The translations under genes were made by a program, and so were the position numbers. DNA of 64,000 bases, taken from contig CACLIZ010000003.1 of the NCBI GenBank assembly GCA_902607115.1, positions 1-64,000 of the forward strand, in the 5' to 3' direction. This stretch comes from an uncultured Pelagibacteraceae bacterium (GTDB taxonomy: Bacteria; Pseudomonadota; Alphaproteobacteria; Pelagibacterales; Pelagibacteraceae). This document shows positions 1 through 64,000 of this stretch, piece after piece (position 1 is the first letter of the stretch; each line of letters opens with the position of its first letter). Below the pieces are notes generated by a model that was not told the origin of the DNA, did no database searches, and saw only the letters and a program-made list of their open reading frames with translations.

Positions 1-1069
1 TTCTTTTCTCAGATATTTTTCTATCTAAAATTGTTTCACTATTACCAGTGCCTTTGAATTCCTCAAATATAACTTCATCCATTCTACTACCCGTATCAAT
101 TAACGCTGTTGCTATAATAGTTAAAGATCCGCCTTCTTCAATATTTCTTGCGGCACCAAAAAATCTCTTAGGTCTCTGAAGGGCATTTGCATCAACTCCG
201 CCCGTTAGTACTTTGCCTGAACTTGGCACTACAGCATTATATGCTCTTCCAAGTCTAGTTATAGAGTCTAGTAGTATTACAACATCCTTCTTATGCTCCG
301 TAAGTCTTTTTGCTTTTTCAATAACCATCTCAGCCACAGCCACGTGTCTTTGAGCAGGTTCATCAAAGGTTGAGCTAATTACTTCACCTTTAACGGTTCT
401 TTGCATATCAGTAACTTCCTCTGGCCTTTCATCAATTAATAAAACCATTAAGTAACACTCAGGATGATTGGCTGTTATTGCATTTGCGATACTTTGTAAA
501 ATCATGGTTTTTCCAGCTTTAGGTGGTGATATAATTAAAGATCTTTGACCTTTGCCTATTGGACTAACTAAGTCAATTAATCTAGGTGTGAGGTCTGGAT
601 TTTTTTCAACTTTATTTTTTTCTGACTCCATAATCAGCTGGCTATTCGGATATAATGGGGTAAGGTTATCAAAAGCAATTTTGTGTCTAGCTTTTTCCGG
701 TTCTTCAAAATTAATCTTGCTTACTTGTAAAAGTGCAAAATATCTCTCTCCATCTTTCGGGGCTCTAACTGGGCCCTCTACTGTGTCACCAGTTCTTAAA
801 CCAAATCTTCTTATTTGGCTTGGACTAACATAAATATCATCTGGTCCTGGTAGATAATTCGATTCCATTGCTCTTAAAAAACCAAATCCATCTTGGAGCA
901 GCTGTAGCACACCTGCGCCTGTAATTTCTTCACCTTTTTCTGCGTGTTTTTTTAATATAGCGAATAATATTTCTTGCCTTCTTAACGTGCTTGCATTTTC
1001 AATGCCTAATTTTTCAGCATCACCAATCAATTGCTCTGATGTTTTTCCTTTTAATTCTTGTATGTTCAT
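1..1069 (-). CDS. rho: Transcription termination factor Rho (3' end of gene runs off the window)
   Basis: Reverse-strand translation starts [46 protein letters not shown] and contains the Walker A-like [12 protein letters not shown] and [12 protein letters not shown] motifs; not in supplied ORF track because it is open at the window edge. Confidence 0.96.
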
Positions 1070-1124
1070 GGGGATTATTTCTTAAGATAGTTTTAATATA
1101 ATATCATATTTTAAAATTACAAGC

Positions 1125-1559
1125 CTATAAAGGTTTAATAATTACAATAAAAACAATCAATATAAGCAATACAGTTGGGACCTCATTTAAATACCTATAA
1201 TATTTAGAGGTTTTTGTATTTGTTCGATTTTTAAGGTGGTTAAGACATTTTCCTAAATATTCGTGATAGATTGATAGCAGGATTACTAAAAGAAGTTTTA
1301 ACTGCATCCATAGGTTTGTTAAAACATCAAAACCATTTAGATGAATTAAAGCAATTCCAAATATCCAAGAAAAGAGCATTGCCGGCCTCATAATGTAAAT
1401 ATAAAGACGCTTTTCCATAATTTCAAAAATATCAGTAGTTTCTTTCTTTTCGAAATTTTCAACATGATAAACAAATATTCTTGGCAAATATAAAAGGCCC
1501 ACCATCCAAGAAATCACTGCGATCAGATGAAGAGATTTTAAAATTAAATAAAAGTTCAT
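1125..1559 (-). CDS. hemJ: Protoporphyrinogen oxidase HemJ-like membrane protein
   Basis: 144 aa multi-TM, LKSLHLIAVISWMVGLLYLPRIFVYH motif; adjacent to hemH/hemE. Confidence 0.88.
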   Translation of the reverse strand: MNFYLILKSLHLIAVISWMVGLLYLPRIFVYHVENFEKKETTDIFEIMEKRLYIYIMRPAMLFSWIFGIALIHLNGFDVLTNLWMQLKLLLVILLSIYHEYLGKCLNHLKNRTNTKTSKYYRYLNEVPTVLLILIVFIVIIKPL

Positions 1560-2554
1560 TAATTTAAATTTCTTTTAACAATATGTTCTAATAAAATAAT
1601 ATGATCATCATTGTCATTTAAACAGGGGATAAAATCAAATTTTTCTCCCCCAGCCTTTTCGAAACTCTCTTTTCCTTGAATTAAAATTTCTTCTAGTGTT
1701 TCAACACAATCTGATGCAAAACCTGGGGATACTACTAAAACTTTTTTTACTCCTTCCTTGGGCAATTTTTCCAAGGTTTTATCTGTATATGGTTGAAGCC
1801 ATTCTTCAGGTCCAAATCGTGATTGAAATGTTGTTATTATTTTTACTTTATCAAATTTCTCTGAGATTAGCCTGGTAGTTTTTTGACAGTAACAATGGTA
1901 TGGGTCACCTTTTTCAAAATATTTCTTTGGAATGCCGTGATAAGATGCAATGATTAAATCTGGCTTCCATTCTATGGCGCTTAACTTTTTATTTATACTA
2001 TTAACTAAAGCGTCGATATATAATGGTTCAGACTCATAATGAGGAACTATTTGTATCGCTGGCTGCCATCTCATTTTCATTAGTACTCTAAAAACTTCAT
2101 CACACACAGTAGCGGTAGTTGGTGAAGCATATTGCGGGTATAAAGGAAAAATGATTAATTTTTCACAACCTTCTTTCTTCATGCTTTCAATTTTACTTTT
2201 AATACTCGGGTTTCCATATCTCATGGCAAAATCAACTATTAAATTCTCATTTTCAATTTTTTTGCTAAGTTTTTTTGTCTGCATTTCTGTATAAAATCTT
2301 AATGGTGATTTATTTACATCCTTCATCCATATTTCTTTATAAGCTTTTGCTGTTTTGGATGGTCTAAAAGTTAATATAAATAAATTTAATATTATTTTCC
2401 AAATAAAAGGGTTTACTTCGATTACTCTTCTGTCTGATAAGAATTCTTTTAAATATTTTCTTATATCCCACCAATTTGTAGAATCGGGTGTTCCTAAATT
2501 TATTAATAATACTCCTGTCTTTCCAAAATTTACTTTTGGGTGGTCTTTGTTCAT
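1559..2554 (-). CDS. hemH: Ferrochelatase
   Basis: GVLLINLGTPDS, SYHGIPKKYFEKGDPYHCYC, FQSRFGPEEWLQPYTD motifs. Confidence 0.97.
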   Translation of the reverse strand: MNKDHPKVNFGKTGVLLINLGTPDSTNWWDIRKYLKEFLSDRRVIEVNPFIWKIILNLFILTFRPSKTAKAYKEIWMKDVNKSPLRFYTEMQTKKLSKKIENENLIVDFAMRYGNPSIKSKIESMKKEGCEKLIIFPLYPQYASPTTATVCDEVFRVLMKMRWQPAIQIVPHYESEPLYIDALVNSINKKLSAIEWKPDLIIASYHGIPKKYFEKGDPYHCYCQKTTRLISEKFDKVKIITTFQSRFGPEEWLQPYTDKTLEKLPKEGVKKVLVVSPGFASDCVETLEEILIQGKESFEKAGGEKFDFIPCLNDNDDHIILLEHIVKRNLN

Positions 2555-3552
2555 CTAAAGTCTTTCACAAAATCAACTAAAATTTTTACATTTTCGGGAT
2601 TAGTTTCAGGAATTACACCGTGCCCTAAATTAAAAATATAATGATGATTTTTAAATATTTCTAAATATTTTTGAGCATTTTTTAACATATCTTTTTTATC
2701 TAATAACAAACATTTTGGATCTAACCCTCCTTGTATTGGAATATCAATATCTTCCGCAATTTTATTCGGATCTATTTCATAATCAATGCTGATTGCACTT
2801 GGTTTTACAATATCACAATATTTTTTGTAAGATTTAATTCCTCTAGGAAAACAAATTACTTCAACTCCTAAACTTTTAACAAAGTCTACTAATTCTTTTG
2901 TTGGTTGATAAATGTACTTATCAAATTTGTCCGTCTCCAAAAGGCCCGCCCAACTATCAAAAATTTGTATTATTGAAGCTCCATTTTCTACTTGTTTTTT
3001 AATATGCAGTTTTTGAGTATAAATTATTTTTTTTAAAATTTTATCTTGTTCGGGGTTTTTATAAATATTTGGATCTAGTGTTTTTTTTGGAGATTTTTTA
3101 TTTAACATATAAACTAATAGCGTCCATGTGGCACCCACAAATCCTATTAAATCTTTATTTGTTAAAGTTTTATCTTCGGATGTATTTTTAATAAGTTCAT
3201 AAACCGGATTTAGTTTTTGATAAATTTCATTATCAGATAAATTTAAAATTCTTTCTATATTTAAATCTCCAAGTACCGGGCCAAAGTTTTTCTTAAATTC
3301 TAAGTTTTGGCCTAAGGCGTAAGGTATAAGAAGAATATCAGAAAATATGATTGCAGCATCAAATGAAAACCTTTTTAATGGTTGTAAAGTTATTTCTTTA
3401 GAAAGTTTAGCATTTAAACAAAGTTCAATAAAATTTGTATTTTTAGATCTTATATCTCTAAACTCAGGCAGGTATCTTCCTGCTTGCCTCATAAACCATA
3501 TAGGAATTGAGCTTGTTTTTTTTTTATTTATGCAATCTTTAAGAATACCCAT
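2551..3552 (-). CDS. hemE: Uroporphyrinogen decarboxylase
   Basis: PIWFMRQAGRYLPEFR motif, QGGLDP, FNLGHGVIPETNPENV. Confidence 0.98.
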   Translation of the reverse strand: MGILKDCINKKKTSSIPIWFMRQAGRYLPEFRDIRSKNTNFIELCLNAKLSKEITLQPLKRFSFDAAIIFSDILLIPYALGQNLEFKKNFGPVLGDLNIERILNLSDNEIYQKLNPVYELIKNTSEDKTLTNKDLIGFVGATWTLLVYMLNKKSPKKTLDPNIYKNPEQDKILKKIIYTQKLHIKKQVENGASIIQIFDSWAGLLETDKFDKYIYQPTKELVDFVKSLGVEVICFPRGIKSYKKYCDIVKPSAISIDYEIDPNKIAEDIDIPIQGGLDPKCLLLDKKDMLKNAQKYLEIFKNHHYIFNLGHGVIPETNPENVKILVDFVKDFR

Positions 3553-3824
3553 AATTAAAATATAATTAATCTTATTTCTTTATATTATTATCCTGTGAAT
3601 TAGTTTAATTAAAATTCATACAGTTTTTTACACATTTTTATTAACAATAATATTGTTCTAAAACAATTGATTTACTTAATTTTTATTTAAAATTAACAAT
3701 TTTTTTAAATATTAATATGTTTTTTTTTACTTGTTTAAATGTGTTAATAAACAATTGTAAAAACTAATAGTTTTATATTATTTAAAAAAAAGGCAAATTT
3801 TGTCTAATAATATTATATTTATAC
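3553..3824. other. Predicted chromosomal replication origin (oriC) region
   Basis: Largest clear AT-rich gap in this area, between divergent hemE and ppsR (conserved alphaproteobacterial oriC context); contains near-consensus DnaA-box-like 9-mers TGTGAATTA (3594), TTTTACACA (3626), TTATTAACA (3638) and TGTTAATAA (3742), each one mismatch from TTATNCACA/complement. Confidence 0.72.
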
Positions 3825-4649
3825 ATGAATAATACACATAATATTTATCTTATTTCAGACTCTACGGGAGAAACATTAGACAGGATATTTATGGCCTTAA
3901 AAGCACAGTTTAAAAACTTTAAACATAATTTATTCCACTACTCTTTTACCAGAACGGAAAACCAGATATTAAAAATACTTGAAGAGGCTAAAAAGAAAGA
4001 AGATTCGATAATATTATATACAATAGTAGACAATAAACTTGCAAAATATTTATCTCAAGAAGCAAACAAGAAAAAAATTCCTTGCTTTGGGGTGCTGGGA
4101 GATCTTATACTTAATTTTTCTAAACTCCTTAATCAAAAAGCCACCAATATTCCAAGTGGACAACATGCTTTAACCGAAGAATATTATAAAAGGATTGAGG
4201 CAATACAATTTACGATGAACCATGATGACGGGAATTCAATAATAGATGTAGATAAATCTGATATTGTTTTATTAGGAGTAAGCAGAACAAGCAAAACACC
4301 CACATCAATTTATTTAGCTAACAGAGGTTATAAAACTTCAAACATTCCACTAGTGAATGAAAATTCAATCCCTCCAAAACTTAAAGAAAATCCAAAAACA
4401 TGTTGTATAGTAGGTTTAGTAGCCGAACCAACAAGATTACACGACGTTAGAAAAAATAGGCTTACAACGATTAAAGAACAAGAACACATTAAATATATTA
4501 ATTTGGAAACTATTAAGAAGGAAACAGAAGAATCCAAAAAAACATTTAAAAAATATCAATGGCCTATGATTGATGTAACCAGAAAGTCAGTTGAAGAAAC
4601 GGCTGCGTCAGTAATAAAAATGTATGAAATTTTTTCAAACAGAAATTAA
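3825..4649 (+). CDS. ppsR: Pyruvate, phosphate dikinase / PEP synthase regulatory protein (DUF299 kinase-pyrophosphorylase)
   Basis: YLISDSTGETLDRI N-terminus; LLGVSRTSKTPTSIYLANRGYKTSNIPLV P-loop-like motif. Confidence 0.93.
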   Translation: MNNTHNIYLISDSTGETLDRIFMALKAQFKNFKHNLFHYSFTRTENQILKILEEAKKKEDSIILYTIVDNKLAKYLSQEANKKKIPCFGVLGDLILNFSKLLNQKATNIPSGQHALTEEYYKRIEAIQFTMNHDDGNSIIDVDKSDIVLLGVSRTSKTPTSIYLANRGYKTSNIPLVNENSIPPKLKENPKTCCIVGLVAEPTRLHDVRKNRLTTIKEQEHIKYINLETIKKETEESKKTFKKYQWPMIDVTRKSVEETAASVIKMYEIFSNRN

Positions 4650-5229
4650 CATAATTCTAGCTTCTCAAAGCAAAGTAAGAAAAGAAATGTTAGAAAAAAA
4701 TAATATTAAATGCAAAGTAATCAAATCAAACTTTGATGAGGAGCCGATTAAAGACAGTCTAATAAAAGATGGAGCATCCCCCGAAATAATAAGTAAAAAT
4801 CTAGCTGAGATAAAAGCAATTAAAGTTAGCCGTCAAAATCATGATTTTGTTGTATTAGGAGCAGATAGCGTAATAGATTTAGATAATAAAATAATTTCTA
4901 AACCACAAAATAGAAATGAAGCGCTACAAATTTTAAAAAAATTAAATGGAAAAAAACATAGTTTGATAAGTTCAGTGACGCTTGCAAAAAATGGCTCCAT
5001 GATTTGGAATTATACTGATAAAGCTACACTAACTATGAAAAAAATGTCAGATGATCAGCTTAAAGAGTATTTATCAAAAATAAGCGATGATGCTTTATAT
5101 GCTTATAATGTATATCAGATTGAAGGTGAGGGCAGAGCCTTATTTTCTAGCATAGAAGGAGATGAAAACACAATTATGGGTTTGCCAGTTATGAAAATTA
5201 AAGAGTATCTAAATAATTTAAAATGTTAG
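4624..5229 (+). CDS. maf: Maf-like nucleotide pyrophosphatase
   Basis: IILASQSKVRKEMLEKN, VLGADSVI motifs; overlaps ppsR 3' end by 26 nt. Confidence 0.93.
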   Translation: MKFFQTEINIILASQSKVRKEMLEKNNIKCKVIKSNFDEEPIKDSLIKDGASPEIISKNLAEIKAIKVSRQNHDFVVLGADSVIDLDNKIISKPQNRNEALQILKKLNGKKHSLISSVTLAKNGSMIWNYTDKATLTMKKMSDDQLKEYLSKISDDALYAYNVYQIEGEGRALFSSIEGDENTIMGLPVMKIKEYLNNLKC

Positions 5230-5375
5230 TATTAATTTGGTTTTTAGTTTGTATTATTTTTTATTTAGTACAAAAAACACTTGGTAATTCCGGACACGCA
5301 TTGGAGGTATTTGCTTTATTAACAGCTTTTGTATTATTTGTTATTGATAGATTGAGCAAAAAAGTAAAAAAATGA
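5223..5375 (+). CDS. Small (50 aa) putative membrane protein
   Basis: ATG at 5223 overlaps maf stop and TGA overlaps aroE ATG; translation MLVLIWFLVCIIFYLVQKTLGNSGHALEVFALLTAFVLFVIDRLSKKVKK. Confidence 0.55.
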   Translation: MLVLIWFLVCIIFYLVQKTLGNSGHALEVFALLTAFVLFVIDRLSKKVKK

Positions 5376-6169
5376 AAAAATATTTAGTTATAGGAAATCC
5401 TGTTGAACATTCTCTTTCACCTAAACTTCATAACTATTGGTTAAAAGAAAATAATATTGATGCTGTCTATGAAAAAAAACAGATAGAAGAATCCAATATT
5501 CAAGGAATAATTTCAGAAATTAAAAATGGCAAAATAGAAGGAATTAATATTACTGTTCCATTTAAAAAATCGGTAATACCTTTTTTGGATGAGTTAGAAT
5601 ATTTGGCAAAAAAAACTCAGTCTGTAAATACGATTTATAAAAAAGAAAATAAAATAGTAGGAGATAATACGGATGTATTAGGATTTAAATACGCATTACA
5701 ACATATTAAATATAAAGTTAAAGGAAAAAAAATTTTTATTTTAGGAGCTGGAGGAGTAACTTCTTCTATTATTTTTGCTTTAGAACAAATGGAAGCCTCT
5801 ACAATTATGCTAAGCAACAGAACTAAGGAAAAAGCTGAAAGTTTAAAAAAAAAATATCCTTATTTGGATTTAATAAACTGGGGAGATATTAAAAACTTCG
5901 ACATGATAATAAATGCTACAAGTTTAGGCCTTAAAGAGAATGATAAAATACCTATAAATTATAACAAAATAGGATCAGAAAAGTTTTTTTATGATCTTAT
6001 TTATAATCCTAAAAAAACAAATTTTCTTTTGGAAGCTGAAAAACATGGCCACCGTATTGAGAATGGGAAATTGATGTTTCTTTATCAAGCTCAGTCAGCT
6101 TTTGAAATGTGGACGGGTTTTCAACCTCCGATTAATACAAAAGTACTTCAATTATTGGAAAATGATTAG
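5372..6169 (+). CDS. aroE: Shikimate dehydrogenase
   Basis: VIGNPVEHSLSPKLHN, NITVPFKK, NTDVLGF, LGAGGVTSSI motifs. Confidence 0.97.
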   Translation: MKKYLVIGNPVEHSLSPKLHNYWLKENNIDAVYEKKQIEESNIQGIISEIKNGKIEGINITVPFKKSVIPFLDELEYLAKKTQSVNTIYKKENKIVGDNTDVLGFKYALQHIKYKVKGKKIFILGAGGVTSSIIFALEQMEASTIMLSNRTKEKAESLKKKYPYLDLINWGDIKNFDMIINATSLGLKENDKIPINYNKIGSEKFFYDLIYNPKKTNFLLEAEKHGHRIENGKLMFLYQAQSAFEMWTGFQPPINTKVLQLLEND

Positions 6170-6728
6170 AATAGGACTTATAGGAGAAATTGCAGCAGGA
6201 AAAACGTTTGTAGGAAAATGTTTTGGTTTTCCAATATTTAACGCTGACTTAGAGGTAAAAAAAATTTATAAAACTAATAAGAAATGTTTTACAAAATTAA
6301 ATAAAAAATTTCCCAAAAACATTAAAAGTTTTCCAATAACTAAGAGTGAAATAATAAAAATATTAAATAAGAAAAATATTAAAATTATATCTAAAATAGT
6401 ACATCCATATGTAAGAGTTCAGTTAAAAAAGTTTTTAAAAAAAAATAAGTATAAAAAGTATGTGATACTCGACATACCATTACTTATAGAGAATAAATTA
6501 AATAATAAATCTGATATATTAATTTATATCAAAACACCAAGAAATATTATTTTAAAAAGAGTAAAAAATAGAGGAAACTATAATAAAAAAACTTTAGATA
6601 TATTAAAAAAAAAACAGATAAATATGAAAAAAAAAATCAAATTAGCTAATTTTATAATTTATAATAATTTAAATAAAAAAAATGTTTTAAATCAAATTAA
6701 TAAAATTAAAAAAAAAATTAATGATTGA
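6162..6728 (+). CDS. coaE: Dephospho-CoA kinase
   Basis: MIRIGLIGEIAAGKTFVGK P-loop; start placed at internal Met of the ORF given as 6102..6728. Confidence 0.88.
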   Translation: MIRIGLIGEIAAGKTFVGKCFGFPIFNADLEVKKIYKTNKKCFTKLNKKFPKNIKSFPITKSEIIKILNKKNIKIISKIVHPYVRVQLKKFLKKNKYKKYVILDIPLLIENKLNNKSDILIYIKTPRNIILKRVKNRGNYNKKTLDILKKKQINMKKKIKLANFIIYNNLNKKNVLNQINKIKKKIND

Positions 6729-7389
6729 AGTAGTTTTAGACACAGAAACAACAGGACTTTCCGTATCCGAAGGGCACAGAATCGTAGAAATAGGATGTGT
6801 TGAGTTGAAAGATCTAATTCCTACTAAAAATAAATTTCATTGTTATTTAAACCCTCAGAGAAAAGTTTCGGAAGATGCATTTAAAGTTCATGGATATAGC
6901 GATGTTTTTTTATCAGAACAAAAAAAATTTAGTCAAATAGTAGATGAATTCTTAAAATTTATAGAGGGTAAAAAACTTATAATTCATAATGCAGAATTTG
7001 ATATTTCTCATTTAAACAATGAACTTAATTTGTTGGGAAAAAACAAAATTAATAATGAAATAATTGACACACTTCAAATCGCAAGAGAAAAATTTCCAGG
7101 ATCATCTATAAGCTTGGATGCTTTATGTAAGAGATATAATATTGATAATTCCAAGAGAGAAAAACATAATGCGGTTATTGACTGTGAATTATTATCTAAA
7201 GTTTATATAAATTTATTAGATCAAAAAGAACCATCATTTGAACTTAGTGTTGAAAGAGATTTTAATAGTGATTTTGCTTCCAATTCAAAAGTTCAATATT
7301 TTAATAAAATTATAAAACCCACAGAAGAAGAATTAAAGTTACATAAAGATTTTTTAAAAAGAGAAATTAAAAAAAATTATTTTAATTAA
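6721..7389 (+). CDS. dnaQ: DNA polymerase III epsilon subunit (3'-5' exonuclease)
   Basis: VVLDTETTGLSVSEGHRIVEIGCVE exonuclease motif I; HNAEFDISHLN; HNAVIDCELLSKVY. Confidence 0.96.
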   Translation: MIEVVLDTETTGLSVSEGHRIVEIGCVELKDLIPTKNKFHCYLNPQRKVSEDAFKVHGYSDVFLSEQKKFSQIVDEFLKFIEGKKLIIHNAEFDISHLNNELNLLGKNKINNEIIDTLQIAREKFPGSSISLDALCKRYNIDNSKREKHNAVIDCELLSKVYINLLDQKEPSFELSVERDFNSDFASNSKVQYFNKIIKPTEEELKLHKDFLKREIKKNYFN

Positions 7390-7816
7390 ATTTATCATTA
7401 TATAATTTTTCAAAATCGACTTTTTTTTCAAATTTTAACTCAGGATATCCAGCACTCTTAATTAGATCTAGAAAAATCTTTTCTACTTTTGGGTAAATAA
7501 TTTTTTGCAAATCGCATAAAACTATTTTACCAACAGTATTTTTTTCATTAATTGACTTATCTAAATTAATTACTGTAGCATATTTTATTTCAAAAAAAGA
7601 TTTTTCTGTATTATCTTTTTTATCTTGCAAAGTTAACTTAGTTGTTATTTCCAAAACTTTATTTTTTAGAACCAAAGAAGATATATCAATTTCCATATTG
7701 TAGTTCGCTAAATTTTCTCTAACAAATGTTAAAGTCTCTACATTTGGAGTTTCAATAGAAAGATCTTTTATGTATTCCAAGATAATTTTGAATTTTTGAT
7801 CTTTATTTTCTGTCAT
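7382..7816 (-). CDS. secB: Protein-export chaperone SecB
   Basis: YIKDLSIETPNVETL and FEIKYATVINL motifs; oriC-proximal synteny. Confidence 0.88.
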   Translation of the reverse strand: MTENKDQKFKIILEYIKDLSIETPNVETLTFVRENLANYNMEIDISSLVLKNKVLEITTKLTLQDKKDNTEKSFFEIKYATVINLDKSINEKNTVGKIVLCDLQKIIYPKVEKIFLDLIKSAGYPELKFEKKVDFEKLYNDKFN

Positions 7817-8216
7817 CTAAATCTTTGTATTCTCCTTCAATATAATCTTTATTTTTCATATCATTTTTTTTATTTTTATTAGAAAATTGTTTGAACATAA
7901 TTTTTCTTGTTGGTGGAAATATTATTAAAAAACCTAAAAAGTCTGTAGCAAAACCAGGTATAATTAAAAAAATTGCGCCTATTGCAATTAAAGCTCCAGA
8001 AATTAGCTCATAAGCAGGCATTTCGTTCTTCACCATTTTTCTTAAACCTTGATTTAAAGTGTTTAGACCTTCTGCGCGTGCATAATAAATTCCTATAAAA
8101 GCCGTAAAAAATATAAGCAATACAGTGTTAAAAGCTCCAATCGAGGCCCCGATTTTTATAAATAAATAAATTTCAACGGCAGGAATTATAATTAATACTA
8201 ATAAAAGTGAGTTCAT
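7803..8216 (-). CDS. fxsA: FxsA family membrane protein
   Basis: PAVEIYLFIKIGASIGAFNTVLLIFFTAFIGIYYARAEGLNTL; GAIFLIIPGFATDFLGFLIIFPPTR. Confidence 0.92.
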   Translation of the reverse strand: MNSLLLVLIIIPAVEIYLFIKIGASIGAFNTVLLIFFTAFIGIYYARAEGLNTLNQGLRKMVKNEMPAYELISGALIAIGAIFLIIPGFATDFLGFLIIFPPTRKIMFKQFSNKNKKNDMKNKDYIEGEYKDLDDRK

Positions 8217-8290
8217 TTGTCTTTAATTCTTAAATTTAGGTCATTGAAAAAGACCAACTTAGTAAATATTATAAATATATATAAAATACA

Positions 8291-8878
8291 ATGAATTATA
8301 GCTTTGAATACATAGACATTATTTTGCTTGCAATGATTGCGGGTTTTATTTTTCTAAGATTAAGAGGAATTCTAGGAAAAAAAACAGGTCATGAAGAAGA
8401 TGTGACCTCTAGTTTTGCCCGTGATTATGAATTCAAAAAACCTACTGTAAAAAAAGAAGTATACGAGTTTGATGAAGATGCTAAAAAAGAATTTTTAAAA
8501 GGTGCAAAAGTTGCCTATGAAACAATTATTACTTCGTTTGCCAAAGGAAAAATCAGCGAAATTAAATCGTTATTAAATAAAGATGTTTATAATTCGTTTA
8601 ATGAGGCAATTAAAGAAAGATCTTCAAAGCAAATTAAAAATGAAACAACATTCATTGGAATTAATTCAGCTGAGATCAAAGATCACAACCAAAAAAATGA
8701 CTTATTAGAAGTAAGTGTTAATTTTATATGTGAAATCATTACTTGCATTAAAGACAAAGAAAATAAAATTATATCTGGTGACCCGCAAAAAATAAAAAGA
8801 GTAAATGATACCTGGAAATTTTCTAGAAATATTAAATCACAAAATCCTAATTGGCAATTAATTGAAACCGAAGTTTAA
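8291..8878 (+). CDS. Tim44-domain protein (TimA-like)
   Basis: N-terminal TM then FLKGAKVAYETIITSFAKGKISEIKSLLNKDVYNSFNEAI and C-terminal Tim44/NTF2-like domain. Confidence 0.87.
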   Translation: MNYSFEYIDIILLAMIAGFIFLRLRGILGKKTGHEEDVTSSFARDYEFKKPTVKKEVYEFDEDAKKEFLKGAKVAYETIITSFAKGKISEIKSLLNKDVYNSFNEAIKERSSKQIKNETTFIGINSAEIKDHNQKNDLLEVSVNFICEIITCIKDKENKIISGDPQKIKRVNDTWKFSRNIKSQNPNWQLIETEV

Positions 8879-9298
8879 TTGAATAAAAAATTATCAGACA
8901 AAGATAAAAAAGTTTGGGAAGAATTCGTTAATTCTGAAAAAAAGATAGAAGATAAGGATCTACAATATAAAAAAAAAAAATTCTTATATTTAGAAAAAAC
9001 TATAGACTTACACGGTTATACTTTAAATGATGCAAATATTAAAATTGAAAATTTTATTTTATCGTGTTTTGAAAAAGGTGTAACGAAAATTAATATTATT
9101 ACTGGCAAAGGAAGTAGATCAAATAATTTAAATGATCCATATCAATCTAAAGACTTAAGTATATTAAAATATTCAATTCCAAATTATATTGAAGAAAATC
9201 AAAACTTAATGAATAAAATTTTAAAAATAGATTATAATTCAGTCGAGAATTCATCTAAAGGAAGTTTTGATATAATTTTAAAGAAAAAAAGTGGTTAA
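8879..9298 (+). CDS. Smr/MutS2-domain protein (TTG start)
   Basis: TIDLHGYTLNDANIKIENFI ... INIITGKGSRS Smr signature. Confidence 0.85.
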   Translation: MNKKLSDKDKKVWEEFVNSEKKIEDKDLQYKKKKFLYLEKTIDLHGYTLNDANIKIENFILSCFEKGVTKINIITGKGSRSNNLNDPYQSKDLSILKYSIPNYIEENQNLMNKILKIDYNSVENSSKGSFDIILKKKSG

Positions 9299-9851
9299 AA
9301 AAAAAATATCTAGAAATATCAAAGCAAGAATTAGAAAAAGCAAGAAAGATCTAAACAAAAATATCAAAAATTTTTTTGGTTGGATAAAAGGTGCAGAATT
9401 AGTCGAATTAAAAAAATGTGAAATAGAAAAAGATCCAGTAAGACCTGAATTAGACAATGAGTTTAGAACAAGTTATGGTAGAAAAATATTTGGAGTAAAA
9501 TATAAAAATGAAATTCATGCGGTTATGTGTTTTGCTTTTGCAAATCAAATACCAAAATCAGTTTATGAATTAGATCTTTTTAGTAGAGATGCTTTTTTAC
9601 AAAGTGCCAACAGAGATCAAAATGTTGGACAAATAGCAATTGCATATACCGTTTGGTCAAATAAAAAAGGAGGAGGAAAATTAATTGTTAAAGAGGTATT
9701 TAAAATGATAAAAAAATCTAACCATTTAAACAGACTGGTTACTCTTTCACCATTAACAGAAATGGCAAGAAATTTTCATCTAAAAAATGGTGCTGAAGAA
9801 ATTCAAGTTAATGAAGAAACTCAGAATTTTGAGTATAAAATTATAAAATAA
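9291..9851 (+). CDS. GNAT-like acetyltransferase / conserved hypothetical (GTG start)
   Basis: [28 protein letters not shown]...[16 protein letters not shown] resembles a GNAT acyl-CoA binding half. Confidence 0.5.
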
Positions 9852-11208
9852 ATTTCGATAAGTCGGTATCTTTAACAAGTTCTCCAATATGTTTTTTAAT
9901 ATAAGCAGAATCTACTAATATAGTTTCTCCAGATTTATCTGATGCTGTAAAACTAATTTCATCTAATATTCTTTCAATAATAGTGTGAAGTCTTCTGGCA
10001 CCAATATTTTCAACTGTATTATTAACTTCACTTGCTATGTTGGCTATTAAGTCAATTCCATCATCGCTGAAATTAAGGTCTACATTTTCGGTTTTTAGTA
10101 ATGCTTTATACTGTTTGATCAAACTATTATCTGGTTCTTTCAAAATTCTTTTAAAATCTTCACTGTTTAAAGCATCTAACTCCACTCTAATTGGCAATCT
10201 TCCTTGCAGCTCTGGTAATAAATCTGAAGGTTTAGCAAGTTGAAAAGCACCTGACGCAATAAATAAAATGTGATCAGTTTTAATGGGTCCATATTTAGTA
10301 TTAACTGTTGTACCTTCAATAAGAGGCAAAAGATCTCTTTGAACACCTTCTCGAGACACATCTCCGCCAACCCTATCTGTTCTTGCCGAAATTTTATCTA
10401 TTTCATCAAGAAATACTATTCCATTATTTTCAGTTGAATCTTTCGATGATTTTATAATTTTATCTTCTTCAATTAGTTTGTCAGATTCTTCATTAATTAA
10501 AATATCGTGAGATTCTTTTACTGACATTTTTTTCTTTTTTGCTTTTTGCCCTAAAGATTTTCCTAATGCATCGGAAATATTAATCATTCCAATATTTGCA
10601 CCAGGCATCCCTGGGATTTCAAAAGATGGCATTTGATTATTTTCACTGATAGCAATTTCAATTTCGTTATCATCCAGATCACCACTTCTTAATCTTTTTC
10701 TAAAACTTTCTCTTGTTGCGACACTTGCATTATTCCCAACTAAAGCATTTAATACTCTTTCCTCTGCTAACTTTTGAGCTTTAGTATGAACTTCTTTTCT
10801 TTTTTTTGATCTTTCCATTGCTATCGCAATTTCAATTAAATCTCTGATTATTTGTTCAACATCTCTACCAACATACCCAACCTCTGTGAATCTAGTCGCT
10901 TCAACTTTAACAAAAGGTGCTTCAGCTAATTTTGATAATCTTCTAGAGATTTCTGTTTTTCCAACTCCTGTTGGTCCCATCATAAGTATATTTTTAGGAA
11001 GAACTTCATCCTTCATTTCTCCTTCAATAGCTTGTCTTCTCCATCTATTTCTAAGAGCAATTGCAACAGCTCTCTTAGCTTTATCTTGTCCAACTACAAA
11101 TCTATCTAATTCAGATACAATTTCTCTAGGAGATAAAGAATCTGAAAGATTGTTTTTATTTCCCTTTTTATCTTTTGGGATTAGGGTTGTTACATTTGAT
11201 TTATCCAT
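9841..11208 (-). CDS. hslU: ATP-dependent protease ATPase subunit HslU
   Basis: [60 protein letters not shown]. Confidence 0.98.
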
Positions 11209-11726
11209 TATATTATTTCTGTTGAAATATTATTGTTCGTGAAAACACAAATCTCAGATGCAGTTTCTACAGCTTTTTTTGCAATTTCCTCAGCAGACAT
11301 ATCAGTACTCATGAGAACTTTTGCTGCTGCTAAAGCATAATTTCCACCTGAACCAATTCCAATTACATCTCCCTCTGGTTCTAAAACATCGCCTGTTCCT
11401 GAAATAATAAAACTTTTTTCTTTATCAGCTACAGCCATTAATGCCTCTAATCTTCTTAAATATTTATCTGTCCTCCAGTCTTTTGCTAATTCAACAGCTG
11501 ATCTGGCTAAATTTCCAGCGTGCTTCTCCAATTTAGACTCTAATCTTTCAAATAATGTTAATGCATCAGCAGTAGATCCTGCAAAGCCAGCAATCACATT
11601 TCTTTTCTCAATTTTTCTAACCTTGTTTGCGGTTTTCTTAATTACAGTATTTCCCATGCTGACTTGGCCATCACTGGCCACAACTACTTGATTATTTTTT
11701 CTAACTAATGCTATTGTTGTCATCAC
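11208..11726 (-). CDS. hslV: ATP-dependent protease peptidase subunit HslV
   Basis: [38 protein letters not shown]-terminal Thr nucleophile after Met-Met. Confidence 0.98.
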
Positions 11727-11814
11727 TCTTAGGTGGATACTATTTTTTATAGTTCAAGTGCCAAATTAGAAATATTGATATAAGCAAATAATCTATATAT
11801 ACGTATATTTTATA

Positions 11815-12405
11815 ATGAAACGAAAAGCTAAAATTACCAGAAAAACAAAAGAGACATCAATCAATGTTGACTTAAATATTGATGGCAAAGGTAAATATAA
11901 AATTGATACAGGTATAGGTTTTTTAGATCATATGCTTGAACAATTGTCTAAACATTCTCTAATTGATTTAAATGTAAAAGCTAAGGGTGATATGCATATA
12001 GATCTTCATCACACAACAGAAGATACAGGTATTGCTATTGGAGAGTGTTTAAAAAAAGCATCTAATAGATTTAAAGGTATAAAAAGATACGCTCATGCGA
12101 TGATACCTATGGATGAAACACTTTCAAGAGTTGCAATAGATGTATCAAATAGACCTTACTTAATTTGGAAAGTAAAACTAAAAGTAGAGAAACTTGGAGA
12201 AATGGATACTGAGTTATTTAAAGAATGGTTCCAAGCATTTTCTCAAGCAGCAGGCGTTACACTTCACATAGAAAATATTTATGGTGATAATAGTCATCAC
12301 ATAATTGAATCATGCTTTAAAGGATTGGCTCGAACTTTAAGATCAGCCTTAGAAATAGATCCTAGAACCAAAAACGTTATACCATCTACTAAAGGCTCAT
12401 TATAA
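11815..12405 (+). CDS. hisB: Imidazoleglycerol-phosphate dehydratase
   Basis: [35 protein letters not shown]. Confidence 0.98.
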
Positions 12406-12411
12406 ATTTTA

Positions 12412-13038
12412 ATGAATATTTCAATTGTTGACTATAAATCGGGCAACATAAGCTCCGTTATTAATTCTTTTAAAGAAGTTGCTAAAGATAAAGTTAAAAT
12501 AGAAGTAACCTCAGATCTAATTGAAATTAAATCAAGTGATAAAGTTGTTTTACCAGGACAGGGTTCGTTCAAGAGTTGTGTTGATGGATTGAATAAAATC
12601 AATGGTTTAGTAGAAACTCTAAATGAATTTGCAATAACTAACAAAAAACCTCTTTTTGGAATTTGTGTTGGTTTACAAATGTTTGCAGATATTGGATATG
12701 AAGAAACAGAGACAAAAGGCTTAGGTTGGATTTCAGGAAAAGTATCAAAGATTGATAATCAAAATGGAAAATATAAACTTCCCCACATAGGTTGGAACCA
12801 AATCAATATTGTTAAAGAAAGTAAAATTTTTAAAGGTATAGAAAATAACTCTCACATGTATTTTGTTCATAGTTATGAATTTATTCCAGAAGATGAATCA
12901 GTTATTATGGCTACAACAGACTATTCATCAAAAATTGTATGCGCTGTTGAGAAAGAAAATTTGTTTGGAACTCAATTTCACCCAGAGAAGAGTGATAAGT
13001 TAGGAATAAAAATGATTGAGAATTTTTTAAGTCTTTAG
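12412..13038 (+). CDS. hisH: Imidazole glycerol phosphate synthase glutaminase subunit
   Basis: IVDYKSGNISSV; FGICVGLQMFAD; GTQFHPEKS. Confidence 0.97.
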   Translation: MNISIVDYKSGNISSVINSFKEVAKDKVKIEVTSDLIEIKSSDKVVLPGQGSFKSCVDGLNKINGLVETLNEFAITNKKPLFGICVGLQMFADIGYEETETKGLGWISGKVSKIDNQNGKYKLPHIGWNQINIVKESKIFKGIENNSHMYFVHSYEFIPEDESVIMATTDYSSKIVCAVEKENLFGTQFHPEKSDKLGIKMIENFLSL

Positions 13039-13089
13039 ATGGAAAATCGTTTAGAGCAACCAAATGCTAATACTAAAAATAATTTATGA
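13039..13089 (+). CDS. 16-codon mini-ORF between hisH and hisA
   Basis: ATG immediately follows his[20 protein letters not shown] then TGA overlapping hisA ATG (ATGA). Confidence 0.3.
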   Translation: MENRLEQPNANTKNNL

Positions 13090-13805
13090 AAATATTTCCA
13101 GCAATAGATATTAAAGATAAAAAATGTGTGAGACTAGTTAAAGGAGACTTTAATAATAAAACCGAATATGAAATATCTCCAGTTGATCAGGCAGGAAAAT
13201 ATAAAGATCATGGATTTAAAAATTTACATATCGTTGACCTAGATGGCGCTTTAACCGGAGAGACTGTGAATTTGGATATTATAAAGGATATAGTTAGTAA
13301 ATTTGACCTTAAAGTTGAGATAGGTGGAGGTATAAGGAATTTTGAAAGTATTCAGAAATATGCTGATGCAGGAGTTGAAAAAGTTATTTTAGGGAGCGCA
13401 GCAATAAAAGATAAAAATTTTTTAAAAGATGCATGTCAAAAGTTTCCAGGAAAAATTGCTCTGGGCTTAGATGCTAAAGATGGATATTTATCTGTTTCTG
13501 GATGGAAGGAAAATTCAAACCAGCTTACTTTGGATTATCTTAAGGAAGTAAATGATTATGGAGTTTCTAGATTGATTTATACCGATATCAATCGTGATGG
13601 AACAAAGAAAAGCCCAAATTTTGAAGAAACTCAGAAAGTAGCAGACAATTCTAGTTGTCCCGTTGTTATATCAGGTGGAGTTTCATCAATAGATGATATT
13701 AAAAAATCAAAGAGTTTAAAAAATATTGAAGGTATAATAGTTGGAAAAGCAATTTACGATGGTGATATTAAATTAGAGGAATTGGTTAAAGAAATAGATG
13801 CTTAA
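13086..13805 (+). CDS. hisA: Phosphoribosylformimino-AICAR ribotide isomerase
   Basis: [37 protein letters not shown]. Confidence 0.98.
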
Positions 13806-14553
13806 AAATAGATTAATACCATGTCTAGATGTTAAAAATGGTCGTGTCGTTAAAGGAATTAACTTTGTTGATCTACAAGATGCAGGTGATCCTGTTGAGC
13901 AAGCAAAAATTTATAGTGAAGGTGGCGCAGATGAAATTTGTTTTTTAGACATCACTGCATCCAATGAAAATAGAGACACTATTTATGAAGTTGTAGAGAA
14001 AACTTCTAAAAAATGTTTTGTTCCTCTAACAGTTGGTGGAGGAGTGAGAAGTGTTGGAGATATAAATAAATTATTAAACTGTGGGGCTGATAAGGTATCC
14101 ATAAATACTGCAGCTGTTCAAAACCCAGAGGTAGTTGTTGAAAGTTCAAAAAAATTTGGATCTCAGTGTATTGTTGTAGCTATAGATGCAAAGAAAAATG
14201 TCGATATGTGGGAAATTTTTACTCACGGCGGAAGGAATAAAACAGGAATTAATGCAATAGAATTCGCAAAAAAAATGGAAGAGAGTGGAGCAGGAGAATT
14301 ATTGGTAACTTCTATGGATAGAGATGGTACCCAAGCTGGTTATGATATTGAGTTAATGTCAAAAATATCTTCCAAAGTAAATATTCCTGTAATAGCTTCA
14401 GGCGGAGTGGGGAACTTAGATCACTTAGTTGATGGAATTAAGCTTGGAAACGCTAGCGCTGTTTTAGCGGCATCAATATTTCATTATGGAAAGTACTCTA
14501 TAAAAGAAGCTAAAGAATATTTGGACTCAAAAGGAATACCTGTTAGGATTTAA
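13798..14553 (+). CDS. hisF: Imidazole glycerol phosphate synthase cyclase subunit
   Basis: [49 protein letters not shown]. Confidence 0.98.
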
Positions 14554-14554
14554 T

Positions 14555-14827
14555 ATGCTTGATACATTAGAAAGCCTTTTTAAACTTGCTAGAGAGAGAA
14601 AAAATAATCCAATAGATGGATCTTATACAAATAAATTGTTGAGCAATAAAATTTTAAGTAAGGATAAAATTATAGAAGAAATAAATGAATTAATAGAAGC
14701 AGTTGAAAAAAATACGAACAAAATTCACGAAGCTGCCGATGTTTTTTATCATTTAATAATGTATTTAGAAGCTAATGAGATTAAAATTGAAGATGTGATG
14801 GAAGAATTAAATAAGAGAGAAAAATGA
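14555..14827 (+). CDS. hisE: Phosphoribosyl-ATP pyrophosphatase
   Basis: SYTNKLLSNK...KIIEEINELIEAVEK...HEAADVFYHLIMYLEAN. Confidence 0.88.
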   Translation: MLDTLESLFKLARERKNNPIDGSYTNKLLSNKILSKDKIIEEINELIEAVEKNTNKIHEAADVFYHLIMYLEANEIKIEDVMEELNKREK

Positions 14828-15189
14828 TTTACGACGATAATAATATATTTGCAAAAATCCTTAGAGAAGAAATTCCTTGCAAAAAAATTTATGAAGATGA
14901 ATATATTTTATCATTTTATGATATTAATCCTCAGAAAAAAATTCATGCACTAGTTATTCCAAAAGGTAAGTTTATTGATCTAGACGATTTTGCAAAGAAA
15001 GCGACAGATCAAGAAATAGCCGGATTAATCAGGGGAATTAACAAAGTTGCAACAAAACTAGATATATCTATGGATAATGGAAAGGGTTACCGAGCCCTTG
15101 CAAATATTGGTGAATTTGGTGGGCAAGAAGTTCCCCATCTACATTTCCACTTATTTGGTGGAGAAAAAATTGGTAAAATGGTTCATTAG
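14824..15189 (+). CDS. HIT-family nucleotide hydrolase
   Basis: IFAKILREEIPCKKIYEDEYILSFYDINPQKKIHALVIPK; HLHFHLFGG HIT motif. Confidence 0.95.
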   Translation: MIYDDNNIFAKILREEIPCKKIYEDEYILSFYDINPQKKIHALVIPKGKFIDLDDFAKKATDQEIAGLIRGINKVATKLDISMDNGKGYRALANIGEFGGQEVPHLHFHLFGGEKIGKMVH

Positions 15190-15191
15190 CT

Positions 15192-15698
15192 TTGAAAGTA
15201 GATAGATATTATTTAGAGATAAATTCATTAAAAAGCTTAAATAAAGTTAACTCTCCAAATCAGAATTTAGCTTTAGAAAAAGTAAATATTCCAGATTTTG
15301 CACTTAATAAGTTTTTTTATAAAAATATTGGAAAACATCACAGATGGGTCGATAGATTATTTTGGGATGATCTAAAATGGATTTCTTATTTAGAGAATAA
15401 GAATGTTAACACTTACATACTTAAATTAAATAAAGATTTAGTTGGCTATTTTGAAGTAATTGAAGATTTGTCTATCAAAAGTTCTGAAATTGCATATTTT
15501 GGAATACTAGATAATTATATTGGTAAAAAATTTGGAGGTTACTTGTTATCTGAAGCTATAAAAATATGTTTTCAATTTAAATCTCAAAAAGTATGGGTGC
15601 ACACTTGTTCTTTAGATCACAAACATGCTCTTAACAACTATTTAAATAGAGGTCTGAAAATTTTTAAAAAAGAAACAATAAACATAAATATGAGCTAG
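15192..15698 (+). CDS. GNAT family N-acetyltransferase
   Basis: LVGYFEV...SSEIAYFGILDNYIGKKFGGYLLSEAIKICF acetyl-CoA binding pattern. Confidence 0.8.
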   Translation: MKVDRYYLEINSLKSLNKVNSPNQNLALEKVNIPDFALNKFFYKNIGKHHRWVDRLFWDDLKWISYLENKNVNTYILKLNKDLVGYFEVIEDLSIKSSEIAYFGILDNYIGKKFGGYLLSEAIKICFQFKSQKVWVHTCSLDHKHALNNYLNRGLKIFKKETININMS

Positions 15699-16246
15699 TC
15701 TTGAGAAGGAAGTTTAAATAATTTTTTATCAACAGTATTATTAATCGAAGTATTGAAAATATATGTAACTGCTAAATTTTGATATACATCCTCTACCTGC
15801 CAACCGATCAAATCATAATTATCTTTACTAAAAAAAATATAAATATTGTTATTTTTTTCGTTTATTTCAAAAAATAAATATTTATCTTCTACTTCACCTA
15901 AAGTTGAGGATTTGATTTTATTTACCAAAAAATTTTTATCTAAAAGAAATTCAAAAGGAGTACTTTTTATTGGATAACGATAGTACTGTCTGTCATTTTT
16001 GATTACTAGACTTGACCCATTAGATACTAAAATTTTATTATTTCTCTTTTCATATTCACAAAATATTTTTTTTGGATATTTGATAATACATTTTCCTTTT
16101 TCGTCTTTTCCATTAATGGTTTGAATAAAATTGAAGCTTATATTTTCTATTTTATTAAATTTTTTTAAAACTTTATCTTTATTTGATGCATTTAAATTAT
16201 TTGGAATTAAAATAAAAATTATAAAAAAAAAAAATAAATTTTTCAT
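15695..16246 (-). CDS. lolA: Outer-membrane lipoprotein carrier protein LolA family
   Basis: Signal peptide, ISFNFIQTINGKDEKGKCIIKYPKKIFCEY, position next to ftsK typical of alphaproteobacteria. Confidence 0.82.
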   Translation of the reverse strand: MKNLFFFFIIFILIPNNLNASNKDKVLKKFNKIENISFNFIQTINGKDEKGKCIIKYPKKIFCEYEKRNNKILVSNGSSLVIKNDRQYYRYPIKSTPFEFLLDKNFLVNKIKSSTLGEVEDKYLFFEINEKNNNIYIFFSKDNYDLIGWQVEDVYQNLAVTYIFNTSINNTVDKKLFKLPSQD

Positions 16247-18330
16247 TTAAGAATTTCTCTTTTTCCTACATGATTTGCTTTACTAACTATTCCATTTTCT
16301 TCCATCATATCAATAATTCTTGCAGCTCTATTATAGCCAATTTGAAGTTTTCTTTGGAGAAAAGATGTAGAAGCTTTACCTTCATTTTTTACCAATGTTA
16401 AAGCACTTTGATAAAGTTCGTCTTTATCGTTCATTTCAGAATTATTTTCATCATCTTCTGACGCTTCAGAAAACTTTAAGATTTCATCAACATATTCTGG
16501 TTCTGCTTGAGATCTTAAAAAATTATTTACTTTTTCTATTTCATCTTCAGTAACAAATGGAGCATGTATTCTTGCAATTCTATTTGCTGAGGACATAAAT
16601 AACATATCTCCCTTACCTAAAAGTTGTTCAGCTCCTTGTTCGCCAAGAATAGTCCTGCTATCGATTTTTGATGATACTTGAAATGAGATTCTAGTAGGAA
16701 AATTAGCCTTTATAGTTCCAGTAATTACATCAACGCTAGGTCTTTGAGTTGCCATTATTATATGTATTCCTGCTGCCCTAGCCATTTGTGAAAGTTTTTG
16801 AATATAATTTTCAATTTCTTTTCCAGATACCAACATTAAATCTGACATCTCATCAACTATTACCACAATATAAGGCATAAAAGTTTTATGCTTAGAATTA
16901 TATCCATCAATATTCCTCACACCTACTTTGGTCATCAATTTGTATCTATTCTCCATTTCTCTCACAACCCATCCTAAAACTGAAGCTGCCTTTTTTGCCT
17001 CAGTAATTACAGGACAAAGTAAATTTGGAATACCTTCGTATGTTGAAAGTTCCAACATTTTTGGATCAATTAAAATAAACTTACATTTGTCTGGTGTGTG
17101 TTTATATAACAATGATAATATTATAGTATTAATACAAACAGACTTTCCAGAACCAGTTGTTCCAGCAATTAGAAGGTGTGGCATAGCACTTAGATCACCA
17201 ATAATAGGATTTCCAGAAATACTTTTACCTAAAGCAACTGGTAGTTTCACATCTTTTTTTTTAAACTGAGTATCTTTGATGACTTCACCAAGATATACAT
17301 TTTCTCTAGATATATTTGGAAGTTCTATGCCTATAGTATTACTTCCAGGTATGATTGAAATTCTAGCAGACTCTGAACTGGTATTTCTAGCAATATCCTC
17401 AGATAAATTAATTATTTTTGAAACTTTTATTCCTGCGGCAGGCTCAAATTCATAAAGAGTAACTACAGGCCCATAATTTATTTTTTTAATTTTACCCTCT
17501 ACACCAAAATCCAATAATATTTTTTCCAGAAATTCTTCATTAATATTTTCATTTTTTTTTGCTAATTTTTCATTCTTTAACGGAAATCTTAAAAATTTTA
17601 AATCAGGAAGAATAAATTTTTTATTATTTGAATTGATTCTTGTATCAAAAGGCAAACTTTCCTGTAATTTTATTTCTTGAGAAGAATTTTTTGGAACAAT
17701 ATTTTCTTTGAATTCATTATAATTATCATTGATATCTTTATTTTCTTTAGAAAAAGAAAATTTTTTTAGGAATTTAATATACTTTAAAGTATTCAAAATC
17801 TTAAAATTAATACTTTTTAAAAACGAAATTGATACAAGAAAGATCAAAGTATAAAAAGAGATGTTATAATTTATTCCTATTACAGAAGATAAAAAACTAT
17901 TCTTAAAAAATAAGCCAACAAAACCCCCATTACCATTAATTGTTAAAAAGAATGATTCTTCTTTGAAGTATGAAAAAAATAGGCTGCCAAAAATTATATA
18001 AAATATGCAAAAAAATAAATTATCAATAAATAAAATATATTTTTTGTTAATTAGAATATTTAATCCAGAAAAAAATAAAGTAAACGGTATTAAGTAAACT
18101 ATTAAACCCATAGATTGAAATAAAAAATCTGAAATTACACTTCCATTAAATCCTAATAAATTTTGAATTTCATTGTTTTGACTGATTATAAAATTATCAT
18201 CATCTGGAGAATAACTAACAATAGAAATTAACAGCAATATTCCAAAAAATATTACCAATAAGCCAAATAGCTCTATAATTCTTCTTATTAAAAATTCTTT
18301 AGTATTTGTTAAGAAATTTGCAAATTTCAT
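16243..18330 (-). CDS. ftsK: DNA translocase FtsK
   Basis: 4 N-terminal TMs, HLLIAGTTGSGKSVCINT, ATQRPSVDVITGTIKANFPTRISF, C-terminal gamma winged helix LQRKLQIGYNRAARIIDMMEENGIV. Confidence 0.97.
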   Translation of the reverse strand: MKFANFLTNTKEFLIRRIIELFGLLVIFFGILLLISIVSYSPDDDNFIISQNNEIQNLLGFNGSVISDFLFQSMGLIVYLIPFTLFFSGLNILINKKYILFIDNLFFCIFYIIFGSLFFSYFKEESFFLTINGNGGFVGLFFKNSFLSSVIGINYNISFYTLIFLVSISFLKSINFKILNTLKYIKFLKKFSFSKENKDINDNYNEFKENIVPKNSSQEIKLQESLPFDTRINSNNKKFILPDLKFLRFPLKNEKLAKKNENINEEFLEKILLDFGVEGKIKKINYGPVVTLYEFEPAAGIKVSKIINLSEDIARNTSSESARISIIPGSNTIGIELPNISRENVYLGEVIKDTQFKKKDVKLPVALGKSISGNPIIGDLSAMPHLLIAGTTGSGKSVCINTIILSLLYKHTPDKCKFILIDPKMLELSTYEGIPNLLCPVITEAKKAASVLGWVVREMENRYKLMTKVGVRNIDGYNSKHKTFMPYIVVIVDEMSDLMLVSGKEIENYIQKLSQMARAAGIHIIMATQRPSVDVITGTIKANFPTRISFQVSSKIDSRTILGEQGAEQLLGKGDMLFMSSANRIARIHAPFVTEDEIEKVNNFLRSQAEPEYVDEILKFSEASEDDENNSEMNDKDELYQSALTLVKNEGKASTSFLQRKLQIGYNRAARIIDMMEENGIVSKANHVGKREILK

Positions 18331-18393
18331 ATAAATGAATCAAATAAGTTGATTTGTACCATTTAATTATTATTGGTAAAATTAAAAAATTTT

Positions 18394-19497
18394 ATGAAAG
18401 TTTGTATCATTGGAAATAATCTTACTAGCTTGATTTTAGCTAGTATTCTATCAAAAAAAAATTTGTTTATCGAAATTTATTCTATAAAAGGAAAAAAACT
18501 TAATTTCGCAACTAGAACGCTGGGTATAACTAGTTATAATTTAGATTATTTACAGAATTACTTTAAAGGAATTTCAAAAAAAACTCACCTAATAGAAGAG
18601 ATAAAAGTTTTTATTAAAAACGAAAAGATAAACGAAAAAGTTGTGTTTAGTAAAAATTCTAAACCATATTTTCATATGATTAAATATGATAAATTAATTA
18701 CATATTTAAAATCAAAAGTAAAAACAAATAAGTTTATATCATATAAATATTTAAAAAAAAATTCTCAATTATTGTCAATAGTAAAAAAAAATAAATTTAA
18801 ACTAATAATAAATTGTGAAAGGACAAACATTTTAACTGAAAAATTTTTAACAAAAGGAATTTATAAAAATTACAATAATAAAGCTTTCACAACCATAATT
18901 AAGCATTCCAAAGTTAATAACAATATAGCAACACAGATTTTTACTAAGAACGGTCCTATAGCTTATCTTCCACTTTCAAATTCATTTACATCTGTAGTAT
19001 ATTCAATTGAAACAAATAAAAAAAAAAACATATCGGAAAAAGAAATTGTAGAATTAATAAAAAAATTTAATCCTTGTTATAAAATATTATCTTATAAAAA
19101 TTTTGAGAGTTTTAATTTAAATATGAAATTACCCAAAAAATATTATTATAAAAATATCCTTTTTTTTGGAGATTCAATTCATTCAATTCATCCTTTAGCT
19201 GGACAAGGTTTTAATATGACTATTAGAGATATAGTTAAGTTTAATGAGATGCTGGACAAAAAAATAAATTTAGGTTTGAACATCGACGAGAATATTTATA
19301 AGGAGTTTGAAAAAAATGCAAAAAGCTATAATAATATGTTTTCTTTTGGTATAGATTTTATATATGAGTTTTTTAGATTAAATAGGAACTTTGTTCCAAA
19401 AAGTATTTCACAAAAAATGTTTACCTTCATTAATAAGAGTAAAAAAATCAAAGATTTTAGCATTAAATTTGCAAATCAAGGAAATTTAAATTATTGA
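18394..19497 (+). CDS. UbiH/UbiF-like FAD-dependent monooxygenase (ubiquinone biosynthesis-type)
   Basis: FFGDSIHSIHPLAGQGFNMTIRDI signature; ATG at 18394 preferred to the TTG at 18373. Confidence 0.82.
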   Translation: MKVCIIGNNLTSLILASILSKKNLFIEIYSIKGKKLNFATRTLGITSYNLDYLQNYFKGISKKTHLIEEIKVFIKNEKINEKVVFSKNSKPYFHMIKYDKLITYLKSKVKTNKFISYKYLKKNSQLLSIVKKNKFKLIINCERTNILTEKFLTKGIYKNYNNKAFTTIIKHSKVNNNIATQIFTKNGPIAYLPLSNSFTSVVYSIETNKKKNISEKEIVELIKKFNPCYKILSYKNFESFNLNMKLPKKYYYKNILFFGDSIHSIHPLAGQGFNMTIRDIVKFNEMLDKKINLGLNIDENIYKEFEKNAKSYNNMFSFGIDFIYEFFRLNRNFVPKSISQKMFTFINKSKKIKDFSIKFANQGNLNY

Positions 19498-20135
19498 ATA
19501 GTTTTTAGATTTGAAAAATTCGAACCATAAGTGTTAAGAATTTCTTCAAACTTTATCTGTCTCTCTTGTAAATTTTTAGTTTCTAAAAGAATTTGTTTTT
19601 CAAGAATCGAAAAAGGTGAAGCCATAGATAGTGCAGACAATGTTTGATAGACATTTTGTCCTTCAAGATCTTTCCAATTTATTTCATATCCTCTTTTATT
19701 AAATAATATTTTCAATTCTTTTAATATTTTTTTTATTTTATTAAATTCAAAGTTTTCCTGATTTGTGTTTTCATCATTTTTATATAAATTATAATTTACA
19801 TATAGTTCTCTGTAATTTTTCTTATTTTCAATTTCGTTAATTTTTTTAAATCTATTCAATCCTTTTATAATTATTATATATCTACCGTCTTCTGTTTCAT
19901 TAAAACTAATTATTCTACAAACACAACCAACATCAAATAAATCTGGATTTTTTAAGTTACCGGTTTTTTTTGGCTGAATCATTCCGATAATTCTATTATT
20001 GGACATAGAGTCATCTATCATTTGAAGGTATCTTGGTTCAAAAATATTTAGTGGTACGGTCGTTTCTGGAAAAACAATAAAATTTGAAAGAGGAAAGATA
20101 GGTATTTTAGTTGGTAGACTATTTGATTGATCCAT
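19491..20135 (-). CDS. LON substrate-binding (PUA-like) domain protein
   Basis: IPIFPLSNFIVFPETTVPLNIFEPRYLQMIDD. Confidence 0.88.
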   Translation of the reverse strand: MDQSNSLPTKIPIFPLSNFIVFPETTVPLNIFEPRYLQMIDDSMSNNRIIGMIQPKKTGNLKNPDLFDVGCVCRIISFNETEDGRYIIIIKGLNRFKKINEIENKKNYRELYVNYNLYKNDENTNQENFEFNKIKKILKELKILFNKRGYEINWKDLEGQNVYQTLSALSMASPFSILEKQILLETKNLQERQIKFEEILNTYGSNFSNLKTIQ

Positions 20136-20170
20136 ATATAAAAATATATCATAAGAAAAAAAAATAAAAA

Positions 20171-21766
20171 ATGAATAAAGAATTATTCGAGCTTGATAAG
20201 TTATTTAAATCAAACAAATTTGATGAAGTAATTTCAAAAACGAAAAAACTTATTAAAAAAGGAGAAAATTTTGCTCCATATTATAATCTATTAGGTATTT
20301 CACTAGATAATACTGGAGAAACTTTCAAAGCTGAGAAGATTTTTTTAGAGGCAATTAAAAAAAGCTCTAAAGAAATAAGTTATTATTCAAATCTAGGTAA
20401 AGTTTTAATTAAGCAAGATAAATTAAAAGAAGCTGAAAATATTCTAACCCAAGCTTTAAAAATAAAATCTGACGATCCTTTTTCTTTATTCGAGCTAGGA
20501 AAGCTAAAAAAATTACAGAAAAATTTATTAGAGGCAGTAGACTATTTTATAAAAGTTTATAACATCAATTCAAACTTTCCAAATGCACTTTTCATGATAG
20601 GCAAAACTTATCTTGAAATTTCACAGGATTCTAAAGATATAAAATACAAAGATCTCTCTAAAAAAAAATTATTAGAGTGTAGCCGTCTTTTTCCTGAAAA
20701 TGTAGATGCTGATTTTCTTTTGAGCGAAATCATTAATTATGAAAAAGAAAAATCCCATCAGAAAGTTATGTTGAATAAAATCGAAAATATAAAATTTGAT
20801 AATAAGAGAAGAAAATCTGTGCTACTTTTTTCAATAGCTAAATCATTTGAGGATCAAAAAAAATATGATCAAGCTTCTGAATTTTTAAAAATTGCAAATA
20901 GTGAAATTGACTCAACTATCGATAAAAAAATAATGATAAAATATTCAAAAAGATTTGAAAATTTAAAATTTCTATTTAATAAAGTAATAAACATTAAATA
21001 TTTAGATGATGAAGGTTTATATGATAAAAAAATTGTATGTATTGTTGGTATGCCTAGATCAGGAACAACACTTCTTCACCAATTGATTGCATCCTCAAAA
21101 GAAACAGAAGGTGTAGGAGAAAGTGCAGTAATCCCAAGTTTTTTTGAAAAAAATATCTTCAATAAAGAATTTTTAGATAATATTTATAAAAACAAAAAAT
21201 TAAACATAAAATATTTAATAGAGATATCAAAATTACTTGGTAACGATTTTAATAAAATTCAAACTACAAATAAAAATACTATTATTGACAAAAATCCTTC
21301 AAATTTTTTTTGGATAGGGTTTATTAAATTACTTTTTCCTAATTCAAAAATTATTCATATAAGACGAAATTTAAAAGATATTTGTTTATCAATTTATAAA
21401 AATATATTTGGAATTGATGAAATGGATTGGTCATACAATCAGACTAATATTATAGAATATGTAAAAATTTATAATAAAACCATAAATTTTTGGAAAAAAA
21501 AATATGGTAATTCTGTATACGAAATTGATTATGAAAATTTAATTAGTAATAAAAATGAAGAAACTAAAAAGTTATTTTCTTTTTGTGGATTGAATTGGTC
21601 AGAGGATATATTTGATTTTTATAAAACTGGAAAGACAATAAGAACAGCAAGTCTTTATCAAGTTAAAAAACCAATTTATAAAAGTTCAGTAAATATTAGT
21701 GATAATTATTCAAATTATATGAATTTTTTAAATGATTTAGATAACTTGGAGATTGATAAAACTTAA
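20171..21766 (+). CDS. TPR-repeat sulfotransferase fusion
   Basis: N-terminal TPR-like repeats; IVCIVGMPRSGTTLLHQLIASS 5'-PSB loop and IIHIRRNLKDICLSIYKN 3'-PB motif. Confidence 0.9.
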   Translation: MNKELFELDKLFKSNKFDEVISKTKKLIKKGENFAPYYNLLGISLDNTGETFKAEKIFLEAIKKSSKEISYYSNLGKVLIKQDKLKEAENILTQALKIKSDDPFSLFELGKLKKLQKNLLEAVDYFIKVYNINSNFPNALFMIGKTYLEISQDSKDIKYKDLSKKKLLECSRLFPENVDADFLLSEIINYEKEKSHQKVMLNKIENIKFDNKRRKSVLLFSIAKSFEDQKKYDQASEFLKIANSEIDSTIDKKIMIKYSKRFENLKFLFNKVINIKYLDDEGLYDKKIVCIVGMPRSGTTLLHQLIASSKETEGVGESAVIPSFFEKNIFNKEFLDNIYKNKKLNIKYLIEISKLLGNDFNKIQTTNKNTIIDKNPSNFFWIGFIKLLFPNSKIIHIRRNLKDICLSIYKNIFGIDEMDWSYNQTNIIEYVKIYNKTINFWKKKYGNSVYEIDYENLISNKNEETKKLFSFCGLNWSEDIFDFYKTGKTIRTASLYQVKKPIYKSSVNISDNYSNYMNFLNDLDNLEIDKT

Positions 21767-21821
21767 ATTTTAATAATGATTGAATTTTAAAAAATAGATA
21801 TCTATAATCATTTTACAATAA

Positions 21822-21896
21822 GCGGGCATAGCTCAGTGGTAGAGCGTCTCGTTGCCAACGAGAAGGTCGTGGGTTCGAGTCCCATTGCCCGCTCCA
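21822..21896 (+). tRNA. tRNA-Gly (GCC anticodon), CCA encoded
   Basis: GCGGGCA...TGCCCGC-T-CCA acceptor; anticodon arm TCTCG-TTGCCAA-CGAGA; T arm GTGGGTTCGAGTCCCAT. Confidence 0.97.
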
Positions 21897-21908
21897 TGTA
21901 ATATAAAT

Positions 21909-22250
21909 ATGAAAGAAGATTTATCTCAAAAAAAATGTATACCCTGTGAAGGTGGAATTCCTGGTTTTGATATCACAGAAATACACAAATATCTAAAAAT
22001 GGTTGATGGTTGGGAAGTAAAGGCAGATGATAAAAAAATTTATTACTTGATAAAAGAATTCAAATTTAAAAATTTTCTAGAAAGTCAAAACTTTATTAAT
22101 AAAGTTGGAGAAATTGCTGAAGTCGAAGGTCATCATCCTGATATATGGTTTGGATGGGGATATGCTAAAATTAAAATATTTACACATGCAATTCAAGGGT
22201 TGCATGAGAGTGATTTTGTTTTAGCTGCAAAAATAGATAAAATAAACTAA
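21909..22250 (+). CDS. 4a-hydroxytetrahydrobiopterin (pterin-4-alpha-carbinolamine) dehydratase
   Basis: GWEVKADDKKIYYLIKEFKFKNFLESQNFINKVGEIAEVEGHHPDIWFGWGYAKIKIFTHAIQGL; supplied ORF start (21852) lies inside the tRNA, so start moved to 21909. Confidence 0.93.
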   Translation: MKEDLSQKKCIPCEGGIPGFDITEIHKYLKMVDGWEVKADDKKIYYLIKEFKFKNFLESQNFINKVGEIAEVEGHHPDIWFGWGYAKIKIFTHAIQGLHESDFVLAAKIDKIN

Positions 22251-23785
22251 TGACTGAAATGTCTTGATTTTGAAAATATTAAGACAATTCCCATATCATT
22301 TGCAAATTTAATTATTTCCTTATCTCTTATTGATCCATAAGGTTGAATAATAGCTGTTACACCAGCTTGAACAAGACTTTCAATACCATCCAAGAATGGA
22401 AAAAAAGCATCCGATGCAGCTGCAAGAGGACTTTCATTATCAAATTGTTTAAATCTTTTCATTTTTTCAATTGCAATTTTGCAACTATCTATTCTGCTTG
22501 GTTGACCTGATCCAATACCCAAAGTTTTATTTTTTTGTGTAATTACTATTGCATTAGATTTTACAGAGCGACATACATTAAAAGAAAAAATAAGTTGTTC
22601 CATTAATTTTTTAGATGGTTTTATTTTTGAAACAATTTTAAAATTATTTTTATCAAAAATCTGATTATCATTTGTTTGCATTAAAAAGGAATTTATTCCA
22701 GAAACTATCTTATTATATTTATTTAGTGCAACACGAGTACTGTCGATTAATCTAAGATTTTTTTTACTTTTAAATAATTTTATTGCTGCTTTATCAAATC
22801 CATTTGCAACAATTACTTCATAATAATTTTTTATTATTTCTTTTGCAATTTTTAGACTAATTTTATAATTGCATGCCACAATGCCTCCAAAAGCACTTAT
22901 AGGATCACAATTCATTGCTGATAAATAGCTTTTTAAGTGATCAGTTTCTATTGAAACTCCTGAAGGATTGGAATGTTTTACTATCACAGTACCTCTATTT
23001 TTTGGCAACGTCTGTGTCAAGCTTAGACAGGCAAAAATATCATTATAGTTATTATAGCTTAATTCTTTTCCTTGTAATTTTATTAAATTAAAATTTTCTT
23101 CATTTCCATATATAGCTCCAAGTTGATGAGGGTTTTCGCCATACCTCAATTTTTGAATTAAATTTGTTTTAATGAATATTTTTTCTGGGATTTCTATCTT
23201 TGAAAAATTATTAAAATAATTAAAAATTATTGAGTCATAACTAGCTGTTTCACCAAAAGCTACTTGAGACATTTTTTCTCTAAATTGTAATGATGTACCT
23301 CCTTGAAATAATTTTAATTCATGAATTAATTTTTGATAATGATCAATTTTTGTAATTACAGTTACGTCTTTATAGTTTTTTGCAGCAGATCTTACTAATG
23401 CTGGACCTCCAATATCAATATTTTCAATTATTTTTTTGTGATTTTTAGTTTGATTAATTATTTTTTTAAAAGGATAAAAATTAGCAATGACTAGATCTAT
23501 ACTTTCAAAATTAAGTTTTTTTATTATCTTTTTATGTGATGTTTTATTTCTTTTATAAAGTATTCCCGAATGTATTTTTGGATGTAAAGTTTTTACTCTA
23601 CCATCTAAAATTTCTGAAAAACCTGTATAATCTGAAACTTCTATACATTTATATCCAAGTGATTTAATTTTTTTATATGTGCCACCTGAACTGATTATCT
23701 TTATTTTATATTTTTTTAAATTTTTTAAAATATTACTAAGCTTATTCTTATTAGATAAAGAAATTAAAGCAGTTTTAATTTTCAT
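22247..23785 (-). CDS. purH: Bifunctional AICAR transformylase / IMP cyclohydrolase
   Basis: ISSGGTYKKIKSLGY, EILDGRVKTLHPKIHSGIL, VKHSNPSGVS, LRYGENPHQ. Confidence 0.98.
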   Translation of the reverse strand: MKIKTALISLSNKNKLSNILKNLKKYKIKIISSGGTYKKIKSLGYKCIEVSDYTGFSEILDGRVKTLHPKIHSGILYKRNKTSHKKIIKKLNFESIDLVIANFYPFKKIINQTKNHKKIIENIDIGGPALVRSAAKNYKDVTVITKIDHYQKLIHELKLFQGGTSLQFREKMSQVAFGETASYDSIIFNYFNNFSKIEIPEKIFIKTNLIQKLRYGENPHQLGAIYGNEENFNLIKLQGKELSYNNYNDIFACLSLTQTLPKNRGTVIVKHSNPSGVSIETDHLKSYLSAMNCDPISAFGGIVACNYKISLKIAKEIIKNYYEVIVANGFDKAAIKLFKSKKNLRLIDSTRVALNKYNKIVSGINSFLMQTNDNQIFDKNNFKIVSKIKPSKKLMEQLIFSFNVCRSVKSNAIVITQKNKTLGIGSGQPSRIDSCKIAIEKMKRFKQFDNESPLAAASDAFFPFLDGIESLVQAGVTAIIQPYGSIRDKEIIKFANDMGIVLIFSKSRHFSH

Positions 23786-25413
23786 ATCTTAGATATTTCC
23801 CAAAAAATATTTTGTTCTTCGAAATTAGTTAATCCAGATACAAGTATATTTTTATTTTCTAAATACTTATTTTTCACTCCAAAATATAATCCTTTTTCAA
23901 TATCAATATTATGATTTTTACAAGTAAATTTCCATCCAGCATTATTACTTTCAATTAATATAGAATCATTATTTAATAATTTTGTTAACTTGATTTCCGG
24001 CAGTAAATGAAACCTTAGCTCAAAATGGCTGGTGTTGAAGTTTTTTGTTTTTATAAGTTTGTCACAACCTTGTAATTTATAATCATCATGAAAATACTGT
24101 ATTTGTCTTTCATGTATAACTCCATTAGATTTAGAATAAGCATCGTGTGAAGCTTTTAACATCCAAAAGTTTTTTTCAGATTTGATTTCTTTATTAAAAA
24201 CTTTAAAATTTTTACTTACTAGCGTGTTGCCATATTTATTTTTTACAAATCTTACTGCAGAAGTATTATTTAGAATTAGAGTTGAGTGCGTTGCGGTTGA
24301 TTTAGATATAATATTTAATTGATGCTTGTAATCTTGAAAATAACCTGAATTTGTTATTACTTTTTCTCCTAGATAACTAAATTCAAAAGAAAATAAACCT
24401 GCCTGATAATCTTTCGAAAATCTTTTTTCAGGCGCTTTACCAAAATCAATTACTAATGAAGTTTTTTTATTCTTTAAAACTACGTATCCACCCGATTCAT
24501 TAGCATCATCTTTAAATTTGTATTTATTGAGATTTAGATAATCATCAAATTCTTTATTTGAGTCTTCAAAATTACCATTGAATAAAATTCCATTTTTTCT
24601 TTTGGCACATAAAAGATTATATGATTTACCAAGGTAAAAGATTGATTCATCTAAAAAATCTGGAATATTTGTTTGAGACTCTTTTAATAGTTCTCTTATT
24701 ACAATTAAATATTTTAGATATAAAACTAATTGTCTTAAGTTTCTAGATTTAGGAAAACTGCTTGTGTCTAATGAAAAATTTAATATTTGTTTTAAAAGAT
24801 CAATTCCATATTTGATATAGTAAGTGTCCCCATAAGTTAATCCAACTAAAATTATAGCAGTACTCCCAATTATCTTATCATCTAATTTTTCTGAGCTTTT
24901 TATTTCATTGATTAAGTGATTTGTTTGTTTTTTAATTAGTGAGTTAAAGCGTAATTTATAATTTGTTTCAGAATTTTCATAAGTTAATTTGGAATTCGAA
25001 ATCCATGCAATAATTCTTTTTGACAAAATATCTAAATCCCAAATGTGTTGTTTATATTTATCATTTTCGTCAATCCAATTAGAAATTATATTTTGGGTAA
25101 TTTTTTTTGATGACTTTAAGTCTAGGGTAAATAACCAAAAAAAACTATGAAGTTTTTTAAAATTTTTATGGTTTAAATTTGTAGATTTGTTCCATACAGA
25201 ATTTAATGAAAAATCTTCAATGTTATATTTTTTTTTATCAAATTTTATTAGACAATTTAAAATACTTTGGTTTGGTTTATATATAATAACTTTATCATCA
25301 ATTTTAGAAATTTTTTTATTATAAATAGGAGAGTTTAAATAAATCTTTCTTATTTGTTTTACTATATGAAAGAAAATAGAACCAAAGTTTAAAAAAGAAC
25401 TTTTTAAAAACAT
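23782..25413 (-). CDS. Heparinase II/III-like family protein
   Basis: Toroid N-domain plus DANESGGYVVLKNKKTSLVIDFG and HQLNIISKSTATHSTLILNNTSA beta domain. Confidence 0.82.
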   Translation of the reverse strand: MFLKSSFLNFGSIFFHIVKQIRKIYLNSPIYNKKISKIDDKVIIYKPNQSILNCLIKFDKKKYNIEDFSLNSVWNKSTNLNHKNFKKLHSFFWLFTLDLKSSKKITQNIISNWIDENDKYKQHIWDLDILSKRIIAWISNSKLTYENSETNYKLRFNSLIKKQTNHLINEIKSSEKLDDKIIGSTAIILVGLTYGDTYYIKYGIDLLKQILNFSLDTSSFPKSRNLRQLVLYLKYLIVIRELLKESQTNIPDFLDESIFYLGKSYNLLCAKRKNGILFNGNFEDSNKEFDDYLNLNKYKFKDDANESGGYVVLKNKKTSLVIDFGKAPEKRFSKDYQAGLFSFEFSYLGEKVITNSGYFQDYKHQLNIISKSTATHSTLILNNTSAVRFVKNKYGNTLVSKNFKVFNKEIKSEKNFWMLKASHDAYSKSNGVIHERQIQYFHDDYKLQGCDKLIKTKNFNTSHFELRFHLLPEIKLTKLLNNDSILIESNNAGWKFTCKNHNIDIEKGLYFGVKNKYLENKNILVSGLTNFEEQNIFWEISKI

Positions 25414-26073
25414 TTACATTTGTTTTAAGATTTTTATATTTTTTTTAATATCTCCATTATTTTCTTTAAAGACTGTTGTGCCTGAAACTAAAATATCCAC
25501 ACCAGCTTCTATTGCAATCATAGAAGTTTCAAAGTTTATTCCACCATCGATTTCAATTTTAAAATTTAAATTATTTTCTTTCCTAATTTGATCTAAATTT
25601 TTAACCTTTCGAAGAACATCATCTATAAACTTTTGGCCACCAAAACCTGGGTAGACACTCATTACTAAAACTAAATCAATTTTATCTAAATATTCTTTAA
25701 CAGCTTTTATTTCAGTTTTAGGATTTAAAGACATTCCAACTTTTTTATTTAATGATTTAATTAGATTTATTGTCTCCAAAGGATTTTCTGTAGCTTCTGG
25801 GTGAAAAGTTATAATATCAGCCCCAGCATCACTATAGTCCTTAATATATTTATGTACTGGATCTATCATTAAATGAACATCAAAAGGTAAGTTTGTATAT
25901 TTTCTCAAACTTTTTATAACCGGAGGTCCAATTGTAAGATTTGGAACAAAGTGACCATCCATCACATCAACATGTACCATGTCAGCTCCACCTTGTTCAA
26001 GTCTCTTAATTTCATTACCCAACTGACTAAAGTCAGCTGATAAAATTGAAGGTGATATTTGTATTTTTTTCAT
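25414..26073 (-). CDS. rpe: Ribulose-phosphate 3-epimerase
   Basis: ISPSILSADFSQLGNEI; VHVDVMDGHFVPNLTIGP; VMSVYPGFGGQKF; EIDGGIN. Confidence 0.98.
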   Translation of the reverse strand: MKKIQISPSILSADFSQLGNEIKRLEQGGADMVHVDVMDGHFVPNLTIGPPVIKSLRKYTNLPFDVHLMIDPVHKYIKDYSDAGADIITFHPEATENPLETINLIKSLNKKVGMSLNPKTEIKAVKEYLDKIDLVLVMSVYPGFGGQKFIDDVLRKVKNLDQIRKENNLNFKIEIDGGINFETSMIAIEAGVDILVSGTTVFKENNGDIKKNIKILKQM

Positions 26074-26118
26074 TGATTACTAATATATACTAGTATCAAT
26101 TTTATTTTTTAATTTGAA

Positions 26119-26469
26119 TTAATTTTTACTAAAAATTCTATAAATTTCTTGAGCTATTTCGCTTTCTAAAGGGAAAGATAGCATGCCCATAACAGAATAG
26201 CCCAAAATATATGGCATTAAATAAAATCTAATCATGTAGAAGAACCATGCAACATATAGTGGCACCAAAGGTTTTATAATAAACTCTGGAGTAATAGGTT
26301 TAAATATCTTGATAAGGGGATTAGTTAGATTTACAAAAACTTTCATAAAAAAAAATCCAGAATCTTCTCTTTGAAAGATATTCATTGCTACTCTTCCTAT
26401 AAGTGTCCACATTATAACACCCAAAATATAATCTATTATATAAACTAAAGGATGAAAGTTTGCAGACAT
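26119..26469 (-). CDS. Membrane protein, possibly YggT-like
   Basis: IIDYILGVIMWTLIGRVAMNIF...VNLTNPLIKIFKPITPEFI resembles YggT pattern. Confidence 0.5.
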   Translation of the reverse strand: MSANFHPLVYIIDYILGVIMWTLIGRVAMNIFQREDSGFFFMKVFVNLTNPLIKIFKPITPEFIIKPLVPLYVAWFFYMIRFYLMPYILGYSVMGMLSFPLESEIAQEIYRIFSKN

Positions 26470-26496
26470 AACTTAAAAGGATTTAATTTAAAATTA

Positions 26497-26523
26497 AAAG
26501 GGGCGAAATGTTATCGCCCCTTA
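26497..26523 (-). terminator. Rho-independent-type terminator downstream of the SSS symporter gene
   Basis: Stem AAGGGGCGA (26498-26506) / TCGCCCCTT (26514-26522), 7-nt loop, T-rich on the minus strand after the stem. Confidence 0.8.
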
Positions 26524-26535
26524 AAATATATTTAT

Positions 26536-28356
26536 TTAGTGTTGTTTACCAAGTACTGTTTTACCACTTGGAATACGAACTTCATCAACCATCTTCTGAG
26601 TAGCAGAGTCCGGTGCTTTAGTCGCCAAACTAACCACAATCATAGATACTAAACTAGCCAATGCTCCATGTATACCGAAGGTAAGTTGAGTTACACCCCA
26701 GATTGGAGTTCCACCAGTTCGTACATGAATTAAGTACCAAGTACCAACTGCTAAACCAATAAGCATACCTGCAACAGCGCCCTGTGCATTAGCTCTTTTC
26801 CACCATACTCCTAGTACAAGTGGGAAGAACAATCCTGACATCGCAAAGTCAAAAGCCCAGATAACTGAACCTAAGATACCTTGGATCTCTAGGGCTGCAA
26901 TAGTTGCTCCAGCAAAACCAATTATTACAAGTAATACCCTTGCAACAATTAATCTTTTTGCAGTTTCTGCTTTAGGATCAATGATCTTGTAGTACAAGTC
27001 ATGAGATAAAGCATTTGCAATTGCTAAAACCAAACCATCGGCAGTAGACATGGCAGCAGCCATACCTCCAGCAGCAACTAGTCCTGAAATTACATAAGGC
27101 AATCCAGCAATCTCTGGAGTTGCTAGCACAACTGCTTTACCGCCCATGAAAAACTCATTTAATTCTAGAGTTCCATTTCCGTTAAAGTCGCTAACAAACA
27201 TTAGGTTTGCCTGATTCCAGTTTTGGTACCAGTCTAACGCTTGAACTTCAGATATTGATTTACCAATAATTCCTGTTGTTAAGGTTGGATCCATCAATGA
27301 TAGTTTTGATAAAGTAGCTAACATAGGAGCAGAAGAATAAAGTAGGAAAATAAAGAATAATGACCAACCTACTGATCTTCTAGCTGCTTTTACACTTGGA
27401 GTAGTAAAGTATCTCATCATAACGTGAGGTAATGAAGCTGTTCCAGCCATCATACAAACCGCTAATGAAATAAACGCCCAAGGTGTTGCATTCACTGATG
27501 AGTGAGCCTTAGTTATACCCGCTAAGCCTTTTGGAACTGTAGCTAAGTCAGCAGCTGTGTTTTTCACAGTTCCTAAACCAAACTGAGCTTCTAACTCAGC
27601 GATTCTAGCAACTTCATCTGCTAACATTAAGTGTGGAAAAAAACCAGCACCCATTTTATTACTGATCCAGAATACAGGTAACAAGTATGCTATAATCAAT
27701 ACGATGTATTGAGCAACCTGTGTCCAAGTAACTGCCCTCATTCCACCAAGCATCGAGCACATTAATATACTTGCTAATCCAACGTAGACAGCTACTCCAA
27801 ACGGAATATCTAATGCAACTGATGCAATAGTTCCTGTCGCGTTAATTTGTGCCGTCACATAAGTGAATGAAGCAACTGTTAATACCAATACAGCAGATAG
27901 TCTTGCAGCATTACCACCATATCTTGTTCCTATAAAATCTGGAACTGTGTAGCATCCAAATTTTCTTAGGTAAGGTGCTAAAAGCGATGCAACCAATACA
28001 TATCCGCCTGTCCATCCAACTAGAAGTGCCATATATCCGTAGCCTTTAAAATAAATTCCCCCTGCCATTGCAACGAATGATGCACCAGACATCCAGTCTG
28101 CTGCAGTTGCCATTCCGTTAAATACGGTAGGAACTTGTCTTCCCGCTACGTAATATGCATCTACTTGAAGTGTACGAGATAACCAACCAATTATGGCATA
28201 GATACCTACAGTGAAAGCAACAAAAAAGATTCCTATCAATTTTGCTGACATTCCTGCCTGCTCTGCTATTGCCATTAAGATTATGAATACAAGGAAACCT
28301 CCAGTGTATATTCCATAAACTTGTGGTAAATTATCTATAAATTTACCTTTAATCAT
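26536..28356 (-). CDS. Sodium:solute symporter (acetate permease-like, VC_2705-type)
   Basis: SSS-family TM pattern, AMSTADGLVLAIANALSHDLYYK; paired with upstream DUF4212 subunit; EF-hand-like loop DFNGNGTLELNE. Confidence 0.93.
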   Translation of the reverse strand: MIKGKFIDNLPQVYGIYTGGFLVFIILMAIAEQAGMSAKLIGIFFVAFTVGIYAIIGWLSRTLQVDAYYVAGRQVPTVFNGMATAADWMSGASFVAMAGGIYFKGYGYMALLVGWTGGYVLVASLLAPYLRKFGCYTVPDFIGTRYGGNAARLSAVLVLTVASFTYVTAQINATGTIASVALDIPFGVAVYVGLASILMCSMLGGMRAVTWTQVAQYIVLIIAYLLPVFWISNKMGAGFFPHLMLADEVARIAELEAQFGLGTVKNTAADLATVPKGLAGITKAHSSVNATPWAFISLAVCMMAGTASLPHVMMRYFTTPSVKAARRSVGWSLFFIFLLYSSAPMLATLSKLSLMDPTLTTGIIGKSISEVQALDWYQNWNQANLMFVSDFNGNGTLELNEFFMGGKAVVLATPEIAGLPYVISGLVAAGGMAAAMSTADGLVLAIANALSHDLYYKIIDPKAETAKRLIVARVLLVIIGFAGATIAALEIQGILGSVIWAFDFAMSGLFFPLVLGVWWKRANAQGAVAGMLIGLAVGTWYLIHVRTGGTPIWGVTQLTFGIHGALASLVSMIVVSLATKAPDSATQKMVDEVRIPSGKTVLGKQH

Positions 28357-28620
28357 TTAGTCATCCTCTCTTTCAGAAAAGCCAAATTCTTCATCTATTT
28401 TTTCTTGTCTTCCAGCAAACCAAAAAATTAGTATTACAAAAATTCCCAACGACCCTTGACATGTCATGTAGTAAGATAGTGGGTATCCAAGAGGTCTAAA
28501 ACTAGATGCTTCCATTTCAGCTCCAAAGAGAAAGATGCCTATTGAGAATACAAACCAGATTGCTAAAGTAACAAATAGCAAATTCCTAGTTTTATCCCAA
28601 TGCTGTTCTTGTTTTGACAT
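28357..28620 (-). CDS. DUF4212 small subunit of SSS symporter
   Basis: HWDKTRNLLFVTLAIWFVFSIGIFLFG...GYPLSYYMTCQGSLGIFVILIFWFA. Confidence 0.93.
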   Translation of the reverse strand: MSKQEQHWDKTRNLLFVTLAIWFVFSIGIFLFGAEMEASSFRPLGYPLSYYMTCQGSLGIFVILIFWFAGRQEKIDEEFGFSEREDD

Positions 28621-28739
28621 TTTTATTCTCCCTATAGGTTAAAAAGAGCAACATTACTTAAGAATGACAAATATTGAAACCTTAAAAAATGCTCCAAATA
28701 GTTGATTTTTTATAATATAAATCAACTAGCACTAGAGAA

Positions 28740-29366
28740 ATGGCTTTAAAATATAAATTCAATTTAAAAGATATTAGTCTTGAAGATTTTAGACTTTATT
28801 TCTTTTCACTATTCAAAGCATTTTTACCTAAGAAAAAAATTAAAAATATTAATGATTTGGAGTCTTTTATTCAAAAAAAATCTGCATGGGTTTCCCAAGT
28901 AACTTTGTATAGCTATCTTAAAACTAGAATGGGCACAAAGTATGTGCTGCACTTTGATAATGAGCAACTACTGACTTCAATTAATAAAGCAAAATGGAAT
29001 ATTTATTCCATAGCTTTACAAGATCTTACTTTCTACACCCTTTCCTATCTCAATGTTTTTTCTAATTATAATGAAATGGATCAAGCAAAAAAAATTTATG
29101 AGAAAATTTTAGATAATGAGATTTCAAATGGAATGCCAGAAGATATTATTAGTAAGGGAAAGGTTTCTTTTGAAGACAGATTAAATAAAATAAATTGGAA
29201 AATTTATTATAATTCTTGGCCATTTAATGAAAGTGCTCTAGCTTTATATGAATGGGCACCTATAGCTGATGAATTAAAAACTTTAGACAGAAAGATTGTT
29301 CTTAACTCTATGATATTAAAATGGGACAATATTAAAGAAGAGTTTAAAAAATTAATAAGGATTTAA
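28740..29366 (+). CDS. Conserved hypothetical protein (208 aa)
   Basis: Intact ORF, convergent with acs; no family recognised. Confidence 0.6.
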
Positions 29367-31408
29367 ATATTTTTTCTATTAACTACTAAACTTTTAACAA
29401 CACTTGGATCAGCTAAAGTTGTTGTATCACCAAGTTGATCATGTTCGTTTGCAGCAATTTTTCTTAAAATTCTTCTCATAATTTTTCCTGATCTAGTTTT
29501 TGGTAGTCCTGGAGAAAAATGAATTATATCAGGCGTTGCTAATGGGCCAATTTGTTTTCTAACCCAAAGTTTTAATTCTCTTTCGAGTTCTCCATTAGGT
29601 TCTTCTCCAACATTCAAAGTTACATAACAATATAAACCGTTTCCTTTTATATCATGTGGGTAACCAACTACAGCTGCTTCAGCAACTTTTGGATGAGCTA
29701 CAAATGCACTTTCAATTTCAGCAGTTCCGAGGTTATGACCAGATACAATAATTACATCATCAACCCTACCTGTAATCCAGTAGTAACCATCTTTATCTCT
29801 TCTACACCCGTCACCTGTAAAATATTTTCCATCAAACTGTGAAAAGTATGTATCTATAAATCTTTGATGATCTCCATAAACTGTTCTCATTTGTCCCGGC
29901 CATGATTGAGAAATACATAATCTTCCTTGTCCCTCTCCTTTTATCTCTTTTCCGTTTTTATCTACTATACATGGTTTAATTCCATAGAAAGGTTTTGTTG
30001 CAGAGCCTGGCTTTAGATCAATTGCCCCTGTTTGTGGTGTAATTAAAATACCTCCCGTTTCAGTTTGCCACCACGTATCAACTATTGGACATCTGCTATC
30101 ACCTACAGTTTTATAATACCATTCCCATGCTTCTGGATTTATTGGTTCACCAACTGTGCCTAATAATTTTAAAGTTTTTCTTGATGTTTTTTTTATTGGA
30201 CCTTCCCCTTGAGCCATCAATGCTCTAATTGCTGTTGGTGCTGTATAAAAAATATTAACTTTATACTTATCAACTATTTGCCACCATCTAGAAGAATCAG
30301 GATAAGTTGGAATACCTTCGAACATTATAGTTGTTGCTCCGTTTGCAAGTGGTCCATAAATTATATAACTGTGTCCAGTGATCCATCCAATATCAGCGGT
30401 ACACCAATAAATATCTTTTGATTTATAATTAAAAATATATTGGTGAGTCATTGACGCATAAACCATATATCCACCTGTTGTATGAAGGACGCCTTTTGGT
30501 GTTCCTGTAGAACCTGATGTATATAAAATAAATAGAGGATCTTCTGCACTCATCTCTTCTGGTTCACAATGAGTTGGGACACCTTTTATCATATCATCAT
30601 ACCAAACATCTCTGCTTTCATCCCAATTAATTCTATTGCCAGTTCTTTTTACAACAATACATTTTTTTACATTTTGACAATGAATTAAAGCTTCATCAGT
30701 GATTGATTTTAATGGAATAATTTTACCACCTCTTAAACCTTCATCAGCAGTTACAATATAGTCCGACTTACAATCGTTTATTCTTCCAGCAATGCTGTCA
30801 GGAGAAAATCCACCAAATATTATTGAATGAACCGCACCTATTCTTGCACAAGCAAGCATTGTATATGCTAATTCAGGCACCATAGTTAGATAAATTGTAA
30901 CTCTATCACCTTTTTGAACACCAAGTTTTTTTAAACCATTCGCGGCTTTTGAAACTTCATCATGCAATTGTCTATAGCTTATTTTTTTTTGAACTTTTGG
31001 ATCATCCCCAACCCAAATAATTGCATTTTTATCTTTATTTTTTTTTAAATGTCTATCTATACAATTTGCTGAGGCATTAAGAGTTCCATCATAGTACCAT
31101 TTAATGTTAACATCTGTCTTGCTATAATTAACATCTTTAATTTTTGTGTAAGGTTTAATCCAGGTAATTCTTTTTCCCTCTTTAGCCCAAAAGTCATTAT
31201 TATTTCTGATGGATTCTTTATATTTTTTCTCATACATTGACTTGTTAACCAATGCATTTTTTATCCATTCCGATTTAGTTTTATAAATTTTTTCAGCTAT
31301 TTCTTTAGATCTAACTTTAGCCTTTTTTCTTTTTATTATTTTTTTATAATTTTTTTTCTTTCTTAAAGTTTTTTTTTTATATTTTTTTCTTTTCTTTTTT
31401 TTAGACAT
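29363..31408 (-). CDS. acs: Acetyl-CoA synthetase with lysine-rich N-terminal tail
   Basis: [55 protein letters not shown]-term [29 protein letters not shown]. Confidence 0.97.
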
Positions 31409-31411
31409 GTT

Positions 31412-31831
31412 TTATTTAACTATTCTACTCATCTTCAAAATAATTTTCCAGTATTTAGTATCTACAGGCATCACTGAAAGCCTACTTTGTTTAATTAATG
31501 GTAAATCTTTTAATTCTTTAGCTTTTTTGATATTTTCTAAGCTTACAGGGCGTTTTAGCTTACTCTCAAATCTAACTTTAACGGCAACAAATTTTTTTTT
31601 TTTATCAGTTGGATCTGGATATGCTTCTTTAATTACATTTACAATACCCACTATTTCTTTTCCTATATTTGAATGATAAAAAAAACAAAGATCTCCTTTT
31701 TTCATTTTCCTCAAATTATTTGCAGCTTGATAATTTCTTACGCCATCCCACATAGAACCTTTTAAACCAGCTTTAATTTGTTGATCTAATGACCAGACAT
31801 CAGGTTCTGATTTAAGTAACCAATAATTCAT
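31412..31831 (-). CDS. EVE domain-containing protein
   Basis: MNYWLLKSEPDVWSLDQQ...WDGVRNYQAANNLRKMKKGDLCFFYHSN. Confidence 0.95.
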   Translation of the reverse strand: MNYWLLKSEPDVWSLDQQIKAGLKGSMWDGVRNYQAANNLRKMKKGDLCFFYHSNIGKEIVGIVNVIKEAYPDPTDKKKKFVAVKVRFESKLKRPVSLENIKKAKELKDLPLIKQSRLSVMPVDTKYWKIILKMSRIVK

Positions 31832-31834
31832 ATT

Positions 31835-32905
31835 TTAAATTTTTACACCTGCTCCTTTAAGAAAATTTGCTTCCTCATCCAGTTGCCATCTTGGATTGAC
31901 CTTAAAATTAAGATCGTTAAATATTTTTTTTTTATATTTTTCTAGGCCCACAAGAGCAATCATTGCAGCATTATCACTACATAAATAGATATTAGGAAAC
32001 AAAAGTTCAAATTTATTTTCTTCAGATAGTTTAGTTAGTTTATCTCTAATTCCTTTATTTGCAGCAACTCCACCCGCTACAACAAAAGTTTTTTTTAGGT
32101 TTTTATTTTTTTCTAAATATATTTCAAAAGCTTTTTTTGTCTTTTTATAAAGAATTTCCTCAATAGTTTTTTGAAATGAAGCTGCTAAATCATATTTGTC
32201 TTGTTCTGTTTTTATTTCTGATTGAATTCTTAAAATTGCTGTTTTCAATCCTGCAAAAGATAAATTACATCCACCTCGGTTTAAAATTGGTTTAGGTAAA
32301 TTAAATCTATTACTATCTCCTTTTTTAGCATACTCTTCAATTTTTGGTCCACCAGGAAATTCAATTCCGATTATCTTTGCAGTTTTATCAAAAGCTTCTC
32401 CCAACGCATCATCAATTGTTGTGCCTAATCTTTTATAATTTCCTAAACTTTCAACAGATAAATACTGCGTATGTCCTCCAGAAATTAGTAGTAGCAAGTA
32501 AGGATATTCAAGATTATTATTTAATTTTGGACTTAGAGCATGACCTTCCAAATGATTTACGGCAATAAAAGGTTTATTCAATGATGCTGCAATTGTTTTT
32601 CCAAAATTTAATCCTACAGTTAAACATACTATTAACCCAGGTCCCGCTGTAGCAGCTACTGCGTCCAAATTATTTAGGTTTATATTGCTTTCGGAAATTG
32701 CTTTTTCAGCAATTAAATCGATTTTTTCAGCATGAGCTCTAGCTGCTAATTCAGGAACTACACCCCCAAACTCCTTATGAATATCAAATTGACTAGATAC
32801 AATATTTGATAATATCTTTATTTTTCCATTTTCCTCCTGAACAACAGATACAGCAGTCTCATCACAGCTAGATTCAATCCCTAAAATTGTAATTTTTTTA
32901 TTCAT
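31835..32905 (-). CDS. tsaD: tRNA N6-adenosine threonylcarbamoyltransferase
   Basis: ILGIESSCDETAVSVV; GGVVPELAARAHAEK; LISGGHTQY; VVAGGVAANKGIRDKL. Confidence 0.98.
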   Translation of the reverse strand: MNKKITILGIESSCDETAVSVVQEENGKIKILSNIVSSQFDIHKEFGGVVPELAARAHAEKIDLIAEKAISESNINLNNLDAVAATAGPGLIVCLTVGLNFGKTIAASLNKPFIAVNHLEGHALSPKLNNNLEYPYLLLLISGGHTQYLSVESLGNYKRLGTTIDDALGEAFDKTAKIIGIEFPGGPKIEEYAKKGDSNRFNLPKPILNRGGCNLSFAGLKTAILRIQSEIKTEQDKYDLAASFQKTIEEILYKKTKKAFEIYLEKNKNLKKTFVVAGGVAANKGIRDKLTKLSEENKFELLFPNIYLCSDNAAMIALVGLEKYKKKIFNDLNFKVNPRWQLDEEANFLKGAGVKI

Positions 32906-32956
32906 AATTTTTTAGATAGTACAAATAGATTATAAGATTTAAATATAAAATAATTA

Positions 32957-33868
32957 ATGAAAAAAAATAAAATATTAATTGGAACTAGAGCAAGTAAATT
33001 AGCCATGATTTATGCTAATCGAGCTCAAAATGAAATAAGTAAAGTTTTTTCTGGAGAAATAGAGCTTATAAAAATAACGACCGATGGTGATAAAAATCAA
33101 AAAGATAGACTTTCCGATATTGGTGGAAAAAGTTTATTTTGTAAAAAGATAGAAGAAAAACTGATTAATAAAAATATAGATATTGCTGTTCATGCTTTGA
33201 AAGATATGCCTTCCGAAGAAACTTCAGGGCTAATTACAAATTGTTTTCTTAAAAGAAATGCTCCTGAAGAAATACTTATAACAAGAGAGAATAAAAATTT
33301 TAGTGAATTAAGTTCAAATGCCATTATAGGAACTTCTTCTTTTAGAAGAGAGTTTCAGCTAAAGAGAATTAGAAGTGATTTAAGTTATAAAACTATAAGA
33401 GGAAATGTAGATACAAGAATATCTAAATTAAATAATAAAAATTATGATGGTATCATTCTTTCTAAAGCAGGAATAAAATCTTTAAATCTTGAATATTTGA
33501 TTTCACAAGAGTTTTCAACTCAGGAAATTATACCAAGTGCAGGACAAGGCATTGTATCCATTCAATGTAGAGATGATGATATAGACATTATAAACTTACT
33601 AAGTAAAGTTAATGATAAAATTTCTAGTATTTGTGCACATGGAGAACGTAAAGTTTTAAATATTTTAGAGGGTGATTGTCATACACCAGTAGGAGTTTTT
33701 TCCAAGGTTAACAAAGATGATTTTGAAATTGCCTGTGAACTTTTTTCAATAGATGGTAAAAAAAGATATTTTAAAAAAATTAAAGATAAACTCTCTAATT
33801 CTTTAAACGTAAGTATGGAATTGGGAAATTATATTAGAACAGAAGCAAAAGGTAGTTATAAAAAATAA
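32957..33868 (+). CDS. hemC: Hydroxymethylbilane synthase (porphobilinogen deaminase)
   Basis: IGTRASKLAMIYAN; DIAVHALKDMPSE; SAGQGIVSIQCR; EGDCHTPVG. Confidence 0.97.
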   Translation: MKKNKILIGTRASKLAMIYANRAQNEISKVFSGEIELIKITTDGDKNQKDRLSDIGGKSLFCKKIEEKLINKNIDIAVHALKDMPSEETSGLITNCFLKRNAPEEILITRENKNFSELSSNAIIGTSSFRREFQLKRIRSDLSYKTIRGNVDTRISKLNNKNYDGIILSKAGIKSLNLEYLISQEFSTQEIIPSAGQGIVSIQCRDDDIDIINLLSKVNDKISSICAHGERKVLNILEGDCHTPVGVFSKVNKDDFEIACELFSIDGKKRYFKKIKDKLSNSLNVSMELGNYIRTEAKGSYKK

Positions 33869-34566
33869 TGCATATATTATTAACTAGACCATTGGAGGAT
33901 AGCAAAAATTTATTAATTAAGTTTAAAGAATTAGGTCATGTTGTTTCTCATCTGCCCGTTATTAAAATAAGAAAAATAGAATATAAAGAACCAAGTTTTA
34001 ATGATCATTCTGTAATTATTTTTACAAGCTCTAATTCAATTAAAAACTTAAGTGTAGATTTAATCAACAAGACAATTAAATGTTTTTGTGTTGGGTCTGC
34101 AACAGAAAAGTTTGCGAGAAGCTTAGGTTTTCAAAATGTAATTGCTGCCGAGGGAAATGTAAGAGCCCTTAAGGAATTAATTTTACAAAATCATGATAAA
34201 AAAAATGGAAAAATTTTATATGTTAGTGGTGAAGTTATCTCTTCTAATTTAGATAAAGAACTTGCAAACGAGGGATATGAGATATCCAGAATTGTTAATT
34301 ATGCTGTTGATCATAACAATGAATTTCAAAATGATGTTATTGAAGAACTTAAAAAAAATATTCCTGATATTGTTTATATTTATTCAGAAAACAGCGCAAA
34401 AAGCTTCCTAAATATAATAAAAAAATATCAATTAATTGACAGCTGGATGAATACCAATTTAATGTGTATAGGAGAAAAAACATCTTCTGTTCTAAATGAT
34501 GTAAAGTGGAAAAAAATTTTCTTATTTAGCCCAGGAGAGGAAGAGTTTTTATTATATAAAGTTTAA
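33868..34566 (+). CDS. hemD: Uroporphyrinogen-III synthase
   Basis: ILLTRPLEDSKNLLIKFKELGHVVSHLPVIKI; VIIFTSSNSIKNL; follows hemC. Confidence 0.9.
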   Translation: MHILLTRPLEDSKNLLIKFKELGHVVSHLPVIKIRKIEYKEPSFNDHSVIIFTSSNSIKNLSVDLINKTIKCFCVGSATEKFARSLGFQNVIAAEGNVRALKELILQNHDKKNGKILYVSGEVISSNLDKELANEGYEISRIVNYAVDHNNEFQNDVIEELKKNIPDIVYIYSENSAKSFLNIIKKYQLIDSWMNTNLMCIGEKTSSVLNDVKWKKIFLFSPGEEEFLLYKV

Positions 34567-34567
34567 T

Positions 34568-35653
34568 ATGGATATTTTTGTAAATTTTAAAGAATTATTC
34601 TTATCAGTCTGGCAAAAGGGAATTTTAGGAATTGATATTTTTGAAATATTAATTGGATTAGGAATTTTTTTAGTTTTTTTAATTTTTAGAGGATTAATTA
34701 GTAAACTTATAATTAAAAAATTAGAACTAATATCAAAAAGAACATCGAATAAGCTTGATGATACATTTGTAAAGGCGATGGTTGGCCCTGCTAGATTCTT
34801 ACCTATAGTTCTAGGTTTTTTTATTGCAAGTTATTATATGTCGTTTTCAGAAGAAACTAGAAATTTTGTAGACAATATAAATAGAACTTTAATTACAATA
34901 CTAATATTTTGGATAATACATCAAATTATTGAACCAATATCATATATTCTTAGTGGCCTTGGAAAAATATTAACTCGAGAATTAATTGGATGGATAATTA
35001 AATCATTAAAAGTATTAATTTTTATTCTAGGAGCTGCGGCGGTACTTGAATTATGGGGAATAAAAATTGGACCAATTATTGCTGGACTTGGACTTTTTGG
35101 CGTTGCAGTTGCTCTAGGGGCTCAAGATCTTTTTAAAAATCTTATCTCTGGAATTTTAGTTTTAGTTGAAAAAAGATTTAAAATGGGAGACTGGATTTTA
35201 GTTGAAGGAATCATAGAAGGAATAGTAGAAAAAATTGGGTTTAGATCTACTGTTATAAGAAAATTTGATAAATCAATTGCCATTATTCCAAATTTTCAAT
35301 TTGCAGAAAATGCAGTAATAAACATTAGTCAAACAACAAATTGGATTGTTAGTTGGACAATTAACCTACAATACGACTCAACAATTGATCAACTTAAAAC
35401 AATTAGAAATGAAATTGAAGATTACATAAAAACTAATGAGGACTATAAGCCTGAACTTGGATATGCAGTTAGAGTGGATAGTTTTGCTGAAAGTTCTATT
35501 GATATGTATATTCGCTGTTTTACCAAAACTGATGATTGGGACGAATGGTTAGCTGTTAAGGAAAGACTAGCAATTCAAATTAAAAAGATTGTTGAAAAAA
35601 ATGGAGCTTCATTTGCTTTTCCTAGTCGGTCAATTTACATCGAAAAAAAATGA
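34568..35653 (+). CDS. MscS-family mechanosensitive ion channel
   Basis: GLGLFGVAVALGAQDLFKNLISGILVLVEKRFKMGDWI. Confidence 0.95.
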   Translation: MDIFVNFKELFLSVWQKGILGIDIFEILIGLGIFLVFLIFRGLISKLIIKKLELISKRTSNKLDDTFVKAMVGPARFLPIVLGFFIASYYMSFSEETRNFVDNINRTLITILIFWIIHQIIEPISYILSGLGKILTRELIGWIIKSLKVLIFILGAAAVLELWGIKIGPIIAGLGLFGVAVALGAQDLFKNLISGILVLVEKRFKMGDWILVEGIIEGIVEKIGFRSTVIRKFDKSIAIIPNFQFAENAVINISQTTNWIVSWTINLQYDSTIDQLKTIRNEIEDYIKTNEDYKPELGYAVRVDSFAESSIDMYIRCFTKTDDWDEWLAVKERLAIQIKKIVEKNGASFAFPSRSIYIEKK

Positions 35654-35943
35654 TTGCTATATTTTATTTAATTCTTCAAATTTTGAAACTTTACTCTTAT
35701 GTGGTTATTGCAAATGTTATTATAAGTTGGCTTGTAGCCTTTAATATTTTAAATACATCAAACAGATTTGTTTATGCAATATTAGAGTTTACTTACCGGT
35801 TAACGGAACCTTTTTTAAATAGAATAAGGAGATTTTTACCTAATCTTGGAGCTTTTGATATCTCACCGATTGTCCTTCTTTTATTGATATGGTTTATAGA
35901 AATGTGTATGAAGCTTTACATAGCACCAATAATATTTAATTAA
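35650..35943 (+). CDS. YggT family membrane protein
   Basis: LQILKLYSYVVIANVIISWLVAFNI...LTEPFLNRIRRFLPNLGAFDISPIVLLLLI. Confidence 0.93.
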   Translation: MIAIFYLILQILKLYSYVVIANVIISWLVAFNILNTSNRFVYAILEFTYRLTEPFLNRIRRFLPNLGAFDISPIVLLLLIWFIEMCMKLYIAPIIFN

Positions 35944-35946
35944 TCC

Positions 35947-36789
35947 ATGATATTAATAGACGGAAAAAAAATTGCAGCTGAGTTAAGAGAAGAATTAAAA
36001 AAGGAAGTTTTAAGTTTAAAAACAAAACATAATAAAATTCCAGGACTAACAGTAGTTTTAATTGGAGATATGGCTCCAAGCCAAATTTATGTTCGCATGA
36101 AAGAAAAAGCTGCTAATGAAGTAGGTTTAAAATCAGAAGTAATTAAGTACCCAGAATCTGTAGAAGAAAAGACAGTTTTAGATAAAATTAAAGAACTTAA
36201 TAAAGATCACAGTGTATCTGGTATATTAGTTCAGTTACCTTTACCAAAACATATTGATAAGCAAAAGGTTATTGAAACTATCTTGCCAAGCAAAGATGTT
36301 GATGGATTTCATCCTATGAACGTTGGAAATTTATCATCAGGGTATGACAGTTCAATTCCATGTACTCCCCTTGGATGTTATTTGCTAATAAAAAAAATTG
36401 AACCTAATTTAAATGGAAAAAAAGCTGTCATAATAGGAAGATCAAATTTAAATGGAAAACCAATGACCCAACTTCTTTTAAAAGAAAATTGTACAGTTAC
36501 AATTACTCATTCTAAAACAAAAGATCTGAAAAGTGAGTGTTTAAAAGGTGATATTATAGTTGCCGCCGTAGGTATACCAAAACTTGTGAAAGGTGACTGG
36601 GTCAAAAAAGATGCAATAGTTATAGATGTTGGAATTAATAAAACTGAAAACGGCATTGTTGGAGATGTTGCATTTGATGAAGTTTCAAAAATTGCAAAAG
36701 CCTTAACACCAGTTCCGGGCGGTGTTGGCCCAATGACAATAGCATGTCTTCTAAAAAATACCATTGAGTGCTTCAAAAGATCTAATTAA
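35947..36789 (+). CDS. folD: Methylenetetrahydrofolate dehydrogenase / cyclohydrolase
   Basis: VQLPLPKHIDKQKVIETILPSKDVDGFHP; VIIGRSNLNGKPMTQLLL; TPVPGGVGPMTIACLLKNT. Confidence 0.98.
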   Translation: MILIDGKKIAAELREELKKEVLSLKTKHNKIPGLTVVLIGDMAPSQIYVRMKEKAANEVGLKSEVIKYPESVEEKTVLDKIKELNKDHSVSGILVQLPLPKHIDKQKVIETILPSKDVDGFHPMNVGNLSSGYDSSIPCTPLGCYLLIKKIEPNLNGKKAVIIGRSNLNGKPMTQLLLKENCTVTITHSKTKDLKSECLKGDIIVAAVGIPKLVKGDWVKKDAIVIDVGINKTENGIVGDVAFDEVSKIAKALTPVPGGVGPMTIACLLKNTIECFKRSN

Positions 36790-36820
36790 TTTTCACATTT
36801 AAATAATTTATAATTTTCTA

Positions 36821-38317
36821 ATGAAGTTATTTGTCATACTAGGAAATCAACTATTTCCGTTAAAACATTTAAATAATTTTAAAAATGACCATATTATTTT
36901 TATGGCCGAAGATCACCAGCTATGTACTTACGAAAAACACCATAAGTTAAAAATTTTATTATTTTTATCATCAATGAGATCATATGCAGACAATTTAAAA
37001 AAGAATAAATTTAAAATAGAATATTCAAATATTAATACTAGTGAATTTAAAAAAGACTATTTAGAAAAAATTCAAAAAACTATAAAATCTAAAAAAATAT
37101 CTGAGATTTCAAGCTTTGAAATAGAAGATAAATTTTTTGAAAAAAAAATAGAAGATTTTACAAAAAAAAATAAAATTAAATGGAATAAAATTCGCTCTCC
37201 TATGTTTTTAAATTCCAGAGAAGAATTTAATAATTATCTGTCAAAAAACAAAAGACCATTTATGGCTACTTTTTATAAAAGCTCGAGATTAAAACATAAT
37301 ATTTTGTTGAAAAAGGATAAAAATCCTGAGGGTAATAAATGGAGCTTTGATGAAGATAACAGAAAAAAACTTCCAAAAGACATTGAAATACCAAAGTTCC
37401 CAAAAATTTTAGAAACCAAACATACAAAAAATTTGAAACCAATTGTAGAAAAACTATTTAGAAATCATCCCGGTTCAACGAAAAATTTTTGGTTTGCTAC
37501 TGAATATAAAGATGTAGTTAAAATTTTTAATTTTTTTTTAAAAGAAAAATCAAATCTTTTTGGTGATTATGAAGATGCAGTGGATCAAAGAGATAATATT
37601 TTATTTCATAGCGCATTAAGCCCTTATATAAACCTTGGATTAATTACGCCTAGTTTTATTATTTCTAGGACTTTAGAATTTAATAAAAAAAATAAAATTA
37701 GAATTAACTCCTTAGAAGGATACATCAGACAAGTAATTGGTTGGCGTGAATTTATGAGAGGTATTTATCAAAATTATAGTAATGAAATGGAAAATAGAAA
37801 TTTTTTTAAACAAAATAGAAAAATGAAAGAGTCCTGGTATGAAGGTAATACAGGTTTGCCCCCACTTGATTATGCAATAAAAAATGCTTCAACTTATGGA
37901 TGGTCACATCATATTGAAAGATTAATGATTTTATCTAACATAATGAATCTTTGTGAAATTAAACCTAACATTGTTTACAAATGGTTTATGGAAATGTTTG
38001 TAGATTCCTCAGACTGGGTAATGGTTCCAAATGTATATGGAATGGGTTTATTTAGTGATGGAGGTATTTTTGCAACAAAACCTTACATTTGTGGTTCAAG
38101 TTATTTTATGAAAATGATGGATTTTAAAAAAGGAAATTGGTGTAACATAATGGATGGCTTGTATTGGAGATTTATTAAAAGAAATAGAACTTTTTTTTTA
38201 AAGAATCCAAGACTTTCAATGATGGTTCGAATATTTGATAAAATGAAAACTGAAAGAAAAAAATTAATTTTATACGAGGCAGAAAAATTTATAAATAAAA
38301 ATACTTATGGGGATTAG
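36821..38317 (+). CDS. Deoxyribodipyrimidine photolyase-related protein (DPRP / prokaryotic (6-4) photolyase-like family)
   Basis: MKLFVILGNQLFP N-terminus; EGYIRQVIGWREFMRGIYQNY; GWSHHIERLMILSNIMNL; DWVMVPNVYGMGLFSDGGIFATKPYICGSSYF. Confidence 0.92.
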   Translation: MKLFVILGNQLFPLKHLNNFKNDHIIFMAEDHQLCTYEKHHKLKILLFLSSMRSYADNLKKNKFKIEYSNINTSEFKKDYLEKIQKTIKSKKISEISSFEIEDKFFEKKIEDFTKKNKIKWNKIRSPMFLNSREEFNNYLSKNKRPFMATFYKSSRLKHNILLKKDKNPEGNKWSFDEDNRKKLPKDIEIPKFPKILETKHTKNLKPIVEKLFRNHPGSTKNFWFATEYKDVVKIFNFFLKEKSNLFGDYEDAVDQRDNILFHSALSPYINLGLITPSFIISRTLEFNKKNKIRINSLEGYIRQVIGWREFMRGIYQNYSNEMENRNFFKQNRKMKESWYEGNTGLPPLDYAIKNASTYGWSHHIERLMILSNIMNLCEIKPNIVYKWFMEMFVDSSDWVMVPNVYGMGLFSDGGIFATKPYICGSSYFMKMMDFKKGNWCNIMDGLYWRFIKRNRTFFLKNPRLSMMVRIFDKMKTERKKLILYEAEKFINKNTYGD

Positions 38318-38657
38318 AGTTTTTTTTAACAATTCATGTAGTGTTTGTAGATTGGAAATAAACCATTATAAAAAAATTTCTGATAACAATTTAGAATGGA
38401 TAGATATTACGAATAATAAAAATGCTTTAAAAATTACTTCAAAAACTCAAGAGGAGCTACTTAGAAGACTTCATGTAATTGACAATGGAAAGGTGATTGG
38501 TGGAGCAAAAGCATTTATTATAATTTGGTCAAAAATTCCAAAGTATAAATTTTTATCAAAATTGTTTTCAATAAAACCTTTTTTTTTAATTTTTCATTAT
38601 ATATATGAATTTGTCGCATACTTTTTATTTTTAAAAAATAAAAGTCAACTCAAATGA
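38307..38657 (+). CDS. DUF393 / DCC-family thiol-disulfide oxidoreductase-like
   Basis: VFFNNSCSVCRLEINHYKK CxxC; LHVIDNGKVIGGAKAFIIIWSKIP. Confidence 0.85.
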   Translation: MGIRVFFNNSCSVCRLEINHYKKISDNNLEWIDITNNKNALKITSKTQEELLRRLHVIDNGKVIGGAKAFIIIWSKIPKYKFLSKLFSIKPFFLIFHYIYEFVAYFLFLKNKSQLK

Positions 38658-38779
38658 AAAAGCAAAATTTACCATCAAAAATTTGTTCTATTTGCAAACA
38701 ATCTTTTGTATGGCGAAAAAAATGGAGATTAAATTGGGAAAGAGTAAAATATTGTTCTAAAAAGTGTGCATCTAGGTAA
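38654..38779 (+). CDS. DUF2256 small Cys-rich protein (41 aa)
   Basis: MKKQNLPSKICSICKQSFVWRKKWRLNWERVKYCSKKCASR; ATGA overlap with DUF393 gene; missed by the 60-aa ORF threshold. Confidence 0.85.
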   Translation: MKKQNLPSKICSICKQSFVWRKKWRLNWERVKYCSKKCASR

Positions 38780-39917
38780 ATTTCTGAATTATTTTAGGGA
38801 TGCAATTTTTGAAATTAAAAAAACCTTTATTGCAATACTGCCAAGAGAATTGATCTAATTTTCTATATAAAAATTGAATATTTTTTAATCCATTTAAATT
38901 TATAAAATCTAAATTTTCTCCAATAGAAGGATAAATAGCATATATATTTTCAGTGATATTTTTTATTTCATCTATATTTACTATTTCACATTTAATAGAT
39001 TTTTCTTCTAACCTTTTTTTTTGATCTTCTAAAAGATTAGATTTAAAGTTCATTACCTTTTTACTTAGATTGATTGTTCTATTGTTATTTTTATGATCAA
39101 TTAATAGAATTTTTCTAAATTTATTATCCTTAAAATCAGTAATTTCGAATGATAGGTTATTTTCAAAAATTAATAATGTTTTATTCTCCAAAATTTCAAC
39201 ATTAGCAAAATCTCTATTGTTAATAGAATAAGCTTTTTCACTTAATACTGGTGTAGCATTTTCATTAAGTTTAATATTTTGAAATCTGTTATTGGTAAAC
39301 TTTTTAATATTCCATTCACTCGCAAGATAATGCTTTCCTTGAGTTTGTATTCCGGCAACCCATCTCCATCCCATTGTGTTTGATGCAGCATCTCCGTCAC
39401 AAAGATTTTGCATGAAAAATTCCGCTCCTAATTGCCATGGTAAGTTTAAAGTAAAAATCCAAATACTAGCAAACCACATTCTTGCATGATTATGTAAATA
39501 ATTCTCTTCTTTAAGCTCATTTACCCAATAATCAAAACATTCAATATTTGTTTTACCATCAATTGCCTTTAAATATTTCTCATTATTTTTAAAATTTTTT
39601 TTTATTTTTTTTAAATCATTTAAATAATCTGTCCAGACATTTGGTCTTAACTCTAACCAACCTTTCCAATAAACTCTCCATAAAACTTCTTGTATAAATT
39701 TCTCACTTTTTATAAATGAATATTTTTTTAAGGATTTGTTGATTATTTCTTTTTCAGTAATTATTCCATGAGATACATATGGTGATAGACAAGAAATATT
39801 TGCTCTTTGATTGGGCCCATAATCAAAATTTCTTAGCTTAGAATATTCTATAAGATTTTCTTCAATAAAATTATTTAATTTTTCAATGGCAAAACTTCTT
39901 GACGGTTCAAAATTCAT
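38772..39917 (-). CDS. Photolyase/cryptochrome FAD-binding-domain protein lacking an N-terminal antenna domain, with ~165 aa C-terminal extension
   Basis: SPYVSHGIITEKEI; FIQEVLWRVYWKGWLELRP; LHNHARMWFASIWIFTLNLPWQLGAEFFMQNLCDGDAASNTMGWRWVAGIQTQGKHYLA. Confidence 0.88.
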   Translation of the reverse strand: MNFEPSRSFAIEKLNNFIEENLIEYSKLRNFDYGPNQRANISCLSPYVSHGIITEKEIINKSLKKYSFIKSEKFIQEVLWRVYWKGWLELRPNVWTDYLNDLKKIKKNFKNNEKYLKAIDGKTNIECFDYWVNELKEENYLHNHARMWFASIWIFTLNLPWQLGAEFFMQNLCDGDAASNTMGWRWVAGIQTQGKHYLASEWNIKKFTNNRFQNIKLNENATPVLSEKAYSINNRDFANVEILENKTLLIFENNLSFEITDFKDNKFRKILLIDHKNNNRTINLSKKVMNFKSNLLEDQKKRLEEKSIKCEIVNIDEIKNITENIYAIYPSIGENLDFINLNGLKNIQFLYRKLDQFSWQYCNKGFFNFKNCIPKIIQKFT

Positions 39918-39929
39918 ATTTTGAATTTT

Positions 39930-40043
39930 TTATTTTATAATTAAGTACGAAATTAGAACTAACCAGAAAAATGCATAATAATAGTAAATATATTTACTAG
40001 CAAATTTTGATGAAATAAAATTTTTATTTTTATTTTTTTTCAT
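39930..40043 (-). CDS. Small (37 aa) putative membrane peptide
   Basis: MKKNKNKNFISSKFASKYIYYYYAFFWLVLISYLIIK; TAATG overlap with upstream SDR gene stop. Confidence 0.4.
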   Translation of the reverse strand: MKKNKNKNFISSKFASKYIYYYYAFFWLVLISYLIIK

Positions 40044-40750
40044 TAAATAGAAGACCTTCCACCATCTACTCCAATTATTTGTCCAGTTATCCATGAACTT
40101 TCATCAGTAAGTAAAAATCTAGCCATTGCAGCAGCATCTTTTCCTTCGCCAATTCTTTTCATAGGATGCGCTTTTGCAATGCTTTCAGCCATAATAGTAT
40201 TTTTTAACAATGGCTGAGCAATTTTCGAATTAGTCAGACTTGGAGCTATACAATTTACTCTAATATTTGGAGCAAACTCAGCCGCAAGAGAAATTGTTAA
40301 ACCTTCAACAGCAGCTTTAGTAGATGCTATAATTGAATGGTTAGTAAAACCTCTTTTAACAGCAACGGTAGAAAATAATATTATTGAACCTTTGTTTTTT
40401 TTTAAACTATCTTGATAAGCTTTAATTACTTCAACAGCAGAATAAAGATTTAATTTCATACATTTTTGAAAATCACTTTCATTAACCATTTTAAGAGGTT
40501 TTAAATCAATCGAACCTACACAATATGCAATTCCTTTTATTTCACTAATTTCGGATTTTATTTTATTAATAAAATTATTTTCTAGAACATCTACAACTGA
40601 ATATGAACATTTTAATTTGTCTGACAAAGATTTTACTTCTTCTTCATTTCTAGCCACTAGATGAATATCTTGATCTGTATTATATAATTGGTTTGCCAAA
40701 TTAGAACCAATAGCACCAGTTGCTCCAAAAATTAAATATTTAGCAGTCAT
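40043..40750 (-). CDS. Short-chain dehydrogenase/reductase
   Basis: YLIFGATGAIGSNLANQLY; NHSIIASTKAAVEGLT; TGQIIGVDGGRSSI. Confidence 0.94.
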   Translation of the reverse strand: MTAKYLIFGATGAIGSNLANQLYNTDQDIHLVARNEEEVKSLSDKLKCSYSVVDVLENNFINKIKSEISEIKGIAYCVGSIDLKPLKMVNESDFQKCMKLNLYSAVEVIKAYQDSLKKNKGSIILFSTVAVKRGFTNHSIIASTKAAVEGLTISLAAEFAPNIRVNCIAPSLTNSKIAQPLLKNTIMAESIAKAHPMKRIGEGKDAAAMARFLLTDESSWITGQIIGVDGGRSSI

Positions 40751-40761
40751 TTTTAATAAAA

Positions 40762-41151
40762 TTACTTACGAATTTTTTTTGGTTTTATTCCAAGTTTATC
40801 ACTATGTCTTAATCTTAAAATTACTATAGCTGATGCTATAAGTACTATAGCTACAGCCTCATAAACTAATCCAGATGGATCCATTTCTTTACCTTGTAGT
40901 ATTATAAATCGAGATAATGCAGTAATTGCAATAAGTAAAGGTAAGGTAATACTTATTGATTGCTGATGCCAAAAAATTCTTACCATTGCTAATACTTCTA
41001 AGTACAGAAACATTAACAACAAGTCAGCTAAAGTAACAGATTGATTTAAAAACATTGTTTTTATTTCAATTCCAACAGCAATTACTGTGCTTAAAAGAAT
41101 TATTGATAGTAAAGTTAGCTGTAGGTTTTTAGTAATATTTTCCATACTCAT
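40762..41151 (-). CDS. PsiE family (phosphate-starvation-inducible) membrane protein
   Basis: LLLMFLYLEVLAMVRIFWHQQSISITLPLLIAITALSRFIIL. Confidence 0.88.
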   Translation of the reverse strand: MSMENITKNLQLTLLSIILLSTVIAVGIEIKTMFLNQSVTLADLLLMFLYLEVLAMVRIFWHQQSISITLPLLIAITALSRFIILQGKEMDPSGLVYEAVAIVLIASAIVILRLRHSDKLGIKPKKIRK

Positions 41152-41192
41152 TTACTACCAGTATTTTAAAATTAATTCTCAATCTTTGTTAT

Positions 41193-41243
41193 TTTTGTCG
41201 CAGACAAAAATAAATACATCGTATTTCTCAAACTGCGACAAAA
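41193..41243. repeat. Perfect 11-bp inverted repeat in divergent promoter region
   Basis: TTTTGTCGCAG (41193-41203) and CTGCGACAAAA (41233-41243); overlapping alternative hairpin TTTTTGTC-GCA-GACAAAAA (41192-41210). Confidence 0.75.
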
Positions 41244-41260
41244 TATAAATGTAAAAAATT

Positions 41261-41518
41261 TTGAATAAGAAAGAAACCATTATAGTTAACACTTTCCCTA
41301 TGTTTAAAATTATAATTATATATGAGTTCTTCTTTTTTTTATTTTGGAACATAATTTATTTTGGAGCTGACCTTAAAGATTTTGCAAGTAGCGCGTCTCT
41401 AGCGTTTATATACTACATATTGACATCTATGGCTTTAGGCTGGGTGTTAATTTATGTGATGAGGTTTACATTTGGTAACATTCCTGACCCAAGAGAAGTT
41501 GCTAAAAAAAAGAAATAA
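41261..41518 (+). CDS. Small membrane protein, hypothetical
   Basis: 85 aa, 2 TM segments; TTG start as called. Confidence 0.55.
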   Translation: MNKKETIIVNTFPMFKIIIIYEFFFFLFWNIIYFGADLKDFASSASLAFIYYILTSMALGWVLIYVMRFTFGNIPDPREVAKKKK

Positions 41519-41546
41519 TTAATTAGACTTTATTAATATTAATAAT

Positions 41547-42722
41547 TTATTTAAGTTTTTTCTTATGAAAGTTAATGAAGTTCTCAATATTCTTTTTATT
41601 AAATGTTTTATTTTCTTCAAAAGAAACTTTTTTCATTGAGTAGGCACCGCTATTAGTAATTCTTGATTGAATAGTAATATTGCCCTTATAAAGCTTTAAT
41701 CTAACTGAGCCATTTACTTTACTCCTTTTTAAATCAACAATTTTTTGAAGTTTCAATCTTTCTTTTGAATACCAATATCCATTGTAAATTAGCTCTGCAT
41801 ATCTAGACATTATCGTATCTTTTTTATGCATAGTTTCTTTATCTAAAGTTACAGAATCAATTGCTCTATGTGCATTAATTAAAAGTGTTCCTCCTGGAGT
41901 TTCATAAACCCCTCTTGATTTTATTCCAATAAATCTATTTTCAACTAAATCAACTCTACCAATTCCATTTTTACCTGCTAGTTGGTTTAATTTTTCTAGA
42001 AGTTTAGAGGGAGAAAGTTTTTTACCATTTATTCCAACAGGGTCACTATTTTTAAAATTAATTGTTACATGAGTACCTTTATTCGGAGCTTTTTCTGGAG
42101 AAACTGTTCTTCGAAAAATAAATTCTGGTGCAGAATTTTTTGGATTTTCTAAAACTTTACCTTCAGTTGATGTATGAAACAAGTTATCATCAATAGAGAA
42201 AGGTGGTGCACCCTTCTTATCTTTTGGTATCGTTATCCCATGTTTTTTTGCATAATTAATTAAATCAGTTCTTGATTTTAATTTCCAAATTCTCCAAGGA
42301 GCAATGATTTTTATTTTTGGTCCAAAATAATGATAGCCTAACTCAAATCTTACTTGGTCATTTCCTTTTCCTGTCGCGCCATGGGATACAGCATAAGCCT
42401 TATATTTTTTAGCAGTTTTTATCTGATCTTTTGCAATTAAGGGTCTGGCTATCGATGTACCCAACAGGTACACACCTTCATAAATTGCATGGCCTCTTAT
42501 CATTGGAAAAACATATTCTTTAACAAATATGTTTTTTAAATCTTTTATAATTATTTTTTTTACACCTAGTTTTTTTGCATTTTTAATTATTTTTTTTTTA
42601 TCTATTTCTTGTCCAATATCAGCAGTATATGCTATAACTTCTGCTTTATAATTTTCTTGAAGCCATTTTAAAATTATAGATGTATCCAGTCCCCCAGAAT
42701 ATGCTAAGACTATTTTTTTCAT
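41547..42722 (-). CDS. argG: Argininosuccinate synthase
   Basis: VLAYSGGLDTSIILKWLQENY; GTSIARPLIAK; HGATGKGNDQVRFE. Confidence 0.98.
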   Translation of the reverse strand: MKKIVLAYSGGLDTSIILKWLQENYKAEVIAYTADIGQEIDKKKIIKNAKKLGVKKIIIKDLKNIFVKEYVFPMIRGHAIYEGVYLLGTSIARPLIAKDQIKTAKKYKAYAVSHGATGKGNDQVRFELGYHYFGPKIKIIAPWRIWKLKSRTDLINYAKKHGITIPKDKKGAPPFSIDDNLFHTSTEGKVLENPKNSAPEFIFRRTVSPEKAPNKGTHVTINFKNSDPVGINGKKLSPSKLLEKLNQLAGKNGIGRVDLVENRFIGIKSRGVYETPGGTLLINAHRAIDSVTLDKETMHKKDTIMSRYAELIYNGYWYSKERLKLQKIVDLKRSKVNGSVRLKLYKGNITIQSRITNSGAYSMKKVSFEENKTFNKKNIENFINFHKKKLK

Positions 42723-43388
42723 TTATATCGATTTAATCGGCTTGCCATTCTCCATTATAAAAACTTGAACATTGGCAGATATAATAATTCTATCTTCTTT
42801 ACCATCGTAAGGATAAGAACCATGCATTAAGTGACTTGGCCAAATATACATTCTTCCCTCTTCTGGATTAAAATTTGCACTTAAAAATTTATTATAATAA
42901 GAACCAAAATCTAAAGTTCCTCTACTTGGAGTAGGTTTTTGAAAATATGTGCCTCCATTTGTTATAGATCCATCCTCTCCAATTTGAACATAATATACAC
43001 AACACCAGCTACATTGACCGTGTGCGTGAGGAGTAACAAATCCTCCTTTTTCATAGTGTACAAACCATGAGTCAACAAATGTTACACCTATTTCAGGTTT
43101 TCCAAATAAATTCAAATAATCTTTGTTGGCTTCTTTAGCGGTTGCAAAAAAACTTTTAGACATAAAATTTTTAAATAGATTATCTAGTGTTTCATTCTTT
43201 TGTAGATGTAAATCATATTTACTTTCATATAATTTATAATTTTCACCGCTTTTGTTACCAATGGGATTATTTTTTTTATATTTTTCGAAATACTTTATCA
43301 ATTCTTTTTTTATTTTTGAGTGATCAGAGTTATAAAAACTACCAAATAAAGTTGGCCACAAATATTTAAATTTATTTTGCTCTGTCAT
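42723..43388 (-). CDS. Putative 2-oxoglutarate/Fe(II) oxygenase family protein
   Basis: FVTPHAHGQCSWCCVYYVQ...GRMYIWPSHLMHGSYPYDGKEDRIIISANV cupin-like H-x-H...H arrangement. Confidence 0.75.
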   Translation of the reverse strand: MTEQNKFKYLWPTLFGSFYNSDHSKIKKELIKYFEKYKKNNPIGNKSGENYKLYESKYDLHLQKNETLDNLFKNFMSKSFFATAKEANKDYLNLFGKPEIGVTFVDSWFVHYEKGGFVTPHAHGQCSWCCVYYVQIGEDGSITNGGTYFQKPTPSRGTLDFGSYYNKFLSANFNPEEGRMYIWPSHLMHGSYPYDGKEDRIIISANVQVFIMENGKPIKSI

Positions 43389-43900
43389 TAGCTACAATTT
43401 TTTTTTGCAGAATTATATGCTTTAGTGAAGCCTAAAAGTGAGTAATGATCTATAGTTTGTGATCCAGATTTATTGTATCCTGTAACCATAATTCTAGAAC
43501 CTTTTTTAAGAGTTTTAATTAATTTTTTTTCAACTTTATTTTCTGATATCCAGGCAAAATTTTCTTGCGCTAGATCAAATTTGTATTTTGATTTGCCTGA
43601 TATTGCTGTAATAGAGTTTTGATTATTGTATTCATATCCAGATGTAATACTTACCTCATCTGACACCTTATCGTTTGGTCTAAAGCTTACAAATAACCTT
43701 GCATCTCTCTGATTTTTTTTTGGAGCTTGTAAAATTGGAATTGATTGAGCAAAACAAACTTTATTTTCACCTTCTATAAAGACTATTGTCTCCCAATCTT
43801 TATATTTTCCTATTTTTTTTACTTCCTGAGAATAAGCATTAGAATTTATAATCAGAATTAAATAAATAAATAATAATGTAGTTTTTTTAATCATGGACAT
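43388..43900 (-). CDS. Invasion-associated locus B (IalB)-like protein
   Basis: Signal peptide; YKDWETIVFIEGENKVCFAQSIP; DLAQENFAWIS. Confidence 0.8.
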   Translation of the reverse strand: MSMIKKTTLLFIYLILIINSNAYSQEVKKIGKYKDWETIVFIEGENKVCFAQSIPILQAPKKNQRDARLFVSFRPNDKVSDEVSITSGYEYNNQNSITAISGKSKYKFDLAQENFAWISENKVEKKLIKTLKKGSRIMVTGYNKSGSQTIDHYSLLGFTKAYNSAKKNCS

Positions 43901-44931
43901 GGGTTGGGATAAATTTTTTGTATATCATTTAATTTTTTTATCAATTCCTCAGATAATTTTATATTTACACTTTCAATATTTTCTTTCAACTGTTCCATTG
44001 TCGTAGCTCCTATTATGACTGAGGTCATAAAAGGCTGAATTTCACAAAACTTTACAGACATTTGAGCAAAATTGATGTTATATTTTTTTGAAATTTTATA
44101 ATATTCTTCAACTGCATTTTCCATGTTCGGCTTTTGGTATCTTGTCCAAAAATCTCCATCTCTTTCAATTCTCGATCCTTTTGGTATTTGACCATTTCTA
44201 TATTTACCAGTTAGATAACCTGAGGCTAAAGGTGAGTAAGCCAAACATCCTATTTCATCTCTAACTGAGATTTCAGCTAAACCAATTTCATAAGTTCTAT
44301 TTAATAAATTATATGGATTTTGAACAGACATCATTCTTGGTAAATTCAGTTCTTTAGAGAGTTGTAAAAATTTATTAACTCCCCATGGAGTCTCATTGGA
44401 CAAACCAACGTATCTTATTTTTCCTGCTTTAATATATTTTTCTAATTCCAATAAAACGTCTTCAATTTTACTCCATTCATCTTCATACTCTTTATGTTTA
44501 TAACCAAGTTTGCCGAAACTATTAACATTTCTTTCAGGCCAATGAAGTTGATATAAATCTACGTAATCTGTTTTTAATCTTCTAAGACTACCATGAAGCG
44601 CTTCTTCAAGATTTTTCCCAACAAAACTATTCTCTCCATTTCTTAAGTAATTTCTCGCTGGTCCAGCAACTTTAGTTGCTAAAATTACTTTGTCTCTTTT
44701 TTTGGTTTTTTCAAACCAATTTCCAATTATGATTTCTGTATGACCAAAAGTTTCCGCTCTCGGAGGAACTGAATATAATTCTGCTGTATCCCAAAAATTT
44801 ACACCTTGATCTAGTGAGAAATCCATTTGTTCAAAACCTTCCTGCTCAGTGTTTTGCTCACCCCAAGTCATGGTTCCAAGACAAATTGTGCTTACTTCTA
44901 TGTCAGTATTACCTAATTTCTTATAATTCAT
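43891..44931 (-). CDS. Aldo/keto reductase
   Basis: MNYKKLGNTDIEVSTICLGTMTWGEQNTE; NFWDTAELYSVPP; YVDLYQLHWPER. Confidence 0.96.
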   Translation of the reverse strand: MNYKKLGNTDIEVSTICLGTMTWGEQNTEQEGFEQMDFSLDQGVNFWDTAELYSVPPRAETFGHTEIIIGNWFEKTKKRDKVILATKVAGPARNYLRNGENSFVGKNLEEALHGSLRRLKTDYVDLYQLHWPERNVNSFGKLGYKHKEYEDEWSKIEDVLLELEKYIKAGKIRYVGLSNETPWGVNKFLQLSKELNLPRMMSVQNPYNLLNRTYEIGLAEISVRDEIGCLAYSPLASGYLTGKYRNGQIPKGSRIERDGDFWTRYQKPNMENAVEEYYKISKKYNINFAQMSVKFCEIQPFMTSVIIGATTMEQLKENIESVNIKLSEELIKKLNDIQKIYPNPCP

Positions 44932-45001
44932 AATTATTAACTATCTGTTACTTATATTTTGACTTCTTGAAAATAAACTAAAAAATTATTATATATACCT
45001 C

Positions 45002-45760
45002 ATGGAATTTAACAGAAATAATATTCTTAATAAAACAACTACAGCCAAACAAACAGTCGTGATGGATGAAGGCCTAAGAGCCTACATGCTTAAAGTCTAC
45101 AATTATATGGCAACAGGAGTATTGCTCACTGGAATAATAGCCCTTCTTACATTTAAAATGTCCGTAGTAACTGATGATGCTGGTACAATTGTAGCTTTAA
45201 CACAATTTGGAAATGCTATTTATTTATCTGGTTTAAAATGGATTGTAATGCTTGCTCCATTAGGAATTGTATTTTATATGAGTTTTGGAATTAATAAAAT
45301 GAGTTCATCTAAAGCTCAAACTACATTTTGGATATTTGCAGCTTTAATGGGTCTATCATTATCTTCGATATTATTAATTTATACTGGATTAAGCGTAACA
45401 AGAGTATTTTTTATAACTTCTGCAACATTTGGAGCAATGAGTATTTATGGTTACACAACTAAAAGAGATTTAACAAAACTTGGCTCTTTTTTATTTATGG
45501 GTTTAATAGGAATTATTATTGCATCATTAGTAAATATTTTTCTTAAATCTTCTATGATGTATTTTGTTATATCAATTTTAGGTGTTTTAATATTTGTGGG
45601 TTTAACAGCTTACGATACACAAAAAATTAAAAACATGTATGCTGCATCAGACAGTGGAGAAATCATTGGCAAAAAAGCAGTAATGGGAGCTTTAACATTA
45701 TATCTAGACTTTATTAATTTATTTATAATGTTATTAAGATTATTCGGTCAAAGAAGATAA
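45002..45760 (+). CDS. Bax inhibitor-1/YccA family membrane protein
   Basis: AYMLKVYNYMATGVLLTGIIALL; GLTAYDTQKIKNMYA. Confidence 0.96.
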   Translation: MEFNRNNILNKTTTAKQTVVMDEGLRAYMLKVYNYMATGVLLTGIIALLTFKMSVVTDDAGTIVALTQFGNAIYLSGLKWIVMLAPLGIVFYMSFGINKMSSSKAQTTFWIFAALMGLSLSSILLIYTGLSVTRVFFITSATFGAMSIYGYTTKRDLTKLGSFLFMGLIGIIIASLVNIFLKSSMMYFVISILGVLIFVGLTAYDTQKIKNMYAASDSGEIIGKKAVMGALTLYLDFINLFIMLLRLFGQRR

Positions 45761-45763
45761 ATA

Positions 45764-46102
45764 TTAAAGTTTTTTCCAATTAGTACTTTTAAGCAAGCTT
45801 TCAAGAACATAAGAATTTTTCAAAATTCTACCTTTCGTATCTGTTATTAAATATTTTAAGTTCTTATTCATAGGTTTGAAGTCTTTACAGATATTATAAA
45901 CAGCATTTTCAGATGAATTTTTAAATACGCTGAAAGCAACTTGTTTACTAGATATTTTTAATCCGTAATCTTTCCATGAACCGTTTGAAACCATTTTTGC
46001 GTACAAATCCAAAATTATTTTAAGTTCATCTTTTTCAAAAAAATATTTCTGTTTTTCATTTGAGGATGAATTGTTTATTACTAATTTTAAGTGTTTATTC
46101 AT
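45764..46102 (-). CDS. DUF2794 protein
   Basis: FEKDELKIILDLYAKMVSNGSWKDYGLKISSKQVAFSVFKNSSE. Confidence 0.88.
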   Translation of the reverse strand: MNKHLKLVINNSSSNEKQKYFFEKDELKIILDLYAKMVSNGSWKDYGLKISSKQVAFSVFKNSSENAVYNICKDFKPMNKNLKYLITDTKGRILKNSYVLESLLKSTNWKKL

Positions 46103-46646
46103 TTATTTTATATTTGTTTATTAACTTAATCTGGAAAGCTGTAAAAATAAAAGTTATTGGCAAAAGACCCCAAACTTTAAAATTTACCCAAAATTCCTCT
46201 GATTGAGTTCTCCAAACTATTTCATTTAATAATGCCAAAGAAAAGAAAAAATACATCCATCTAATATTTAATACTTTCCAACCTTCCTCATTTAAATTTA
46301 ATGCATTTCCAAGAATTTTTTTTAATATAGGCTCATTTGTGAAATATTTTCCAAACAATAAAGCTAAACCAAAAAGAATATTAATTATTGTAGGTTTTAC
46401 GTAAATAAAAATAGGATTATCAAAATAAATTGTTAGACCTCCGAAGAATGTTATAAATACACCACCCAACAAAGGTACCATTGGTACTCTCTTTTCAAAA
46501 AACCAAACTATTCCTAGAGCTATTATTGTAGCTATAATAAATGGAATAAGTGCGACTTTAATATCTTTTCCGCTGCTATAATATATGTATAAAAATATAG
46601 CTAAAGGACCAAAATCTGTAAGGAATTTTAATAAAGATTTATTCAC
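46095..46646 (-). CDS. yciB: Septation protein A (IspZ/YciB)
   Basis: LLKFLTDFGPLAIFLYIYYSSG; LFGKYFTNEPILKKILG; LALLNEIVWRTQSEEFWVNFKVWG. Confidence 0.94.
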   Translation of the reverse strand: MNKSLLKFLTDFGPLAIFLYIYYSSGKDIKVALIPFIIATIIALGIVWFFEKRVPMVPLLGGVFITFFGGLTIYFDNPIFIYVKPTIINILFGLALLFGKYFTNEPILKKILGNALNLNEEGWKVLNIRWMYFFFSLALLNEIVWRTQSEEFWVNFKVWGLLPITFIFTAFQIKLINKYKINE

Positions 46647-46724
46647 TGTAAATTTATTAACAACTTAACAAATCATTTATATTTTTTCTATTGATTTTTT
46701 TTTTCAAATACCCATACTAACCTT

Positions 46725-47045
46725 GTGCCAATTCAAAAAGCGAAATTTTCAATAGGAGATGTTGTAAAGCATAGACACTTCGATTTTAGGGGAGTTATCT
46801 ATGATGTAGATTTTGAGTTTAATAACTCTGAAGAATGGTATCAATCAATTCCTAAAAATGTTAGACCTAGAAAGGATCAGCCATTTTATCATCTACTAGC
46901 AGAAAATGAGGAAATAACCTATGAGGCCTACGTTTCTGAACAAAATTTGTTAACAGACGATTCTGGAGAACCAATTCAACACCCATTAATAAATGAAATT
47001 TTTAGTGGAAAAAAGGGAACTAGTTACTTTAAGCCATCAAATTAA
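46725..47045 (+). CDS. hspQ: Heat shock protein HspQ (hemimethylated-DNA-binding YccV family; GTG start)
   Basis: AKFSIGDVVKHRHFDFRGVIYDVDFEF...QPFYHLLAENEEITYEAYVSEQNLL. Confidence 0.94.
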   Translation: MPIQKAKFSIGDVVKHRHFDFRGVIYDVDFEFNNSEEWYQSIPKNVRPRKDQPFYHLLAENEEITYEAYVSEQNLLTDDSGEPIQHPLINEIFSGKKGTSYFKPSN

Positions 47046-47090
47046 ATTATTAGCCAATTTTTTAACACATTTAGTCCCAAACAAAGACAA

Positions 47091-47190
47091 AAATTAATTT
47101 TAGTATATTATTACTTTGGTCAGGAGTTCATTCATTCCTTATTTATCTCCCTCAGAGCTCTTGATCAAAGTCACTGTTTAAAATAATTTC
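47091..47190 (+). ncRNA. Candidate structured RNA / 5' leader upstream of ccmC
   Basis: 16-bp stem CTTTGGTCAGGAGTTC (47114-47129) with GAGCTCTTGATCAAAG (47155-47170), 13 Watson-Crick plus 3 G-U pairs; outer AAATTAATTTTA / TAAAATAATTT potential stem. Confidence 0.5.
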
Positions 47191-47215
47191 CTTAAAAAAT
47201 ATGTTATAAAAAATT

Positions 47216-47923
47216 ATGTTTGAGTATTTTAATCCTTATAGAATTTTTAAAATAAATTCTACTTTGCAAAAAATCATTCTTTTCTGTTTTATTTCAGTCT
47301 TAAGTGTTGGTTTAGTAGAGGCATTATTTTTATCACCGGAAGATTATTTGCAAAAGGACTCTGTAAGAATAATGTATGTTCATGTGCCAGCTGCATGGAT
47401 TTCCTTAGGCATATTTTCTTTAATAGCACTACTATCTGTTTCAGTTTTTTTATTCAAAAATAAAAATTTTATTTTGATTACAAAAAGTTTAGCACCTTCT
47501 GGGATGTTGTTTACTCTAATTGCTTTAGTAACAGGGTCAATTTGGGGAAAACCTACTTGGGGAACATGGTGGGCATGGGATGCAAGAATAACTTCTATGC
47601 TAATATTATTTATTCTTTATGTTTTATATATTTTGACTTTTAGAATTTTCGAAGATCAAGATAAATCAAACAAAATATCATCAATAATTGCTATTGTTGG
47701 AGCAATAAATATACCAATCATAAAATTTTCAGTTGATTGGTGGAATACACTTCATCAACCAGCTTCAATTAGTTTAACTGAGGAATCGGCAATACATTCT
47801 TCAATGTTAATACCATTAATAATAATGACTGCGGCATTTGCCCTATTCTCTTCTTTGATTTTTTTGATGAAATATAATACAGAATTGATAAAAGTTAAAA
47901 ATAAAGGATTAAAACGACTATGA
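47216..47923 (+). CDS. ccmC: Heme exporter protein CcmC
   Basis: IMYVHVPAAWISLG; WGKPTWGTWWAWDARITSMLI; VDWWNTLHQPASI. Confidence 0.97.
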   Translation: MFEYFNPYRIFKINSTLQKIILFCFISVLSVGLVEALFLSPEDYLQKDSVRIMYVHVPAAWISLGIFSLIALLSVSVFLFKNKNFILITKSLAPSGMLFTLIALVTGSIWGKPTWGTWWAWDARITSMLILFILYVLYILTFRIFEDQDKSNKISSIIAIVGAINIPIIKFSVDWWNTLHQPASISLTEESAIHSSMLIPLIIMTAAFALFSSLIFLMKYNTELIKVKNKGLKRL

Positions 47924-48150
47924 TATCAGATCTTATCTCAATGAATGGATATGGAGCATACGTGTGGTCTGCTTTCGCTTTTACACTAATCAGTTTTTCG
48001 AGTTTATATTTCATTATAAAGTTACAATTGGAAAAAGAGCAAAAAAGATTTGAAGAAAATTTTTCAACGCTTGCCGAAGAAAAATACAACGTTGCTGTTA
48101 ATAAAGAAATTTATAAAGAGATTTTAAAAAGTTCAGGCGCAAAAATTTAA
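47920..48150 (+). CDS. ccmD: Heme exporter protein CcmD
   Basis: MNGYGAYVWSAFAFTLISF; position between ccmC and ccmE. Confidence 0.85.
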   Translation: MISDLISMNGYGAYVWSAFAFTLISFSSLYFIIKLQLEKEQKRFEENFSTLAEEKYNVAVNKEIYKEILKSSGAKI

Positions 48151-48162
48151 CTTTAATATTTC

Positions 48163-48585
48163 ATGTATGGTAAAAAAGTTAAATTAAGGTTATTATTCCT
48201 ATCTTTAATATTAGTTGTATTAATTCTTACTATTTATTTAGTTTTAAAATCATTAGAAGATAATGTTGTTTATTTTATTTCACCAACCGAAATAAAAGAA
48301 CTTGGAGAAATTGAATATAATAAAAAATATAGAGTCGGCGGTATGGTTAAAAAAAATTCTATTTCTATGAGTAGTGATCAAATAAGTTTCACTATTACTG
48401 ACTTTAAAAATGAAATTGATGTAAAATTTTCAGGTATTATGCCTAACCTTTTTTCAGAAGAAAAAGGTGTTGTTGCAGAGGGAATGTTAAAAGATAAAAA
48501 TTTTTTAGAGGCATCAAAAATTTTAGCAAAGCATGATGAAAATTATATGCCTCCTGAGGTCAGAGAAGCATTAAAGGAAAAGTAA
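48163..48585 (+). CDS. ccmE: Cytochrome c maturation heme chaperone CcmE
   Basis: [14 protein letters not shown]...[10 protein letters not shown]...[12 protein letters not shown] heme-binding H-x3-Y. Confidence 0.96.
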
Positions 48586-48586
48586 A

Positions 48587-50449
48587 TTGTTAAATTTAAT
48601 TGGAAATTATTCTTTAGTTTTTGCTTTAATTACATCTTTAATACTAGCTGTTGTAAGTTTTATAAATTTTAAATCAAATAAAAGTTTAGATTTTAATATA
48701 TTTGGTGCTGTAGTTTTGCAATTTACATTAATTTGTGTGAGTTTTTTTACATTAATTTTTGCTTTTATATATTCAGATTTTAATAATGCAGCTGTTTATT
48801 ATAACTCGCATACTAGTAAACCATTATTTTATAAAATTTCTGGAACATGGGGAAATCACGAGGGAAGTTTATTGCTTTGGGTGTTGGTACTGAGTCTTTT
48901 TACATTAATTTTTTTATTTAAATCAAAAAAACTTTTTAACTCATTTAGAATTTTAACAATTTTTTTTCAACAGATAATTACGTCTGGTTTTCTTTTTTTT
49001 ATTCTTTTATTATCTAATCCTTTTCAATTAATTTTACCAACTCCAAACGAAGGGCTGGGATTAAATCCAATATTACAAGATCCTGCTTTAGCTATTCATC
49101 CACCAATTTTATATTTAGGTTATGTTGGATCTTCTATAATTTTTTCTTCTTCTCTTGCGGCGTTGACATGTAAATATGTAAATAAAGATTGGGCTGCTGA
49201 AATAAAAAAATGGTCATTAATTTCTTGGATTTTTCTAACTATTGGCATCATGTTAGGATCTATTTGGGCTTATTATGAACTAGGCTGGGGAGGATTTTGG
49301 TTTTGGGACCCAGTAGAAAACGTTTCTTTAATGCCTTGGTTTTGTTTAACAGCCTTACTACATTGCTCTTCAGTCTTGGAAAAAAGAGCAACACTACAAT
49401 CATGGACTATTATTCTTGCATTGTGCACTTTCATTTTAAGTATGAGTGGAACATTTTTGGTTAGATCTGGAATTTTAAACTCGGTGCATACTTTTGCAAA
49501 TGATCCGGAAAGAGGAGTATTTGTTTTAATATTTTTAACATTTTTAGTCTTAATCTCTCTTTTTTTGTATTTTAAATTTAATAATTTTGAATCAAAGCCT
49601 AAATCTTTTTTTCTTAGTAGAGAAACTGCTATCATAATGAATAACTGGTTTATGATGTATTTTCTTGCCGTAGTTTTAGTTGGAACAGTCTATCCAATTT
49701 TCTTAGAGGTATTTACAGCAGCGAAGATTTCAGTTGGGCCACCTTATTTTAATCAATTAATAATCCCATTTTTAATTCCTTTTTTAGTTTTAATGGCTTT
49801 AGGAACTAAGTTAGATTGGATAAAAACTAAAAAGTTTAAATTAAATTTAAATAGAATAGCTATATTAATTTTATCTATATTAATTTCCTTTTTTATTGTT
49901 AGAAATTTAAATACAAAAGTTTTATTTTTATCTGTATTAATTTCAGCATCTTTATATTTACTATTAATTTCAATAATAGATTTAAAAAATCAAAAATTTA
50001 AGTGGTCGCAAAGAATTTCTCACTTAGCGTTTAGTATTTTAGTAATTAGTATTATTTTAAACAGTATATTTAGTGAAGAATTTTCAGTTAATATGAAGGT
50101 GGGCCAAGAAAAAATAATATCTAACAGTACTATAAATTTTGAAAAAATCTCAAAACAGGAGGTAGATAATTATACATCCATAAAAGCTGAAATCGAAATT
50201 AAACAAAATGAAAATAAATTAATATTTTATCCAGAGTTGAGATTATATAAAACACCAGAGACGATTACTAGTGAGGCAGATATAAAAACAAACTTATTTA
50301 ATGATAATTTGCTAGTTGTAAATTATCTAAAAGGTAGTGATTATTTAAATATTAGATATCAAAAAAAGCCATTTATGTTTTTAATCTGGTTTTCGGCTGT
50401 AATGTTGGGTTTAGGTGGCATACTAGGTTTGAGAGATAAGTTAAAATGA
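48587..50449 (+). CDS. ccmF: Cytochrome c-type biogenesis protein CcmF (TTG start)
   Basis: GTWGNHEGSLLLWVL; WGGFWFWDPVENVSLMPWF; GTFLVRSGILNSVHTFANDPERG. Confidence 0.97.
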   Translation: MLNLIGNYSLVFALITSLILAVVSFINFKSNKSLDFNIFGAVVLQFTLICVSFFTLIFAFIYSDFNNAAVYYNSHTSKPLFYKISGTWGNHEGSLLLWVLVLSLFTLIFLFKSKKLFNSFRILTIFFQQIITSGFLFFILLLSNPFQLILPTPNEGLGLNPILQDPALAIHPPILYLGYVGSSIIFSSSLAALTCKYVNKDWAAEIKKWSLISWIFLTIGIMLGSIWAYYELGWGGFWFWDPVENVSLMPWFCLTALLHCSSVLEKRATLQSWTIILALCTFILSMSGTFLVRSGILNSVHTFANDPERGVFVLIFLTFLVLISLFLYFKFNNFESKPKSFFLSRETAIIMNNWFMMYFLAVVLVGTVYPIFLEVFTAAKISVGPPYFNQLIIPFLIPFLVLMALGTKLDWIKTKKFKLNLNRIAILILSILISFFIVRNLNTKVLFLSVLISASLYLLLISIIDLKNQKFKWSQRISHLAFSILVISIILNSIFSEEFSVNMKVGQEKIISNSTINFEKISKQEVDNYTSIKAEIEIKQNENKLIFYPELRLYKTPETITSEADIKTNLFNDNLLVVNYLKGSDYLNIRYQKKPFMFLIWFSAVMLGLGGILGLRDKLK

Positions 50450-50964
50450 GAATTAGATTATCTTTTATTTTTTTGTTTATTTTGGTTTCATCTATTGCAT
50501 TGATTTTTTACAAAAGTTTATTTGAAGAAAAAAACTATATACCAAAAAACATAAATAATAAAATTGAGAATATTTCAATAAAAGAATTTAATACAGAAAA
50601 TATTTTTTTTTTAAAAAATTTATTTGAAGATGAAAAATTTATGGCGATAAATATATGGGCCTCTTGGTGTTTACCATGCAGAGAAGAACACCAGTATATC
50701 AAAAATCTTTCTAGAATTGATAATTTAAAATTAGTAGGTCTAAATTACAAAGACAAAACAAAAAATGCTCAAAAATTTTTAGAGGATCTTGGAAATCCTT
50801 TTGATATAATTCTTTCTGACACAGATGGAACAAAGTCTATTTTTTTAGGTGCTTATGGAGTTCCAGAAACATTAATTTTGGATAGTGAATTGAAAATTAT
50901 AAAAAAACATATTGGGCCGATAAATTCTAAAATAATAGATGAAATTAAAAATTTAACGAATTGA
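50446..50964 (+). CDS. ccmG: Thiol:disulfide interchange protein CcmG/DsbE
   Basis: AINIWASWCLPCREEHQYI; GAYGVPETLILD. Confidence 0.95.
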   Translation: MRIRLSFIFLFILVSSIALIFYKSLFEEKNYIPKNINNKIENISIKEFNTENIFFLKNLFEDEKFMAINIWASWCLPCREEHQYIKNLSRIDNLKLVGLNYKDKTKNAQKFLEDLGNPFDIILSDTDGTKSIFLGAYGVPETLILDSELKIIKKHIGPINSKIIDEIKNLTN

Positions 50965-51335
50965 ATATGAAATCATTTAAATTTATTTTCTTTTTGTTGT
51001 TTTGTATTTTTTTTAATTTGAATAATGTTTTTGGGGAAAATGCAAAGGTAGATGAAATTTCAAAAAATCTTAGATGTTTAATATGTCAGGGACAATCTGT
51101 ATATGATTCTCAATCTGAATTTGCTTTGAGTGTTAAAACTTTAATATTAATTAAATTAGAATCGGGAAGCTCAGAAAAAGATATTTATGATTTTTTGAAA
51201 TCAAAATATGGAGATTGGATTGTCTATGAGCCTGAATTTAATAATTATACTCTAATATTATGGATATTACCTTTATTTTTGTTTATTTTTGGAGGCTTTT
51301 TAATTGCAAGAAAAGTAATTATAAATAAGAGATAA
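50961..51335 (+). CDS. ccmH: Cytochrome c maturation protein CcmH/CycL
   Basis: ISKNLRCLICQGQSVYDSQSEFA; C-terminal TM. Confidence 0.95.
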   Translation: MNMKSFKFIFFLLFCIFFNLNNVFGENAKVDEISKNLRCLICQGQSVYDSQSEFALSVKTLILIKLESGSSEKDIYDFLKSKYGDWIVYEPEFNNYTLILWILPLFLFIFGGFLIARKVIINKR

Positions 51336-51337
51336 AA

Positions 51338-51856
51338 ATGAAACATATAAATAATTTGTTAAAAATTCTGCTGTTATTAACTTGTTTTTATTCAACTGCA
51401 TTGACGGAAGAAAAAAAAGCAATTGTTAAAGATCATGAGTGGAATTTTTATTCTGGAATGTTTGATTTTAGTGATGATGGAAAAAGAGCCAGCCTTTTTG
51501 GAATTCAACATCAAAATGAGAATCTTACAAGAGAAAGTTTTTTGGGTACTCTGTCGCCCGTGACTGGTTTTATGATCACAGCTGACAATGCAACATATGC
51601 TTATACTGGTATTCAAGCCCAATATAAAATCGGAAAATTAAATATAATCCCAAGTTTTACTCCAGGATTATATGGTGAGGGCCAAGGTAAAGATTTAGGT
51701 CATGTTGTTGAGTTTAAAAGTGAAGTTCAATTATCATTAGATATATTTTCTAACAGTGAATTGGGTTTTTCATATAATCATATTTCCAACGCGAGCCTAG
51801 GAGATAAAAATCCTGGCGCAAACAGTTACATGTTTAATTTTTTAAAAAGATTTTAA
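51338..51856 (+). CDS. PagL-like lipid A 3-O-deacylase / acyloxyacyl hydrolase
   Basis: Signal peptide; C-terminal ELGFSYNHISNASLGDKNPGANSYMFNF (H-x-S motif). Confidence 0.82.
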   Translation: MKHINNLLKILLLLTCFYSTALTEEKKAIVKDHEWNFYSGMFDFSDDGKRASLFGIQHQNENLTRESFLGTLSPVTGFMITADNATYAYTGIQAQYKIGKLNIIPSFTPGLYGEGQGKDLGHVVEFKSEVQLSLDIFSNSELGFSYNHISNASLGDKNPGANSYMFNFLKRF

Positions 51857-51874
51857 AAAATAATCTAGATCAAT

Positions 51875-53023
51875 ATGAATTTAAAAGATTGTCATAATTT
51901 TAATGATTTTAGAAAATTAGCAAAAAAAAAATTACCATCTCCAATTTTTCATTATATAGATGGAGCTGCTGATGATGAGATTACATATAAAAGAAATACA
52001 AGCGCATTTAATGATGTAGATTTGGTTCCCAATGTATTAACAGGAGTTGGAGATGTAGATTTATCCACGACAATATTTGGTAAAAAAATTGATCTTCCAT
52101 TCTATTGCGCGCCAACTGCTTTGCAAAGACTATTTCATTATGATGGAGAAAGAGCAGTAGGAAAAGCTGCTCAAAAGTTTAATACTATGTTTGGAGTTTC
52201 AGCTTTAGCTACTGTAAGTGTTGAAGAAATAGCTTCACTAATTGATACTCCAAAAATGTTTCAATTTTATTTTCATAAAGACAGAGGTTTAAACGATTCT
52301 TGTCTGGAGAGAGCAAAGGCAGCAAAGTTTGATGTTTTAGCTTTGACAGTAGATACAATAACGGGTGGAAATCGTGAAAGAGATCTTAGGACTGGGTTTA
52401 CTTCTCCTCCTAAACTTACATTATCAAGTTTGTATAGTTTTGCTACAAAACCAATGTGGGGAATAAACTATTTAACAAAGGGTAAGTTTGAACTACCCCA
52501 TCTTCAAGATTATGTAAAAGAAGGAACTAGCACGAACACTTCTATTGGTAATTATTTTTCTACCATGTTGGATCAATCTATGAATTGGAAAGATGCTGAA
52601 AAATTATGTTCTCAATGGGGAGGTCATTTTGCACTTAAAGGAGTGATGAGTGTTGAAGATGCTAAAAAAGCAGTTGATATTGGATGTACTGGAATAATGG
52701 TTTCAAATCATGGAGGAAGACAACTTGATGGATCAAGATCACCATTTGATCAATTAGCAGAAATTGTAGATGCAGTTGGTGATAAGATAGATGTTATTTG
52801 TGAAGGTGGATTCCAGAGAGGAACTCATATGCTTAAAGCTCTATCTATTGGTGCTAAAGCATGTTCTGGTGGAAGACTCTATCTCTATGCACTAGCCGCA
52901 GCTGGCCAAGCTGGTGTTGAAAGAGCTTTAGGACAGTACAAGGCTGAACTCGATAGAGATATGAAACTTATGGGATGCAAAAAAATAAGTGATTTAAACA
53001 GAAATAATTTAAGATTTAGATAA
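51875..53023 (+). CDS. FMN-dependent alpha-hydroxy-acid oxidase/dehydrogenase (LldD family), paralog 1
   Basis: SPIFHYIDGAADDEIT; KGVMSVEDAKKAVDIGCTGIMVSNHGGRQLDGSRSPFDQL. Confidence 0.95.
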   Translation: MNLKDCHNFNDFRKLAKKKLPSPIFHYIDGAADDEITYKRNTSAFNDVDLVPNVLTGVGDVDLSTTIFGKKIDLPFYCAPTALQRLFHYDGERAVGKAAQKFNTMFGVSALATVSVEEIASLIDTPKMFQFYFHKDRGLNDSCLERAKAAKFDVLALTVDTITGGNRERDLRTGFTSPPKLTLSSLYSFATKPMWGINYLTKGKFELPHLQDYVKEGTSTNTSIGNYFSTMLDQSMNWKDAEKLCSQWGGHFALKGVMSVEDAKKAVDIGCTGIMVSNHGGRQLDGSRSPFDQLAEIVDAVGDKIDVICEGGFQRGTHMLKALSIGAKACSGGRLYLYALAAAGQAGVERALGQYKAELDRDMKLMGCKKISDLNRNNLRFR

Positions 53024-53024
53024 A

Positions 53025-54176
53025 ATGAATTTAAGTGATTGTCATAATTTTGAAGATTATAGAAAATTAGCAAAAAAAAGATTACCATCTCCAATTTTTC
53101 ACTACATAGATGGTGGGGCAGACGATGAAATTACTTTAAAAAGAAATACCAATGCTTTTGAAAAGTGTGATCTTATTCCAAACGTACTTTCAGGTGTTGA
53201 TAAGCCAGACTTATCAACAACAATATTTGGAAGAAAAATTGATATGCCAATTTTCTTATCACCTACTGCTATGCAGAGATTATACGATCCCGAGGGAGAT
53301 AAAGCATCAGCACGTGCAGCTGAAAAATTTGGAACTATGTACGGTATGTCAACAATGGCAACAACTTCTATTGAGGAAATTTCAAATGTATCAAGCGGTC
53401 CAAAACTTTTTCAGCTATATATACATAAAGATAAATCATTAACCGATGACTTAATTGAAAGATGTAAAAGAGCTAATTTTGATGGCTTATGTCTAACAGT
53501 CGATACCATAGTTGCAGGCAACAGAGAAAGAGATCATAGAACTGGATTTACAACTCCACCAAAACTTACATTAAAAAGTTTAATAGAGTTTGGAATTAAA
53601 CCAGCATGGGTTTTTAATTATTTGATTAACAAAAAATTTGAATTAGCCAATGTCAAACATATGACAGATAAAGGCACTAATATTACTAAATCAGTTATTG
53701 ATTATGTTAATGAGCAATATGATCCAAAAATGAATTGGAGCGACGCAGAGTATTGTATCAAAAAATGGAATGGTCCATTTGCATTAAAAGGAGTTATGTC
53801 TGTTGAAGATGCAAAAAAAGCTATAGATATTGGTTGCACGGCAATAATTATTTCAAATCATGGAGGAAGGCAATTGGACGGCTCAATATCTCCTTTCGAT
53901 CAACTTAAAGAAATTTCAGATGCCGTAGGGGATAAATTAGAAATCATATTAGATGGAGGAGTTAGAAGAGGTACACACATATTGAAAGCAATTGCAGCTG
54001 GTGCAAAAGCATGTAGTTTTGGTAAAATGTTTTTGTTTTCTCTTGCAGCGGGAGGACAAGCAGGTGTGGAAAGTGCCTTGCAAAATATGCATGACGAACT
54101 TAAAAGAAATATGTTATTAATGGGATGTAAAAACTTAAAAGAATTAAATCAATCTAAAATTATATATAGGAAATAA
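53025..54176 (+). CDS. FMN-dependent alpha-hydroxy-acid oxidase/dehydrogenase (LldD family), paralog 2
   Basis: SPIFHYIDGGADDEIT; SNHGGRQLDGSISPFDQL; DGGVRRGTHILKAI. Confidence 0.95.
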   Translation: MNLSDCHNFEDYRKLAKKRLPSPIFHYIDGGADDEITLKRNTNAFEKCDLIPNVLSGVDKPDLSTTIFGRKIDMPIFLSPTAMQRLYDPEGDKASARAAEKFGTMYGMSTMATTSIEEISNVSSGPKLFQLYIHKDKSLTDDLIERCKRANFDGLCLTVDTIVAGNRERDHRTGFTTPPKLTLKSLIEFGIKPAWVFNYLINKKFELANVKHMTDKGTNITKSVIDYVNEQYDPKMNWSDAEYCIKKWNGPFALKGVMSVEDAKKAIDIGCTAIIISNHGGRQLDGSISPFDQLKEISDAVGDKLEIILDGGVRRGTHILKAIAAGAKACSFGKMFLFSLAAGGQAGVESALQNMHDELKRNMLLMGCKNLKELNQSKIIYRK

Positions 54177-54177
54177 A

Positions 54178-55347
54178 ATGGAACTAAAATTATCAAAAGC
54201 ATTAGATAGACTTGGAACAGAAAGTGCTTTTACAATATTAGCTGAGGCAAAAAAATTAGAGGCGCAAGGAAAACCAATGATCCATTTAGGATTAGGTCAA
54301 CCAGATTTTAAAACCCCAAAACATGTTGTAGAGGCTGCAAAAAAAGCATTAGACGATGGTCATCATGGATATGTTTTATCAAACGGAATTTTAGAATGTA
54401 GAGAAGCAGTTACAAGAAAAGTTAAAAAACTTTATAACACGGACATTGATGCAGATAGAGTAATCATTATGCCTGGCGGCAAACCAACTATGTATTATGC
54501 AATATCTTGTTATGGTGAACCAGGTGCTGAAATAATCCATCCAACTCCTGCATTTCCAATATATGAGTCTATGATAAATTATTCTGGTGCTAAAGCTGTC
54601 CCATATGACTTAACTGAAGATAAAAATCTAAAATTTAGTGCAGAAAAAATTTTATCTTTGATAACTGATAAGACAAGACTTCTAATTTTAATAAATCCAA
54701 ACAATCCTACAGGAAGTTTTGTGGAAAAATCAGAAATAGACATTTTGGCAGACGGTTTAAAAAAACATCCCCATGTTACGATATTAAGCGATGAAATTTA
54801 TAGTAGACAAATATTTGATGGAAAAGAAATGCCTACTTTTTTTAATTATCCAGATTTAAGAGAGAGATTAATTGTTTTAGAAGGATGGAGCAAAGCTTAT
54901 GCAATGACTGGGTGGAGATTAGGATGGAGTTTTTGGCCAAAACATCTAGTAGAACATGTAAATAAACTTTTAATTAATAGTGTTTCATGTGTAAATGCAG
55001 CCGCGCAGTTTGCAGGAATTGCTGCACTAGATGGTCCCGATGATTCAATTCATCAAATGATGGAAAAATTTACTCAAAGAAGAAACTTAATTCACAAAGG
55101 GTTGAATGAATTACCAGGTGTAGAATGTAGTTTGCCTGGAGGAGCCTTTTACGCATTTCCTAAAGTAATTGGCACAGGAATGAATGGTGTGGAATTTTGC
55201 AAGAAAGCAATGCATGAAGCTGGCGTTGCAATTGTCCCAGGTAATGCTTTTGGTAAAACTTGTGCAGATTATGTAAGGTTTAGTTTTGCAGCTTCTCAAG
55301 ACAATATCTCTCAAGCTCTGGAAAATATCAAAAAAATGTTAGGCTAA
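54178..55347 (+). CDS. Class I/II pyridoxal-phosphate aminotransferase
   Basis: LGLGQPDFKTPKHV; NPNNPTGSFV; LEGWSKAYAMTGWRLGW. Confidence 0.95.
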   Translation: MELKLSKALDRLGTESAFTILAEAKKLEAQGKPMIHLGLGQPDFKTPKHVVEAAKKALDDGHHGYVLSNGILECREAVTRKVKKLYNTDIDADRVIIMPGGKPTMYYAISCYGEPGAEIIHPTPAFPIYESMINYSGAKAVPYDLTEDKNLKFSAEKILSLITDKTRLLILINPNNPTGSFVEKSEIDILADGLKKHPHVTILSDEIYSRQIFDGKEMPTFFNYPDLRERLIVLEGWSKAYAMTGWRLGWSFWPKHLVEHVNKLLINSVSCVNAAAQFAGIAALDGPDDSIHQMMEKFTQRRNLIHKGLNELPGVECSLPGGAFYAFPKVIGTGMNGVEFCKKAMHEAGVAIVPGNAFGKTCADYVRFSFAASQDNISQALENIKKMLG

Positions 55348-55393
55348 TAGTAGTGTATTTTTTAATATAATTTATATATTATAAAAATATAAA

Positions 55394-56767
55394 ATGAACG
55401 AGCAAATACAGACAGAGCTAAAAAAAATTTTTAACGGAAGATTTTCATTGTCTGAGTCAACCAGAGCCAATTATGCACGTGGCGAAGATACTTTTGATCC
55501 CGTTCTTTCTCAAGCAGTAGTATTTCCTGAAACAAATGAAGAAGTTTCTAAAATTTTAAAATTATGTAATGAACATAAGGTTCCGGTTGTTCCATTTGGA
55601 ACAGGAACGTCATTAGAAGGACATGTTGTAGGAAATGAAAATGGCATAACTATATCTCTAGAAAAAATGAATAAAGTGCTAAGCGTCAATGCTGGCGATT
55701 TTGATTGTAGAGTTCAAGCCAATGTAACAAGAAAACAATTAAATGAATATTTAAGAGAAGATGGTGTATTTTTCCCAATTGATCCTGGAGCAGACGCAGC
55801 TCTAGGCGGAATGGCATCAACTTCTGCATCTGGCACAATGGCAGTGAAGTATGGAACTATGCGTACTGTAGTCTCTGGTTTAACAGTCGTTCTAGCGAAT
55901 GGTGATATAATTAAAACAGGAACTCGGTCAAAAAAATCTTCAGCAGGATATAATCTGACCAATTTATTTATAGGTTCTGAAGGAACTTTAGGAATTATAA
56001 CGGAAGTTCAATTAAGACTTTCTCCAATTCCAGAAAGTATAATGAGCGCAGTGTGTTATTTTCCAGACTTAGATTCAGCAGTTTTAACTTCTCAAGAAAT
56101 CATACAATATGGAATTCCAATTGCTAGGATTGAAATGTTAAATAAAGAACAAATGGAAATAAGTATCAAGTATTCTAAATTGGAAAATATAAAAGCTTCA
56201 CCAACTCTTTTTTTTGAATTTCATGGTAGTGAAGATTCAAATAAAGAGTCAATTAAAATTGTTGAAGAGTTGTCAAAAAATAATGGTGGAAGTGAATTCA
56301 AATGGGCAGAATCAATAGAAGAAAGAAATCTATTATGGAAAGCAAGACATGATGTTTATTATTCTGTAAAAGCTCTTGGCAAAAATATGAAAGTATACTC
56401 TACGGATATATGTGTTCCTATTTCAAAACTTGTTGAATGTATTTCTTGGGCTGAAAAAGAAGTTAAAGATAAAGATCTTATAGCTCCAATGGTTGGACAT
56501 GTTGGGGATGGCAACTTTCATTCAATTATTTTGTACGATCCAAATGATAAAGAAAAACAAAAACTTATTAAAGAATATAGTGATAATTTGATCGAAAAAG
56601 CATTAGAACTTGAGGGAACTATTACTGGAGAGCATGGTATTGGTCTACAAAAAAAAGGTTATTTGCTAAAAGAACATCCAGATAATTTGCCTGTAATGAA
56701 ATCAATTAAAAGAAGTATTGATCCAAATAATATAATGAATCCAGGTAAAATTTTCGATCTTAATTAA
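55394..56767 (+). CDS. FAD-binding oxidase, D-lactate dehydrogenase/GlcD-like
   Basis: VPVVPFGTGTSLEGHVV; DPGADAALGGMASTSASGTMAVKYGTM; GHVGDGNFHS; GEHGIGLQKKGYL. Confidence 0.95.
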   Translation: MNEQIQTELKKIFNGRFSLSESTRANYARGEDTFDPVLSQAVVFPETNEEVSKILKLCNEHKVPVVPFGTGTSLEGHVVGNENGITISLEKMNKVLSVNAGDFDCRVQANVTRKQLNEYLREDGVFFPIDPGADAALGGMASTSASGTMAVKYGTMRTVVSGLTVVLANGDIIKTGTRSKKSSAGYNLTNLFIGSEGTLGIITEVQLRLSPIPESIMSAVCYFPDLDSAVLTSQEIIQYGIPIARIEMLNKEQMEISIKYSKLENIKASPTLFFEFHGSEDSNKESIKIVEELSKNNGGSEFKWAESIEERNLLWKARHDVYYSVKALGKNMKVYSTDICVPISKLVECISWAEKEVKDKDLIAPMVGHVGDGNFHSIILYDPNDKEKQKLIKEYSDNLIEKALELEGTITGEHGIGLQKKGYLLKEHPDNLPVMKSIKRSIDPNNIMNPGKIFDLN

Positions 56768-56782
56768 AAAACTAATCAAAAA

Positions 56783-57736
56783 ATGAAAAAGATTTTAATT
56801 ACTAGGCGACTATTAAGAGAAAATGAAGATAAAGCTTCTAAAATTTTTAAAGCTGAATTAAATTTAAATGATGAACTTTATTCACAAAGTAAATTGTTAG
56901 AGTTAAGTAAAGATTGTGATGGTATTTTAACTTCTCTAACCGATAAAATGGATGAACAAACTATTAATAAATTACCCGAAACAATAAAAATAATATCCAA
57001 TTTTGCTGTTGGCTTTGGAAATATCGACATTGAAGCTGCAAAAAAAAAAGGTATTGCAGTTACTAATACTCCAGATGTTTTAACCGATGCTACTGCTGAA
57101 ATTGGAGTCTTATTAATCTTGGGTGCCTGTAGACGAGCTTCTGAGGGTATAGAAAATGCTAAAGCATCAAATTGGAAATGGTCAGCAGATTATTTAATTG
57201 GAAAACAATTAACTGGAGCAAGATTAGGGATTTTAGGAATGGGTAGAATAGGTCAAAAAATTGCAAAAATTTCTAAATCTTTAGGGATGATAATTCATTA
57301 TCACAATCGTTCAAAATTAAGTAAAGAAAAAGAAGAAGGTGCAATTTATCATGATAACTTAAAAGATTTACTTTCAGTTTCAGATGTATTGTCAGTATGT
57401 TGTCCTGCCTCAAAAGAAACAGTGAATATGATAAATAAAGACACAATTGAATATTTGCCCAAAGGTGCAGTGGTAACCAATGTAGCTAGAGGAGATATAG
57501 TTGATGATGATGCACTAATTGATGCTCTTGATAGAAGAAAAATTTATGCAGTGGGTCTCGATGTTTACAAAAATGAACCTAATTTAAATCCTGGTTATCT
57601 AAAACATAAAAGTGCTTTTATTCTTCCACATCTAGGAAGCTCTACTAAAGAAACTAGAACAGCAATGGCAAATCTTGCAATAGATAATATGGACGAGTTT
57701 TTCAAAACAGGAAATTGTAAAAATAAAGTCAACTAA
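56783..57736 (+). CDS. D-isomer-specific 2-hydroxyacid dehydrogenase (glyoxylate/hydroxypyruvate reductase-like)
   Basis: LGILGMGRIGQKIAKI; VVTNVARGDIVDDDALIDAL; LPHLGSSTKETR. Confidence 0.95.
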   Translation: MKKILITRRLLRENEDKASKIFKAELNLNDELYSQSKLLELSKDCDGILTSLTDKMDEQTINKLPETIKIISNFAVGFGNIDIEAAKKKGIAVTNTPDVLTDATAEIGVLLILGACRRASEGIENAKASNWKWSADYLIGKQLTGARLGILGMGRIGQKIAKISKSLGMIIHYHNRSKLSKEKEEGAIYHDNLKDLLSVSDVLSVCCPASKETVNMINKDTIEYLPKGAVVTNVARGDIVDDDALIDALDRRKIYAVGLDVYKNEPNLNPGYLKHKSAFILPHLGSSTKETRTAMANLAIDNMDEFFKTGNCKNKVN

Positions 57737-57790
57737 ACAATCACAAGTTGTAATTACGTTCATATTGGGTATTTTTTTTTAAGACTCTTA

Positions 57791-57830
57791 CTTAGTTATA
57801 TGCTTAAATAATATTAGTTAATTAACTAAG
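57791..57830 (+). promoter_or_regulatory. TTAGTTA repeats / 16-bp palindrome abutting the TRAP SBP ribosome-binding site
   Basis: CTTAGTTA at 57791-57798 and perfect palindrome TTAGTTAATTAACTAA at 57814-57829 immediately followed by GAGGAG. Confidence 0.5.
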
Positions 57831-57840
57831 AGGAGATAAA

Positions 57841-58968
57841 ATGATTAAAGACAAAAAAGTTTTGAAGAAAACTCCTTCAAGACGTAAATTCTTTAAAGCT
57901 GCTGCTGCAACTGGTGTTGCTGCTGTAGCCGCATCATCTTTAGCTGCTCCAGCTGTTGCTGCGGAAAGAATTGAAGCTGCAATGGTGGCTACTTGGCCAA
58001 GAGATTTTCCTGGTCTAGGTACTGGTGCGCAAAGATTTGCAAAAAGACTAGCAGACATGAGTGACGGACGTATACAAGTTACTTATTATGCTTCTGGTGA
58101 AAGAGTAAAAGCATTTGACTCATTTGATGAAGTTGCTTCAGGTAACTCACAAATGTATCATGCTGCTGACTACTACTGGGTTAAAAAACACCCAGCTTTT
58201 GGATACTTTACAGCTTGTCCATTTGGTTTCACTTACTCAGAAATAAATGCTTGGATTCACCATGGTGGAGGACAAGCTCTTTGGGATGAACTAACGGATG
58301 ATTATGGAACTCAAAGCTTTATTGCTGGTAATACAGGAGTACAAATGGGTGGTTGGTTTAACAAAAAAATTAGATCAGCTAATGACTTTAAAGGTTTAAA
58401 AATGCGTATGCCTGGACTAGGTGGACAAGTTCTTGGAAAACTTGGAGGTTCTCCAATTTCACTTCCTGGTGGACAAATTTATGAAAACCTTGTTTCAGGA
58501 GCAATTGATGCAACAGAATGGGTAGGTCCTTGGAATGATGAAGCTATGAAATTCCATGAAGCCGCTAAATACTATTACTATCCTGGTATGCACGAACCTG
58601 GTTCGATGTTAGCATGTGGTGTAAACAAATCATGGTTTACAGGTTTGACAAAATCAGATCAAATAACAATTAAAACTGCTTGTGCTTGGGCTGATGAAAT
58701 TACAATGGCTGAGTATAATGCTAAAAACGGTGCTGCATTAGCTCGTCTAGTAAACGATCATGGTGTTAAACTTGAGAAATTTAATGATAAAGTTTATGAC
58801 GCATTTGCCAAAGGTGCTGCAGAAGTTTACGAGGAAGTTCAACAGCATAGTGCGCTAGCCGCTAAAACGCATGCAGCTTTTGTTAAAGCTCGTAAAGAAA
58901 TTGGTGCTTGGACAAACTTGTCTGACTCACCATACATTGCACAAAGAAATAGAGCTTTAGGACTTTAA
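57841..58968 (+). CDS. TRAP transporter substrate-binding protein (DctP/TakP-like) with Tat-type signal
   Basis: SRRKFFKAAAATGVAAVAASSLAAPAVAAE; YYYPGMHEPGSML; TEWVGPWNDEAMKFHEAAKYY. Confidence 0.93.
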   Translation: MIKDKKVLKKTPSRRKFFKAAAATGVAAVAASSLAAPAVAAERIEAAMVATWPRDFPGLGTGAQRFAKRLADMSDGRIQVTYYASGERVKAFDSFDEVASGNSQMYHAADYYWVKKHPAFGYFTACPFGFTYSEINAWIHHGGGQALWDELTDDYGTQSFIAGNTGVQMGGWFNKKIRSANDFKGLKMRMPGLGGQVLGKLGGSPISLPGGQIYENLVSGAIDATEWVGPWNDEAMKFHEAAKYYYYPGMHEPGSMLACGVNKSWFTGLTKSDQITIKTACAWADEITMAEYNAKNGAALARLVNDHGVKLEKFNDKVYDAFAKGAAEVYEEVQQHSALAAKTHAAFVKARKEIGAWTNLSDSPYIAQRNRALGL

Positions 58969-58999
58969 TAATACTTAAAGTTAAAGTAAAATTTGATAT

Positions 59000-59030
59000 A
59001 AGGGCCCTTTATTAAGGGCCCTTTATTTTA
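59000..59030 (+). terminator. Intra-operon hairpin terminator/attenuator between SBP and DctQ genes
   Basis: AAGGGCCC (59000-59007) / GGGCCCTT (59016-59023) with T-rich 3' TTATTTTA. Confidence 0.85.
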
Positions 59031-59062
59031 GAGGGTTTTATTAAATTAGCTTTTTTAGTTTT

Positions 59063-60046
59063 ATGGTTACAAAAAATAATTTACCAATATTAATTAGAAT
59101 ATTTAGCTATTCAATATTGGCAATTACTTTTGTTTTTTTAGTAAACAATATTTTAACAGTTTGGTTTGACTGGCCCGGTGTTAAGCAGCTATTTGCGCAA
59201 TATGGTTTATTTGGATTTAAAAAATTAAGCAAACCTTTGGAAGCATCAACGGCAACTTATGCTTTTATTCAATTATTTTTTTACCTTGTATCATTATTTA
59301 TAGTAGTTTTTTATGTTTTAAAATCTATTAAACAATCTTTAGAATCTGATGCAAAAATTCTTACTAATTTTACCGCTTATATTATTCGCTCTTCTTTTTG
59401 GGCAGTTTTGATTGTTGGAATTGCAGATGCAATAGTTTCATTTATGGTTGTTGAAAAATTAGTCGAACCAGTTTTAGGTGAATATCTAAAAGTAAAATTA
59501 GTTGTTCCAAACTTTAGAATTACTTATGTTCATTTTCCTTTAATATTAATTTCATTTATCATTGGATATTTTACAAGAACTGTGGGTTTTATTTGGTTAG
59601 CAATTTTAGTAGTTGCCAGTGAATTTGCAATTGTTCTATCTAGATTTATATTTGAGTATGAACAGGCTTTTCAAGGAGATTTAGTTCGTTTTTGGTATTC
59701 TGCACTTTATCTTTTTGCTAGCGCATATGCCTTAATGCACGAAGGCCATGTAAGAGTTGATGTTTTATACACAGGTTTTAGTGAAAGAAAAAAAGCTTGG
59801 ACAAATTCTATGGGATCATTGGTATTAGGAATTCCTCTTTGCCTTATTGTTATATTTTTGGGAATGGGAGGTAAGGCAAGCATCATTAATGGCCCAGTTA
59901 TTTCTTTTGAAATTACTCAGCAGGGATCTAATGGACTTTATTTACTTTATTTAATGGCAGTATATTTAGCTGTATTTGCCGTATCAATGCTAATCCAATT
60001 TACAAGTTATTTTATGAGCAGCAGTCATAAGCTTTTAAAAAATTAA
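59063..60046 (+). CDS. TRAP transporter small permease subunit (DctQ-type) with long N-terminal membrane extension
   Basis: C-terminal half LYLFASAYALMHEGHVRVDVLYTGFSERKKAWTNSMGSL; position between SBP and DctM. Confidence 0.88.
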   Translation: MVTKNNLPILIRIFSYSILAITFVFLVNNILTVWFDWPGVKQLFAQYGLFGFKKLSKPLEASTATYAFIQLFFYLVSLFIVVFYVLKSIKQSLESDAKILTNFTAYIIRSSFWAVLIVGIADAIVSFMVVEKLVEPVLGEYLKVKLVVPNFRITYVHFPLILISFIIGYFTRTVGFIWLAILVVASEFAIVLSRFIFEYEQAFQGDLVRFWYSALYLFASAYALMHEGHVRVDVLYTGFSERKKAWTNSMGSLVLGIPLCLIVIFLGMGGKASIINGPVISFEITQQGSNGLYLLYLMAVYLAVFAVSMLIQFTSYFMSSSHKLLKN

Positions 60047-60049
60047 ATT

Positions 60050-62701
60050 ATGGAACATTTATTTTTAACAATACTTGTATTAATAATGATAGCAGCATTA
60101 GCTTCTGGTTTTCCAGTTGCATTTGCACTACCGGGTTCAGCAATTATTTCAATAGGTCTTGCTGCTATTTTTGGATATCTTTTTGAAGGAAATGTAAGCG
60201 CATATTTTGCAACTGATGGACCTATAGAATGGTTAACAGCAGGTATTACTAATTTCCGGAGCAACTATTGGGATGTAGAAACCGATACTTTAATTGCAAT
60301 ACCTCTGTTCATTTTTATGGGTATAATGTTGCAAAAATCTAAAATTGCAGAAGATCTTTTGGTAACGATGGGACAGTTATTTGGTCCTATTCCAGGTGGA
60401 TTAGGTATTTCAGTAATTTTTGTTGGTGCATTACTTGCGGCAACGACTGGTATAGTTGGAGCAACTGTAATTGCAATGGGTTTAATCTCACTACCAACAA
60501 TGTTAAATAATAAATATGATAGAAGTCTTGCAAGTGGAATTGTCTGTTCTTCAGGAACATTAGGTCAAATAATACCTCCATCAATTGTTTTAATTATTAT
60601 AGCAGACCAATTAGCAAGCGCTGCGGATGTTGCAAATACAATTAGACAAACAGATTATAAATTAATCACTGGAGAGTTTAATATGCCTGGTGAATTAAGA
60701 GTAGGATCAACAAGTGCTGGAGATATGTTTCTTGGAGCATTACTACCAGGCCTAGTATTAGTTGGGCTGTATATGGTTTATGTTTTTATATATGCAAGAT
60801 TAAATCCAAAAGCGGCTCCACCAGTTTCTTTTAAAGGTGAACTAGATATTAAATTTTGGACAAAAGTTGTTATGGTAATAATTCCTCCACTCGCATTAAT
60901 TTTTGCAGTTCTTGGATCTATATTAATGGGTATAGCAACTGTAAACCAAGCCGGTTCTATTGGAGCTATAGGAGCAACTTTGATGGCAGGTTATCGTCTT
61001 CACCAAGGAAAAAAGGATGCTTTTTATCCATTAATAATAACTATCATATCTATAATTCCTATTTTTATAATTTCAAATAATTATAATTTAAACGTTAAAG
61101 CTTTAGAAACTAGAAACTTCACTGCAATTCTAATAACTGCTTTTTTTACCATTACTTTCTTAATTGGACTTTCCTGGAGTTTTTGGAGAGCTTATAAGGT
61201 TGAAAATGTTTTAAAAGAAGTTGTTACAGAAACCTGTGTAACTACTTCGATGGTATTTATAATTCTTCTAGGAGCAGCAATGTTAACCTCAGGTTTTAGA
61301 GCTTTTGGAGGAGAAGAATTAGTAAGAGAATTTTTACTAGATTTACCAGGGGGATTTTGGATACAGTTTATTGTCGTTATGACAGTAATATTTTTGTTAG
61401 GATTTTTCTTAGATTTTATAGAAATTGCTGTTGTTGTTGTTCCTATTGTTGCACCAATATTGTTAGCTGAAACTGGCGCTAACGTTAGCGCTATTTGGTT
61501 AGGTGTAATGATCGGTGTAAATTTACAAACTTCTTTCTTAACACCTCCATTTGGTTTTGCTTTGTTTTATTTAAAAGGTGTTGCTCCTAAGTACGTTACA
61601 ACTTTAAATATTTGGAAAGGTGTTGTTCCATTTATAATTTTGCAATTAATAGGACTTGGAATTGTAGGTTTTTATCCAAGTTTAGTAAACTATTTACCGG
61701 CAAGAACATACTTAACATCTGATGTAGCTCCTCCACCAATGAATCCTAAGCTACAACATTGTTTGCAAGAATATAAGTTTGAGATTTATAATAATAATGA
61801 ACAAAATATTAGAGCTGCAATCTTAGAGTTTCAAAAATCAGTACCTACCAATCTTCCCAACGATAAAATTGATATTTTTGAGGAACATTTTGATAATGCA
61901 TTAGGAACTTTTGCTTTAGTTAAAAAACTTCAAAAAACTGAAAAAGAATATAATTTATTTGTTCAAGATTATAGAGATCTTCATTTTAGCGTAAGAAAAA
62001 AAGAGAAAAAAATTAGAAAATTAAGTAACAGAATAGAAAAATTAGAATCTGAAATTAGAAATTTAGACAAAGATAATGTAGCTGATAAAAATAAAATTGA
62101 GTTGAAGATTGAAGATTATAAATTAGAAATTGATGAATTAACTAAACAAATTCCCGAAAACTGGATATCTAAAAATAAAGAATTTGAAATTATCAATAAA
62201 GCAAAAAATACGCAGACAAAAAGATATAGAAAAAATGTTGATGAAGCATATGACAATTTAGATCAAATTGCTTTATTTATAATTGATCATGACAAGTTAA
62301 GTGAACTTGCCCCAGTTATTAGTGATTTAAAGAAAAATATAGGTAATGAAGATTATGACAATTCACTTACAAAAATTGATAATCTTTTTGAAAAACTAGG
62401 TGAAATTTCTGGAACTGAGGAATTTGCAAATAGACTAGATGATTTATATTCTTCAATTGATAGTGAGGAAATAGATGCTAATAAGATTGCCGATGCAAGC
62501 TCGGAAGTATTTATGTTGTTCGATCAAGAGTTAAAATGGAGAAAAGATGCTGTAGTAAATTTAATGCCAGCAATTGAAAAATATAATTTAGTAATAAAAC
62601 ATAATATAGGTTTAAGACTTCAGTCTCGTTTAACCAAGGATCAAGCCAAACTTGTTGCAAAATGTAATTCTGTACATCGAGATATATCTTTAAACTTTTA
62701 A
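60050..62701 (+). CDS. TRAP transporter large permease (DctM-type) with ~320 aa charged/coiled-coil C-terminal extension
   Basis: GFPVAFALPGSAIISIGL; TDTLIAIPLFIFMGIMLQKSKIAEDLL; SSGTLGQIIPPSIVLIII; C-term KEKKIRKLSNRIEKLESEIRNLDKDN. Confidence 0.95.
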   Translation: MEHLFLTILVLIMIAALASGFPVAFALPGSAIISIGLAAIFGYLFEGNVSAYFATDGPIEWLTAGITNFRSNYWDVETDTLIAIPLFIFMGIMLQKSKIAEDLLVTMGQLFGPIPGGLGISVIFVGALLAATTGIVGATVIAMGLISLPTMLNNKYDRSLASGIVCSSGTLGQIIPPSIVLIIIADQLASAADVANTIRQTDYKLITGEFNMPGELRVGSTSAGDMFLGALLPGLVLVGLYMVYVFIYARLNPKAAPPVSFKGELDIKFWTKVVMVIIPPLALIFAVLGSILMGIATVNQAGSIGAIGATLMAGYRLHQGKKDAFYPLIITIISIIPIFIISNNYNLNVKALETRNFTAILITAFFTITFLIGLSWSFWRAYKVENVLKEVVTETCVTTSMVFIILLGAAMLTSGFRAFGGEELVREFLLDLPGGFWIQFIVVMTVIFLLGFFLDFIEIAVVVVPIVAPILLAETGANVSAIWLGVMIGVNLQTSFLTPPFGFALFYLKGVAPKYVTTLNIWKGVVPFIILQLIGLGIVGFYPSLVNYLPARTYLTSDVAPPPMNPKLQHCLQEYKFEIYNNNEQNIRAAILEFQKSVPTNLPNDKIDIFEEHFDNALGTFALVKKLQKTEKEYNLFVQDYRDLHFSVRKKEKKIRKLSNRIEKLESEIRNLDKDNVADKNKIELKIEDYKLEIDELTKQIPENWISKNKEFEIINKAKNTQTKRYRKNVDEAYDNLDQIALFIIDHDKLSELAPVISDLKKNIGNEDYDNSLTKIDNLFEKLGEISGTEEFANRLDDLYSSIDSEEIDANKIADASSEVFMLFDQELKWRKDAVVNLMPAIEKYNLVIKHNIGLRLQSRLTKDQAKLVAKCNSVHRDISLNF

Positions 62702-62707
62702 TATAAA

Positions 62708-63940
62708 TTGATGGAAAAAAATATTTTACCGATCAAAAGAGCGGTTTTAATTTTTTTTGTATTTGCTTGTGGATATTTTATATCTGCACTTTTAAGAGCG
62801 ATTACTGCAACCTTATCACCTTTTCTAACTTCAGAATTTAATTTAACAGCCGGTGATTTAGGATTATTAGCTGGAGGTTATTTTTTAGGATTTGCATCTA
62901 TGCAAATACCTCTTGGATTTTTACTTGATAAACATGGTCCAAAAAAAATTGTTTCTTCTTTTTTATTAATTGCAATAATTGGCACAGTAGCATTTGCTTT
63001 AGCTCAAAACTTTGCTGGCTTACTTTTATCAAGAATTTTAATTGGAGTTGGAGTTAGCGCATGTTTGATGGGACCTCTAACTGGATATAGAATTTGGTTT
63101 GCAGATGAATACCAGCAAAGAGCGAATGCTTGGATGTTAATGGTGCTCTCAATGGGTTTTGTTTTTTCCACTTTGCCCGTTCAAATTTTATTGCCAACAA
63201 TTGGTTGGAGGTGGATTTTTGGTGGAATAGCTTTATTAATATTTATTGTTATAGCTTTGACAATTTTTTTTATTCCTTCATGGGATAATAAAATTAATAA
63301 CAATCATAAAAAAAATTCAGGATCTTTGACAGATGTCTGGAAAAATAAATTTTTTAGAAGCACAATCCCGCTTGGTCTTTTTAATTATGGTGGAATGGTT
63401 GCAATTCAAACTTTATGGGCCGGACCCTGGATGGTAAGAGTTGCTGGATATTCTCCATTAGAGAGTGCAACAGGGCTTTTTTGGATAAATACTACAATGT
63501 TATTTGCTTTTTTTGCATTTGGTTACATTTTACCTAAAATTACAAAAATTGGTATTAAGTCAATGCGATTAATGAAGATTGGTTTACCAATTAGTTACTT
63601 ATCTTTGCTTGCTATTATTATTTTAGGTGAAAATGCTGGTGCAATTCACTTTACAATTTATTTACTTACTTCAATAGTTTTGACACTTACCCAGCCAGCT
63701 GTGGCATTATCTTTTCCAACTAGTCTAGCAGGAAAATCACTTACATCATTTAATCTACTAATTTTTGTTGGTACATTTATAATGCAGTGGGGAATAGGCT
63801 TGATTATTGATTTATCCCAATATTTTGGAAAATCAGAAATTCAAAGTTTTAAAATATCATTGTTTGTATATTTTTTAATTTGTATCGTTTGTTATTTATA
63901 TTTCATTTATAATAGTAAAGATTTAAATGAAAATAAATAA
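62708..63940 (+). CDS. MFS transporter
   Basis: 12-TM pattern, GYFLGFASMQIPLGFLLDKHGPKKIVSS motif A. Confidence 0.92.
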   Translation: MMEKNILPIKRAVLIFFVFACGYFISALLRAITATLSPFLTSEFNLTAGDLGLLAGGYFLGFASMQIPLGFLLDKHGPKKIVSSFLLIAIIGTVAFALAQNFAGLLLSRILIGVGVSACLMGPLTGYRIWFADEYQQRANAWMLMVLSMGFVFSTLPVQILLPTIGWRWIFGGIALLIFIVIALTIFFIPSWDNKINNNHKKNSGSLTDVWKNKFFRSTIPLGLFNYGGMVAIQTLWAGPWMVRVAGYSPLESATGLFWINTTMLFAFFAFGYILPKITKIGIKSMRLMKIGLPISYLSLLAIIILGENAGAIHFTIYLLTSIVLTLTQPAVALSFPTSLAGKSLTSFNLLIFVGTFIMQWGIGLIIDLSQYFGKSEIQSFKISLFVYFLICIVCYLYFIYNSKDLNENK

Positions 63941-63941
63941 A

Positions 63942-64000
63942 ATGATTATAGGATATATTTTTTTATCTTTAATTTTAATTTATTTTATAATCTTAGGTGC
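63942..64000 (+). CDS. Start of a membrane protein ORF truncated by window edge
   Basis: ATG two bases after MFS stop; MIIGYIFLSLILIYFIILG... open to window end. Confidence 0.4.
   Translation, partial: MIIGYIFLSLILIYFIILG

Follow-up and report, generated by a model that had tools for sequence, protein, structure and literature searches.

In Caulobacter crescentus, the chromosomal origin Cori occupies the intergenic region between hemE and the COG1806 gene, which is AT-rich and carries several DnaA boxes (PMC1914354), and a parS cluster lies about 8 kb from the origin on the left arm (PMC5815017). The predicted origin of Rickettsia prowazekii has been placed between the same 2 genes, while those predicted for Wolbachia, Ehrlichia, and Anaplasma lie between hemE and COG1253, with CtrA and IHF sites reported (PMC1914354). 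A literature search returned no published SAR11 oriC at hemE, which does not exclude that one exists. The 64,000-nucleotide stretch analyzed here, which we refer to as the window, corresponds to contig 3 of an assembly of 892,538 bp in 42 contigs with 69% completeness; the named genomes nearest to it come from uncultured marine organisms and are filed as Pelagibacteraceae. The gap between hemE and ppsR in this window (Table 1) can be predicted with high confidence to be the chromosomal oriC of this SAR11-like alphaproteobacterium. An origin beside hemE, where those of Caulobacter and Rickettsia also lie, is very probable, a solid but expected result, and the shared flanking pair bears out the parallel that an earlier note on this DNA had drawn with both organisms.

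The likeness to Cori extends to the hemE and COG1806 flanks, the AT-rich composition, the presence of several boxes, and a parS site at a similar distance (7.5–11.0 kb in congeners, on the hemE side). With R. prowazekii, which belongs to a different lineage, the comparison is one of location rather than sequence: the predicted origin of each sits at this address, in a genome that is reduced and AT-rich. The earlier note had described an AT-rich gap of roughly 270 bp between divergent genes in a defined gene order, and Pfam assignments reproduce this order on both sides, with rho, hemJ (UPF0093), hemH, and hemE to the left and Kinase-PPPase, Maf, AroE, CoaE, a DnaQ-like exonuclease, SecB, FxsA, and Tim44 to the right, the SecB and FxsA genes being on the minus strand. 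The AT content of the gap is higher than the genome average, and its duplex stability is practically the lowest among 272-bp blocks of the window. Elsewhere in the window, positions 26000–30000 form a G+C-richer interruption (approximately 36%) of the AT-rich background.

Table 1. Features of the predicted origin and its surroundings, in window coordinates.
Feature	Position	Strand	Description
Predicted oriC	3553..3824	.	Intergenic, 272 bp, 87.5% AT
hemE, flanks the origin	2551..3552	-	Pfam URO-D, 3.7e-85
ppsR (PF03618; COG1806/DUF299), other flank	3825..4649	+	Pfam, 1.5e-87
rho	2..1069	-	Truncated by contig edge
DnaA box 1	3594-3602	-	TAATTCACA; inside most conserved left block
DnaA box 2	3626..3634	+	TTTTACACA
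DnaA box 3	3638..3646	+	TTATTAACA
DnaA box 4	3742-3750	-	TTATTAACA; inside most conserved right block
Most conserved left block, holds box 1	3583..3606	-	94-98% identity, nine close relatives
Most conserved right block, holds box 4	3733..3750	-	99% identity, nine close relatives
AT-rich spacer, candidate unwinding element	3647..3725	.	91% AT; from composition and duplex stability

DnaA boxes were searched for as TTATNCACA with at most 1 mismatch, and expectations were taken from dinucleotide shuffles. The window gap contains exactly the 4 box-like 9-mers that had been claimed for it, against 0.78 expected (p = 0.003), so the enrichment over shuffled sequence that the earlier note proposed as a check is present. 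TTATTAACA alone occurs twice against 0.09 expected (p = 0.003), and its 2 copies form the inverted pair noted previously, with the AT-rich spacer lying between them. When one-mismatch boxes are counted per 270 bp, the gap is the densest cluster within the 64-kb window, although all 4 of its boxes are 1 mismatch off and no exact TTATNCACA occurs in it.

We examined conservation in 2 partly overlapping sets, 30 same-genus loci that include the window's own and 79 public loci that reach hemE. The hemE/gap/ppsR arrangement is kept in all loci of both sets (30/30 and 79/79), with gap lengths of 260–288 bp. The 30 same-genus gaps together hold 131 one-mismatch boxes, where shuffles predict 25.8 (sd 4.9), and 23 exact boxes, where they predict 1.1. 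A strict pattern, TTATNMACA, was scored in 70 of the public loci, where boxes recur at fixed places and strands at approximately −229 (−), −207 (+), −93 (−), and −17 (+) relative to the start of ppsR; the box at −93, counted in favor of the conserved right block, is found in 56 of these 70 loci, which are related, so that the counts do not represent independent events, and the −17 box is absent from the window gap. In the 9 closest relatives, identity is 91% over the 4 window boxes but 75% over the remaining gap positions (p = 0.011). Box 4 does not vary among these relatives, and at the position of box 2 there is TTTTCCACA or TTTTTCACA in 8 of the 9. The position of box 1 reads TTATTCACA in locus L087 and is occupied by strict boxes in most of the 70 other loci. 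Box 3 aligns with TTATTCACA, TTATCCACT, TTACCCACA, or TTACTCACA in several of the 9 relatives, so that the degenerate boxes of the window correspond to canonical or near-canonical boxes. The alignment across relatives that had been suggested as a further check thus finds the boxes conserved.

A parS site, defined as an exact match or one with at most 2 mismatches, was sought in G012, a complete congener, and in 10 others for which long flanks were available. In all 11 it is on the hemE side, beyond rho and 7.5–11.0 kb away from ppsR, at the gidA/gidB junction within an mnmE-gidA-parS-gidB-parA-parB block, in which the mnmE, gidA, gidB, parA, and parB names come from reading translations rather than from a family search. 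There is no parS within the 64-kb window itself because of the contig edge. In the window's own genome, the mnmE-gidA-gidB-parA-parB block forms a separate 5.7-kb contig (G000:C30) with a perfect parS, and since rho is cut at the left edge of the window and the block is syntenic with that of the congeners, this contig probably abuts the rho end of the window. In the left flanks of 3 genomes (G027, G004, and G005; loci L052, L066, and L063), there is also a second parS-like copy exactly 332 bp from the first.

Because the window's own assembly is fragmented, strand skew was analyzed in G012 (1,343,202 bp, one contig), with approximately 61% of the chromosome sampled in stretches. Raw GC skew is dominated by gene orientation and was discarded as uninformative, and for this reason we used an orientation-corrected logistic model of third-position G versus C with terms for orientation and replichore, the terminus being set opposite the origin. 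This places the origin at approximately 1.20–1.32 Mb with a resolution of about 100 kb, and the gap lies at 1.262 Mb. Fixing the origin at the gap (1,262 kb) gives z = 3.18, a value reached by 2 of 135 grid points and by none of 300 block permutations, and the best grid point is at 1,230 kb (z = 3.4); if the terminus is left free, the best origin is at 1,300 kb. In G012, the leading strand carries 61% of the coding sequence. When only the second, independent half of the sample is fitted, z is 1.6 at the gap and the preferred origin is at 110 kb; AT3 skew in G012 is not significant, and the pooled ±20 kb flanks of 10 congeners lean opposite to the expectation for an origin. Given these 3 results, the skew is weak and is consistent with the gap as origin rather than proof of it. 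As for the GC-skew check proposed in the earlier note, the corrected genome-scale fit in G012 agrees with the gap, whereas the local flanks run contrary. With skew of this strength and resolution and a fragmented assembly, oriC is a strong prediction at this locus, not a demonstration.

The resolution of the skew bears directly on whether the true origin might be elsewhere nearby, at dnaA or at a second box cluster of G012. Sites within approximately 1.20–1.32 Mb cannot be told apart by skew, and the positions to consider are 1,199 kb for dnaA and 1,324 kb for the other cluster, but the tie between parS and the hemE locus in every congener searched speaks against both, and we regard such a displaced origin as extremely improbable. 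At dnaA, which G012 carries 63 kb from the gap, there is no box cluster, only 1 weak box near the gene, and around dnaA in the window's genome there are 5 scattered weak boxes. The second cluster, at 1,324.4 kb (L051:1192-1425), is 62 kb from the gap on the side opposite to dnaA and consists of 6 DnaA-box matches, all of them weak, in DNA that is mostly coding, belonging to a GAF/Fis-type regulator gene and to the last part of an MFS-like gene; we rejected it as an origin.

If instead the gap only housed the divergent promoters of hemE and ppsR, its conserved blocks would be promoter or regulator sites, possibly DnaA-regulated. A gap between divergent genes must carry both promoters, and the conserved blocks could indeed be operators, but this reading does not predict a cluster of DnaA boxes with parS and skew nearby, and the gap is the widest between divergent genes in the window, the runner-up being 119 bp. 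Further evidence comes from a sister family in which no PF03618 match was found in any of the 24 genomes searched. All 13 of its genomes with a hemE match have the order hemE, a gap of 262–275 bp, and maf, so that both the length of the gap and its position beside maf are kept after the right-hand gene has been lost, which is better explained by a cis element in its own right than by a ppsR promoter. Taken with the evidence from the window, this makes a promoter-only gap very unlikely. The sister family resembles Wolbachia, Ehrlichia, and Anaplasma in retaining the hemE boundary while the second neighbor has changed, ppsR being lost and maf adjoining the gap, but the replacement is maf here and COG1253 there. 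The sister-family loci (L074–L086) keep hemE, the gap, maf, and aroE and have conserved blocks of their own, CCTGTG, TTGCCCACA, and AACAGGTG.

An oriC with degenerate DnaA boxes, as the earlier note proposed, is thus supported: box enrichment, conservation among relatives, and the skew-based origin in G012 were each put to the test without refuting it, and parS, together with the persistence of the gap once ppsR had been lost, adds independent support. It keeps the standing of a prediction. In the general picture of bacterial origins, DnaA loading leads to the opening of AT-rich DNA and to helicase loading in both directions. Outside the window, the same genome encodes a DnaA whose box-binding signature (NRDHTTVIHS) is intact. 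If initiation does occur at the gap, we infer that DnaA would bind 2 groups of boxes, 3594–3646 and 3742–3750, that melting would follow in the AT-rich DNA between these groups and beside them, and that helicase would be loaded in both directions at the opened DNA, with ParA and ParB acting on the nearby parS to move the new origins apart. For a marine lineage known mostly from uncultured, fragmented genomes, this would provide an exact origin coordinate, which would anchor growth-rate estimates from metagenomic read depth and aid the ordering of fragmented assemblies. It would also mean that a hemE-linked origin persists through streamlining of the genome, including where one of its two neighbors has disappeared.

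Unlike Cori, the predicted origin has AT-shifted boxes, among which TTATTAACA dominates, and the window gap has neither GANTC nor the IHF consensus. GANTC occurs once in the 79 public origin gaps against 9.4 expected and twice in the 30 same-genus gaps against 4.7 expected. RAMA-domain (CcrM) proteins and GcrA-family proteins were found in all 6 genomes searched, with CcrM and GcrA as their best matches, yet below the strict NCBI equivalog cut-offs. Sites for CtrA and IHF are reported for Caulobacter and the Rickettsiales. Here TTAA-N7-TTAA, with 2 occurrences in the window gap, is at most weakly enriched in origin gaps (22 against 8.5 expected in 30 gaps, 29 against 23.3 in 79), and no CtrA protein was recognized: none of the OmpR-type regulators examined reached the CtrA cut-off, PhoB or other families matching better, although the window's own assembly is incomplete and absence is unproven. 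It is conceivable, though doubtful, that DnaA in these organisms has shifted to an AT-rich box with TTATTAACA as its main functional site, and that oriC is run without CtrA or GANTC methylation sites even though CcrM and GcrA homologues are encoded.

GANTC is also depleted across the window as a whole (87 against 161 expected), despite the CcrM homologue encoded in the genus. Among the OmpR-type proteins there is a short one of approximately 190 aa without a recognizable standard receiver half (G012:C1:1244375-1244590 and G000:C23:7052-7267; L205); in G012 its gene is 17 kb away from the predicted origin.
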